Shown here: piece after piece, positions 1 to 47,631 of the stretch
Layout of the letters: each line of letters begins with the position of its first letter
How positions within the stretch are numbered: position 1 is the first letter of the stretch
Source of the DNA: Clostridia bacterium
Lineage (GTDB): Bacteria; Bacillota; TC1; UBA5767
NCBI GenBank assembly: GCA_030625965.1
Contig: DAOUPV010000009.1
Location: forward strand, 1 to 47,631
DNA: 47,631 bases
Direction: 5' to 3'
Position numbers and translations under genes: made by a program
The notes under the pieces: model-generated
Told to the model about the DNA's origin: nothing
The model's database searches: none
The model's input: the letters and a program-made list of their open reading frames with translations, nothing else

Positions 1-303
1 GCAAAAAATAAATTTGATTCACTGACGGATTACGTTGCTCGTAAGGAAGACAATGGTACGTTCGATATGGAAGACAACCTTTCAAATTTAAAAGAGTATA
101 TTGGTGGATATACGGAGTGTTTGCTTTGTGAATGCTTTAGACCCTATGTAGGAATTCCTAAGTATAAGTCACTTTTAGAAAGCACTTTATCAATCGTGAA
201 AAGCCATGCAACGACTGTAACCGTAGATGATGAAAAATATCATTCTAAGATAAAGGATATTACTACTAGATTGGAAGAACTGATTAAGGAGGCAGGCAAT
301 TGA
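1..303 (+). CDS. 3' end of an unidentified mobile-element gene (partial)
   Basis: The reading frame is open from the first base of the window, so only the C-terminal 100 residues are seen and the first internal Met (position 67) is probably not the start. The fragment is mostly helical and charged and has a Cys pair (CLLCEC) near its middle. It ends at TGA 301-303 and overlaps the next gene's TTG start by four bases, so the two are translationally coupled. Because the next gene resembles the TnpC/DUF6262 protein of Tn554-type elements, this is probably the C-terminal extension of the preceding recombinase gene. No recombinase catalytic residues lie in the visible part, so that identity rests on context only. 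Confidence 0.45.
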   Translation, partial: AKNKFDSLTDYVARKEDNGTFDMEDNLSNLKEYIGGYTECLLCECFRPYVGIPKYKSLLESTLSIVKSHATTVTVDDEKYHSKIKDITTRLEELIKEAGN

Positions 304-746
304 AGAAAGGTAAGAAGGAAGCGCGCATTTATGATATAGAGAGAAAGAAGAATACGCGGCTGAAACTAAAAAATGGTATAATTGCTTTAAGTAAAAAGAA
401 AGAGTACAAGGACGGGAAATCTATAACTCAATACGCATTGAGTAAATATACTAGAGTAAGCGCACATACAATTAAGCAATTTCCAGATATTATGGATATC
501 CTCGAAAAAGAAAAGAATCCCGGTGTGGAATTAAAAAACCCGGTTGTTGATACTGAGCGTATCCGGAATCTTGAGGAAGCAGTTCAGGTGATAAATACTT
601 TGACAGATATGTATAAAGGTGTGACAGAAAAGTACAATTCATTTCTGCGCAAGAATACTGAGCTTAATCTCGCGAATGTTCGACTTATGGAAAAAGTCAA
701 AGAACTCGATGATGTGATTGAAAAGTATTCAAATGCATATAATTGA
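300..746 (+). CDS. TnpC/DUF6262-like transposition accessory protein
   Basis: This 148-residue basic protein starts at TTG 300 behind a strong AAGGAGG (286-292). Residues 1-30 are Lys/Arg rich. Residues 40-75 look like a helix-turn-helix (QYALSKYTRVSAHTIKQFPDI). Residues 85-145 form a long heptad-rich coiled coil. That order (basic N-terminus, HTH, coiled coil), together with its place as the last gene of a coupled pair, matches the small third protein of Tn554-type elements, which influences orientation and frequency of transposition in Tn554. Codon use is more AT-rich than in dnaE just downstream, consistent with acquired DNA. The family call is from pattern only; another HTH accessory protein is possible. 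Confidence 0.5.
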   Translation: MKKGKKEARIYDIERKKNTRLKLKNGIIALSKKKEYKDGKSITQYALSKYTRVSAHTIKQFPDIMDILEKEKNPGVELKNPVVDTERIRNLEEAVQVINTLTDMYKGVTEKYNSFLRKNTELNLANVRLMEKVKELDDVIEKYSNAYN

Positions 747-825
747 TGGTGCACTAAATTTTGCTCATGGTTAGCATAATGGAAGGATGAAAACCTTAAT
801 GATAGAAAGAAAAACTGATGGTGCA
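744..825 (+). repeat. 10-bp direct repeat at the mobile element/dnaE boundary
   Basis: The decamer TGATGGTGCA occurs at 744-753, starting at the stop codon of the TnpC-like gene, and again at 816-825 inside the first codons of dnaE. It may be a recombination core or a chance match. A TATAAT-like hexamer at 738-743 might serve dnaE, but I see no well-spaced -35 box for it. Confidence 0.4.
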
Positions 826-3800
826 GGTTCCTGCTTTGTCCACCTTCACAACCATACGGGCTTCAGCCTGCTTGATGGCGCGGCCAGAATCCCGGATATG
901 GTAGAGAGAGCCAAACAACTCAATATGAGCGCATTGGCCATAACTGATCATGGGGTTATGTACGGTGTGGTCGACTTCTACAAAGAGTGTAAGAAACAGG
1001 GTATCAAACCTATCATCGGCTGTGAGGTTTACGTAGCCAAGAATTCTAGGTTTGATAAGCGCCCCAGGATCGATGAAGAACGCTATCATCTGGTTTTGTT
1101 GTGCAAAAACAGGACTGGCTACCAGAATCTGGTCAAGATGGTATCGGCTGCCCATACGGAAGGCTTCTATTATAAGCCCCGTGTGGATTTCGAATTACTT
1201 GAGGAATACCATGAAGGTCTGATCGCCACCAGCGCTTGCATCGCGGGTGAGATTCCTAGACGAATCTTGGAAGGTGACCTGGATGCGGCCAGGGAGGTAG
1301 CAGCCAAATACAAACAATTATTCGGAGAAGACTTCTATATAGAACTGCAGGACCATGGTATGCGCCAGGAGAAAGAAGCGAATCTGCACCTGGTATCTAT
1401 CGCAGGCGAGCTGGACATACCGCTGAGTTGTGCCAATGACGCTCACTATGTGAACCGGGACGATGCCCAAAGCCACGATGCGCTGCTGTGCATCCAGACT
1501 GGAAAGAGTGTAGGTGACGAGGAACGGATGCGCTTCGAGGGGGAGGAATTCTATCTTAAATCTCAGGAAGAGATGGAAGAACTGTTTTCCCATGTTCCCC
1601 AGGCACTGGCCAATACGGCCCGCATCGCAGAACTTTGTCAGCTGGAGTTCGAATTCGGCAAGCTCTATCTGCCACAATATGAAGTGCCTGAGGGTTTTAC
1701 CCTGAATACATATCTATATGAGCTATGCCGCTTGGGTATTGAGGAGCGCATGGGGGAGATGACCCCGGAAATCCAGGAGAGGCTGGATTATGAGCTTTCC
1801 GTCATTGAGAAGATGGACTACCCAGGTTATTTTCTGATTGTCTGGGACATGATCAATTTCGCCAGGAAGAATGGAATCTACGTGGGACCGGGACGGGGTT
1901 CTGCCGCAGGCAGCCTGGTGGCCTATGTATTGTTCATTACGGACATCAACCCATTGAAATACAATTTACTGTTCGAGAGATTCTTGAATCCGGAACGTGT
2001 GAGCATGCCGGATATTGATACGGACTTTTGCTACGAGCGTCGTGGCGAGGTGATAGAGTACCTGATCGACAAGTACGGTGAAGAGCATGTGGCTCAAATT
2101 GTCACTTTCGGCACTTTGTCCGCAAGAACGGCGATCCGGGACATAGGTCGGGTGTTGGATGTACCGTTGCCTTTGGTGGACAAAGTGGCCAAGATGATCC
2201 CGGGTGAGCTGAACATCACACTAGAGAAGTCCCTGGAAATGAATCCTGAGCTTAGACGAGTCATGGAGGAGCAGGAGGAAATCGCCCATCTGATGCAGAT
2301 TGCCAGGAAACTGGAAGGCTTGCCGCGTCACAGCTCCACTCATGCGGCTGGTCTGGTTATCGCCCCAGGCCCCATTGACGACTATATCCCTATCCTGAAC
2401 GGGCAGGGGGATGTACGTACGACCCAATATAACATGACAACTGTGGAAGAGATGGGTCTCTTGAAGATGGATCTTTTGGGACTCAGGACGTTGACCGTAA
2501 TCGGAAAGACCATCAACAATGTAGAAAAGACCCAGGGGATTCGTCTTGAACTGGATCAGATCCCCTTGGACAATAAAGAAACCTATGAACTGCTGGGCAG
2601 GGGTGATACGACTAGTATCTTCCAGTTGGAAAGTTCAGGGATGCAAAGCATTCTCAGGAATCTGAAACCGGAGGTCTTTGAGGATATCGTGGCATTGGTG
2701 GCGTTGTATCGTCCTGGACCACTGGGCAGCGGCATGGTAGATGATTTTATCGACGGCAAGCATGGCAAGATCAAGGCCGCCTACCTGCATCCGCTATTGG
2801 AACCAGTGCTGAAGGATACGTATGGAGTTATTCTCTACCAGGAACAGGTAATGCGCATCGCCAGCGATCTGGCCGGTTTCACACTGGGTGAAGCGGATCT
2901 GCTTAGGCGGGCCATGGGCAAGAAGAAAAAGAAAATCATCGAGGAACAGAAGAACCATTTCGTGACAGGCGCCAAGGTGCGTGGTGTTTCTTCAGCAATT
3001 GCCGAGAAGGTATATGAACGGATGGCGCATTTCGCTGGGTACGGATTCAACAAATCCCACTCTGCGGCCTATGCCCTGATTTCCTACCGGACGGCCTATT
3101 TGAAGGCGCACTATCCCAAGGAATTCATGGCGGCCATGCTGACCTCCATCATGCAGAACACCGACAAGGTGACACTGTACATTGAGGAATGTAAGAAGAT
3201 GGGTATCGCCATTCTACCCCCGGACATCAATGAATCCTTTGCGGATTTTACTCCGGTGGACAAGGGTATCCGATTCGGATTGGCGGCTGTGAAAAATGTA
3301 GGCCGTGGTGCAATAGAAAGCATCGTGGAAGCAAGAACGGCAGGACCGTTCACAGCATTGGACGATTTTTGCGAGAAGACAGATTTACAGCACGTCAACA
3401 AACGGGTGGTGGAAGGGCTGGTGCTCTGCGGGGCGCTGGACAGCTTCGACCTCTACCGCAGCCAGATGGTGCAGATGATACCGAAAGCATTCGATATAGC
3501 GGGAAAACGTCGGGAGGATCTGGCTTCAGGCCAGGTATCTCTGTTCGATTCACCAGGTATTGAGATGGAAGAACATACACCGGTTCCCCCAATCAAGGAA
3601 TATCCCCAACGGGAGATGCTGGATATGGAGAAAAGTGCACTGGGGTTCTATATCAGCGGGCATCCTTTGGAACCTTACCGCCCCATGTTTGCAGACAGAA
3701 GGATCCGCAGTCTGGCCACCATCGGCGAAAAAGAAGACGGCAGTATGATAATCGTATGTGGTATGGTCAGCAAACTCAAGCGGAGCGTGACCAAGAAGAA

Positions 3801-4332
3801 CGAGAACATGGCTTACGTCACCCTGGAGGATCTGCACAGCAGCATCGACGTGCTGGTATTCCCCAGGCTCTATGCAGAAATGGGGGGCCAACTGAAAGAG
3901 GACCAGGTCGTGATCCTCAGAGGAAGGGTCAACTGCAACGAGGAGGAAAAGAAGCTCTTCGCTGACGCTTTCCAGTTTGATGTAACACCGGATACCCGTT
4001 TGGAGGATTCCTTTATGCGCGGAACGTCAAGGCCGTACAGACAATCTAGACCGGCCAAGAAGAAAACAAATGTACCAGTAGATAGCAAAAAAACTGAGGA
4101 AACCAAAATACCGGCATTAGTGACAATTCGTATCGCAGGAAGCGAACAGCAGGAGTTGGAGCATTGCCTGAACAGGACCAGGGAACTGCTGGATGGTGCT
4201 TCGGAAGGTTCGACGGATATCACTCTGCATCTCGGAGAGGACATTCGGGTCGGGTTGAGGCAAAAAAAATATATCGACAGGGAAATATATGATAAACTTT
4301 GTAGAGTATGGGGAGAAAATAACATCAAGTAG
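787..4332 (+). CDS. dnaE: DNA polymerase III alpha subunit DnaE
   Basis: This is a replicative-type C-family DNA polymerase of 1181 residues, the usual DnaE length. The N-terminal PHP domain opens with FVHLHNHTGFSLLDG around residues 17-31. The palm contains the catalytic PDIDTDF motif near residues 407-413. The finger and beta-binding regions follow (RPGPLGSGMVDDFI; GYGFNKSHSAAYA). An OB-fold of about 80 residues lies near residue 980 (VCGMVSKLKRSVTKK). The start is uncertain. ATG 787 sits directly on the GGAAGG motif, while ATG 799 has that motif at workable spacing. About 17 residues precede the conserved PHP start, and this is where the upstream mobile element ends, so the N-terminus may have been altered. 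It is followed closely by coaD. Confidence 0.97.
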   Translation: MKTLMIERKTDGAGSCFVHLHNHTGFSLLDGAARIPDMVERAKQLNMSALAITDHGVMYGVVDFYKECKKQGIKPIIGCEVYVAKNSRFDKRPRIDEERYHLVLLCKNRTGYQNLVKMVSAAHTEGFYYKPRVDFELLEEYHEGLIATSACIAGEIPRRILEGDLDAAREVAAKYKQLFGEDFYIELQDHGMRQEKEANLHLVSIAGELDIPLSCANDAHYVNRDDAQSHDALLCIQTGKSVGDEERMRFEGEEFYLKSQEEMEELFSHVPQALANTARIAELCQLEFEFGKLYLPQYEVPEGFTLNTYLYELCRLGIEERMGEMTPEIQERLDYELSVIEKMDYPGYFLIVWDMINFARKNGIYVGPGRGSAAGSLVAYVLFITDINPLKYNLLFERFLNPERVSMPDIDTDFCYERRGEVIEYLIDKYGEEHVAQIVTFGTLSARTAIRDIGRVLDVPLPLVDKVAKMIPGELNITLEKSLEMNPELRRVMEEQEEIAHLMQIARKLEGLPRHSSTHAAGLVIAPGPIDDYIPILNGQGDVRTTQYNMTTVEEMGLLKMDLLGLRTLTVIGKTINNVEKTQGIRLELDQIPLDNKETYELLGRGDTTSIFQLESSGMQSILRNLKPEVFEDIVALVALYRPGPLGSGMVDDFIDGKHGKIKAAYLHPLLEPVLKDTYGVILYQEQVMRIASDLAGFTLGEADLLRRAMGKKKKKIIEEQKNHFVTGAKVRGVSSAIAEKVYERMAHFAGYGFNKSHSAAYALISYRTAYLKAHYPKEFMAAMLTSIMQNTDKVTLYIEECKKMGIAILPPDINESFADFTPVDKGIRFGLAAVKNVGRGAIESIVEARTAGPFTALDDFCEKTDLQHVNKRVVEGLVLCGALDSFDLYRSQMVQMIPKAFDIAGKRREDLASGQVSLFDSPGIEMEEHTPVPPIKEYPQREMLDMEKSALGFYISGHPLEPYRPMFADRRIRSLATIGEKEDGSMIIVCGMVSKLKRSVTKKNENMAYVTLEDLHSSIDVLVFPRLYAEMGGQLKEDQVVILRGRVNCNEEEKKLFADAFQFDVTPDTRLEDSFMRGTSRPYRQSRPAKKKTNVPVDSKKTEETKIPALVTIRIAGSEQQELEHCLNRTRELLDGASEGSTDITLHLGEDIRVGLRQKKYIDREIYDKLCRVWGENNIK

Positions 4333-4353
4333 CAGTTGCAAGGGAGTGATCAA

Positions 4354-4836
4354 ATGAACATCGCAGTATACCCAGGATCTTTCGATCCACTTACCAACGG
4401 CCATCTGGATATTATCGAGAGGTCGGTGCATATCTTCGATAAGGTAATATTGGCTATCGCCACGGATAATAACAAGGATTCAATGTTTACCATTGAGGAA
4501 CGCATCAGTATGATTAACGAGGCGTTGGAGAATTATGAAACAGTGGAGGTTGAAGTTTTCGAGGGCCTTCTGGTACGCTATGCCAAGAAGAAGGGTGCGA
4601 GTGCCCTGATCCGGGGTCTGCGCGCAGTCTCGGACTTCGAATATGAATTCCAGATGTCACTGATGAACCGCAAGCTTGAGCCTGCGGTGGAGACTGTATT
4701 CCTGATGACATCGGCTGAGAACACCTTCATCAGCTCGAGTCTGATCAAACAGGTCGCCTCGTTGCAAGGGGATATCCACGGGCTGGTTCCGCAAGTCGTA
4801 GAAGAAGCGATGCTTCGAAAGTACAAGGGGGATTAG
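4354..4836 (+). CDS. coaD: Phosphopantetheine adenylyltransferase
   Basis: CoaD catalyses the penultimate step of coenzyme A synthesis, transferring AMP from ATP to 4'-phosphopantetheine in the cytoplasm. The 160-residue product has the nucleotidyltransferase signature (YPGSFDPLTNGHLDII, with the T/HxGH-type NGH site), the RGLRAVSDFEYEFQM segment, and the C-terminal ISSSLIKQVA motif that binds the ATP phosphates. I start it at ATG 4354, which has AAGGGAG seven bases upstream, rather than at the in-frame TTG 4336, because family members begin with the MxxAVYPGSFDP sequence. It lies 21 bp after dnaE and abuts mtrB. Confidence 0.96.
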   Translation: MNIAVYPGSFDPLTNGHLDIIERSVHIFDKVILAIATDNNKDSMFTIEERISMINEALENYETVEVEVFEGLLVRYAKKKGASALIRGLRAVSDFEYEFQMSLMNRKLEPAVETVFLMTSAENTFISSSLIKQVASLQGDIHGLVPQVVEEAMLRKYKGD

Positions 4837-5061
4837 ATGGACAACATCAAGTATGATCCAGATTATGTCGTAGTCAAGGCAATGGAGAATGGGGTGACAA
4901 TTATGGGCCTCACTAGAGGACGTGACACCAAGAGTCATCATTCAGAAAAGATAGACAAAGGGGAAGTCTTGATTGCGCAGTTCACAGAGACGACTTCAGC
5001 CATTAAGATCAGAGGAAAAGCTAAGATCATGACCAAACACGGTGAAGTCGAAACCGATTAA
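4837..5061 (+). CDS. mtrB: trp RNA-binding attenuation protein (TRAP)
   Basis: This 74-residue protein is a clear TRAP/MtrB homologue. In Bacillus the protein forms an 11-subunit ring that, with bound tryptophan, wraps leader RNA carrying GAG/UAG triplets and blocks expression of trp genes. The sequence keeps the core GLTRGRDTKSHHSEKIDKGE and AIKIRG. It also keeps Lys38, Lys57 and Arg59, which correspond to the RNA-contacting Lys37, Lys56 and Arg58 of B. subtilis TRAP. The start codon follows the coaD stop directly, with AAGGGG inside coaD as ribosome site. No trp genes, anti-TRAP gene or long run of suitably spaced triplets were recognised in this window, so its targets are elsewhere. Confidence 0.93.
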   Translation: MDNIKYDPDYVVVKAMENGVTIMGLTRGRDTKSHHSEKIDKGEVLIAQFTETTSAIKIRGKAKIMTKHGEVETD

Positions 5062-5081
5062 GGGATTCAGGGAGAAAAACA

Positions 5082-5258
5082 ATGTGGAAAGTAGTATTTG
5101 TGGTGAACTCTGAGAAGAAGGTCGACAGAATTAAACAGGAATTAGAGAAGGAATACATATTCCCAAAGATTGTACCATCAGGTAATTCTTATCAGGTCAT
5201 GGTGGATGAAATGGACCTGCAGGATGCCGATGAGATCATCCGGGGGATTTTGTCTTAA
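5082..5258 (+). CDS. Small conserved-looking hypothetical protein (58 aa)
   Basis: A 58-residue ORF fills the gap between mtrB and pfkA: ATG 5082, ribosome site CAGGGAG, stop TAA 5256-5258. The predicted pattern is a hydrophobic strand (WKVVFVVNS), a charged helix (KKVDRIKQELEKEY), two short strands and a terminal helix (DLQDADEIIRGIL), that is, a compact alpha/beta fold. It is co-directional and tightly spaced with its neighbours (21 bp each side), and its codon use resembles theirs, which supports it being real. I do not recognise a function. Confidence 0.7.
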   Translation: MWKVVFVVNSEKKVDRIKQELEKEYIFPKIVPSGNSYQVMVDEMDLQDADEIIRGILS

Positions 5259-5279
5259 TATTTTGTGGGAGGATTGTTT

Positions 5280-6239
5280 GTGAAGAAGATTGGAGTCTTG
5301 ACATCCGGTGGAGACGCGCCGGGTATGAACCCTGCTATTCGGGCGGTGGTTCGTAAGGCCATTTACCATGGTCTGTCAGTCGTAGGAATCAAGCGAGGAT
5401 ATGAAGGACTGTTGAAGCGTGATTTTCAACAGATGGATGTATCCAGTGTGGGAGATATAGTCACGCGAGGCGGGACTAAGTTATTGTCTGCCCGTTGTCC
5501 TGAATTTCTGAAGGAAGAAGTTCAGATTCAAGCGGCGGATATTTTGAAACGCGAAGAGATTGAAGGCTTGGTGGTCATTGGTGGGGACGGAAGTTTCCGT
5601 GGCGCCTTGGCTTTACAGAAACAGGGCATCAAGGTAATCGGCGTGCCGGGGACCATTGACAATGATATCGCCGGAACGGAAATGACCATCGGATTTGATA
5701 CGGCCGTCAATACCGCTTTGGAAGGTATTTCAAAACTTAGGGACACCGCTACGAGCCATGAACGGCTTTTTTTGGTTGAAGTCATGGGACGAAACTGTGG
5801 CGCCATCGCTCTGGCTACCGGAATCGCCGGTGGTGCAGAAGCCATCCTGATACCTGAGATACCCATCGACTATGATAACCTAGTGGCTACCATAAACCGA
5901 GGAAAAGAGCGTGGTAAGATTTCAAGCATCATTGTGGTTGCTGAGGGTGTGGCCGAAGCAGTGGACCTAGAGCAGCTGCTCAGCGAACGCACTGAATCGA
6001 ACGCCAGAACTGTCATCCTTGGACACTTGCAGCGCGGTGGATCGCCCACCGTGAATGATTCTATACTTGCCAGCCGCATGGGAGCAGCAGCGGTCGACTT
6101 TCTGCGCACCGGCAAAAGCGGTGTGATGACGGCACTGCGCCAGGGAAATATCGTCGATGTTCCTTTGGTGAAATGCCTTGAAAAAGAAAACAAGATTGAC
6201 CAAGAGCTGTACCGTTTGGCCGAGATACTGGCTATATAG
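5280..6239 (+). CDS. pfkA: ATP-dependent 6-phosphofructokinase
   Basis: PfkA phosphorylates fructose 6-phosphate to fructose 1,6-bisphosphate, the committed step of glycolysis. The product is 319 residues, the size of the classic bacterial enzyme. It has the ATP loop GGDAPGMNPAIR at residues 10-21, GGDGS at 101-105 (typical of ATP-type enzymes), and the catalytic TIDND segment with Asp127 and Asp129 at canonical numbering. MGRNCG and HLQRGG segments for substrate and effector binding are also present. I start at GTG 5280, with GGGAGG seven bases upstream, because it gives the family N-terminus; the GTG at 5265 overlaps the ribosome site. It is coupled to pyk 11 bp downstream. Confidence 0.97.
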   Translation: MKKIGVLTSGGDAPGMNPAIRAVVRKAIYHGLSVVGIKRGYEGLLKRDFQQMDVSSVGDIVTRGGTKLLSARCPEFLKEEVQIQAADILKREEIEGLVVIGGDGSFRGALALQKQGIKVIGVPGTIDNDIAGTEMTIGFDTAVNTALEGISKLRDTATSHERLFLVEVMGRNCGAIALATGIAGGAEAILIPEIPIDYDNLVATINRGKERGKISSIIVVAEGVAEAVDLEQLLSERTESNARTVILGHLQRGGSPTVNDSILASRMGAAAVDFLRTGKSGVMTALRQGNIVDVPLVKCLEKENKIDQELYRLAEILAI

Positions 6240-6250
6240 GAGGAGAAAGC

Positions 6251-7666
6251 ATGAGAAGAACTAAGATCATATGCACCATAGGTCCAGCTAGCGAAAAGGA
6301 AGAGGTGCTTCAGGAGTTGATAGCCAACGGCATGAATGTGGCCAGACTCAACTTTTCTCATGGGAACCATGCCGAGCACTTAGAGAGAATCCAGAGTATT
6401 CGTAGAATTGCCGATGAACAGGGTAAGAATGTGGCAATCATGCTGGACACCAAAGGCCCGGAGATCAGAACTGGGGAACTGAGCTGTTCGGAGATCACGC
6501 TGAAAGAAGGCGACGACCTGGTACTCACTACGGAAACGATTATGGGGGACGAACATAGATTGTCCGTAAGCTATAAGCATCTTCCGGAAGAGATCTCTGT
6601 AGGTGACCACATCCTGCTGGATGACGGACTAATATCCCTCAAGGTGAAAAGTACAGGCGGTACAGAAATCCTCTGTAAGGTACAGAACGGGGGCAGCATC
6701 AAGTCAAGACGGGGTGTCAACGTACCAGGAAAGAAACTGAATCTTGAATTCCTGTCACAAAAGGACAAGGAGGACATTCTGTTCGGTATCAAGAATGATA
6801 TCGACTTTATCGCCTTATCCTTTGTTCGTGATAAGTCGGAGGTTAAGCAGGTCAGAGAATTACTTAAAGCGAATGAATCGGCAATCCATCTCATAGCCAA
6901 GATTGAGAATACCTTTGCGGTAGAAAATATCAAGAGTATCATCAAAGTCAGCGACGGGATTATGGTTGCCAGAGGCGATTTGGGCGTGGAAATTCCCATC
7001 GAGGAAATCCCCATAATACAAAAACGCATCATCCGCTATTGCTACGAGCGGGCCACGCCGGTAATAACGGCGACCCAGATGCTCGACTCCATGATCCGTA
7101 ATCCGAGACCCACCAGAGCGGAAGTCACCGATGTGGCCAATGCTGTCCTGGACGGTACGGACTGCGTGATGTTGTCGGGGGAAACGGCAGCAGGAGATTA
7201 TCCGCTTGTCACTTTGAAGACTATGATTAAAATTGTCTTGGAAGCGGAAAACCTGATGTCCACTTCAGCGGACCGCTTCAAGAAGCGCAAGTACAAGAGC
7301 ATGCATCCCATCACTGACAATATCAGCGAAGCGGCGGTGAACATAGCCAGAAAAATGAATGCTACGGCACTGATCGTGCCAACCAGATCCGGTTTCACAC
7401 CCCGGATGGTGGCCAAATATCGGCCAGATACACCAGTATTTGCCATGGTTTCCCATAAGCGGAGCAGACGATTAATGAGTATTGTGTGGGGCGTGGAGAC
7501 TGTGGAAATCGTGGAGCCTGACAACATCGACACCATGATTGAGCGGGCGACGGAAGCATGCCGCAAGGCGGGATATATCCATGAGGGAGATACAATCGTA
7601 ATTACAGCAGGTGTGCCCATCGGTGTGAGCGGCAAGACCAATCTCCTAAAAGTGCAAATTGTATAG
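6251..7666 (+). CDS. pyk: Pyruvate kinase (short form)
   Basis: Pyruvate kinase converts phosphoenolpyruvate and ADP to pyruvate and ATP. The 471-residue product begins RRTKIICTIGPAS and carries DTKGPEIRTG, the active-site signature around IAKIENTFAVENI, and MVARGDLGVEIP. It ends NLLKVQIV. It therefore lacks the extra C-terminal PEP-utiliser-like domain of the longer Bacillus-type enzymes. The ribosome site AGGAGG overlaps the end of pfkA, so the two glycolytic genes are cotranscribed. A strong terminator follows at 7722-7772. Confidence 0.97.
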   Translation: MRRTKIICTIGPASEKEEVLQELIANGMNVARLNFSHGNHAEHLERIQSIRRIADEQGKNVAIMLDTKGPEIRTGELSCSEITLKEGDDLVLTTETIMGDEHRLSVSYKHLPEEISVGDHILLDDGLISLKVKSTGGTEILCKVQNGGSIKSRRGVNVPGKKLNLEFLSQKDKEDILFGIKNDIDFIALSFVRDKSEVKQVRELLKANESAIHLIAKIENTFAVENIKSIIKVSDGIMVARGDLGVEIPIEEIPIIQKRIIRYCYERATPVITATQMLDSMIRNPRPTRAEVTDVANAVLDGTDCVMLSGETAAGDYPLVTLKTMIKIVLEAENLMSTSADRFKKRKYKSMHPITDNISEAAVNIARKMNATALIVPTRSGFTPRMVAKYRPDTPVFAMVSHKRSRRLMSIVWGVETVEIVEPDNIDTMIERATEACRKAGYIHEGDTIVITAGVPIGVSGKTNLLKVQIV

Positions 7667-7721
7667 AGACGGAAAAGCAATAAAAAAATAACGTTAAATC
7701 TGGAATACAAGGATTAAAAGG

Positions 7722-7772
7722 AGTACTATACTATATGTGACGGGAAGTCACATTTGGTATAGTGCTTTTTTT
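7722..7772 (+). terminator. Intrinsic terminator after pyk
   Basis: A 20-bp imperfect stem (arms 7722-7741 and 7747-7766, loop GGGAA) is followed by seven T. It closes the dnaE-pyk run and lies just upstream of the ribosome site of the next gene. It might also act as a leader attenuator for that gene; a TATACT hexamer lies inside the left arm. Confidence 0.9.
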
Positions 7773-7783
7773 AGGAGGACATC

Positions 7784-10771
7784 ATGAACAGTCAGCTATG
7801 CGTACAGAACACACCTAACTTTTCTATGACATTGCAGAAGTCCTTGGACCGCCACGACATCTTGGTTTTTATGGGGATGCATGATTATTTCACCGCTTCA
7901 TTTTTTCAGGAGGTGTTGCCCTGGACTACAGATACGCCACTTAAAGTGTTGGATCCAACAGTAGTGCAAGGGAATCAGGTACATCTGAATTTCAGGGAAG
8001 AGGAACAAATCTACCTGCTTGATTTACGGAAAATTGAGTTCGAGAATGGAAACAAGAACTTTGTAGTGCGTATGGAGGAGATGAATGGCCGGCTACTGAT
8101 CTTATGTAATCAGGAGATGAACATCGAGATTCGGGAACGACCATCAAACCCAGCACCAGCCAACTTCATGCTGCAGGACCTGCGATTTGAGGAAAATGAA
8201 CTGAGAACGGCATTGAATGAACTGGGGATTGGTGAAAAGGAATGTGCGAGCTTATTCTCGTTGACGGATGGGGATGCAGCCTTAGTCCTGTATGTTCTGA
8301 ACAACTATAGGGATGTATCGGGGCTCAATATAGTGAAAGCCAAGAAGGATATCTTACGTACCTACACCTGGTTGTTGGAGAAGGGTTTTAGTACCGAGGA
8401 ATTAAAATGGATATGCCTGTTGCGCCATTTCGATAATTTGGATCTATCCGCACTGGATAAGCTCTGGCCAAATGATTTGAACAGGATCGGACTGATCTCT
8501 GGCTTATGTAATTTGGGTATGATCATCCAGCCCGAATGGGATACATGTAAATGTAGCGCCCCGCTGAGAATGACATTGGAGCGGTTGGCTTATATGATAT
8601 GCAACACAGATGAAAAGCAGCTGCAGGAAGAACTTGCTGTAAACTACATGCGCCAAACCGGGCAATGGGAGGAAGCGCTTAAACTGGTATCATCTGTAGA
8701 TCACCCCGTCATGTTGAATGAGGTTCTGCACGACATATTGTCCGATATAGATATTCTGTCGAACGCGGGAGCGATCAAGACCTGCTACGATATGTTGCAA
8801 GATAGAACATGGCCGAAGAGTCCCGAGACACTTTTGCTGAGCCTTCTTCATGAACATTATGCCGGGCAGTGCTCCGCCAAAGGATGCATCGCAGGACAAC
8901 TGGCAGGTATGTGGGATGAGTGTCTTGGCAAGCGGGAAAGATTCCTGACAACAGCGACAATCCTGATTGTCGCCACCTATTTGCAGCAAGGTATGGTCTC
9001 ACAAGCGGAGGAGTTTCTACAATCTACCTTACGAGGGATAGCGTTTGAGAATGATGAAAATCTGGCGCAGTTGGAGCTGATCAGCCTGTATATTCAGGGT
9101 ATTATGAATCTGGAATTCGGAGACCAGCAAAAAATCAGAAAAGCCAAATATGGCATCATGAGTCACGGGGACAGCCGGGTCTGGATGTTCTTCATGCAGA
9201 TGTTTTTTGAAGAAGATATATTCCTAATGCTATTCACATCTGAAGAATATGAGCACTTCTTGGATAAAGTGATGTCCGGGAAACGCAAGGGCCTTTCTGA
9301 AGAGCGGCGACTGGCCCACCAGATTTTTTATCACCTGTTTTGCATCCGTATGCGTCACTTTCCCGTGGATTCTGATGACCAGGAAGTGATGCTAGTACAT
9401 AAGATTGGAAGCAGCAATAGTGACTATATCAAGATGTGGGGTCATTACATGCTGGCGGTAGGCAAGCTCTCCCGCAACGAACTGAACTTGGCGGGAGCAC
9501 ATATTGATGAAATGCTGTACCATGTGCGCATGGTCGGTTGTCCCTCGATGCGCTTCAGGGGCCTTCTAACAGGAGCCCGTATCGCTGCCGAGAACAACCG
9601 TCTGGAGCGTTCGGAACGATTTCTCAATGATGCCAAAGCCATGGATGGATTTTACCAATGGGAATCTTTTGCCGCGCTTGTTGCTCAAGAAGAATCCATA
9701 TGGCATTATCTCCATGAGGACCCAGACAGTGCCATAGATTGTGCGCTAAGGATGTTATCGGTCAAGAGGAAAATGGGGAATGACTTGGGAATTCTGGAAT
9801 CCCTGATCCGTCTGAGCTCCATGCAAAGTAAGCAGGGAGGCAAGGAGGTAGATTTGGCTCGAAAAAATCTAATGGAAGCGGTATCCATTGCACGTAAGAA
9901 CAATGAAGTCGCTCTACTAGACAGGTATCTCGAAGAGCATCCTCATCTCATGGAATTGATGGAACTGGAAGGCTCGGGAGGGGAAGATCCCGGGAACCTC
10001 GAAGCCAGCAATCTGCATATCATGTTGTTTTCCGAGTGCCAGATTTGTCATGGAGACAAGGTCCTGAGAGAAGAGGATTGGCCGACCCGGAAGGTTAAGG
10101 GCATTTTTCAATATCTGCTGTTGCATTCAGAACAGCGCATTGCCAGGATTGCCTTGGCCAGGGAATTCTGGCCTGAGATCGGGGATGCCACACAAGCATT
10201 GGCCAATCTACGAGTGGCATTGAGCCTTCTCGGCAAGACCTTAGGCTTAGTGAATCTGGAACACATGCTCATGAGGAATAGACAGCGGGCCTGGTTGGAG
10301 ATTCCCGAAAAGGCCCGCATCGACTATCTCACTTTCCAGGAAAGCTACGAGGCGGGGAAAACCTGCTATAAGCAGAGAGATTACCGCAATGCCAAGAGAC
10401 ATTTCTCAGCAAGCCTGAAAGTATTGGAGAAGCCCTTCCTTAGTACACAGGTCAAAGATAAGTGGGCGGAGAAAGAAAAGGCTAAAGTAGCCAAGAAGAA
10501 GGAACGTTGTCAGTACTATTTGCTGCATATCGCTTTAGCCAATCAACAATATGCCAATGCCGTGGTATACTGTAAAAAGATGCTGGAGGAAAACAGTTAC
10601 CGGGAAGATATTTATCTAATACTCATTTCCACCTTGAAGAAACAGGGTAGGGTGGGCGAAGCCTTGGGGGCGTACAAGCGCTACAAGAAGATACTGAACG
10701 AGGAACTGAAACTCAGTCCCAGCAAGGACATGCTGGTGATGGAGAAGAAACTGGCAAATACCGTGTACTAG
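7784..10771 (+). CDS. SARP/MalT-type large transcriptional regulator with degenerate NTPase
   Basis: This 995-residue protein has the layout of STAND-type regulators. At the N-terminus, LQDLRFEENELRTALNEL and LFSLTDGDAALVL (about residues 130-175) match the segments that follow the NTPase core in MalT-like proteins (LxFTxxEA and TEGWAAGLQL). The residues where a Walker A loop should be (LVFMGMHDYF) contain no GxxGxGK, so ATP binding is probably lost. A long helical TPR-like middle follows. Near residues 745-830 is an OmpR-type winged helix, and residues 840-990 form a bacterial transcriptional activator (BTAD) TPR domain with the ending EDIYLILISTLKKQGRVGEAL. The ribosome site AGGAGG is ideal. 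The target is unknown; the secreted hydrolase 11 bp downstream is a candidate. Confidence 0.85.
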   Translation: MNSQLCVQNTPNFSMTLQKSLDRHDILVFMGMHDYFTASFFQEVLPWTTDTPLKVLDPTVVQGNQVHLNFREEEQIYLLDLRKIEFENGNKNFVVRMEEMNGRLLILCNQEMNIEIRERPSNPAPANFMLQDLRFEENELRTALNELGIGEKECASLFSLTDGDAALVLYVLNNYRDVSGLNIVKAKKDILRTYTWLLEKGFSTEELKWICLLRHFDNLDLSALDKLWPNDLNRIGLISGLCNLGMIIQPEWDTCKCSAPLRMTLERLAYMICNTDEKQLQEELAVNYMRQTGQWEEALKLVSSVDHPVMLNEVLHDILSDIDILSNAGAIKTCYDMLQDRTWPKSPETLLLSLLHEHYAGQCSAKGCIAGQLAGMWDECLGKRERFLTTATILIVATYLQQGMVSQAEEFLQSTLRGIAFENDENLAQLELISLYIQGIMNLEFGDQQKIRKAKYGIMSHGDSRVWMFFMQMFFEEDIFLMLFTSEEYEHFLDKVMSGKRKGLSEERRLAHQIFYHLFCIRMRHFPVDSDDQEVMLVHKIGSSNSDYIKMWGHYMLAVGKLSRNELNLAGAHIDEMLYHVRMVGCPSMRFRGLLTGARIAAENNRLERSERFLNDAKAMDGFYQWESFAALVAQEESIWHYLHEDPDSAIDCALRMLSVKRKMGNDLGILESLIRLSSMQSKQGGKEVDLARKNLMEAVSIARKNNEVALLDRYLEEHPHLMELMELEGSGGEDPGNLEASNLHIMLFSECQICHGDKVLREEDWPTRKVKGIFQYLLLHSEQRIARIALAREFWPEIGDATQALANLRVALSLLGKTLGLVNLEHMLMRNRQRAWLEIPEKARIDYLTFQESYEAGKTCYKQRDYRNAKRHFSASLKVLEKPFLSTQVKDKWAEKEKAKVAKKKERCQYYLLHIALANQQYANAVVYCKKMLEENSYREDIYLILISTLKKQGRVGEALGAYKRYKKILNEELKLSPSKDMLVMEKKLANTVY

Positions 10772-10782
10772 AAAGGTCCGAC

Positions 10783-11607
10783 ATGAATCGTTTTCTGCGA
10801 CTGTCTATCTTGCTCATTCTGATCATATTGTTATTTCCGACACCATGCCTGGCTTCTAATGCGTCGGTTACACTGAGCGTAAACCAACAACAGATAGAAA
10901 TGGATACCATGGGATACATTGAAAGTGGACGGACATACCTGCCGATCCGCTTCCTGGTCCAGGCGCTGGGTGCCAGGGATATCACCTGGCACGCCCAAGA
11001 GCAAATGGCGCTGATTACTACGGCGGATAACCAGCTGCTAAGACTTAGCGCAGGAGGAAGCGCAGCTTCCATAGATGAGAATCCGATTACCTTTAGTAAA
11101 GCGCTACCGTTCCATGATGGCCGGCTGTTTGTTCCCATATCAGAATTGAAGGATTATCTGGGTTTCAGTATATCTTACGATCCGCAGACCATCCATGTGA
11201 ATATCCAGAAACAGGGTATCGTGATCAATCCGGAATTGGTAGCAGCCCCCATTGATGAAGAAACATGGCTCTGGTTGGCCCGCATCGTCGAAGTGGAAGC
11301 CATGGGTCAGCCCATGGAGAACAAGATTGCAGTTGCCAATGTGGTACTCAACCGGGTGAAAAGCGATGATTTTCCCGATACGGTCTATGATGTGATCTTC
11401 CAGATTGATGTGCATACCCAGTTTCCGCCAGCTTATAAGGATGGATTTAGGGAAATTGTTCCATCGGATGCCAGCATGCAGGCTTCCAAAGCCGCTCTGC
11501 AAGGTGTCAACAACATAGAAGATTGCCTGTTTTTCAACAACCGTCCGTTTTCCGGGATGCAGGACCGCTTGCACAAGGTGCTCAACGGAGAATACTTCTA
11601 TCACTGA
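10783..11607 (+). CDS. Secreted cell-wall hydrolase with copper amine oxidase-like N-domain
   Basis: The 274-residue product has a signal peptide (residues 1-25, LLILIILLFPTPCLA). It is followed by a copper amine oxidase N-terminal-like domain (about 28-150, YLPIRFLVQALG and FVPISELKDYLG), a non-catalytic surface domain common in Clostridia. The C-terminal third is a SleB/CwlJ-type hydrolase_2 domain (LARIVEVEAMGQP, NKIAVANVVLNRV), in which the Glu of VEAMG is the probable catalytic residue. Such enzymes cleave peptidoglycan, in spores or vegetative walls. It follows the large regulator by 11 bp and is probably cotranscribed with it. The next promoter begins right after its stop. Confidence 0.88.
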   Translation: MNRFLRLSILLILIILLFPTPCLASNASVTLSVNQQQIEMDTMGYIESGRTYLPIRFLVQALGARDITWHAQEQMALITTADNQLLRLSAGGSAASIDENPITFSKALPFHDGRLFVPISELKDYLGFSISYDPQTIHVNIQKQGIVINPELVAAPIDEETWLWLARIVEVEAMGQPMENKIAVANVVLNRVKSDDFPDTVYDVIFQIDVHTQFPPAYKDGFREIVPSDASMQASKAALQGVNNIEDCLFFNNRPFSGMQDRLHKVLNGEYFYH

Positions 11608-11618
11608 TAAAATTGCTG

Positions 11619-11647
11619 TTGCATTTCTTACGGCCATAGCATATAAT
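11619..11647 (+). promoter_or_regulatory. Promoter of pyrBI
   Basis: TTGCAT (11619-11624) and TATAAT (11642-11647) are separated by 17 bp. Transcription would start near 11654, giving a leader of about 115 nt that holds the attenuator. Confidence 0.8.
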
Positions 11648-11667
11648 TCTTATGAAGTAACTTTAAG

Positions 11668-11746
11668 CTAGTACGAGATACTAGAAAGGGACCTGACTAA
11701 TTCGTGTAGCATTATGCCTTTCTCGTCTCGGGAGAGGCATTTTTTT
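11668..11746 (+). promoter_or_regulatory. pyrBI leader attenuator with mutually exclusive hairpins
   Basis: Three structures compete. A terminator has arms 11714-11724 and 11730-11740 and a run of T to 11746. An antiterminator pairs CGAGA (11674-11678) with TCTCG (11726-11730) and AGAAAGG (11683-11689) with CCTTTCT (11717-11723). An upstream hairpin, CTAGTA-CGAGA-TACTAG (11668-11684), would free the terminator. This is the logic of PyrR-controlled attenuators, and the loop (ACGAGA) loosely resembles the PyrR-loop consensus CNGNGA. No pyrR is in the window, so the sensor is inferred. Confidence 0.65.
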
Positions 11747-11769
11747 ATGAGTATGTACAAGGAGGTACT

Positions 11770-12690
11770 ATGTTAAAAGGCAAACACCTGATTGAACCGT
11801 TTGATTTTAGCCTTGAGGAACTGGAGCAAGTTTTTGATCTGGCGGATGGGATCATCCTAGCCCCGGAAAACTATCTTGACGTGTGCAAGGGGAAGATTTT
11901 GGCTACATTATTCTATGAGCCCTCGACAAGAACGCGGTTTTCCTTCGAGGCCGCCATGCAGAGGCTTGGTGGACAGATCATCGGCTTCGACGATCCCAAC
12001 ACATCTTCGGCAGCCAAAGGAGAATCACTGTCTGATACCATACGCACGATCGCCTGTTATGCGGATGTCTCGGTATTAAGACATCCCAGGGAAGGAACGG
12101 CGAAACTGGCCTCCAAGTACACAGACATGCCGGTCATTAATGCAGGAGATGGCGGGCATCAGCACCCTACCCAGACATTGACCGATTTACTGACTATCCG
12201 TAAGTATCACAAGGAAATCAAGAATCTGACAGTCGGTGTTTGCGGAGACCTGAAGTTCGGCCGCACCATCCACTCACTGGTCAAGGCTCTGTCCAGATAT
12301 GAGAACATCCATTTCAAGATGATTTCTCCGGAAGAGCTGCGGATGCCCAAATACATCCTAGAGGATTTGGAGGATGGCAGCTATGAGATTACCGACAACC
12401 TGGAAACATCAATTGGAGATGTGGACATCCTCTATATGTCCAGAGTGCAAAGAGAACGATTCGTATCGGAAGACGAGTACCAGCGGCTGAAAGATTTCTT
12501 CATTTTGGATAAAACCAAGATGGAACTGGCCAAAGAGGACATGATCGTCATGCACCCGCTGCCTCGTGTCAATGAGATCTCCAAGGAAATCGATTCGGAC
12601 AAGCGCTGCATCTACTTCGAGCAGGCCAGATTTGGTATGTTCGTACGTATGGCGCTGATCATGAAGCTACTGGGTGTTGCGATTGCGTAG
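11770..12690 (+). CDS. pyrB: Aspartate carbamoyltransferase catalytic chain
   Basis: PyrB joins carbamoyl phosphate and aspartate to give N-carbamoyl-L-aspartate, the first committed step of pyrimidine synthesis. The 306-residue product has the carbamoyl phosphate signature [13 protein letters not shown] (residues 47-59), the [12 protein letters not shown] segment, the aspartate-loop [15 protein letters not shown] and [13 protein letters not shown] 11770 has AAGGAGG at good spacing. The stop lies 13 bp before the pyrI start, so the two subunits are made together, forming an ATCase of the E. coli type with a regulatory chain. Regulation is by the leader attenuator. Confidence 0.97.
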
Positions 12691-12703
12691 AAAGGGGAAG
12701 GCT

Positions 12704-13126
12704 ATGATTAATGTATCGAAACTGAAAAAAGGCGTTGTCATTGACCATATCGAGGCCAACAAAGGCTACAAGATTTTCAACCAGCTGAAGTTGGATGAGA
12801 GCGAGGATGTGGTAGTTCTGATGCGTAACGTACCATCCCAGAAGATGGGCAAAAAGGACCTAATAAAAATCGAGAATGATATCAATGTGGATCTGACCGT
12901 GCTCGGACTCATTGACCCCAACGTGACTGTGAATGTAGTGGAAAACGGAGAACGGGTCAATAAGATCAAGCTCTCCCTACCTGAAAAAGTGATGGGTATT
13001 ATGGAGTGCAAGAATCCTCGCTGCATCAGCAAACATGAGAATGTTGGCGAAATCGGTTTTACTTTGGTGGATGCTGGTGAAAAATTATACCGCTGCGAGT
13101 ACTGCGACGCCAGAACTTCATTATAA
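12704..13126 (+). CDS. pyrI: Aspartate carbamoyltransferase regulatory chain
   Basis: PyrI is the allosteric subunit that binds CTP/ATP and links PyrB trimers. The 140-residue product has the N-terminal nucleotide-binding region (INVSKLKKGVVIDHI) and a C-terminal zinc domain with four Cys as CKNPRC and CEYC. I start at ATG 12704, with AAAGGGGA upstream, rather than at the in-frame ATG-like start at 12674 inside pyrB. It is the last gene of the operon; the hairpin at 13133-13182 follows. Confidence 0.96.
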   Translation: MINVSKLKKGVVIDHIEANKGYKIFNQLKLDESEDVVVLMRNVPSQKMGKKDLIKIENDINVDLTVLGLIDPNVTVNVVENGERVNKIKLSLPEKVMGIMECKNPRCISKHENVGEIGFTLVDAGEKLYRCEYCDARTSL

Positions 13127-13132
13127 GGGGAT

Positions 13133-13182
13133 GAAAAAACGCCAAGCTATGCTATAATTGTCGGGTATGGAGGCGTTTTTTC
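13133..13182 (+). terminator. Hairpin after pyrI overlapping the next gene's ribosome site
   Basis: GAAAAAACGCC (13133-13143) is complementary to GGCGTTTTTTC (13172-13182), with a 28-nt loop. The right arm ends in a T run, so it can terminate pyrBI transcripts. It also contains part of the GGAGG ribosome site (13169-13173) of the acetyltransferase gene that starts at 13183, so read-through mRNA would hide that site. Confidence 0.65.
13150..13158 (+). promoter_or_regulatory. Extended -10 promoter for the acetyltransferase gene
   Basis: TGC-TATAAT lies in the loop of the preceding hairpin. A start near 13165 would give mRNA lacking the left arm, so the ribosome site would be free. No good -35 is visible. 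Confidence 0.5.
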
Positions 13183-13692
13183 ATGGAATTCTTTTTAAAG
13201 ACCGAAAGGTTGGGGCTGCAGAAACTGACGATGCAACACATAGACCAAGTGAAATCGGTATTGCAGGATGAAGAGATCATGTTTTTTTCCGCCAGCGGAG
13301 TCAAGAACGATGGCGAAGTCAAAGACTACATCATTCATAGCATGTCGGATTATCAGGAAGGCTATGGCCAATATGCAGCTTATGAGCTGGCGACCGGAGA
13401 ATTTATAGGCGTGGCGGGATATTTTTCCTTCCTATATGAAGAGCATGCGGATCTTGAAATCAATTACCGGCTGCTTCGTCCCTATCGCGGCAAAGGATAT
13501 GCTTCGGAGCTTGCTAAAAAATTGGCGGACTACGCGTTGGAGGATCTGGGTTACCAGAGAGTGTTCGGACTTGTCGATAAGCGGAATTTGGCCTCCAGAA
13601 AAGTGTTGGAAAAGGCTGGTATGCAGACTCTCGGAGAATATTATTATCATGAGCGCAAGACGTTGCTCTACCGTAGGCATAAAAAAGCTTAA
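13183..13692 (+). CDS. GNAT-family N-acetyltransferase (RimJ/RimL type)
   Basis: The 169-residue product resembles the RimJ/RimL branch of GNAT acetyltransferases, which move acetyl from acetyl-CoA to protein N-termini or small amines. It opens LKTERLGLQKLTMQHIDQV. It has the GVAGYFSF strand, the acetyl-CoA loop LLRPYRGKGYASELAKKLADYA (R/QxxGxG/A type) and the closing NLASRKVLEKAGMQTLGE segment typical of this branch. The substrate cannot be told from sequence. ATG 13183 has GGAGG nine bases upstream, in the arm of the preceding hairpin. It is monocistronic, followed by a perfect 15-bp hairpin. Confidence 0.88.
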   Translation: MEFFLKTERLGLQKLTMQHIDQVKSVLQDEEIMFFSASGVKNDGEVKDYIIHSMSDYQEGYGQYAAYELATGEFIGVAGYFSFLYEEHADLEINYRLLRPYRGKGYASELAKKLADYALEDLGYQRVFGLVDKRNLASRKVLEKAGMQTLGEYYYHERKTLLYRRHKKA

Positions 13693-13700
13693 TGTAAGAT

Positions 13701-13733
13701 ATTAAGGGCGAATTCTTGGAATTCGCCCTTAAT
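13701..13733. terminator. Perfect 15-bp hairpin after the acetyltransferase gene
   Basis: ATTAAGGGCGAATTC (13701-13715) pairs perfectly with 13719-13733 around the loop TTG. A short AT-rich tract follows rather than a long T run. Confidence 0.7.
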
Positions 13734-13752
13734 TATTAATAATTGCTTAAAT

Positions 13753-13805
13753 ATTTAACTATTTTGTTAAATGCTATTGAAAATTAGTACGTCTAGATAT
13801 ATAGT
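13753..13805 (+). promoter_or_regulatory. Promoter with upstream operator-like palindrome for the PLP enzyme
   Basis: TTGAAA (13777-13782) and TATAGT (13800-13805) are 17 bp apart. An inverted repeat, ATTTAAC-N6-GTTAAAT (13753-13772), ends four bases before the -35 box, in the position of an activator or repressor site. The leader is short (about 38 nt) and ends in a strong AGGAGG (13836-13841). Confidence 0.65.
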
Positions 13806-13849
13806 ATCTTTAGGTTATAAATTGATTTTAATCACAGGAGGAAATAAAA

Positions 13850-15337
13850 ATGTACGAGTTAATTGATTTAACAGTCAACGACGAACAACTAAAGAAAACC
13901 GTTGAGCGTGCGAAGGAAAGAAATATTGTAATTCCTACGTTTGCTCAAATGAAAGACCCCAACTTGCTGCCTGATAAAGTGAAAGCTAAATTGGCTGAAG
14001 TTGGTCTGTGGGATCTGAATCCCTTGAACTTGTTCCGTGTTACATGGAAGAACGAAGCCAATCCTGAGGGTGGCGGATTTGTAGATGTTCCTAACTACAT
14101 CGAGCTTCCTAAAGCCATCACTGGCGTTGACGCCAAGATTATTGCTATGGCAGGAAAATACTTCCCAACCGGCTCACACAAAGTAGGCCCTTCCGTAGGT
14201 TGTTTGGTTCCCAGACTGGTAACCGGTCAATTTGATCCTACCTATCATCAGGCTGTATGGCCCTCTACCGGTAACTACTGCCGTGGCGGCGCATTTGACG
14301 CCAACCTGTTGGGTTGCGAGTCCATCGCTATCCTTCCGGAAGAGATGAGCCAAGAGCGTTTTGACTGGTTGAAAGACGTAGCTGGCGAAGTTATCGCTAC
14401 TCCTGGCTGTGAGTCTAACGTTAAAGAAATCTATGACAAAACTTGGGAACTGATTGAGACCAGAGACAACGTAATGATCTTCAACCAGTTTGCTGAATTT
14501 GGTAACTGCTTGTGGCACTACACTGTAACTGGTGACGGCCTGAAATGCATGATCGACGACGCTATGGGCGAAAACGACAAGTTCTTCGGTTCATGTTTCA
14601 CTTCCGGTTCTGCAGGAACTACTCACGCTGGTGAGTATCTGAAGACTGTATACCCCGGCGCCAAGCTGGCAGTCGGTGAAGCTACTCAGTGCCCGACTCT
14701 GCTGAACAACGGTTTCGGTGGTCACAGAATCGAAGGTATCGGCGACAAGCACGTACCTTGGATCCACAACTTGAGAGCAACTGACATGATCGTCGCTATC
14801 GATGACGAAGACTCATTGGCAATGCTGAGACTCTTCAATGAGCCTGCTGGTCAAGAGTACCTGAAGTCACAAGGCGTAGATGCTGACCTAGTAGCTAAAT
14901 TATCATGGGTAGGTATCTCCAGTGCTGCCAACATCGCTATGGCAATCAAGATGGCTAAATACTACGAGCTGGGCGAGAACGATGTTATCGCTACCGTTCT
15001 GACTGACTCCGCTGAAATGTACGGATCTAGATTGGCTGAGATGAAGGAAGAAAGAGGCGGCAAGTACGATGTACAAGACGCAGCTATCGACCACGCAGCA
15101 AACGTACTGGGTCTTAAGACTGATGAGATGGAAGAACTTACTTACCTCACCAGAAAGAGAATCCACAACCTGAAGTACTACACTTGGATCGAGCAGCAAG
15201 CCAAAGATGTAGAAGAGCTGAACGCTCAGTGGTACAATCCTGAAGAGTACTGGGGCCAAATCCCTGCGTACGCTGACAAGATTGATGCATTAATCAACAA
15301 GTTCAACGATATGACTGGTGTACTCGAAAACATGTAA
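13850..15337 (+). CDS. Fold-type II PLP-dependent enzyme of unknown substrate
   Basis: The 495-residue product belongs to the tryptophan synthase beta/cysteine synthase superfamily. PTGSHKVGPSVG (about residues 107-118) holds the PLP Schiff-base Lys in the usual S-x-K setting. WPSTGNYCRGGA and the phosphate cup SGSAGTTHAGEYL also fit the fold. It is longer than cysteine synthase and lacks the TrpB signature, so I do not call it TrpB despite TRAP being encoded nearby. Strong promoter, perfect ribosome site, clean terminator and a biased set of codons (GGC, CTG, AAC, GAC dominate) suggest heavy expression, as for a catabolic enzyme of amino-acid fermentation. It could be a lyase, thiolase or beta-replacement enzyme. 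Confidence 0.8.
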   Translation: MYELIDLTVNDEQLKKTVERAKERNIVIPTFAQMKDPNLLPDKVKAKLAEVGLWDLNPLNLFRVTWKNEANPEGGGFVDVPNYIELPKAITGVDAKIIAMAGKYFPTGSHKVGPSVGCLVPRLVTGQFDPTYHQAVWPSTGNYCRGGAFDANLLGCESIAILPEEMSQERFDWLKDVAGEVIATPGCESNVKEIYDKTWELIETRDNVMIFNQFAEFGNCLWHYTVTGDGLKCMIDDAMGENDKFFGSCFTSGSAGTTHAGEYLKTVYPGAKLAVGEATQCPTLLNNGFGGHRIEGIGDKHVPWIHNLRATDMIVAIDDEDSLAMLRLFNEPAGQEYLKSQGVDADLVAKLSWVGISSAANIAMAIKMAKYYELGENDVIATVLTDSAEMYGSRLAEMKEERGGKYDVQDAAIDHAANVLGLKTDEMEELTYLTRKRIHNLKYYTWIEQQAKDVEELNAQWYNPEEYWGQIPAYADKIDALINKFNDMTGVLENM

Positions 15338-15344
15338 TTAACTT

Positions 15345-15374
15345 AAAGGACTTGCCTCGGCAAGTCCTTTTTTT
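15345..15374 (+). terminator. Intrinsic terminator of the PLP enzyme gene
   Basis: AAAGGACTTGC (15345-15355) pairs with 15360-15370 around CTCG, followed by T to 15374. Confidence 0.93.
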
Positions 15375-15398
15375 GTGTCAGTAGAACCTATTGGTAGC

Positions 15399-15436
15399 AA
15401 AAAAAACAGCCGTTCTTCAATGAAGAGTGGCTGTTT
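15399..15436 (-). terminator. Terminator of the helicase gene
   Basis: AAACAGCC and TTCTTCA (15404-15419) pair with 15421-15436 with two mismatches. On the minus strand it is followed by the T run complementary to the A tract at 15399-15406. It faces the PLP-gene terminator, so the two genes converge. Confidence 0.85.
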
Positions 15437-15464
15437 CGTATGCATTCTCAGTTTTTATATGTGT

Positions 15465-17072
15465 TTATTCGTTGGCTTCTTCCACGTGGAGTCTCTTGCC
15501 TTTGACCTTTTTGCCGTACAGTTTCTTGGTGACTGTTTGGGCGCAGCTGCGATCAACATCCACGAAGGAGAAGTTATTCATGACTGCAATGCTGCCGATG
15601 GCTTTAGGAGAAAGCTGGGCTTCCTTCACAATTACATGTACGAGGTCCTTGGCGCCAACCTTGTCTTTTTTGCCGACACTGAAGAAGAGCCTAGTCGAAT
15701 TCTTGTTGAGTGGACGTTTCTTACCAGGTCTTTCTGATTTCTTCGATTTGTTATCGAATGCGAGATTGATGTCCTCATGCTGATAATCCGATTCCACGGA
15801 AAGAGTCTTCTGCATAAGAGCGACACAAATCTGCTCCAAAGGTATTTCCTTTTCCAGCTTGCGAACCATAGGTAGATACGTCTCTAGAGAGCGCTCAGAC
15901 AGGTTTCCTTCAAGCTCTGCCAGCAGATGTTCGATCTTGGACTGCTGAACTTCCTGCCTAGTGGGTATGAGGATGCGGGCTACGTCTTTCTTGGTGTAGC
16001 GCATGATCTCTTGGAGCTGTCTCTTTTCCCGGTTGGTTACCAACGTGATGGAACGGCCCTTCTTGCCGGCCCGTCCGCTTCGGCCGATACGGTGGACGTA
16101 GTACTCACCCTTTTCCGGCATGTCGTAGTTTATGATTAAATCTACGTCCCGGATGTCAAGGCCTCTGGCTGCGACGTCGGTGGCGACAAGGATGTTCACT
16201 TTGCCGGCGTTGAACATCTTGAGTACGTTCATCCGCTGTTCCTGCTTCAGGTCACCGTGGATTTTCTCCGAAAAGATGCCTTCAGAGACCAGCTTCTCGC
16301 CGGTTTTGTCTACAGTACTCTTCATATTGCAGAACACGATACAGCGTTTGGGCTTGTTGGTGGCGATAAGTCTAAGCAGGGCTTCAAACTTGTGCTTACC
16401 ACTGGTTTCACAGTATTCCTGCTCGATGGTATCCGCAGTCACGGTATCGGATTCTACTTTGAGGAATACTGGATTCTTCTGGTATTTCTTGGTCAAGGCC
16501 AATATGGGTTTCGGCATGGTGGCTGAGAAAAGTACGGTTTGACGCTCTGCCGGCAGACTCACCAGTACTTGTTCGATTTCTTCTCTAAATCCCATGTTCA
16601 GCATTTCATCCGCTTCATCGAGTACTAGGGTATTGATGTACTCGGTCTTGATGGTATGTCTGCGTTCAATGTGATCGATGGTCCGTCCCGGTGTGCCTAC
16701 GATGATCTGCGCACCTTTTTTCAGACTGTTGATCTGGCGGTGAATCGGTTCGCCACCGTAAACGGCGACTACACGGATATGTTCTTTGTATTTAGCGATA
16801 CGCTTGATTTCAGTGCTAACCTGTACCGCCAGCTCTCTGGTCGGACACAGTATAAGAGCTTGGGTTTTTTTATTGCTGGGATCTACCTTCTCCAATATGG
16901 GAACGGCGAAGGCCGCTGTCTTGCCGGTTCCAGTATGCGACTGACCGATGACGTCCTGACCCTCTAACAAGAGGGGGATGGTCTGCGCCTGGATGGGAGT
17001 GAGATCGACAAAATCCATATCCAGCAGTGCGTTTTTCGTTTCCTGAGAAACGTTTAGTTCATTGATTTTCAT
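15465..17072 (-). CDS. DEAD-box RNA helicase with DbpA-type RNA-binding domain
   Basis: This ATP-dependent RNA helicase has about 535 residues. Motifs in order are Q motif (PIQAQTIPLLLEGQDVIGQ), Walker A (SHTGTGKT), PTRELAVQ, DEADEML, SATMP, and the RecA2 motifs ATDVAARGLD and HRIGRSGRAGKKG. A Lys-rich linker leads to a C-terminal DbpA-like RNA-binding domain (about residues 460-538, VHVIVKEAQLSPKAIGSI, FSFVDVD), which in DbpA recognises hairpin 92 of 23S rRNA. A role in 50S ribosome assembly or cold-stress RNA remodelling is likely. I start at ATG 17072; a TTG three codons upstream is also in frame but lies directly on the GAAAG motif. It has its own promoter at 17114-17142. Confidence 0.94.
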   Translation of the reverse strand: MKINELNVSQETKNALLDMDFVDLTPIQAQTIPLLLEGQDVIGQSHTGTGKTAAFAVPILEKVDPSNKKTQALILCPTRELAVQVSTEIKRIAKYKEHIRVVAVYGGEPIHRQINSLKKGAQIIVGTPGRTIDHIERRHTIKTEYINTLVLDEADEMLNMGFREEIEQVLVSLPAERQTVLFSATMPKPILALTKKYQKNPVFLKVESDTVTADTIEQEYCETSGKHKFEALLRLIATNKPKRCIVFCNMKSTVDKTGEKLVSEGIFSEKIHGDLKQEQRMNVLKMFNAGKVNILVATDVAARGLDIRDVDLIINYDMPEKGEYYVHRIGRSGRAGKKGRSITLVTNREKRQLQEIMRYTKKDVARILIPTRQEVQQSKIEHLLAELEGNLSERSLETYLPMVRKLEKEIPLEQICVALMQKTLSVESDYQHEDINLAFDNKSKKSERPGKKRPLNKNSTRLFFSVGKKDKVGAKDLVHVIVKEAQLSPKAIGSIAVMNNFSFVDVDRSCAQTVTKKLYGKKVKGKRLHVEEANE

Positions 17073-17113
17073 ATATTCCAACTTTCTTCATTTCTTTTGC
17101 GGTGCAACAACTC

Positions 17114-17142
17114 ATTGTATATGAGGATAGTGGTTATCGCAA
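17114..17142 (-). promoter_or_regulatory. Promoter of the helicase gene
   Basis: Read on the minus strand, TTGCGA (17142-17137) and TACAAT (17119-17114) are 17 bp apart, about 40 bp before the start codon. Confidence 0.75.
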
Positions 17143-17160
17143 GTTAAATCGCAAAAGAAT

Positions 17161-17180
17161 AGCCGCAGGTAGCTGCGGCT
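17161..17180 (-). terminator. Terminator of the GH26 gene
   Basis: AGCCGCAG-GTAG-CTGCGGCT forms a perfect 8-bp stem. The minus-strand continuation is ATTCTTTTGC, a modest T tract. It lies 12 bp past the GH26 stop. Confidence 0.75.
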
Positions 17181-17191
17181 TGGTGAATCAG

Positions 17192-18511
17192 TTATTGTAG
17201 TATGATAGTTTTTTCCTGGTAGTCGATGAGAATCTGATAGCCGAATCGATCGGCGACCATTCTAAGTGGGATGCCGTGCACGTTGTAATATAGATCATAG
17301 AATGAACGTTTTTTATAGCGGTTGATGACCGGTACTGTGACGGATATGTCACCATCGGACAATGTGGCCGATCCGTCGCGTCTGGCCATGAGCTTTAAAC
17401 CCAGATTGTTGGTGTAGAAGTCTAGGTCGACGTAGAGGCTTGACTCATGGATGAAATAGCGGTAGTTGAAACTGAGTTGCTCCGGATGATTTCCTGCAGA
17501 CTGCTGGATATCGCTGAGATAGCGCTCGTCCTGGATCAATCCGGCATAGGCACTAATGAGTGCTTCTTCCGTTGTGAGGGCGTAATTGTTAATGCGCCGG
17601 TAAGCCCAGACTTCGTTGGAGGCATCCACATTGTTTACATTAAAATAGGTTACTGCTTTGACCCGTGGGTAGCGGTCGAGAAGATTCCCATATAGGCGAT
17701 TCAGTTTCTCGATGGCGAAAGCGTTATAGTAAGTGTCATCAGTGGTCGTATAATGGGTAACCCCGTACTCGGCGATATGGATAGGTTTTCTGGCGCTGTA
17801 TGTGTCGTAGACGAAATCTAGCAATCTCAGGGGATCTTCAGCCATGGCCCCTTGATAGAGATCATCGTTGTGGTAGATCACATTGTAAAGATTCACACCA
17901 ACCCAGTCCACATATTCGTCACCGGGGTAATACCTCTCGATCCGGTACTCTGGGAAGGTGAAGACGGTCCAGAGCATCATGGCATCGGGAGCATCTTCCG
18001 CCATCGCGTCATGTACCAACCGCCATTTCTCGATGTATTCAGCCGGATCTCCCGAATAGGCACACCAGGTTCCGTTCATTTCACTGGCGAAGCGGATGAA
18101 CAGGGGGCAAGCTGCAGCGCCGGCCTCTTTTGCGAACTGTCTTAGGTACTCGTCATCCTGCACGCTGTCCAAGCCATCGTTTGGTTCCCAGGCGATATGC
18201 GGAATGCCGCCAAGCTCTTTTACTTCATTGACCCATTCCGTAGGGAATGGCTTGCCGTATCCCAGATACTTGAAATAGGTAACGTGCTTTTTGCCGACCA
18301 TCTGGTTGAACAGGGTCATGTCGTTGTTGATGCTCACTTCTTGAAGGACATAGGCACCAAGATAAGCACCATCCATAGGTTCATACTTGGCACTTTGGTA
18401 GGTGATGGTGTTGTAGAGTGTCCATTCGTCATCGATGGCCAGTGCGGCAGAAGGGATGAACAGCTGTACAATAAGCATATATATGATGGATTTTACAATT
18501 CGTTGTTTCAT
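17192..18511 (-). CDS. Secreted GH26-family glycoside hydrolase (beta-mannanase-like)
   Basis: The 439-residue product has a signal peptide (IIYMLIVQLFIPSAALA). A GH26 (beta/alpha)8 domain covers about residues 35-320, with the acid/base Glu144 in RFASEMNGTW and the nucleophile Glu248 in IHIAEYG. YVDWVGVNLYN also fits the family. A C-terminal domain of about 90 residues (LKLMARRDGSA, IPLRMVADRFGYQI) resembles the copper amine oxidase-like surface domain also found in the hydrolase at 10783. GH26 enzymes mostly cut beta-mannans; a beta-1,3-1,4-glucan or xylan substrate is possible. It is monocistronic, with a near-consensus promoter and AGGAG ribosome site. Confidence 0.87.
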   Translation of the reverse strand: MKQRIVKSIIYMLIVQLFIPSAALAIDDEWTLYNTITYQSAKYEPMDGAYLGAYVLQEVSINNDMTLFNQMVGKKHVTYFKYLGYGKPFPTEWVNEVKELGGIPHIAWEPNDGLDSVQDDEYLRQFAKEAGAAACPLFIRFASEMNGTWCAYSGDPAEYIEKWRLVHDAMAEDAPDAMMLWTVFTFPEYRIERYYPGDEYVDWVGVNLYNVIYHNDDLYQGAMAEDPLRLLDFVYDTYSARKPIHIAEYGVTHYTTTDDTYYNAFAIEKLNRLYGNLLDRYPRVKAVTYFNVNNVDASNEVWAYRRINNYALTTEEALISAYAGLIQDERYLSDIQQSAGNHPEQLSFNYRYFIHESSLYVDLDFYTNNLGLKLMARRDGSATLSDGDISVTVPVINRYKKRSFYDLYYNVHGIPLRMVADRFGYQILIDYQEKTIILQ

Positions 18512-18537
18512 AAGGACTCCTCTGAAGATATAAATAT

Positions 18538-18566
18538 AATATATTACTTCAAACTACGCTTGTCAA
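18538..18566 (-). promoter_or_regulatory. Promoter of the GH26 gene
   Basis: On the minus strand, TTGACA (18566-18561) and TATATT (18543-18538) have exactly 17 bp between them. It is the best -35 match in the window. Confidence 0.85.
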
Positions 18567-18604
18567 AGCGCAGAGGTGTGCGTCTTCCGCCTATCTGCTA
18601 TAGA

Positions 18605-18613
18605 TGCTACAAT
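18605..18613 (+). promoter_or_regulatory. Extended -10 promoter of the first YwdJ-like permease
   Basis: TGC-TACAAT precedes the start codon by about 57 bp. The same TGC-TACAAT occurs before the second permease (20112-20120). No consensus -35 is present. Confidence 0.5.
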
Positions 18614-18670
18614 AGTTGGGGATGGATAGGTAAGGGTCTGAATCAGGGGAATGCCGGAATGTGAGCAGAT

Positions 18671-19960
18671 ATGAAATATAAAATGAAGGATATACCGCCA
18701 TTTTGGGAATCCTTGCTATACGGACTCCAGTGGAGTGTCATGATTATCAGTGTATATCTGTTCTACCCCATACTCTTGGCCAAGAATTTTTCTTTCGATG
18801 CTACTGCCACAGAAGCCCTGATACAGAGGACGCTCTTGATGCTGGGTATAGCTACTGTACTGCAACTGCTGTATGGACACCGGATAACCGTGTTTGAAGC
18901 CATAGCGGCTTATTGGTTTGGCATATTCATGCTCATCGGTCAATCTGTGTTGGCCCGAGGTGGAACCATGGAGATTGTTCTGGGTCAGATTACCTTTGTA
19001 ATTCTTCTGACAGGGTTGATCATCTTCCTTTTGGCTGTGACCAGATCAGTAGATCACTTAAAGAGGTTGTTCGCTCCGAGCATCCTGGGGATCACTTTGG
19101 TCCTCATTACCATTCAGATTTCAAAGAGCGTTGTGCTGGGGATGTTGGGTATACAGAATGGAAGAATCGACCCAGCCCTTAGTCTGTTTTCGTTTTCCTT
19201 GTTTTTCGTGACATTGGTATTCAGTCTGCGAGGTGGCAAGTTGAAAAGTTATGTCGCTTTGCTGGGTTTGGTGTTGGGAAGTATCCTATACCGGATGCTG
19301 GGATTTCCCCTGCTACAGGTTCACCGCATCTTTTCTCTCCCCACATTGGGGGCATTCGGTCCGCCGATTGTGAACCTAGAACTGATTCCCTATGCCTTAT
19401 TCGTAGCTTTGATATACTACTCCAACTCCATTGCATCGGTAAGTGGTGCCGCTTCACTATTGGGGGTGACCGTGGGTAAGCATGATATCCGGCGCTATGG
19501 GATCGTCGGAGGCATACTGCACCTTTTGGCCGGTTTGTCTGGCACAATTCCTTTAGTCCCGGCAGCAACATCAATTGGATTCATAAAAGCGACTGGCGTC
19601 GGGTCCAGACATGCCTTATTTGTAGGGGGAGTCTTTTTGGTAGTGATGGGGCTCATAGCTCCGATTGGTGCCTTTTTTGCCACGATACCTTATGTGGTTG
19701 CCTATGCTGTTGGACTCAGCGTATTCGTGCGCATGGCTGCCATGGGATTCAAGAGCTGCTTCCAGGCAGGCATGAAAGAGAGAAGTCTGTTGGTTGCAGG
19801 AGTTTCGCTTACTGTGGGATGCGGTTTCATGTTTATTCCGGCCGGAGCCTTTGCTGATGTGCCTCTGTTGGGCAGCACCTTGGAAAACGGTATCTTTATC
19901 GGGGTGCTAACGGCCCTAATTATAGAACACTGGATTCTACCGGTTACATCGATGGATTAG
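18671..19960 (+). CDS. NCS2-family permease, YwdJ-like (tandem copy 1)
   Basis: The 429-residue membrane protein has about 12-14 hydrophobic segments of the nucleobase-cation symporter-2 fold. It begins FWESLLYGLQWSVMI and has LLYGHRITVFEAI and KATGVGSRHALFVGG. The TM1 QH motif of characterised NCS2 carriers is QW here. The TM8 Glu (EFVGD in the canonical copy at 43690) is replaced by YYSNSIASVSG. These changes match the YwdJ-like 'uracil/xanthine transporter' branch as I remember it, so the substrate is uncertain. A very similar gene follows at 20180. Start ATG 18671 has only a weak ribosome site (GTGAG), as does its twin. Confidence 0.83.
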   Translation: MKYKMKDIPPFWESLLYGLQWSVMIISVYLFYPILLAKNFSFDATATEALIQRTLLMLGIATVLQLLYGHRITVFEAIAAYWFGIFMLIGQSVLARGGTMEIVLGQITFVILLTGLIIFLLAVTRSVDHLKRLFAPSILGITLVLITIQISKSVVLGMLGIQNGRIDPALSLFSFSLFFVTLVFSLRGGKLKSYVALLGLVLGSILYRMLGFPLLQVHRIFSLPTLGAFGPPIVNLELIPYALFVALIYYSNSIASVSGAASLLGVTVGKHDIRRYGIVGGILHLLAGLSGTIPLVPAATSIGFIKATGVGSRHALFVGGVFLVVMGLIAPIGAFFATIPYVVAYAVGLSVFVRMAAMGFKSCFQAGMKERSLLVAGVSLTVGCGFMFIPAGAFADVPLLGSTLENGIFIGVLTALIIEHWILPVTSMD

Positions 19961-19984
19961 AGAATATGTATGAGTTTAGAATAT

Positions 19985-20022
19985 TTGGAGATCTGGCAAA
20001 GGCCAGGTCTCCAATTTTTTTT
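19985..20022 (+). terminator. Terminator between the tandem permeases
   Basis: A 13-bp stem (19985-19997 with 20002-20014, one G-T pair, loop AAAG) is followed by eight T. The two permease genes are therefore separate transcription units. Confidence 0.93.
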
Positions 20023-20111
20023 ATCTGACTTCAATGAAGCAGTTTGGAGGGCATAGAGGGGCGACTAAGGGGGAATGGGAAGGAAATCAGTAGGAATGGT
20101 GGGTTTCCTTA

Positions 20112-20120
20112 TGCTACAAT
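20112..20120 (+). promoter_or_regulatory. Extended -10 promoter of the second YwdJ-like permease
   Basis: TGC-TACAAT lies about 60 bp before the start codon, in the same relation to the gene as in copy 1. Confidence 0.5.
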
Positions 20121-20179
20121 AAAAAAAGTAGATAGGTTATAACCCAAATGGTTGGGACATGACGGAAAGTGAGTGAAAT

Positions 20180-21505
20180 ATGAAATATAAAATGAAGGAT
20201 AAACCTCCATTTTGGGAATCCTTACTCTATGGATTACAGTGGAGCGTCATGATAGTCAGTGTAAATCTGTTTTTCCCCATATTATTGGCCAAGAACTTCG
20301 GCTTCGATACTAGCACCACCGAGGGCTTTATACAGAGAACACTGTTACTATTGGGTGTGGCGACAATCCTGCAGCTGCTCTACGGTCATCGCATAACTGT
20401 GTTTGAGGCTATAGCAGCATTCTGGTTCAGCATCTACATTCTGATCGGCCAGTCCGTGCTGGCCAGGGGTGGTTCCATGGAGTCCGTTTTGGGGCAGATC
20501 ACCTTCGTAACATTACTGTCTGGACTGATCATTCTGCTGTTGGCCTGGACCAAATCAGTGGACCATATGCAGCGGCTGTTCACTCCGAGCATATTGGGGA
20601 TTACCCTGATACTCATTACGATTCAGATCAGCAAGAATGTGGTTCTCGGCATGTTGGGCATACAAGACGGTAGAATCGATCCGGCGCTAAGTCTCTTTTC
20701 ATTCTCTCTTTTCCTGTTGGCATTGACCTTTAGTCTGAGGGGCGGTAAAATGAGAAGCTACGTAGCCTTGCTCGGTCTGGTTTTCGGGAGCCTGGCCTAC
20801 CGGTTACTGGGCTTCCCCATCACACGACTCCAAGTGAATAGCGTCATTTCCCTACCTGCGTTGGGAGCCTTCGGGCCACCGATCGTGAATCTTGAACTGG
20901 TGCCTTACGCTTTGTTTGTAGTCATGATCTATTATTCCAACTCTATTGCCTCAATCAATGGTGCCGCATCGGTACTTGGTGTGGAAATGGGTAAGCATGA
21001 GATCCGTCGTTACGGTGCGGTTGGCGGTCTGATTCACTTGCTGTCTGCATTGTTGGCCACGATTCCGTTGGTTCCGGCTGCTATGGCGGGTGGATTCATA
21101 AAGGCAACAGGTGTCGGATCGAGACATGCCTTGTTTGTCGGAGGTATCTTTATGGTAATCATGGGACTCGTCGCGCCGATCGGTGCTTTTTTTGCATCCA
21201 TACCCAATGCGGTCGCCTATGCGGTGGGGCTAAGTGTATTCGTGCGTATGGCGGCAATGGGTTTCAAGAGCTGCTTCCATAATGGTATGACTGAGAAAAG
21301 CCTGATGGTAGCGGGTGTATCCCTGACCGTAGGGTGTGGTTTTATGTTCATTCCGGCAGGGGCTTTTGCAGAGGTGCCCTTACTGGGTAGCACTTTGGAA
21401 AATGGTATCTTCATAGGAGTGCTGGTTGCTCTAGTAATGGAGCACTGGATCTATCCCAAAGACTCTGATGTGCCTAGCGTGAAATCCGCCAATGCAGGTC
21501 AGTAA
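20180..21505 (+). CDS. NCS2-family permease, YwdJ-like (tandem copy 2)
   Basis: The 441-residue protein is closely similar to the 18671-19960 product over its whole length (starts MKYKMKD-PPFWESLLYGLQWS in both), with a longer hydrophilic C-terminus (YPKDSDVPSVKSANAGQ). It shares the QW in TM1 and the missing TM8 Glu. Synonymous sites differ widely between the two genes while the protein is conserved, so the duplication is old and both copies appear to be under selection. No clear terminator follows; a separate promoter serves the radical SAM gene downstream. Confidence 0.83.
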   Translation: MKYKMKDKPPFWESLLYGLQWSVMIVSVNLFFPILLAKNFGFDTSTTEGFIQRTLLLLGVATILQLLYGHRITVFEAIAAFWFSIYILIGQSVLARGGSMESVLGQITFVTLLSGLIILLLAWTKSVDHMQRLFTPSILGITLILITIQISKNVVLGMLGIQDGRIDPALSLFSFSLFLLALTFSLRGGKMRSYVALLGLVFGSLAYRLLGFPITRLQVNSVISLPALGAFGPPIVNLELVPYALFVVMIYYSNSIASINGAASVLGVEMGKHEIRRYGAVGGLIHLLSALLATIPLVPAAMAGGFIKATGVGSRHALFVGGIFMVIMGLVAPIGAFFASIPNAVAYAVGLSVFVRMAAMGFKSCFHNGMTEKSLMVAGVSLTVGCGFMFIPAGAFAEVPLLGSTLENGIFIGVLVALVMEHWIYPKDSDVPSVKSANAGQ

Positions 21506-21612
21506 TAATATGGTGATAGCCTAGGAGCGTCTCGAAGAATCACATTATTTTGAAGAAATATTAATGGTCTTATCACCTGATAATCTGCTGAATTTCAGTT
21601 GGTGTACCATTA

Positions 21613-21621
21613 TGTTATAAT
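21613..21621 (+). promoter_or_regulatory. Extended -10 promoter of the KamA-family gene
   Basis: TGT-TATAAT lies about 36 bp before ATG 21657; the -35 region (TTTCAG) is weak. Confidence 0.5.
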
Positions 21622-21656
21622 TAATATGGAAAAGTTTTATAGAGGGAGATAGATAT

Positions 21657-22730
21657 ATGACGTACAAGAACATGACGACCCCGGAGGCTGCAGCGGAAGC
21701 GCTTGGTTTGACGGGGATAGAACAAGAGGAAATAAGCAAGGTTATCGATCAGTATCCTATGTCCATTCCGGACTATTATTTGTCGCTGATCGATAAGAAT
21801 GATCCAGATGATCCTATCAGAAAAATGTGCCTACCTGACATTAAGGAATTGTCTTCTGGTGGACTGGAAGATACTAGTGGAGAGGCTTGCAATACCAAAT
21901 TAACTGGTGTTCAGCACAAGTATTCACCTACTGTGCTTTTTTTATCGACTAATACCTGCCTGATGTATTGTCGCTACTGTTTTCGTAAACGCATGGTTGG
22001 TTTGACGGAAAAACAGATGATTCAGGGATTCGAAGATGCCTATCAGTATGTCCTGGCCCACAAAGAAGTAAATAACGTGCTGATCAGCGGAGGAGACCCG
22101 CTTACCATCAATCCGGAAATTTTGTCAGAGTTGCTGGGCCGCTTGGTTACCATCGAGCATCTTGATTTCATCCGCATCGGTTCAAGAGTCCCGGTAGTAG
22201 ATCCGGAGCACATATCAGAAAACAAGGAACTGTTGGCGGTGCTGAGCAAGTACTCCCAAATGAAGACACTGTATCTAGTGACCCATATCAATCATCCGCG
22301 AGAATTGAGTGAGAAGACCCGCAAGACTCTGAAGCTTATCAAGGATATGGGTATCATCGTCAGCAACCAGGCTGTTCTGCTGCGTGGCGTTAATGATGAT
22401 ACGGAGATCCTGATCGAACTGATGCGCAGTCTAACCCGGGAGAAAATCATTCCATACTATCTGTTCCAATGCAGACCGGTAAAAGGAGCACATGGCCATT
22501 TCCAGGTTCCATTGGCTGAAGGTATCCGGATTGTGGAAGCTGCCAAACATCGACTGAGCGGACATGAGAAGCGATTCCGCTACTGCATGTCCCATATAAC
22601 CGGAAAGATTGAGGCGCTGGGAATACTGGATGGAAGCAGCATGGTATTCAAATACCACGAAGCCAAAGAAGACAAGGATCAAGGCCGGATCTTCATCCAG
22701 GAAATTGATGATGAGCAGGGCTGGCTATAA
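21657..22730 (+). CDS. KamA-family radical SAM aminomutase, substrate not lysine
   Basis: The 357-residue enzyme belongs to the PLP- and SAM-dependent 2,3-aminomutase family. The cluster-binding Cys101, Cys105 and Cys108 lie in CLMYCRYCFRKR, and SGGDPL follows. The PLP Lys is probably Lys317 in HITGK. Taking Clostridium lysine 2,3-aminomutase Lys337 as that Lys, its lysine-binding Asp293 and Asp330 align by exact spacing (44 and 7 residues before it) with Arg273 and Cys310. An Arg in place of Asp suggests an acidic substrate side chain, as in glutamate 2,3-aminomutase, which has Lys there. It lacks the N-terminal extension of the classical enzymes. It is monocistronic. A beta-amino acid for osmoprotection or fermentation is a possible product. 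Confidence 0.85.
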   Translation: MTYKNMTTPEAAAEALGLTGIEQEEISKVIDQYPMSIPDYYLSLIDKNDPDDPIRKMCLPDIKELSSGGLEDTSGEACNTKLTGVQHKYSPTVLFLSTNTCLMYCRYCFRKRMVGLTEKQMIQGFEDAYQYVLAHKEVNNVLISGGDPLTINPEILSELLGRLVTIEHLDFIRIGSRVPVVDPEHISENKELLAVLSKYSQMKTLYLVTHINHPRELSEKTRKTLKLIKDMGIIVSNQAVLLRGVNDDTEILIELMRSLTREKIIPYYLFQCRPVKGAHGHFQVPLAEGIRIVEAAKHRLSGHEKRFRYCMSHITGKIEALGILDGSSMVFKYHEAKEDKDQGRIFIQEIDDEQGWL

Positions 22731-22886
22731 AGCCTGCAGTTGAAGGCAGGATCATCTCCAAGCAAAGCAGCCAACTAACAATTAGGGTGTGTTTTATGTA
22801 ACATTGCTGACAGAATTAGCTTGCAAAATTGACGAAATAGCAGGAATATCACATAAAATGTAGAAGTATATTATATTAAATCTTGT

Positions 22887-22977
22887 TTGCTGTTGCCCAC
22901 GGCTCTACCGTCTACCGAAGGTTGCATAGTCCTTCCGAGTAGCAGCAAGACCTGCCCCCTTCCTTATGGAAGGGGGC
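22887..22977 (+). ncRNA. Candidate structured RNA: three-way junction plus terminator
   Basis: A 10-bp stem (22887-22896 with 22939-22948, with G-T pairs) encloses two hairpins. One is ACGG-CTCTA-CCGT (22899-22911). The other is GAAGG-N9-CCTTC (22917-22935). The junction strands are CTACC and CGA. The loops share a possible CTA/TAG kissing pair. A strong GC terminator follows at once. The architecture recalls purine riboswitches (which have CUACC in the same junction), but the loop sequences do not fit that family. No gene lies within 440 bp downstream, so it may be a free small RNA. A TTGACG (22829-22834) with TAAAAT (22854-22859) may be its promoter, though the spacing is long. Confidence 0.5.
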
Positions 22978-22980
22978 TTT
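22954..22980 (+). terminator. Terminator of the candidate RNA
   Basis: GCCCCCTTCC-TTAT-GGAAGGGGGC is a perfect 10-bp stem followed by TTT. It is 223 bp past the KamA-family stop, so it could serve that gene as well. Confidence 0.85.
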
Positions 22981-23152
22981 ATACGTTGTGGCATAGATGA
23001 GATGAAGATGTCTGTAGCTGGTCTGTTTGGGCATATGAAGAGAATAAAAGGATTGTTCTATATTGATGTTTTATAGGACAAAAACTTCTCAATCGAATTA
23101 TTTGTGCATTATAATAAATAGTAAGATACTTGTAGCTTGTTTTCGTCTCCAA

Positions 23153-23212
23153 TTCACTTGCGGTGTAGTTTATGATATACTTCTTATATAGCAATTACTT
23201 TCACAAGTAATT
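23153..23212 (+). promoter_or_regulatory. Hydrogenase operon promoter and 5' hairpin
   Basis: TTCACT (23153-23158) and TATACT (23176-23181, with an upstream TGA giving an extended -10) are 17 bp apart. Just past the expected start is a perfect hairpin or palindrome, AATTACTT-TCAC-AAGTAATT (23193-23212). The leader to hydC would be about 235 nt and holds no ORF that I can support. Confidence 0.6.
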
Positions 23213-23423
23213 CCACATCTAACCCAAACCACTTCAAAAGATCTACAAAATAGCCTTAGTTTTCTGAACTAATGACGCAATGTCAATCAAAATGCGATTC
23301 ACCTTGAATCAACAGAAATCTCTCGATGCTATACATCCTATTCAATCAAATCGACCTAGTCTGTTATGGTTAAGAACTATACCACCAAGTTTATAGAAAG
23401 AAAAAGTGAAGAGAGGTGTTGAA

Positions 23424-23918
23424 ATGAGTATTGCAACATGTCGTGTTGACACAATGGATGAGCAGGATAAGTTTGCCCTTCTGACTCAAGTCATTGAGGA
23501 ATATGAGAGGAAACCTAGTAATCTCATACAAGTATTGCACTACGCTCAGTCAATTTTTGGTTTCGTAGGAGCAGATGTGCAAAGGGTCATCGCCCAGAAA
23601 ATGGATCTGCCACTTGCAAAAATTACGGGTGTACTGACGTTCTATTCATTTTTCTCTACCGCGCCTAGGGGACGCCATATCATCAGTGTCTGTTTGGGTA
23701 CGGCTTGTTTTATTCGAGGTGGACAACCCATATTGGACCACTTGAAGGAAATCCTGGGGATCGATGTGGGTGAAACCACTGAGGACCAGCGATTTTCATT
23801 GGAAATCAGACGTTGCATCGGCGCCTGTGGTATGGGACCGTCGCTAATCATCGATGAGCAGGTATTCAAGCGTCTCAATGTGTCTGGAATCGAGCAGATT
23901 CTGGATGAATTCGAATAG
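23424..23918 (+). CDS. hydC: Bifurcating hydrogenase small subunit, NuoE-like [2Fe-2S] protein
   Basis: This 164-residue protein is the NuoE-like subunit of a trimeric electron-bifurcating [FeFe] hydrogenase. A helical N-terminal half (KPSNLIQVLHYAQSIFGFV) precedes a thioredoxin-like [2Fe-2S] domain. The four ligands are in SVCLGTACFIRGG and RCIGACGMGP. I start at ATG 23424, preceded by GAGAGGTG, not at the in-frame GTG 23406. It leads a three-gene operon, with hydB 10 bp downstream. The subunit relays electrons between the flavin subunit and the rest of the complex. Confidence 0.93.
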   Translation: MSIATCRVDTMDEQDKFALLTQVIEEYERKPSNLIQVLHYAQSIFGFVGADVQRVIAQKMDLPLAKITGVLTFYSFFSTAPRGRHIISVCLGTACFIRGGQPILDHLKEILGIDVGETTEDQRFSLEIRRCIGACGMGPSLIIDEQVFKRLNVSGIEQILDEFE

Positions 23919-23928
23919 GGGTGAGGAC

Positions 23929-25740
23929 ATGTACCAAACGGGAATTGAATCGGTTAGAAGTAAAAAAGATTTAGAGACGATACAGGCGGAATTCATACAG
24001 TACGGGAAAAAATTTCCCTGGCGTGCATTGGTTTGTTCCGGTGCCAGCTGCATGTCTTCCAATTGCCAGGGGGTAAAGGATGCTCTTGAATCGGCATTGG
24101 AAAAGTACGAACTGCAATCCGCTGTGGATGTGGTAGTAACCGGATGTATGGGCGCTTGCAGCACGGGACCCACTTTGATTATCGAGCCGGAAGACGTATT
24201 CTATTGTGGATTACAACCGAAAGATATGGATGAGCTGGTTCGGATCCATTTTCTGGAAAAAACGATTTGCAGGGAAAAGACCTTTTTCAATCTCAATACT
24301 GGGGAATATATACCCTACTTGAAAGATGTGCCATTTTTCAAAGGACAGGAAAAAATTGTTTTGCAGAATTGTGGCCGGATAGACTTCCGATCCGTGGAGG
24401 AGTATATCGCCAACGATGGTTACCTGGCTCTGCATAAGGCGCTGACCCAGATGAGCCGGAATCAGGTTATCCAAGAAATCTCGGATGCCAAACTGAGGGG
24501 CAGGGGTGGCGGTGGTTTTCCGACCGGGCTGAAATGGAAACTGGCCAGCAAGAACGAGAGTGATGATAAATATGTAATATGTAACGCCAATGAAGGGGAT
24601 CCCGGAGCCTTCATGGACAGAAGTCTGTTGGAAGGCGATCCCCATGGGATCATCGAAGGCATGGCTATAGGGGGATATGCCATCGGTGCGAACCGGGGTG
24701 TGGTTTATGTGAAGGCTGAATATTCCAAAGCTATCGAAAGAACAGAGGAGGCCATCCGGAGGGCTCGGGAGATAAATCTGCTGGGAGAAAGTATCTTCGG
24801 CACCGATTTCAGCTTTGACATTGAAATTCGTATCGGCGCTGGGGCATTTATCTGTGGTGAAGAAACTGCATTGATTGCCTCGGTTGAAGGCGAGCGCGGA
24901 GAGCCCAAACTGAAACCGCCCTATCCCTCCGATGCGGGATTGTTCAACAAACCAACAGTTATCAATAATGTGGAAACCATAGGTAATGTCGCAGTCATCA
25001 TTCTGAAAGGTGCTGCTTGGTATTCGGCATTCGGAACAGAAGAGAGCACTGGCACCAAGGTTTTCGCCCTGGCTGGGAACATCAATAATTCAGGTTTGGT
25101 GGAGGTTCCGATGGGCACATCTTTGAGGGAAATCCTCTTCGATATGGGAGGCGGAATCCCCGAGGGCAAGAAATTCAAGGCGGCCCTGCCAGGAGGTCCT
25201 TGCGGAGGCTGTGTCACAGAAGAGCATTTGGATGTACCCATGGACTTTGAATCACTTCCGGAATTAGGTGCTACCACCGGCTCTGGGGAGCTCATCTGCA
25301 TGGATGAAGAGACCTGTATGGTCATCTGCGCTACCATCGGCTCCGGGGAGCTCATCTGCATGGATGAAGAGACCTGTATGGTCGACGTAGCCAGGTATTT
25401 CATGGAAATCGCCCAAGAAGAATCCTGTGGCAAGTGCATACCGTGCCGCGTCGGTACCAGACGCATGCTGGAGATCCTAGAACGTATTGCCAAGGGACAG
25501 GGCAAGGAGGGTGATATAGAGCTGCTGGTGGAACTCGGCAACGTCATCAAAGACAGTGCATTCTGCGGTCTGGGCCAGACGGCGCCAAATCCAGTTCTCA
25601 GCACCATAGAGCTCTTCCGTGATGAATATGAGGAACACATTCATGATCACTGCTGTCGGGCAGGCATATGCCCGGATCTCTCTGGAGGACCATGCGAGAA
25701 TGTGGAGTCTGGGGCCAAGCCAAGTGACAAGGAATTATAG
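23929..25740 (+). CDS. hydB: Bifurcating hydrogenase beta subunit, NuoF-like flavoprotein
   Basis: The 603-residue product is the FMN- and NADH-binding subunit at which electron bifurcation is thought to occur. In order it has an N-terminal [2Fe-2S] thioredoxin-like domain (CSGASCMSSNC, CMGACSTGP), the FMN/NADH domain (LRGRGGGGFPTGLKWK, NANEGDPGAFMDR, GAFICGEETALI), an SLBB-like segment and a [4Fe-4S] motif ESCGKCIPCRVG. ATG 23929 has GGGTGAGG upstream and is preferred over the longer frame inside hydC. An exact 60-bp in-frame tandem duplication adds 20 residues just before the [4Fe-4S] motif. A C-terminal four-Cys tail seen in some relatives is reduced here (HDHCCRAGICPDL). Confidence 0.93.
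   Translation: MYQTGIESVRSKKDLETIQAEFIQYGKKFPWRALVCSGASCMSSNCQGVKDALESALEKYELQSAVDVVVTGCMGACSTGPTLIIEPEDVFYCGLQPKDMDELVRIHFLEKTICREKTFFNLNTGEYIPYLKDVPFFKGQEKIVLQNCGRIDFRSVEEYIANDGYLALHKALTQMSRNQVIQEISDAKLRGRGGGGFPTGLKWKLASKNESDDKYVICNANEGDPGAFMDRSLLEGDPHGIIEGMAIGGYAIGANRGVVYVKAEYSKAIERTEEAIRRAREINLLGESIFGTDFSFDIEIRIGAGAFICGEETALIASVEGERGEPKLKPPYPSDAGLFNKPTVINNVETIGNVAVIILKGAAWYSAFGTEESTGTKVFALAGNINNSGLVEVPMGTSLREILFDMGGGIPEGKKFKAALPGGPCGGCVTEEHLDVPMDFESLPELGATTGSGELICMDEETCMVICATIGSGELICMDEETCMVDVARYFMEIAQEESCGKCIPCRVGTRRMLEILERIAKGQGKEGDIELLVELGNVIKDSAFCGLGQTAPNPVLSTIELFRDEYEEHIHDHCCRAGICPDLSGGPCENVESGAKPSDKEL
25270..25389 (+). repeat. 60-bp in-frame tandem duplication in hydB
   Basis: Unit 1 (25270-25329) and unit 2 (25330-25389) share their first 51 bases except for two transitions, then differ in the last nine. 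Both encode GSGELICMDEETCMV. NuoF-like proteins normally have one such segment before the ESCGKC motif. Divergence between units suggests a settled duplication, not a sequencing slip. Confidence 0.9.
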
Positions 25741-25751
25741 GGGGTGAGGAT

Positions 25752-27575
25752 ATGATACGGCTAACCATTAATAATAAGGCGATTGAAGTGCCTGAGGGTA
25801 CCAGCATCTTAGAAGCAGCCAAGGCAAACAGCATATTGATTCCCAACCTGTGTTATTTGGAGGATGTGCAAAAGATCGGTTCCTGCAGGATATGTGTAGT
25901 CGAGGTGAAGGGAATGCCAAACCTTCAAGCCTCCTGTGTAACCAATGTGAAGGAAGGCATGGTGGTCCACACCAATAGCCAACGGGTACGTAAGGCAAGA
26001 CGAGTAATATATGAGCTGATTCTTTCCGACCATCCTACGGACTGCTTGATTTGTGAACGCAATCAGGCTTGTGAACTGCAGACATTGGGTGAAATCCTCC
26101 AAGTTGGGGAAACTCGCTTTTCTGGGGAGAGATCCAAGATAATAGTGGACGACAGCTCTCTCGCTGTAGTCCGGGATCACGACAAATGTATTTTGTGCAG
26201 GCGTTGTGTTACAACATGTAATGAGATTCAAGGTGTCAGAATTCTAGACATGATACACCGGGGTTTTGCCTCGACCATCAGTACCGGTTTGGAACTCCCG
26301 CTGGGAGAAACAAGTTGTACCAATTGCGGTCAATGTGTCAATGTTTGTCCAGTAGGGGCGCTGAAGGAAAAAGACGCTACTGAGATGGTCTGGGAAGCAC
26401 TCCAAGATCCGGAACGCACTGTGATCGTGCAGACAGCTCCGGCTGTTCGTGTGGCTCTCGGAGAGGAATTCGGTTTGGAGCCGGGGAGTAATGTCACTGG
26501 TAAAATGGCGGCCTCGTTGTGGGATCTGGGTTTTGACCATGTGTTCGATACCAACTTTGCAGCTGACCTGACCATCATCGAGGAAGGGACGGAACTGTTG
26601 CAGCGTCTGATCACTAATCTGTATCTGGATGGGGTGATTACCGAGGAACAAGTCAAAAAAACTGGCATAGAACCACTGACGGAAAAGGTAGCATTGCCCA
26701 TGATCACCAGCTGTAGTCCTGGCTGGATCAAGTATGCGGAGCACTATTTTCCCGATCAACTCGAGCACATATCAACCTGCAAGTCACCGCATATGATGCT
26801 CGGGGCTCTGATCAAGAGTCATTTTGCCGAGATAAGCGGTATTGATCCAGATAAGATGTTTGTCGTATCGATTATGCCCTGCACGGCCAAGAAGTTCGAG
26901 GCGAATCGAGAAGAACTTAGAAACGACGGCCGCAAGAACGTTGACGCTGTATTAACGACCAGGGAACTGGCCAAGATGATCAAAGATGCAGGGATCGACT
27001 TCTTGAATTTACAGGATAGGGATTTCGAGAATCCACTGGGGATCTCCACGGGAGCTGCCGATATTTTCGGCGTTACCGGCGGCGTGATGGAAGCGGCCTT
27101 GAGAACAGTCTATGAAATCGTAACCGGTCGTGAACTTCCCTTTGAAGGATTGCATGTCGGTCCCATGATGGGACTGGACAGGATCAAGTCCGCCACAGTG
27201 ACCATCGAGAATCCAACGGAAGCATTCTCATTCTTGGATGGTGCTGAAGTGGGTATTGCCTCGACTAGCGGTTTGGCAGGTGCCGCGACCCTACTAGCTG
27301 AAATCAAAGAGGGTAAGAGCCCATATACGTTTATTGAGATCATGGGCTGCCCGGGTGGCTGCATTAGTGGCGGAGGACAACCTAGGATGACTAGCGAGGA
27401 AACCAGAATCAAGCGCATGAAGGGTATCTACACCGAGGATGAGAGTAAGACATTGAGGAAATCCCATGAGAATCCCTTCATTACTAAGATCTATGAGGAA
27501 TTCCTCGAAAAACCCCTGGGGCATAAATCTCATGAATTGTTGCATACTCACTATATCAAACGTAAGAAATATTAG
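25752..27575 (+). CDS. hydA: [FeFe] hydrogenase catalytic subunit
   Basis: The 607-residue product evolves or consumes H2, using NADH and reduced ferredoxin through its partners. It has an N-terminal plant-type [2Fe-2S] domain (CYLEDVQKIGSCRICVVEV), a His-Cys3 [4Fe-4S] site (HPTDCLICERNQACELQ) and two [4Fe-4S] motifs (CILCRRCVTTCNE, CTNCGQCVNVCPVGAL). The H-cluster domain has L1 TSCSPGW (about 317), L2 MPCTAKKFE (374) and L3 EIMGCPGGCISGGGQP (530). L1 has Ser where many monomeric enzymes have a second Cys, a form I associate with bifurcating enzymes. The C-terminus continues about 60 residues past L3. GGGGTGAGG precedes ATG 25752; a terminator follows. Confidence 0.96.
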   Translation: MIRLTINNKAIEVPEGTSILEAAKANSILIPNLCYLEDVQKIGSCRICVVEVKGMPNLQASCVTNVKEGMVVHTNSQRVRKARRVIYELILSDHPTDCLICERNQACELQTLGEILQVGETRFSGERSKIIVDDSSLAVVRDHDKCILCRRCVTTCNEIQGVRILDMIHRGFASTISTGLELPLGETSCTNCGQCVNVCPVGALKEKDATEMVWEALQDPERTVIVQTAPAVRVALGEEFGLEPGSNVTGKMAASLWDLGFDHVFDTNFAADLTIIEEGTELLQRLITNLYLDGVITEEQVKKTGIEPLTEKVALPMITSCSPGWIKYAEHYFPDQLEHISTCKSPHMMLGALIKSHFAEISGIDPDKMFVVSIMPCTAKKFEANREELRNDGRKNVDAVLTTRELAKMIKDAGIDFLNLQDRDFENPLGISTGAADIFGVTGGVMEAALRTVYEIVTGRELPFEGLHVGPMMGLDRIKSATVTIENPTEAFSFLDGAEVGIASTSGLAGAATLLAEIKEGKSPYTFIEIMGCPGGCISGGGQPRMTSEETRIKRMKGIYTEDESKTLRKSHENPFITKIYEEFLEKPLGHKSHELLHTHYIKRKKY

Positions 27576-27580
27576 GACTG

Positions 27581-27603
27581 AGGCCGCCTTAGGGCGGCCT
27601 TTT
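27581..27603 (+). terminator. Terminator of the hydrogenase operon
   Basis: AGGCCGCC (27581-27588) pairs with GGCGGCCT (27593-27600) around TTAG, followed by TTT. It is six bases after the hydA stop. Confidence 0.92.
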
Positions 27604-27820
27604 CACTCTATGCGTAGATAAACAAAACAGACAAAATCATGAAATAATGACAGAAGTATATGGAAAAGAAAAAGAATTTTAAAAAACTTTCAGAAAAAAG
27701 AAGGAACATGCTTTCTGCCCTAGAATAGGACTAGAGATATAGAGAAACTGTGCAAAATGCACGGACACAAAATCTATAGAAGGAGGGATTTGTACCGTAG
27801 AAAAGGGAAGTTTTTTTTTG

Positions 27821-27850
27821 CCGGTTAGGTTAATCGTTTAAGTTAATCGG
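27821..27850 (+). promoter_or_regulatory. Conserved 30-nt hairpin or operator in leader A
   Basis: The outer eight bases pair in both leaders. Compared with leader B (29399-29428), three pairs change in ways that keep pairing (G-T to A-T, T-A to T-G twice). The centre here is AATCGTTT against AAACGTTT in B, so it could also be a LacI-family type palindrome. Confidence 0.5.
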
Positions 27851-27864
27851 GATATTTCAATGTT

Positions 27865-27933
27865 TAGTCCTTGCTGTTTGACGTAAAAAGCCACAGCGAT
27901 TAGTCCTTGCTGTTTGACGTAAAAAGCCACAGC
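27865..27933 (+). repeat. Tandem pair of 33-nt pseudoknot-like elements (A1, A2)
   Basis: Two identical 33-nt copies (27865-27897 and 27901-27933) have a 36-bp period. Each can form the stem GCTGT/ACAGC (A1: 27873-27877 with 27893-27897). Each can also form a crossing GTC/GAC helix (27867-27869 with 27880-27882), leaving the A-rich loop GTAAAAAGCC. Copy A2 ends 24 bases before the start codon, close to the AGAGGTGG ribosome site. Confidence 0.7.
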
Positions 27934-27957
27934 CAATACTAATAAGAGGTGGATAAT

Positions 27958-28950
27958 ATGAAAAAAATACTAATACTTGGTCTTGCACTATGCATGATGA
28001 TTTCTTTTGTGGGATGTTCGAATGATGCTGAATCTGGTGAGGTTTCGGAAGATACCTTTAAAGTGGCTCTTCTTCTGCCAGGTACAACCAACGACGGCGG
28101 TTGGAATACTACTGCGTACAACGGTCTAATGGCGATTGAGAAAGAGTTCGGAGCGGAAGTCAGCTATACTGAATCTGTACCCCAATCCGACATGGAAGAG
28201 GTTTTCAGAAATTATGCTATGTCCGACTTTGACCTGATCATCGGCCATGGTTTCGAATTCGGCGATGCGGCTTTACGTGTTGCTCCCGACTATACCGATG
28301 CCATCTTTATGGTGACCAGCACAGATATTTCTCAAGAACCCAATGTGATTTCCTTGCTTACGGATAATCAGCAACAGGGATTCCTGCAAGGTGTCGTGGC
28401 AGCTATCGTCAGTGAGACCGGCGTAATCGGCGGCGTGGGCGGAATGGAAATACCTCCCATCACGGCTGACCTGCAAGGCTACGAAGCTGGTGCCTTATAT
28501 GCAAGACCGGATGTAGAAGTAATCAACGTTATGACCGGTTCGTTCGACGATGCCGCTTCCGCTAAGGAACAGGCTACGGCCATGATCGATGCGGGCGCTG
28601 ACGTTGTGATGCACGATGCTGACCACGCAGGTCTGGGTGTCATCGAAGCGGCTGATGCTGCAGGTGTGTATTCCATAGGATCTATCGGAGTTCAGTTTGA
28701 CCTAGGAGACAAGGTCTTGATGTGCGGTGTTACAGATATGAACCAAGCGTTCATCGAGATGGCCCAAAAGGTAGTGGACGGTTCCATTGAATCACAGAAC
28801 TACATCATGGGTGTCAAAGAGAACGTGGTCTCTATGGAAATGAATCCAGATCTGCTGGATGAGGTTTCCGAGGAAGATCTTGCAGAAATCAATGGAATCT
28901 ATGAAATGATTAAGTCCGGAGAAATTGTACCAGCGGACTATTTGAACTAG
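27958..28950 (+). CDS. Bmp/PnrA-type substrate-binding lipoprotein A
   Basis: The 330-residue product is a periplasmic-binding-protein-like lipoprotein of the BMP family, whose known members bind purine nucleosides for ABC importers. The signal peptide ends in the lipobox FVGC with Cys20. The mature part has FKVALLLPGTTNDGGWNTTAYNG, DMEEVFRNYA and IIGHGFEFGDAAL. I start at ATG 27958 with AGAGGTGG upstream, not at GTG 27949. No ABC permease or ATPase genes lie nearby, so it either uses a distant transporter or acts as a sensor. It is paralogous to the gene at 29578. Confidence 0.9.
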   Translation: MKKILILGLALCMMISFVGCSNDAESGEVSEDTFKVALLLPGTTNDGGWNTTAYNGLMAIEKEFGAEVSYTESVPQSDMEEVFRNYAMSDFDLIIGHGFEFGDAALRVAPDYTDAIFMVTSTDISQEPNVISLLTDNQQQGFLQGVVAAIVSETGVIGGVGGMEIPPITADLQGYEAGALYARPDVEVINVMTGSFDDAASAKEQATAMIDAGADVVMHDADHAGLGVIEAADAAGVYSIGSIGVQFDLGDKVLMCGVTDMNQAFIEMAQKVVDGSIESQNYIMGVKENVVSMEMNPDLLDEVSEEDLAEINGIYEMIKSGEIVPADYLN

Positions 28951-28966
28951 TAACATTCAATTGTCT

Positions 28967-29083
28967 GCTGAACGTGTAGTCGCGGAGTTACATGATTCCA
29001 ATTTTGTTATCATCTCCAGCGATGCCAGCAACGGGTCCGACTATGGATCAGTTAAATGCGACATCAGCGGATACGACTTATAA
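28967..29083 (+). pseudogene. Deletion remnant of a third Bmp-type lipoprotein gene
   Basis: In one frame this reads AERVVAELHDSNFVII and on through SNGSDYGSVK, matching the middle of the 29578 product (AERVATEFPDTTFII, TNGSNLSSV). It then jumps directly to DISGYDL-stop, which is the exact C-terminus of that product. About 190 codons of the family are missing between the two parts and the 5' part is gone. The following terminator also resembles that of the 29578 gene. This records a former third tandem copy. Confidence 0.85.
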
Positions 29084-29093
29084 GATAGTTTAC

Positions 29094-29119
29094 AAGCCCC
29101 ATCCTTTCGGATGGGGCTT
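29094..29119 (+). terminator. Terminator after the Bmp remnant
   Basis: AAGCCCCATCC-TTTC-GGATGGGGCTT, a perfect 11-bp stem with a weak T tract. It is nearly identical to the terminator at 30637-30660 and now ends transcripts of lipoprotein gene A. Confidence 0.85.
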
Positions 29120-29295
29120 ACTTATTGGACTTAGTCGAAAAAGCAATACACATAGTTTGAATTTAGGTGGAGTGGCACAGTAGAGGATAGTAAGCATATT
29201 TTAGCCTTTGGAGGAATTATATGTAATTGATAGCATAGAAAATAGGGAAAAAAACATAAAAAACTAGGAAAAAAGAAGGATTATGCTTTCTACCC

Positions 29296-29577
29296 TAGAA
29301 TACATATAGCGATAAAGAGAAACTGTGCATTGTGCACGGACACAAATTCTATCGAAGGAGGGATTGGTTCAGGAATGCAAGAGAAAAGTTTTTTTTTGCC
29401 GATTAGGTTAAACGTTTAAGTTGGTCGGTTATTTAAAAATTCGTCCTTACTGTTTGACGTAAAAAAAGCTACAGTGTTCTTCCCGTTCCGACGGGTGGAT
29501 TGAGTCCTTGCTGTTTGACATTAAAAGCTACAGCATTGTGAGATCCTCGCTAAGCGAGAGAACGAAAGGAGAATTTT
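29296..29577 (+). promoter_or_regulatory. Long conserved leader B of the second Bmp-type gene
   Basis: It repeats the block order of leader A: TAGAAT (29296-29301), GAGAAAC, GTGCA-TTG-TGCAC (29325-29337), GGACACAAA, GAAGGAGGGATT, T9 (29389-29397), the 30-nt palindrome (29399-29428) with a perfect AAACGTTT centre, and two pseudoknot-like elements. Extra hairpins lie between the elements (CCCGT-TCCG-ACGGG, 29482-29495) and before the ribosome site (CTCGC-TAA-GCGAG, 29546-29558). Confidence 0.6.
29441..29534 (+). repeat. Pair of pseudoknot-like elements (B1, B2)
   Basis: B1 (29441-29475) has the stem ACTGT/ACAGT (29449-29453 with 29471-29475), a compensatory change from the GCTGT/ACAGC of the other copies, and a loop two bases longer. 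B2 (29502-29534) has GCTGT/ACAGC (29510-29514 with 29530-29534). The GTC/GAC helix is kept in both (29443-29445 with 29456-29458; 29504-29506 with 29517-29519). The spacing is 61 bp rather than 36. Confidence 0.7.
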
Positions 29578-30624
29578 ATGAATAAGAAACTTTCTGTATT
29601 GCTTGCCCTTTTGCTTGTTGTATCTTTGGTAGCAGGTTGTGCTACGAATGGTGAAGCCTCGGTTGAGCCTGCTGAGGAACCTGTAGAGACTCCAGCAGAA
29701 GAGCCTGCTGAAGAAGCTAAACCTCTTAAGGTTGCTGCCATGATGCCCGGTCCCATCAATGACATGGGTTGGAATGCTACTGCATACAACGGACTTCTTG
29801 CAATTGAAGAGCAGTTCGGTGCTGAAATCAGCTATGTAGAGAACGTTTCCAGCTCCGACATGGAAGAGGTTTTCAGAAATTACGCACTCCAAGGTTTTGA
29901 CGTGGTCTTCGGTCATGGATTTGAATTTGGCGATCCTGCTGAGCGTGTAGCTACTGAATTCCCTGACACGACCTTTATTATCTTCTCAAGTACAATCACG
30001 AACGGTTCCAACTTGAGTTCAGTTACCTTCTCCGCACCTCAGCAAGGCTTCCTCGCCGGTGCTTTAGCAGCCCTGATCACTGAAACTGATATCGTAGGTG
30101 GTATCGGTGGACTGGATATCCCGCCCATCCGTATGCCGATCCAAGGCTTCATAGCTGGTGCTGAGTATGTGAATCCTGACATCGATGTTAGAGCGGTTAT
30201 GACTGGTAGTATGGATGATGTAGCAGGCCTGAAAGAAACGGCTTTCGCTATGTTGGATCAAGATGTAGACGTTATCTTTGCTTTGGCCGACCAAGCAGGT
30301 ATGGGTGCCATCGAGGCGTGTACCGAAAGAGGCGCATGGTCAATTGGTGCCAACGTGGACCAGAATGAGCGTTCCCCTCAAACCGTTGTTCAGAGTGTCA
30401 TCAAAGACTCTCCGGTATTATACACCTATATGGTGGATATGATTGCAAGCGGAAATTATGAGCCTGGCATGTACGAACTGGGCGCAGCTGAGGATGCTAT
30501 TTTCCTGGCTGACTGGCACGGTTTCGACGAGCAGTTCCCCGAGGCGAAAGCTGAGATTGAAGAAATCATCAAAGGAATCAAATCTGGAGAGATCACTATC
30601 GATATCAGCGGATACGACCTGTAA
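29578..30624 (+). CDS. Bmp/PnrA-type substrate-binding lipoprotein B
   Basis: The 348-residue lipoprotein is a paralogue of the 27958 product. Its signal peptide ends LVAGC (Cys21). A Pro/Glu-rich tether of about 25 residues (EEPVETPAEEPAEE) then lifts the binding domain from the membrane. The domain has VAAMMPGPINDMGWNATAYNG, DMEEVFRNYA and VFGHGFEFGDPAE. The ending ISGYDL is also found in the remnant at 28967. GAAAGGAG precedes ATG 29578. By family, it probably binds purine nucleosides or a related ligand. Codons are biased toward a highly expressed set. No transporter subunits are adjacent. Confidence 0.9.
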   Translation: MNKKLSVLLALLLVVSLVAGCATNGEASVEPAEEPVETPAEEPAEEAKPLKVAAMMPGPINDMGWNATAYNGLLAIEEQFGAEISYVENVSSSDMEEVFRNYALQGFDVVFGHGFEFGDPAERVATEFPDTTFIIFSSTITNGSNLSSVTFSAPQQGFLAGALAALITETDIVGGIGGLDIPPIRMPIQGFIAGAEYVNPDIDVRAVMTGSMDDVAGLKETAFAMLDQDVDVIFALADQAGMGAIEACTERGAWSIGANVDQNERSPQTVVQSVIKDSPVLYTYMVDMIASGNYEPGMYELGAAEDAIFLADWHGFDEQFPEAKAEIEEIIKGIKSGEITIDISGYDL

Positions 30625-30636
30625 TATAGTTCACAG

Positions 30637-30660
30637 AGCCCCATCCTATCGGATGGGGCT
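30637..30660 (+). terminator. Terminator of lipoprotein gene B
   Basis: AGCCCCATCC-TATC-GGATGGGGCT, a perfect 10-bp stem followed by TATTTAT. Confidence 0.88.
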
Positions 30661-30987
30661 TATTTATATGGAGAAAACTATTAAAATGCAAAAAAAATAG
30701 TAGGAATATCTGGATTTATGGAGAATATTTTTATCATAAGGGATTTTTGAGAAATAGTGGCGACTTCTTTCTTCCTGTGAGGTTGCGGCCTGTTTCCCTG
30801 CGAAAATCCACATATTGAGAGGAGGGACGAGCGGGTAACGTCTTGATCGACATCCTGGATCAACTCTGTTTTACTAGCGTATGCGATAAAAAAGCGAAGG
30901 AGCCTATCCTTCAGTGATTCTTTGCTGTGCTGTGAAAATGTCTTTGCGCAAGGTTATGGTGCATATGACATGAGTGAGGAGAGTGAA
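30661..30987 (+). other. Intergenic region before the LysM/phosphatase gene
   Basis: No gene is supported in these 327 bp. It contains an inverted repeat, TTGATC-N9-GATCAA (30843-30863), and a hairpin, GAAGGA-GCCTA-TCCTTC (30898-30914), without a T run. Neither the tandem elements nor the long hairpin of the Bmp leaders recurs here. The promoter is not obvious. Confidence 0.4.
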
Positions 30988-31998
30988 ATGAATAATAAGA
31001 GAAAAGGTTTATCGCTGGTTCTAGCGCTGATTATGGTGCTGACTTGTGCTACAGCGGCTTATGCTGCTACCTATACCGTTAAGAGTGGTGATACCTTATC
31101 GAAGATTGCAGAGATGTACGACACGACCTATCAGGAATTGGCTGAGGCTAACAATATTGCCAATCCCAATCTCATTTATGTAGGGGATGTATTGGTCGTT
31201 GATGGAGCGGAGGAAGATGTTGATGTAGATGAGCCAGAGGATGTCTATTCCACGGTTGATCTGAATGAACAACTGGTTATGGCCACGGCTTGGTACCAGG
31301 CTTCCGCTGAATTTAGAGCGCTATCCTACCAAACCTTCAATTTAGCTAAAATGATGGTTGAAAAAGACCTTGAAGATGACGACGTTGATATGCCTAGAGC
31401 CATCGCTGTTGACTTGGATGAGACCATCTTGGACAATAGCCCGTATGAAGCCTGGCTGATTGGCAAGGACTTTGGTTATTCCTCATCAACCTGGAACCCT
31501 TGGATTCAGGCTGGCATCGCACCGGCACTTCCCGGAGCTGTGGATTTCCTGATGTTCTGTGAAGATAACGATGTTGAGGTGTTCTATATATCCAACCGTA
31601 AGGTGCTGGATGACAACTCAGGTTATACCGGAACTGAAATGAACCTTAATGATTTGGGTCTGCCATATGTAGATGAAGAGCATCTGCTGCTGCGTACCGG
31701 TTCTTCAGACAAGACTGAAAGAAGAGCCATGGCAGAAGACGGCAACCATGTAATCCTTTATATGGGTGACAATCTGAATGACTTCCTCCATGATTTCGCG
31801 GGTCTTACCGTGGAAGAGCGCTTTACGTTGACTGATGATTATATGGATGACTTCGGTAGCAAGTTCATCGTAATGCCCAATCCTATGTATGGAGAGTGGG
31901 AAGGTGTCATCTATGAGTTTAACTGGGGTGCTACAGATGAAGAAAAGAGCGATATGAGAAAAGATGTTTTTGACCTTTGGGATTATACAGTAGAATAA
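30988..31998 (+). CDS. Secreted LysM-domain HAD phosphatase (e(P4)-like)
   Basis: The 336-residue product has a signal peptide ([19 protein letters not shown]). A LysM peptidoglycan-binding domain follows (residues 27-70, [23 protein letters not shown]), then an acidic linker. The HAD phosphatase domain is of the class B/C acid phosphatase, lipoprotein e(P4) type, with [16 protein letters not shown] (motif I near 142) and MGDNLNDF (motif IV near 258). Relatives release phosphate from nucleotides outside the membrane. Replacing the usual lipid anchor by LysM would tether it to the cell wall. ATG 30988 with AGGAGAG is preferred to upstream in-frame starts because it gives a normal signal peptide. 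Its place after the nucleoside-binding lipoproteins suggests nucleotide scavenging. Confidence 0.88.
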
Positions 31999-32031
31999 TA
32001 CGAACGTCTACTGGATCAATAACTTATGCAT

Positions 32032-32064
32032 AGAGAAGCTTCCGCCTTAGGCGGAAGCTTCTCT
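32032..32064 (+). terminator. Terminator of the LysM/phosphatase gene
   Basis: A perfect 15-bp stem (32032-32046 with 32050-32064, loop TTA) is followed by ATTGT, so the T tract is poor. Confidence 0.8.
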
Positions 32065-32080
32065 ATTGTACGGAAGAAAG

Positions 32081-32111
32081 ACAACAGACTGTCATGTTAG
32101 CAGTCTGTTGT
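32081..32111 (-). terminator. Terminator of the minus-strand small gene
   Basis: ACAACAGACTG (32081-32091) pairs with 32101-32111. On the minus strand it is followed by CTTTCTTCC. It lies 22 bp past the stop of the 62-residue gene. Confidence 0.7.
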
Positions 32112-32133
32112 CATATTAGGTAGGAATATTTTC

Positions 32134-32322
32134 TTAAGGTGTTTTTTGTTTCTCTACGATGAGCAAATAGTCGATTTTGGCCGTGGCACCCATGGGATGC
32201 ATAGCCGGCCTTATATGTGGGATTATTGAGATGACCTCACCAGCTAAACTGTTTAGGAATGGTTCAAGCTTTTCTTGTTCCTTATCCAGGTTAATATCCA
32301 ACCTGTGAACACGGTACGTCAT
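32134..32322 (-). CDS. Small conserved-looking hypothetical protein (62 aa)
   Basis: This 62-residue protein begins TYRVHRLDINLDKEQEKLEPFL and ends AKIDYLLIVEKQKTP. The pattern is a strand, a charged helix, then two hydrophobic strands (EVISIIPHIRP, KIDYLLIVEK), that is, a small alpha/beta fold. It has its own promoter (32346-32374) with consensus spacing, a purine-rich ribosome site (GAGAGGGGG) and a terminator, so it is a real gene. I recall similar unnamed proteins in other Clostridia but no function. Confidence 0.75.
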   Translation of the reverse strand: MTYRVHRLDINLDKEQEKLEPFLNSLAGEVISIIPHIRPAMHPMGATAKIDYLLIVEKQKTP

Positions 32323-32345
32323 ATCCTGCGCCCCCTCTCACTTAT

Positions 32346-32374
32346 ATTGTATGTTCAGTGAGAACGAACTGCAA
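32346..32374 (-). promoter_or_regulatory. Promoter of the 62-residue gene
   Basis: On the minus strand, TTGCAG (32374-32369) and TACAAT (32351-32346) are 17 bp apart. Confidence 0.75.
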
Positions 32375-32437
32375 TTCTGTCCTAAGCAGATGGCAAATAT
32401 GATATGTTATGCATCAATTATTTAGAGAAAAGTTCGT

Positions 32438-32950
32438 CTACACCATAACCGTGAACAGTTCCTCGCTGTCGATGACATGACAGTAGATGTTATTCAGGAT
32501 CTCTAATTCGTGGTCCTGAATATCCTGGGTGGCCGCCATGCAGGCATCCTCGCTGAGGAAGACACGGAAACTTTCGTCAGCCAGGCTGCGTACACTGCAG
32601 GATACACACTGATCGGTATACAGTCCGGTAACAACCAAGGTATCGATATCCATGTTGTGAAGTATGAGTCGCAGGTTGGTACCGGTGATAGCGCTATTTG
32701 TGGTTTTCATGATTACGATTTCGTCTTCCTGGGGAGTAAGTTCGTCGATGATCTCGCCCTGCTTATCCCCTATGGGAAGCAGCAGATTGTTGAAGCCGGT
32801 TTCCTTTTGGACCAGTGAGCGATCCCTACCGTTCTTTGTCAGACAGGTGATCATGGAGAAGATGACCTCCAGCTTCTTCTTTCGAAAGAAATCTAAGATC
32901 TTCTGGTTGTTGGGGATGACAACATCGTCTAGTTTGCGGTAGAAGGTTTC
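32438..32950 (-). pseudogene. 5'-truncated isochorismatase-family hydrolase
   Basis: The frame from 32950 to 32438 reads ETFYRKLDDVVIPNNQKILD and on to the C-terminus. It keeps the catalytic Lys (VIMKTTNSAITGTNL) and Cys (LYTDQCVSCSVRSLAD) of the isochorismatase/cysteine hydrolase family. The N-terminal strand with the third catalytic residue (the Asp of the usual VIDMQ) is absent. An in-frame TAG lies at 32953-32951, and I could not find the missing part in the other frames upstream. An ATG at 32854 could give a 138-residue product, but it would lack the Asp and part of the core. A role in purine, hydantoin or nicotinate breakdown may have been lost. Confidence 0.75.
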
Positions 32951-33139
32951 CTAACGCTCTTGTTCCGTAAGCTAATGAGCGAAGAAGTTGCATAGCCCTC
33001 TCGGATAGTCAAGATGTGAAGTGTTATTTAACTATTTTAAGTAAACTGAAAAGATATGCATAAAATACATAAGTTGAACTCAGAAGTAGGTTATACAGTC
33101 TAATCTTAAAGGAAAAATGCACATATTTATAAAAATACA

Positions 33140-33168
33140 TTGTATAAATATGCATTCGATTGTATAAT
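33140..33168 (+). promoter_or_regulatory. carAB promoter overlapping ARG-box-like sequences
   Basis: TTGTAT (33140-33145) and TATAAT (33163-33168) are 17 bp apart. The start would be near 33175, leaving about 20 nt of leader and no room for an attenuator. Two similar AT-rich sequences, TTGTATAAATATGCA (33140-33154) and TTGTATAATTATGAA (33160-33174), cover the promoter and resemble ArgR/AhrC boxes. Control at initiation by arginine is therefore possible. Confidence 0.6.
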
Positions 33169-33195
33169 TATGAAAAGTGCTAGAAAGGTGGAGAT

Positions 33196-34284
33196 ATGAA
33201 AGCATACGTGATGTTGGAAGACGGCAGTATGTTCACAGGCGTGAGCTTCGGCTATGAAGAAAGCTGCGTTGGGGAGATTGTATTCAATACGGGCATGACC
33301 GGTTATCAGGAGGTCCTGACGGATCCTTCGTACAGAGGACAGATCGTGACCATGACCTATCCCCTCATCGGGAACTATGGAATCAATGCAGAGGACGGAG
33401 AATCGGATAAGCCCCAGGTCAAGGGATTCATTGTAAGGGAGTATTCAGAGAATCCTTCGAACTTCCGCTGCCAGAAGAGAATCAAGGATTACCTGATTGA
33501 AAATAAGATTGTTGCGGTGGAGGGTATCGATACCAGAGCCCTGACCAAGACGATACGAGATAAGGGAACTATGAACGGGATGCTCTGTATCGGCGTGAAG
33601 CCAGAATACGATCTGGTGAAGCAGGCCATACAGAAGTACGCGATTATAAATTCGGTTGACGAGGTGACAGTCGAAGATGTTGAAGTCGAGGGAGAAGGTT
33701 CATACAAGATTGCTCTCCTGGACACGGGATACAAGAAGAACATCGTACGCTCCCTGATGAAGCGGGATGTGGAGGTGCACATTTATCCGGCCCGGACAGC
33801 AGCGAAAGAAATTCTGCAGGGTAACTTCGACGGCATCATGCTCTCCAATGGCCCTGGAGATCCCAAGGACTGTACCGAGATCATCGGGAATGTGAAGGAG
33901 CTATTCGATAGCGATGTCCCCATCTTCGGCATCTGCCTGGGACACCAGCTGTTGGCCCTGGCCAACGGGTTCGATACGGCCAAACTGAAATACGGTCACC
34001 GGGGTTGCAACCATCCGGTCAAGGATCTGAAGCATGACCGCACTTACATCACCAGCCAGAACCACGGATACGCGGTGGTGGGTGAGTCGGTGGATGCGGA
34101 TATCGCCACTGTGAGTCATGTCAACATCAATGACGGAACTTGTGAGGGACTGGAGTATAAGGATAAGAACGTGTTTACTGTGCAGTTCCATCCGGAGGCT
34201 TCTCCGGGGCCGAGCGACGCAGATTATCTGTTCGATAGTTTCATGGATCTGATCAAGGAAGGGGGAGCCAAAGATGCCTCTTAA
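33196..34284 (+). CDS. carA: Carbamoyl phosphate synthase small (glutaminase) subunit
   Basis: CarA hydrolyses glutamine and passes ammonia to CarB for carbamoyl phosphate, the precursor of both pyrimidines and arginine. The 362-residue product has the CarA N-terminal domain (EIVFNTGMTGYQEVLTDPSY). Its class I amidotransferase domain has the nucleophile Cys in FGICLGHQL (near residue 247) and the His/Glu pair in VQFHPEASPGP. ATG 33196 has AGGTGGAG upstream. The end overlaps carB by 11 bp. Confidence 0.97.
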   Translation: MKAYVMLEDGSMFTGVSFGYEESCVGEIVFNTGMTGYQEVLTDPSYRGQIVTMTYPLIGNYGINAEDGESDKPQVKGFIVREYSENPSNFRCQKRIKDYLIENKIVAVEGIDTRALTKTIRDKGTMNGMLCIGVKPEYDLVKQAIQKYAIINSVDEVTVEDVEVEGEGSYKIALLDTGYKKNIVRSLMKRDVEVHIYPARTAAKEILQGNFDGIMLSNGPGDPKDCTEIIGNVKELFDSDVPIFGICLGHQLLALANGFDTAKLKYGHRGCNHPVKDLKHDRTYITSQNHGYAVVGESVDADIATVSHVNINDGTCEGLEYKDKNVFTVQFHPEASPGPSDADYLFDSFMDLIKEGGAKDAS

Positions 34285-37200
34285 TAAAGGAATAAAGAAA
34301 GTGCTGGTTATCGGTTCAGGGCCAATAATCATCGGCCAAGCTGCCGAGTTCGACTATGCGGGAACCCAAGCCTGTCAGGCTCTGAAACAGGACGGCCTCA
34401 CAGTGGTACTGGTAAACTCCAACCCGGCCACTATCATGACGGACAAGAACATTGCGGACAAGGTTTATATCGAACCGCTGACTAAGGAAATTCTCAAAAA
34501 GATTATAGAAAAGGAAGAACCGGACAGCATCCTACCCACCTTGGGTGGGCAGACTGGACTGAACCTGGCCATGGAGCTGGCGGAAGACGGGATTCTTGCG
34601 GAGAAGGGCATCAATCTTCTGGGGACCAAGATCAGCTCCATCAAGATGGCAGAGGATCGTCAGGAATTCAAGGACCTGATGCAGAGAATCGAGGAACCGG
34701 TCATCCACTCCAAAGTGGTGGACAATCTGGAGGATGCGGTGACATTCGTTGATGAGATTGAACTGCCAGCCATCATCCGACCGGCCTACACCATGGGCGG
34801 AACCGGAGGCGGCATTGCCTATACCATGGAGGAATTTGTGGAAATCGCAGGAAACGGACTGCGTCTTTCCAGAGTGGGTGAGATCTTGGTGGAGAAGAAC
34901 ATTGAGGGCTGGAAGGAAATAGAATACGAGGTGATGCGGGACGCCAAAGGCAACACCATCACCGTCTGTAATATGGAAAACATCGATCCGGTGGGCATCC
35001 ATACAGGCGACTCCATCGTAGTGGCTCCGTCCCAGACCTTATCTGACAAGGAATATCAGATGCTTCGTACCTCGGCTCTTAAGATTATCTCCGAGCTGGG
35101 AATCGAGGGGGGCTGCAACGTGCAGTACGCCCTGCATCCGGATAGCTTCGAATATGCGGTCATCGAGGTCAATCCGCGGGTATCCCGTTCCTCGGCTCTG
35201 GCTTCCAAGGCCACTGGGTATCCCATCGCCAAGGTGGCGACCAAGATCGCCATCGGTTATGGACTGGATGAGATCAAGAACGAGGTCACCCAGAAGACCT
35301 ATGCCTGCTTCGAGCCGACACTGGACTATGTGGTTGTGAAGATACCAAAATGGCCATTTGACAAGTTCGTGAAGGCTTCAAGAAAACTAGGGACCCAGAT
35401 GAAGGCGACTGGTGAGGTTATGGCCATCAGCAATACTTTCGAGGCGGCTTTATTGAAAGCGGTACAGTCCTTGGAGCTGGGTTTGGACAGTCTGCAGCCG
35501 GGATATCTGTCAGAGCTGACAATGCAGGAGATAGAGGAGAAGATCAAGCAGAAGGATGATGAGCGGATCTTCACCCTGGCCGAAGCCCTGCGTCGAGGTA
35601 TGAGTGTGGAGAAGATTTTCTCCAATACCAAGATTGACCGTTGGTTCCTGAACCGTCTGGGGAATATCGTCCAGATGGAAAAGAAACTGGCCGTGAGTGA
35701 CAAGAAGGAGCCATCTTCTGAATTGCTGCTTATGGCAAAGAAGATGGGTTTTGCCGACTCGGCTATCGGGCGCTGCATGGGATTTGCGCCAGACAAGGTG
35801 AAACAGATACGGAAAGCGTTCGGTATACATCCGGCGTACAAGATGGTGGATACCTGTGCAGCTGAATTTGAAGCTCAGACCCCGTATTATTACTCGACCT
35901 TCGATGAACGTACTGAACTCATGGCAAGTGATAATAAGAAGGTGTTGGTCATAGGTTCCGGCCCCATCCGGATCGGACAGGGCATCGAGTTCGACTACTG
36001 CTCGGTACACAGTGTCTGGGCGCTAAAAGAGGCTGGCTATGAGACCATCATCATCAACAACAACCCGGAGACGGTCTCGACCGACTTTGATACCTCGGAT
36101 AAGCTCTTTTTTGAGCCGTTGACCGGGGAGTATGTGGAATACCTGGTTGAAGCCGAAAAGCCTGATGCAGCCATCGTGCAGTTTGGGGGTCAGACGGCAA
36201 TCAATCTGGCAGGCAAACTGGAGGAACTCGGTGTTGAGATCCTGGGGACGCCATACAAGAGTGTGGACCGCGCAGAGGACCGTGAGAAATTCGATGTGGT
36301 TCTCAGCAATTGCATGGTCCCACGACCGGATGGCACAACCGTGTTCACCAAGGAAGAAGCGATTAATGTAGCGAGTCGGATCGGTTATCCGGTCCTGGTC
36401 CGTCCCTCCTATGTGTTGGGCGGCAAAGGAATGGAGATCGCCTTCAATGATGCCGATCTGGTGGAATTCATGGACATCATCACCAGAGAAGTGCAGGAGC
36501 ATCCCATCCTGATTGACAAGTACCTGATGGGCAAGGAATTGGAAGTGGATGCCATATGTGATGGCAAGGACATCCTGATTCCTGGTATTATGCAACACTT
36601 GGAACGAGCGGGTGTTCACTCCGGTGACTCCATATCTGTTTATCCGCCACAGACCATAGACGAGAAGCATCTGGAAACCATGGTTCTCTATACGGAACGA
36701 CTCGCCAAGGAGCTGCAGATTATAGGAATTGTCAATATACAGTTCGTGCTACATGGAGACGAAATCTATGTCATCGAAGTCAATCCGCGTTCCTCCAGAA
36801 CAGTACCTTACCTGTCGAAGGTGACAGGTGTACCCATGGTCGAACTGGCTACCAAGTGCTGTCTGGGGCAGAAACTGGATGATTTAGGATTTGGCACTGG
36901 CCTCTATCCAGAGAAAGATATTGTTGCGGTCAAGGTACCGGTATTCTCCTTCGAGAAGCTGCATGATGTAGATACCTCGCTAGGTCCGGAGATGAAATCC
37001 ACCGGTGAAGTGCTGGGTATCGCAAAGACCTTTTCTGAGGCGGTGCACAAGGGCTTTCTTGGAAGCTATATCAATATCCCGGCTAAAGGCAACATCCTGC
37101 TCACGGTGGCGGACGGCCACAAGCAGGAGCTGGTTCCTCTGGCGGCCAAGCTTTTGAAGATGGGCTTTAACCTGTATGCCACAGAGAAAACCTGCCAGAG

Positions 37201-37480
37201 TTTAATCGAGAACCAAATCAAAGCCGAAGCGATCAAAAAGATTGGTAATGGTGAACCGAATCTGATGACGATGCTGGAAGGGGGAGAACTGGACTTGGTC
37301 ATTATTACACCCACTAAGGGGCGCGAAGCCAAGCGTGATGGATTCCAGATCCGTCGTAAAGCAGTGGAGAAATCCGTGCCTTGCCTTACTTCGCTGGATA
37401 CGGCCTGGGCGTTGGTCAAATCCATTGACCACCACCATGGCAACGGGCAGGTGGATGTGGTTGAACTGGGGAGCATTTGA
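34274..37480 (+). CDS. carB: Carbamoyl phosphate synthase large subunit
   Basis: The 1068-residue product has the duplicated CarB plan. Two ATP-grasp halves start at KVLVIGSGPIIIGQAAEFDY (about residue 9) and KVLVIGSGPIRIGQGIEFDY (about 556), with a helical oligomerisation domain between them. A C-terminal MGS-like allosteric domain begins near 935. Glu/Asn ligands are visible in EVNPRVSRSSALASKATGYP and EVNPRSSRTVPYLSKVTGVP. Translation is coupled to carA by the 11-bp overlap, with GGAAGGGGG inside carA as ribosome site. Together with pyrBI it supplies the start of the pyrimidine pathway. Confidence 0.98.
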   Translation: MPLNKGIKKVLVIGSGPIIIGQAAEFDYAGTQACQALKQDGLTVVLVNSNPATIMTDKNIADKVYIEPLTKEILKKIIEKEEPDSILPTLGGQTGLNLAMELAEDGILAEKGINLLGTKISSIKMAEDRQEFKDLMQRIEEPVIHSKVVDNLEDAVTFVDEIELPAIIRPAYTMGGTGGGIAYTMEEFVEIAGNGLRLSRVGEILVEKNIEGWKEIEYEVMRDAKGNTITVCNMENIDPVGIHTGDSIVVAPSQTLSDKEYQMLRTSALKIISELGIEGGCNVQYALHPDSFEYAVIEVNPRVSRSSALASKATGYPIAKVATKIAIGYGLDEIKNEVTQKTYACFEPTLDYVVVKIPKWPFDKFVKASRKLGTQMKATGEVMAISNTFEAALLKAVQSLELGLDSLQPGYLSELTMQEIEEKIKQKDDERIFTLAEALRRGMSVEKIFSNTKIDRWFLNRLGNIVQMEKKLAVSDKKEPSSELLLMAKKMGFADSAIGRCMGFAPDKVKQIRKAFGIHPAYKMVDTCAAEFEAQTPYYYSTFDERTELMASDNKKVLVIGSGPIRIGQGIEFDYCSVHSVWALKEAGYETIIINNNPETVSTDFDTSDKLFFEPLTGEYVEYLVEAEKPDAAIVQFGGQTAINLAGKLEELGVEILGTPYKSVDRAEDREKFDVVLSNCMVPRPDGTTVFTKEEAINVASRIGYPVLVRPSYVLGGKGMEIAFNDADLVEFMDIITREVQEHPILIDKYLMGKELEVDAICDGKDILIPGIMQHLERAGVHSGDSISVYPPQTIDEKHLETMVLYTERLAKELQIIGIVNIQFVLHGDEIYVIEVNPRSSRTVPYLSKVTGVPMVELATKCCLGQKLDDLGFGTGLYPEKDIVAVKVPVFSFEKLHDVDTSLGPEMKSTGEVLGIAKTFSEAVHKGFLGSYINIPAKGNILLTVADGHKQELVPLAAKLLKMGFNLYATEKTCQSLIENQIKAEAIKKIGNGEPNLMTMLEGGELDLVIITPTKGREAKRDGFQIRRKAVEKSVPCLTSLDTAWALVKSIDHHHGNGQVDVVELGSI

Positions 37481-37553
37481 GCTTAGTGCTTTGTGGAAGA
37501 GTGCATTAGGTGGCGCTTTCAAATATAGGCAGAGGGAATTGATCCCGACACCA

Positions 37554-37594
37554 GACGAAGAATGTGAGTAGATCTCACATTCTTCGTCATTTTT
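37554..37594 (+). terminator. Terminator of carAB
   Basis: A perfect 15-bp stem (37554-37568 with 37574-37588, loop TAGAT) is followed by ATTTTT. Confidence 0.93.
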
Positions 37595-37781
37595 ATGCCC
37601 GTAAACGCCCTTTTTTGTCTCTTTTGTCCACACGTACAAAGATATGTTGAAAAGGCTATTCCATCGCCTAATGCCTAAGAAAGCAGCTAGGATTATAATG
37701 AATTATAGACATATGACCGATAGCAGGAAGATTATAGGAACTTTGTAGTGAGGATGTTAAAGATTATAGAGGAGGGTTTTT
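37595..37781 (+). other. Control region before the molybdenum hydroxylase operon
   Basis: A TATAAT (37695-37700) is the best -10. The hexamer ATTATA recurs four times between 37693 and 37767, and TTTGT-N8-ACAAA (37624-37641) is an inverted repeat. One of these may be a regulator site, perhaps for PucR, but no site can be assigned. Confidence 0.35.
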
Positions 37782-38252
37782 ATGGTAATCAAATTCACGC
37801 TTAATGGTGAACGTGTATCCGCACCTGTAGACAACAATTTGCGATTGTTGGATCTCTTGAGAGACTATTTCAAGCTTACTGGAGCCAAGGAAGGTTGCGG
37901 ACAAGGAGAATGTGGTGCTTGTACCGTAATCATGGATGGAAGAGCTGTGAATGCTTGCCTTATCCCGGTAAGACAAGTAGAAGGTACGGAAGTTCTCACC
38001 ATTGAAGGATTGGAAAAAGATGGGGAGATGGACATCGTCCAAAAGGCTTTTCTCAAGGAAGGGGCCATCCAGTGCGGATACTGTTCGCCGGGCATGATTA
38101 TGTCCGTCAAAGCTCTTCTGATGAACAACCCGAACCCTAGCAGGAAAGAACTGGTTGAGGCTATAGCTGGTAATATATGCCGTTGCACCGGATATACCAA
38201 GATCATCAAGGCGGCGGAGACCGCTGTTGAAGAGACTTGCGCCCAGGAGTAA
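37782..38252 (+). CDS. Xanthine dehydrogenase-type [2Fe-2S] subunit
   Basis: The 156-residue iron-sulfur subunit of a three-subunit molybdenum hydroxylase. The N-terminal plant-type [2Fe-2S] cluster is in GCGQGECGACTVIMDGRAVNAC (Cys near 43, 48, 51, 63). The C-terminal helical [2Fe-2S] cluster is in QCGYCSPGM and ICRCTGY. It passes electrons from the molybdenum site to FAD. ATG 37782 follows GAGGAGGG. It is first in an operon with the FAD and molybdenum subunits. Confidence 0.95.
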   Translation: MVIKFTLNGERVSAPVDNNLRLLDLLRDYFKLTGAKEGCGQGECGACTVIMDGRAVNACLIPVRQVEGTEVLTIEGLEKDGEMDIVQKAFLKEGAIQCGYCSPGMIMSVKALLMNNPNPSRKELVEAIAGNICRCTGYTKIIKAAETAVEETCAQE

Positions 38253-38262
38253 GGAGGAAATC

Positions 38263-39153
38263 ATGAAGGTTAATGAATACAAGATGGCTTCTTCTATCGA
38301 AGAAGCGCTAACGACGCTAGCAACTTCCCCCACTGAGTACCGGATGCTGGCAGGTGGTACAGATGTACTGCCCCGTTTCCGGGACAATCTGATTAAGGAA
38401 GACAAGATATTGGATCTGACACTACTCAAGGCAGAGTTGGGATTCATCACTATGGATGAGACCGGGGCATTACATATCGGGGCGATGGCGACGCATCAGG
38501 AAATCGTTGAGAACGAGATTATCAAGGAACATTTCTCAGTTCTGCAGGATGCTTGCCGTACCGTAGGTTCCATACAAATCAAGAACCGGGGAACCATTGG
38601 TGGGAATATCATGAACGCTTCACCGGCAGGAGATGCCTTACCGGTGCTGATTGCAGCGGATGCTGAGGTTATTCTGATCAGTGTAGGTGGTGAGAGACGT
38701 ATGCTACTGGAGGATTTCTTGTTGGGACCGGGTAAGACGGCCATCAAGTCGGATGAGATTCTTAAGGAGATTGTGCTACCAAAGGTTTACCATGTCAGCC
38801 GTAGCAACGTAAAATACGAAGGACAGTATCGCAAGTTGGGCGGAAGGAAGGCACTGACCATTTCTATCGCCAGTGTTGCTGTGCTAAAAGATCATGAAAA
38901 CAAGATACGCGTCGCCTATGGTGCGTTAAGCCCAAGGATTCAACGGGCCAGCGCTGTAGAAGACTATGTGAATTCAGCAGCTGAACTTGATATGGACAGT
39001 CTGTATCAAGTGGTAGAAAAATGTGTCAACCCATTGTCCGACGTGCGGGCTTCTGCTGAATATCGCAAGAAGGTGGCAGCGAACCTGACACGCATGATTC
39101 TGATGCAGATGAGATACGATTTTAAGGATGAATCCGGGGAAGGTGGGTGCTAA
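38263..39153 (+). CDS. Xanthine dehydrogenase-type FAD-binding subunit
   Basis: The 296-residue product has the CO-dehydrogenase-flavoprotein fold with FAD loops LAGGTDVLP (near residue 36) and TIGGNIMNASPAGD (near 118). The C-terminal domain ends ADEYRKKVAANL-like (SAEYRKKVAANLTRMI). I start at ATG 38263, which has AAGGAGG upstream; the in-frame ATG at 38227 lies inside the previous gene. It transfers electrons to NAD(P) or another carrier. The stop lies two bases before the molybdenum subunit start. Confidence 0.94.
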   Translation: MKVNEYKMASSIEEALTTLATSPTEYRMLAGGTDVLPRFRDNLIKEDKILDLTLLKAELGFITMDETGALHIGAMATHQEIVENEIIKEHFSVLQDACRTVGSIQIKNRGTIGGNIMNASPAGDALPVLIAADAEVILISVGGERRMLLEDFLLGPGKTAIKSDEILKEIVLPKVYHVSRSNVKYEGQYRKLGGRKALTISIASVAVLKDHENKIRVAYGALSPRIQRASAVEDYVNSAAELDMDSLYQVVEKCVNPLSDVRASAEYRKKVAANLTRMILMQMRYDFKDESGEGGC

Positions 39154-39155
39154 TC

Positions 39156-41408
39156 ATGGCAGAGAATAAGTGGATTGGTAAAAAAATTACTCGCTACGAT
39201 GGAAGAGAAAAAGCGACAGGGGCATTAAAATACATGGCGGATCTGGAGTTTCCAGATGCCTTAGCAGGCAAGATACTACGTTCTCCCTATGCCCATGCTT
39301 TGGTTAAGGGTGTAGAGATCGCGGAAGCTGAAGGCATGCTAGGTGTAGTTGCGGTCCTGACGGCCAAAGATGTACCAGGACTTAACGGCTTCGGTATCGA
39401 AGGACCCGACCAGCCAGTGCTCTGTGGTGAAAGAGTACGCTTCATCGGCGACCCGGTGGCCGTGGTTTTTGCGGAAGACCTGGAGTCTGCCGAGAATGCA
39501 GTGGAGAAAATCAAGGTGGATTATGAAATTCTGCCAGCGATACTGACTCCGGAAGCGGCCTTGGAAGAAGGTGCGATCAAGATCCACGAGGAGGGAAACA
39601 TCCTTCGTCACCACAAGTCCAGCAACGGTGATGTGGAAGCGGCCTTCAAAGAGGCAGCCGTTGTCGTAGAGAATACCTATACGACTCCTTACGAAGAGCA
39701 TGCCTACATTGAAACTGAAGGCGGCTTCGGTTTGCCTTTGGAAGACGGCGGGGTGGAGCTCTATTACCCGGCACAATACTGTTTCCGTGACAGGATGCAG
39801 CTCAGTGCGGTTCTAGCCTTGCCTCAGGAGAAGATCCGAATTAATTCTAATCCTTTGGGTGGTGCGTTCGGCGGCAAGGATGACATGTTGCTGCAACCCA
39901 TACTGGCACTGGGTGCTATCAAGACAGGTCGACCTGTTAAAATTCATCTAAGCCGTGAGGAATCCTTTATGGCAAGCACCAAGCGCCTGCCATTTAAGCT
40001 CACTATGAAGACTGCAGCCGATAAGAATGGAAAATTCCTGGCCCACAAGGTTTTTGGAATATCTGAAGCGGGACCGTTTGCCGGGATTAGTGGTGCTGTG
40101 TTCAACTATGCATTTGAAAATGCCTTCTGTGTATACAAGTTCCCCAATACAGATCTGGAAGGCATTTGTGTATTCACGAACAACTCAGTTACAGGAGCTT
40201 TTAGGGGATTCGGCAACAACCAGATGACTTTCGGTACAGAGAGTCAGGTGGACCAGATCGCTGAGGCGCTCGGTATGGATCCGATCAAGATCAGACGGCT
40301 GAATTGCGTGAAGGGTGGCGAAAGATACTCCCATGGACACAAGGTCAACGAAAGTGTGATTGGCATCGACAAGTGTCTGGAAACCATGGAAAACAGCGAT
40401 ATGTGGAAGCAAAGGGAAGACTTCAAATCCCAGACTGTGGAGCCCTGGATCAAGCGCGGTGTGGGGATTGCTATATCCCAGCATGGTGGTGGATTGGGCA
40501 ACCTGTTGGATGATACGGCAACGGCTCAAATCGAAGTCCTGAGCAGCGGAATCATCAATGTCAAGGTGTCCAATGAAGAGATGGGACAAGGTAGCTTGAC
40601 TACTTTCTGGTTGATTGCTGCGGAGACCTTGGGTGTGGCCCCTGAGATGATCGAAATCTCTAGTGGTCAGACCCATAACGCACCGGATTCCGGCCCAGCT
40701 ACCGCTTCGAGGTCTACCTTCATCGCAGGTAATGCCATCATCAAGACGGCAGAAGCCTTGAAGGATGAGTTGAAAGTATTGGGCAAGGAGCTTTGGGGTA
40801 CGGACGAGATCAATATCAACAGCCAGGGTATCTACTGTGTGACCTGCAAGACCAACTTCATTTCCTGGACGGAAATCTCTGCAGCATTGAGCAAGAAGGG
40901 TATCGACAGTGTGAGCAGAACGGTGGCTATGCCCGAAACGGACATAAAAATCGATTTGGGGTTACACTTCATTCATACATACGTGAGTCAGATCGTAGAT
41001 CTGGAGGTCAATACCCTGACCGGCGAGGTGACCTTGATACAGACTGAGATTTTCCCAGAGGCTGGAAGGGTCATCAACCGTTTGGGTTATGAGGGACAAT
41101 CCGAGGGAGGATCCGTGATGAGTATGGGATATACCATCATGGAGAATTTCAAGATCAAGGACGGTAAAGCCATGACTAGGAACCTGCAGACCTATCTGGT
41201 TCCGACGGCGGCGGATATACCGGAGATCAAGGTGACTCCAGTAGAGCTGGTTGAGAAGGAAGGACCATTCGGTGCCAAAGGATTGGGTGAACCCGCATCC
41301 ATTCCCATAACACCAGCTATAACAAATGCCATTTATGATGCCGCTGGTATCAGAATCAAGGACTTGCCAGCTAGCCCGGAAAGAGTGCTGATGGAGCTGT
41401 GCAAATAA
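39156..41408 (+). CDS. Xanthine dehydrogenase-type molybdopterin subunit
   Basis: The 750-residue catalytic subunit hydroxylates (or dehydroxylates) an N-heterocycle, probably a purine. It opens IGKKITRYDGREKATGALKY. It has the molybdopterin segments GGAFGGKDD and AFRGFGNNQ (near 347; the Arg corresponds to the substrate Arg of xanthine oxidase), GQGSLTT, and near the C-terminus GAKGLGEPA (near 709), whose Glu is the catalytic base. No in-frame TGA is present, so no selenocysteine. I start at ATG 39156 rather than GTG 39147. Xanthine is favoured because a purine permease and PucR regulators follow, but nicotinate-type substrates cannot be excluded. Confidence 0.93.
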   Translation: MAENKWIGKKITRYDGREKATGALKYMADLEFPDALAGKILRSPYAHALVKGVEIAEAEGMLGVVAVLTAKDVPGLNGFGIEGPDQPVLCGERVRFIGDPVAVVFAEDLESAENAVEKIKVDYEILPAILTPEAALEEGAIKIHEEGNILRHHKSSNGDVEAAFKEAAVVVENTYTTPYEEHAYIETEGGFGLPLEDGGVELYYPAQYCFRDRMQLSAVLALPQEKIRINSNPLGGAFGGKDDMLLQPILALGAIKTGRPVKIHLSREESFMASTKRLPFKLTMKTAADKNGKFLAHKVFGISEAGPFAGISGAVFNYAFENAFCVYKFPNTDLEGICVFTNNSVTGAFRGFGNNQMTFGTESQVDQIAEALGMDPIKIRRLNCVKGGERYSHGHKVNESVIGIDKCLETMENSDMWKQREDFKSQTVEPWIKRGVGIAISQHGGGLGNLLDDTATAQIEVLSSGIINVKVSNEEMGQGSLTTFWLIAAETLGVAPEMIEISSGQTHNAPDSGPATASRSTFIAGNAIIKTAEALKDELKVLGKELWGTDEININSQGIYCVTCKTNFISWTEISAALSKKGIDSVSRTVAMPETDIKIDLGLHFIHTYVSQIVDLEVNTLTGEVTLIQTEIFPEAGRVINRLGYEGQSEGGSVMSMGYTIMENFKIKDGKAMTRNLQTYLVPTAADIPEIKVTPVELVEKEGPFGAKGLGEPASIPITPAITNAIYDAAGIRIKDLPASPERVLMELCK

Positions 41409-41548
41409 GTGTGTGCGGTTAGCGGTAGAGAGTTGGGTGCTATTTCAGATACAGAATTGTCCGCCCAGGTGATAAACATTCTGCTCTCACGGAACGAAAA
41501 GAAAAGTTAAGAGTAGACTCCGGCCTGGTTTTGGAGAGGATCATAGAG

Positions 41549-41582
41549 AAAAGAGATAGGCGGTTCAGCCTATCTCTTTTTT
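41549..41582 (+). terminator. Terminator of the molybdenum hydroxylase operon
   Basis: AAAAGAGATAGGC (41549-41561) pairs with 41568-41580 around GGTTCA and runs into T. The 140 bp before it hold no ORF that I can support. Confidence 0.92.
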
Positions 41583-41792
41583 ACTTATAGTTGGACATAG
41601 CAGTTATACGTGATATATCCAGTTCGAATATTTTATGAAATGAAAAGGGTCTACACGGTGCTTGTCGAAGTTAGTGAAGACAAGTTTTGATAAAATGCAT
41701 GTTAAAATTATGCTAGCAAGATAAGAGAAGGCAAAGCTGTTTCATGACATGTGTTATAAAACCGAGCGTAACAAGTACAGAAAGGAGCTGGG
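41583..41792 (+). other. Intergenic region before the first pucR-like gene
   Basis: An inverted repeat CTTGTC-N12-GACAAG (41661-41684) is the main feature and may be an autoregulatory site. TTGATA with TATGCT about 16 bp later, near 41690-41715, is a possible promoter. Confidence 0.35.
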
Positions 41793-43394
41793 ATGGTTGA
41801 TGATCATCCTGAACCTATTATGATCGTAAGTTTGAAAAGATTTCTAGAGTCAGATTTATTCAAATATGCAGAAATTATCGCAGGTCAAGGTGGTGCCAAC
41901 AATCCTGTGAAAGCTATCAATATCATGGATGCACCGGACGGTCCAATGTATATGAAAGAAGGAACACTTTGCATAACCACGGGTTATGCGTGGTTGGAGG
42001 ACCCTGAAGTCCAGAAAAAACTGATAGAGAACCTGAAAAAACAGAATGTCGCCGGCTTGGGGATCATGATGAGATTTTTTGGCGGTACACTGCCGGAAAC
42101 TCTGCAGAAAACAGCTGATGCCTTGGATATGCCCATCGTGAGTATCGATGATCATCTGGTATATACGGACATCATCATGTATTTTGCGGATCATGTATAC
42201 TGTCAGGCTCTAGGTGAGTTTAAGGAGAAAAGGCGCCTGTCAGAGCAATTGATGAGCCATATCGGGGACAAATCCATGCGGGGCTTGGTTTGCGAATTAA
42301 ATGAGCTATTGGGCAAGGACATCTACATAAATATGGATGGTAAACCGGTTGCATATGAGGATGTAGCAGAGTTTGAGAAAATCAGAAAAAGCGTCGCCCA
42401 ATGGATCGAACTCGAGGAAATCCCCATGCAGGCGGACTGTATCAATCAGGTAAAACTGTATGAGACGGACATTGATGGAGTGCGCAGGAAGTGGATTAGC
42501 TGTGAATTTCAGGCTGATAAGCAATTGAATAACGTAATCTACGTCAAGGAAAATCAATACGAATTTAATCTCAATGATTATGAGATCATCGAGATGGGAC
42601 TTAGGGTCGTAGACTTGGAATTCAAGAAACAGGCTATGAATTTTGAGAAAAACATTTCAGAATTGATTGATCGTCTTTTTGAACCCGGTGAGATTGATTT
42701 CGACGTGTTAAGAAAGGACATGGAAAAGATGTCTTTCTTGGTGCGAGAGGAAATGAGTATCCTTCTGTTTCCGGCACACATTAAGCACGATGTACTGCAT
42801 ATGGTCAATAGTATTTTGATTAAATATTACGGTTCTAAACTCATCATGGGAAACTATGGCGCGTACTTCATCGTGTTCTGTCCGACCGTGGAGGGCGATG
42901 GGCCGAGGATGCGACGGATGGCGGAAGAAATCTGTGTCGGATATATGCCTGCCGGGAAACGGTATGCGGCATTTGGAAATTTAATGCCCATCGCCAACAT
43001 TGAATTAAGCTTTGAGCAGGCTCAAGATGTGCTGTATTGGGGCGGAATGAGAAAAAAGCGGGAAGTGCTTTTCTATGAGGATATTGGATTCCTCAAGTTG
43101 TTTCCACGAAGTATAGGGATGGAGTATATCGAATCTTACTGTAAGGACCATCTGGCTGAGATTATTGAGTACGACCAGAAGAAGGAAGCGGAGCTCATTA
43201 AGACATTGACAAGCATGGTGAACAATCAGTGGATCGACGCAGCGGCTTCTCAAGAGTTGTTTGTGCATAAGAACACCATCCGCTATCGTATGAAACAGAT
43301 CAAGAAACTGAGTTCTATAGATTTAGATGACGCGGTTTACCGTTTTAATATGGAATGCGCCATACGGTTGCATGAATTTTTCTCTAATGAATGA
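41793..43394 (+). CDS. PucR-family transcriptional regulator (1)
   Basis: The 533-residue product has an N-terminal PucR purine-sensor-type domain (SLKRFLESDLFKYAEIIAG, EGTLCITTGYAWLEDPE). A GGDEF-like/CdaR middle follows, and then a C-terminal HTH_30 domain (ASQELFVHKNTIRYRMKQIKKL, FNMECAIRLHEF). PucR in Bacillus activates purine-degradation genes. Here the gene lies between the molybdenum hydroxylase operon and a purine permease and is paralogous to the gene at 45271. ATG 41793 has AAAGGAG five bases upstream; ATG 41820 is an alternative. Confidence 0.9.
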   Translation: MVDDHPEPIMIVSLKRFLESDLFKYAEIIAGQGGANNPVKAINIMDAPDGPMYMKEGTLCITTGYAWLEDPEVQKKLIENLKKQNVAGLGIMMRFFGGTLPETLQKTADALDMPIVSIDDHLVYTDIIMYFADHVYCQALGEFKEKRRLSEQLMSHIGDKSMRGLVCELNELLGKDIYINMDGKPVAYEDVAEFEKIRKSVAQWIELEEIPMQADCINQVKLYETDIDGVRRKWISCEFQADKQLNNVIYVKENQYEFNLNDYEIIEMGLRVVDLEFKKQAMNFEKNISELIDRLFEPGEIDFDVLRKDMEKMSFLVREEMSILLFPAHIKHDVLHMVNSILIKYYGSKLIMGNYGAYFIVFCPTVEGDGPRMRRMAEEICVGYMPAGKRYAAFGNLMPIANIELSFEQAQDVLYWGGMRKKREVLFYEDIGFLKLFPRSIGMEYIESYCKDHLAEIIEYDQKKEAELIKTLTSMVNNQWIDAAASQELFVHKNTIRYRMKQIKKLSSIDLDDAVYRFNMECAIRLHEFFSNE

Positions 43395-43430
43395 GAGTTG
43401 AAAAAGATTTAGTATAGAAGTTTGGCCCCG

Positions 43431-43467
43431 CCCCTTGATCAGTTTTGGCTGCTCAAGGGGTGTTTTT
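43431..43467 (+). terminator. Terminator of the first pucR-like gene
   Basis: CCCCTTGA (43431-43438) pairs with TCAAGGGG (43453-43460) around a 14-nt loop, followed by TGTTTTT. The 220 bp after it, up to the permease, hold no convincing gene. Confidence 0.82.
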
Positions 43468-43689
43468 GTGAGATGGGTCAGTGTTCGCTAGCAAACGCTG
43501 TTTTATTGAACAAAGGCAAAATATGGCTTATTGAAGAATCTAATAGTATAAACACAGAACGCAATCCTGAGCCCAGATCTACCGGTAGGGTGGTAGACGA
43601 GGAGCTCGAGATACCGTGTTTGAAACTTGAGAAAGGATGTGTAGAAGGGTAATTGCTAGACAGTGATGTAAATTGAAAGGAGCAAGTAC

Positions 43690-45048
43690 ATGAAAGAAAA
43701 AGACAAGTTTATTACCTATGAGGTGAATGACAAACCACCATTGGGGACGGGATTTCTGTTGGGATTCCAACATATCGCCGTGATGTTCGGCGGCAACGTG
43801 GCAGTTTCTTTAATTTTGGCGGGGGCCATTGGCCTCACCCTTACTGATACGGCTTTCTTGATTCAATGTGCCATGTTTGCAGCAGGTGTGACCACCATCG
43901 TACAAGCCTTGGGCGTGGGTCCTGTCGGATCCAAATTACCCATCGTCATGGGTGCCAGCTTTATTTTCCTGGGAACTTCTATTGCCATCGGTGCCAATCC
44001 CGCTTTGGGACTCAGTGCCCTGTTCGGTGCCATCCTGGTCGGCGGACTTTTGGAGGCCATCTTCGGTTATTGGATTCTGAAGGCTCTTAGAAAAGCTTTC
44101 TCACCCATCGTAACCGGGACAGTAGTACTGGCAATCGGTCTTTCCCTCTTTGGTGTGGCCATAGATTATGCAGCGGGCGGAGTGTATGCTCCTGATTACG
44201 GTTCTGCTCTAAATCTGGGTTTAGCAGCCATTACCTTGATTATCGTAATTGTGCTTAATCAGTTTGGTAGTTCTAAGATCAAAGCCGCTTCAGTTATTCT
44301 AGGATTGGTAGCGGGATTCATTATAGCCATCCCCTTGGGTTTGGTCGATTTTGCAGGTGTCAAAGGTGCGGCATGGTTCGCTCTACCGAAGCCGTTCCAT
44401 TGGGGTATTTCCTTCAAGATGGAAGCCATTATCCCCATGGCCTTCCTGTACCTTGTAAGCATGGTTGAATTCGTGGGAGACATCACAGGAGTAGCCATCA
44501 ATGCGGTTGACAGAACACCGACGGAACGAGAGTTTAACGGTGGTATCCTGGCTGATGGCCTAGGTAGTGCCTTCTCTGGTATGTTCAACTGTACCCCCAA
44601 CGTATCCTATAGCCAGAACGTAGGACTGATTCCACTTACGGGCATTAAGAGCCGTTTCGTAGTAGTATACGGCGGTATCGTGATGACGGCATTGGCTTTC
44701 ATTCCTAAGGTCAGCCAACTGGTCGTGGCCATTCCTGCAGCTGTTTTGGGTGGTGTGCTTATCTCTATGTTTGGTCTGATCGTGGTATCCGGTATCAAGG
44801 TTATCATCACCCAGCACCTGACCCAGCGGAACATGCTGGTTATCGGCATCGCTTTGGCAGTGGGTATGGGACTGAACGGCAAGATGGAAGCTATCGCCAT
44901 CCTGCCACCCATGGTACAGAGCCTGCTATCCGGTGTAGGCGGTACTGGCCTGATTGCCCTTCTTCTGAACATCATTCTTCCTAAACAGGTGGAAGACAAA
45001 GAGGCAGAAGAAATGGTGGTCGACGAAACCTACAGAACGGAAAACTAG
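43690..45048 (+). CDS. NCS2-family purine permease (canonical type)
   Basis: The 452-residue membrane protein has the nucleobase-cation symporter-2 fold with the canonical residues. These are GFQHIAVMFGG in TM1 (the QH motif), EFVGDITGVA in TM8 (the Glu), NVGLIPLTGIKSR and IPAAVLGGVLI. It is thus of the xanthine/urate carrier type, unlike the two permeases at 18671 and 20180. AAAGGAG precedes ATG 43690. It is flanked by two PucR-family genes and follows the molybdenum hydroxylase operon, so import of xanthine, urate or a related purine is likely. Confidence 0.93.
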   Translation: MKEKDKFITYEVNDKPPLGTGFLLGFQHIAVMFGGNVAVSLILAGAIGLTLTDTAFLIQCAMFAAGVTTIVQALGVGPVGSKLPIVMGASFIFLGTSIAIGANPALGLSALFGAILVGGLLEAIFGYWILKALRKAFSPIVTGTVVLAIGLSLFGVAIDYAAGGVYAPDYGSALNLGLAAITLIIVIVLNQFGSSKIKAASVILGLVAGFIIAIPLGLVDFAGVKGAAWFALPKPFHWGISFKMEAIIPMAFLYLVSMVEFVGDITGVAINAVDRTPTEREFNGGILADGLGSAFSGMFNCTPNVSYSQNVGLIPLTGIKSRFVVVYGGIVMTALAFIPKVSQLVVAIPAAVLGGVLISMFGLIVVSGIKVIITQHLTQRNMLVIGIALAVGMGLNGKMEAIAILPPMVQSLLSGVGGTGLIALLLNIILPKQVEDKEAEEMVVDETYRTEN

Positions 45049-45077
45049 ACCTTCTAGCTGAATCTAGCTTTAGTAAG

Positions 45078-45113
45078 AAGCATCTGATGCGCTCAGCGCA
45101 ACAGGTGCTTTTT
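45078..45113 (+). terminator. Terminator of the purine permease gene
   Basis: AAGCATCTG (45078-45086) pairs with CAGGTGCTT (45102-45110), and an inner TGCGC-TCA-GCGCA stem extends it. T runs to 45113. Confidence 0.9.
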
Positions 45114-45270
45114 GCATTTCTAGGAAGCCAACTAAGCTGGTTATAGCAGTTGTAATATTGAGATGGCAGTAATTTAGAGGAAAAGCAAAACCAGCCGTCG
45201 AAGAGTTACCCATGGGACTATGATTCGGAAAGGAGCGGTGTGGAGTGAATAGGTCACACCTTAATCGGAT

Positions 45271-46845
45271 ATGGTAGTTAAGCTGAAGACATTTATTGAA
45301 TCGGAACTGTTCAAAACCGCTGAAATCATTGCCGGTAAACAAGGAGAGGACAATCTTGTGCGCTCCATTAACATATTGGATACACCGGATGGCTATCTTT
45401 TCATGAATGAAGGGACCTTGTGCATCACCAGCGGTTACGCTTGGTTGCAGGATCCTAAGGAACAGGAGACATTGCTGAGAAACCTGAAATACAAAAGGGT
45501 GGCCGGACTGGCCATGATGCTGCGTTTCTTCAAAGGGGCCTTGCCAGATGGACTTAAGCAGATGGCGGACGAATTGGGATTGCCAATTGTGAGCATTGAT
45601 GATGAGCTGGCCTACATGGATATCATCCGTTATTTTGAAAACCATATCTACAGCCCGGCATTGGGGAAATTCCTGGATGCAAAGCGTCTTAATGAACAGA
45701 TGTTGGCTTGTCTGGGGAAAAGGGTGATGCAAGACCTGGCACAGGCGCTAAACCGCTTTCTAGGGAAAGACATCTATCTATGCATGGATGAGAAATGCGT
45801 TGCAATCGAGGAGATGTCGGAGTTCGAAAAGATTCGCAGTCAGGTGGAAAACTGGGTTGATTTGGGAGAAGTGGCTATACATACAGATTGTCTAAATCGA
45901 GCTTGCCTATATGAGACGGTTGTTGGTGGGAAGGTACACAAATGGCTTAGCTGTGAACTGAAGGAAGGGGATCGGCTGAACAATGTAATTTACATAAAAG
46001 AGAATCATGAGGATTTCTCAGAAAATGATTACGTAATCATCGAGTTGGCGCTAAGAGTACTTGATTTGGACTTCAAGAACAAAGCCATCGATTTTGAGCA
46101 TCATATCGCTGAATTGGTGGATCTTCTGTTCGACTATTCCCATCTCCAGTATGATTCGTTGAAACAGGAACTGGATGAGAGTGGGTTTAAGATCGCGGAG
46201 CGGATGGGGGTGTTGCTCTTTCCGGAGAATATCAACCATAGTGTTTTGCACAAGGTGAACAGCGTTGTGATCAACCATTACAACTCCAAGCTCGTTATGG
46301 GAAATTACGGGGATCATTTCATAGTTATATATCCACAGAGCACTGAGGGGGAAGAGCGAATCAGAAGTATGTCCAAGGCTCTCTGCAATCAGTTCATGCC
46401 TGTAGGTAAACGTTATGCAGCCATCGGCACGGTTGTGGATTTAAGCGAACTGACGTCCAGCTACAATCAGGCCAAAGAGACGCTTTATTGGACCAGCCAA
46501 CGGGAGTTAAAGGAAGTTGCTGCCTATGAGGAGCTTGGTTTTCTTCGGCTCTTCGCCAAGTCGAATTTTATGGAGAGCATTGAAGAGTACTGTCAGGTCA
46601 TGCTCGGGCCGGTCATCGAATATGATAAGAAAAAGGATGCGGATCTCCTGAAGACCCTGATTGCTTTGGTCGATAATCAATGGAGTGATACCCAAGCAGC
46701 CAGGGCACTGTTCGTGCACAAGAACACCATCAAGTACAGGTTGAACCTGATTGCGAAGTTGGTGAATATGGAACTGAGTGCAGGTCCCAAGCGCTTCAAT
46801 ATGGAATGCGCGATCCGATTGCATACTTTTTTCCATACGCCTTAA
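45271..46845 (+). CDS. PucR-family transcriptional regulator (2)
   Basis: The 524-residue protein is a close paralogue of the 41793 product along its whole length. It has the PucR N-domain (LKTFIESELFKTAEIIAG, EGTLCITSGYAWLQDPK), a middle domain with VMGNYGDHFIVIYPQ, and the HTH_30 domain (AARALFVHKNTIKYRLNLIAKL, FNMECAIRLHTF). ATG 45271 has no good ribosome site at normal spacing; the AAAGGAG upstream (45228-45234) is 36 bases away and serves no in-frame start that I can see. Two divergent regulators around one permease suggest sensing of two purine signals. Confidence 0.88.
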   Translation: MVVKLKTFIESELFKTAEIIAGKQGEDNLVRSINILDTPDGYLFMNEGTLCITSGYAWLQDPKEQETLLRNLKYKRVAGLAMMLRFFKGALPDGLKQMADELGLPIVSIDDELAYMDIIRYFENHIYSPALGKFLDAKRLNEQMLACLGKRVMQDLAQALNRFLGKDIYLCMDEKCVAIEEMSEFEKIRSQVENWVDLGEVAIHTDCLNRACLYETVVGGKVHKWLSCELKEGDRLNNVIYIKENHEDFSENDYVIIELALRVLDLDFKNKAIDFEHHIAELVDLLFDYSHLQYDSLKQELDESGFKIAERMGVLLFPENINHSVLHKVNSVVINHYNSKLVMGNYGDHFIVIYPQSTEGEERIRSMSKALCNQFMPVGKRYAAIGTVVDLSELTSSYNQAKETLYWTSQRELKEVAAYEELGFLRLFAKSNFMESIEEYCQVMLGPVIEYDKKKDADLLKTLIALVDNQWSDTQAARALFVHKNTIKYRLNLIAKLVNMELSAGPKRFNMECAIRLHTFFHTP

Positions 46846-46908
46846 AAGAATGGGAAGTATTGAGTGCTTATAGTCAGTTTGTAGCATGATAAATATGCTT
46901 GAATCCAG

Positions 46909-46940
46909 AAACCAGTGTTTCGTGAGAAACACTGGTTTTT
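46909..46940 (+). terminator. Terminator of the second pucR-like gene
   Basis: AAACCAGTGTTTC (46909-46921) pairs perfectly with 46926-46938, followed by T. Confidence 0.93.
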
Positions 46941-47027
46941 GTCTAAAGGTTAGGAGCCTTATGGCGCAGAAACTATAGTAAGCGAAAAGGGGGCAGATTT
47001 TTTTATCATGAGATATCAGAAGATTCC

Positions 47028-47044
47028 CACCACTGCAGGTGGTG
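47028..47044 (+). mobile_element. Hairpin near the likely left end of the IS605-type element
   Basis: CACCAC-TGCAG-GTGGTG forms a 6-bp stem about 95 bp before tnpB. IS200/IS605 elements carry subterminal imperfect hairpins at their ends, so this is a candidate left-end structure. The exact boundary cannot be fixed without the right end. Confidence 0.4.
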
Positions 47045-47096
47045 AGATGAATGATATAAATATCTGTACGCGCCTTCTAAAATTGTCAGAACGTGA

Positions 47097-47116
47097 TACA
47101 ATAAGAACAAACGTTC
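47097..47116 (+). promoter_or_regulatory. tnpB promoter with LexA-box-like palindrome
   Basis: TACAAT (47097-47102, with TGA before it, an extended -10) is followed two bases later by GAAC-AAAC-GTTC (47105-47116). That matches the GAAC-N4-GTTC core of Gram-positive SOS boxes and covers the expected transcription start. Confidence 0.55.
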
Positions 47117-47137
47117 GTCAAGTGGGAGGTGATAACA

Positions 47138-47631
47138 ATGTTGAGACATAAGGCATATAAATTCAGAATGTATCCAAACCGCAGTCAACGTGAACTGATT
47201 GGGAAAACCATAGGTTGCAGCAGATTCGTATTCAATCGCTTCTTAGCTGAGTGGAACGAAGCGTACAAAAAGACAGGCAAGGGCTTAACCTACTCCGTTT
47301 GCTCTGCCCAGATGACGCAACTCAAGAAAGAACTTGTGTGGCTCAAAGAAGTAGATAGCACCGCTCTTCAGTCTTCGCTGAAAAACCTTGATAATGCCTT
47401 CAAGAGATTATTCATGAAACAGAATGATGCCCCACGCTTTAAATCCAAAAAGAACGGCGGCGGGTCGTATACGACCAAATATGTCAATGACAATATCGCT
47501 ATCGTGGATGACAAGATCAAATTACCGAAACTTGGACTTGTCAGATATGCCAAATCAAGAGAGGTCGAAGGAAGAATCTTGAATGCTACAATCAGGAAAA
47601 ATCCAAGCGGAAAATATTTTGTATCCATACT
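47138..47631 (+). CDS. tnpB: IS605-type TnpB (OrfB) RNA-guided nuclease, 5' part
   Basis: The frame from ATG 47138 stays open to the window end, giving 164 residues of a protein that is usually about 370-400. It begins LRHKAYKFRMYPNRSQRELI and has CSRFVFNRFLAEWNEAY, DSTALQSSLKNLDNAFKRLF and PRFKSKKNGGGSYTTKY, the N-terminal OrfB/TnpB HTH and wedge region. The RuvC catalytic residues and the zinc finger would lie beyond the window. GGGAGGTGAT precedes the start. No tnpA is visible on the left side within the window, so it may be a tnpB-only element. Confidence 0.92.
   Translation, partial: MLRHKAYKFRMYPNRSQRELIGKTIGCSRFVFNRFLAEWNEAYKKTGKGLTYSVCSAQMTQLKKELVWLKEVDSTALQSSLKNLDNAFKRLFMKQNDAPRFKSKKNGGGSYTTKYVNDNIAIVDDKIKLPKLGLVRYAKSREVEGRILNATIRKNPSGKYFVSI

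Follow-up and report, generated by a model that had tools for sequence, protein, structure and literature searches.

The 47,631-nt stretch of clostridial DNA analysed here (the window) carries two Bmp/PnrA-like lipoprotein genes on its + strand, gene A at 27958 to 28950 and gene B at 29578 to 30624, and the leader of each contains a short element that is present twice. The question raised by this locus is whether the repeated element acts as duplex DNA or as RNA, and, if as RNA, what it might respond to. A preliminary description had read it as an RNA pseudoknot with the topology of preQ1-I riboswitches. The two genes are paralogues (46% identical), and at the ribose-side motif of the Bmp family gene B keeps its aspartate (NVDQ) where gene A has IGVQ, so the two receptors may differ in the compound that they bind.

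Four tandem copies and their distribution

All four copies were found on the + strand where the preliminary description had placed them. Each consists of a stem, S2, and a potential crossing helix, S1. In leader A, A1 occupies 27867 to 27897 (S1 27867-27869/27880-27882; S2 27873-27877/27893-27897) and A2 occupies 27903 to 27933 (S1 27903-27905/27916-27918; S2 27909-27913/27929-27933). In leader B, B1 occupies 29443 to 29475 (S1 29442-29445/29456-29459; S2 29449-29453/29471-29475) and B2 occupies 29504 to 29534 (S1 29504-29506/29517-29519; S2 29510-29514/29530-29534). S2, the outer stem, is closed by G-C in A1, A2 and B2 and by A-U in B1, where the change of one base is matched by its partner, as had been claimed; the loop likewise varies between 15 nt and, in B1, 17 nt with the stem kept paired. 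With up to three mismatches allowed, the pattern GTCCTTNCTGTTTGAC matched the window five times (the four copies and one site with three mismatches), and shuffled sequences gave a mean of 1.3 matches, with none of 100 shuffles reaching five. The conserved 16-mer is no chance repeat. Across the whole 2.57-Mb genome the strict pattern occurs at these four sites alone, and apart from a tandem pair that has decayed, on another contig and immediately ahead of what is left of a truncated Bmp gene resembling gene A (G000:C145:31136-31184; L021 1490-1760), no further intact copy is present in that genome.

Leader A is homologous to the upstream region of leader B (77-86% identity), and A1 and A2 share 97% identity at a period of 36 nt, compared with a spacing of 59-61 nt in the orthologues. 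For this reason, leader A seems to have gained its pair recently, through a tandem duplication independent of the other pairs. Such a duplication hints that having two copies matters, with neutral duplication as the alternative.

Homologues were sought in 61 related genomes by BLAST with leader A as the query, and across the order (10 genomes) with a covariance model, R1. Tandem pairs were found in two further species of the same genus (G001 and G002; loci L006 and L007), in each case before a Bmp gene that is 75-83% identical to gene B. Upstream, all three B-type loci have the same radical-SAM gene, itself preceded by the same neighbours, and on the strength of this shared synteny the two Bmp genes are orthologues of gene B. 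The preliminary description had proposed a search of Clostridia with a covariance model; a wide distribution was not what emerged, as R1 matched only this genus among 398 genomes of the phylum, plus one site with E=0.005 (L036) that was rejected as a homologue for lacking the GAC and ACAG parts. In the same 398 genomes, the other matches to a relaxed pattern that left the bases of the S2 stem free do not form the stem. A search of about 85,000 genomes with the exact pattern returned UBA5767, in tandem, and five single matches, which were set aside as being about the number expected by chance (approximately five by our own estimate), not in tandem and devoid of the A-rich loop. No match to the exact pattern was obtained in viral contigs, no similar tandem repeats were seen in other Bmp leaders, and a literature search that reached few subscription papers yielded no description of the element. 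Within these searches, the element is restricted to one genus, in which three species carry it.

Constraint, covariation and probable position in the transcript

Between orthologous leaders, the unit of about 140 nt that runs from the first copy (PK1) through hairpin Pa, the second copy (PK2) and hairpin Pb to the Shine-Dalgarno sequence is 85-89% identical (measured on about 142 nt), whereas fourfold-degenerate sites of the Bmp gene behind it are 29-36% identical, which is near saturation. The unit is thus under strong constraint and, judged from these comparisons, stands out in a non-coding leader as a block under strong purifying selection. In leader B the conservation reaches across the two hairpins and the Shine-Dalgarno region, and upstream of PK1 the sequence of leader G1 is not recognisably alignable with the other leaders. 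Pa (29482 to 29495, + strand) lies between B1 and B2 and pairs CCCGU with ACGGG; it reads CCCGC/GCGGG in G1 and is without its fifth pair in G2. Pb (29546 to 29558, + strand) lies between B2 and the Shine-Dalgarno sequence and pairs CUCGC with GCGAG, which becomes CUUGC/GCAAG in G2. A possible long-range helix, P_L (29476 to 29563, + strand), would join GUUCU (29476-29480) to AGAAC (29559-29563) and enclose Pa, PK2 and Pb; its two strands are invariant in the three species. The Shine-Dalgarno sequence of gene B is AAAGGAG at 29565 to 29571 (+ strand), with which UCCUU of PK1 can pair, and the corresponding region of gene A is AAGAGGTGG at 27944 to 27952 (+ strand).

Among the three orthologues, compensatory double changes fall in three stems, namely S2 of PK1, Pa and Pb. 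When the same number of changes was placed at random, 38 of 20,000 placements reached three stems (P about 0.002), a value to be taken as indicative given that the stems were picked by eye and one alignment position was corrected by hand. S2 is paired in 100% of the nine copies, and the covariation score of the whole structure over these copies was reached by one of 500 shuffles, with slid controls lower; this covariation rests on few events in the three species that carry the element. Whole-leader folding energies are unexceptional (z -1.1 to -1.2). A coding explanation was rejected, as indels and the copy spacings of 33, 36, 59 and 61 nt break every conserved reading frame.

In addition, the motif AGGA-N17-GAATA, assigned as promoter-like through the consensus of the sigma-H family, is present in all four leaders at 130-170 nt upstream of PK1, at 27700 to 27727 in leader A and at 29275 to 29302 in leader B (both + strand). 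Of 82 Bmp leaders 19 contain it, compared with an expectation of 1.2 from shuffles, and so does one of 78 control stretches; a scan for sigma-70 promoter-like sites in turn returned only a chance number. If this sigma-H-like motif is used, its distance upstream would place the copies inside the transcript. Taken with the constraint, the compensatory stems and the broken reading frames, this upstream motif indicates that the element most likely acts as mRNA. The leaders thus hold a conserved structured RNA in a 5' UTR, a general feature of riboswitches, and the earlier proposal of an RNA element is supported by homologues in two further species, by constraint far beyond that of neutral sites, by the compensatory stems and by the position in the transcript.

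Several further features were observed in these leaders. A LacI-type dyad is found at 27830 to 27841 in leader A (TTAATCGTTTAA) and at 29408 to 29419 in leader B (TTAAACGTTTAA), both on the + strand, and eight Bmp leaders (A, B, L006, L007, L073, L093, L094 and L095) have a dyad of this type (TTAAWCGWTTAA) close to their start, where it is probably a shared operator. Leaders A and B alone have in common an upstream repeat with a hairpin (27735-27793 and 29310-29368), consisting of GATATAGA..TCTATA and CGATAAAGA..TCTATCG around GAAAC-stem-GGACACAAA; its likeness to the c-di-GMP-I core is superficial, with no match in Rfam.

A possible crossing helix and known RNA classes

In every copy, the GUC before S2 can pair with the GAC in the loop of S2, which would give an H-type pseudoknot with a predicted S1 of 3-4 bp, an L1 of 3 nt (CUU), an S2 of 5 bp, an L2 of 2 nt (UU) and an A-rich L3 of 9-11 nt. 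The pseudoknot put forward in the preliminary description is sterically sensible and can be formed by all copies, but one of equal quality turns up in 3-5% of shuffled copies (and in 2.6% of the 37-mers of the window), and we regard it as plausible. Covariation, which the preliminary description had asked for in both helices and had seen only in the outer one, is present in S2; in S1 the three core pairs are indeed invariant, but the outermost pair does change, being C-G in three of the nine copies, A-U in one, G-C in the decayed one and unpaired in four. In G1, S2 is not the structure favoured by thermodynamic folding, which has the two copies pair with one another.

Rfam scans of the window and of leaders B, G1 and G2, at gathering and at permissive thresholds, returned nothing relevant. 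The copies resemble preQ1-I riboswitches (RF00522) in forming a potential H-type pseudoknot of about 31-34 nt with an A-rich third loop that adjoins the Shine-Dalgarno sequence. They differ in having an L2 of 2 nt and in preceding Bmp genes and not queuosine genes. In preQ1-I, a cytosine (UC or AC) directly precedes the 3' strand of P1 (PMC11625349). Eight of the copies have UU at this position and the decayed one has CU, so that the specificity cytosine is missing. At permissive settings the RF00522 model matched neither the window nor leaders B, G1 and G2, and it had no match in four whole genomes, with a B. subtilis control detected. Membership in preQ1-I was rejected on both grounds, and the likeness is one of topology only, as the preliminary description had judged it.

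A single gene preceded by a tandem of two small, nearly identical domains also recalls guanidine-II (mini-ykkC) and glycine riboswitches, for which tandem small aptamers are known (PMC9481103), and would suggest cooperativity; the present copies lack ACGR tetraloop hairpins, the glycine fold and any Rfam match. The NAD+-II riboswitch (the pnuC motif) likewise provides a nucleoside-type transporter gene with a pseudoknot leader (PMC10085692) and has an A-rich strand and translational control, but its helices and conserved bases are different, it is not tandem, and it too finds no Rfam match here. For the NAD+-II and guanidine-II models, if they are part of Rfam 15, the permissive scans listed no riboswitch family. 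The purine riboswitch (RF00167), which regulates genes for the transport of purines and nucleosides in Bacillota, differs in its three-way junction fold; it was not matched in the window scans and was absent from the four genomes tested. Very rare RNA switches that are confined to one genus can escape family searches that need a wide phylogenetic spread, and the present element, should it prove to bind a ligand, would rank with the smallest aptamers known, in this case used in tandem.

Proposed translational control and rival explanations

No terminator-like structure was found on the + strand of the leaders, and as no intrinsic terminator follows the copies, control is most likely exerted at the start of translation. 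In the mechanism that we propose, each copy of about 31 nt would form a hairpin of 5 bp (GCUGU/ACAGC), and pairing of its loop with the GUC ahead of it would yield a compact H-type pseudoknot, with two such copies in tandem directly upstream of the Shine-Dalgarno sequence. As long as nothing is bound, the UCCUU conserved in the first copy would pair with the Shine-Dalgarno sequence; formation of the pseudoknot, probably upon binding of a small molecule related to the transported compound, would withdraw UCCUU and so change translation, an ON switch being our guess. Folding predictions place UCCUU on the Shine-Dalgarno sequence with a probability of about 0.8-1.0 in leader B and in a short G2 construct (duplexes of -11.0 and -10.5 kcal/mol), and accessibility of the Shine-Dalgarno sequence rises when the bases of the pseudoknot are held out, in leader B from 0.25 to 0.58-0.72. 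The same pairing is predicted at about 0.3 in a longer G2 construct and weakly for G1 and leader A; because of this weakness and the mutual pairing of the G1 copies, we treat the UCCUU platform as a hypothesis.

On balance, we consider it an even proposition that this is an orphan, genus-restricted leader of tandem pseudoknots controlling translation, probably through a small molecule, and thus a riboswitch candidate. What the analysis shows is the copies and their confinement to one genus, the constraint on the leader unit, the double changes in the stems and the sigma-H-like motif; the crossing helix, the pairing of UCCUU with the Shine-Dalgarno sequence, small-molecule sensing, the ligand, the direction of control and any cooperativity are inferences. 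The more specific proposal is held tentatively and with less confidence: a new class of tiny riboswitch, in which two tandem H-type pseudoknot aptamers of about 31 nt would sense a purine, a nucleoside or a related compound and release the Shine-Dalgarno sequence of a catabolic Bmp receptor, the class being confined to a single clostridial genus whose set of Bmp receptors is unusually expanded. Riboswitch classes usually range beyond one genus, which counts against a riboswitch here. Where each genome has 15-41 Bmp paralogues, a transporter induced by its substrate would be sensible, direction and ligand both being guesses.

The same RNA-level evidence applies if the repeats are a site for a trans-acting regulator protein that recognises the fold, with two copies giving avidity and no ligand bound directly. 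Near-invariant loops and tandem copies suit protein sites, and their limitation to a single gene family and a single genus agrees with a regulator specific to this lineage. The three loci do not have a regulator gene as a constant neighbour, though, the genes that they share lying mainly upstream with none an evident regulator, and a compact pseudoknot with an A-rich L3 is typical of RNAs that bind small ligands; we therefore think a protein site unlikely, if still a serious contender. Plain base pairing, in which UCCUU and the hairpins would set the accessibility of the Shine-Dalgarno sequence as an attenuator, a thermosensor or a small-RNA target with no ligand-binding pseudoknot, draws on the complementarity of UCCUU and on the free folds of leader B and the short G2 construct, which sequester the Shine-Dalgarno sequence. 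It leaves the invariance of TTTGAC, AAAAGC and the downstream half, and the retention of two copies, unexplained, the pairing fails to be strong in G1 and leader A, and a genome search for small-RNA complements of the 16-mer gave no excess over the control rate; it is improbable as the full account.

Direct repeats with highly conserved primary sequence, in leaders that also have a LacI-type dyad nearby, might instead be duplex-DNA operators read by a DNA-binding protein. A symmetric or fixed-spacing duplex site was not found, as the two inverted repeats have different centres, the loop changes by 2 bp (15 or 17 nt) and the spacing takes values of 33, 36, 59 and 61. Moreover, the stems carry compensatory changes, the copies lie 130-170 nt downstream of the promoter-like motif, the conserved unit continues through the hairpins to the Shine-Dalgarno sequence, and the separate LacI-type dyad is already a candidate operator. 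We consider DNA operators very improbable.

For the riboswitch candidate, identification of its ligand would suggest what one receptor imports, in a genus that holds 15-41 Bmp receptors per genome with mostly unknown substrates. Bmp matches at E < 1e-20 number 41 in the 2.6-Mb genome of the window, 24 and 15 in two sister species and 12 in the nearest other genus, making the receptor set of this genus (15-41 per genome) an unusual expansion. Finally, a palindrome around TTAGACATCTAA is found just before the Shine-Dalgarno sequence in four other leaders (L074, L097, L100 and L102) and, inverted and imperfect, in L124 and L148. Two genera conserve it ahead of another group of Bmp orthologues, and it looks like a regulator site.
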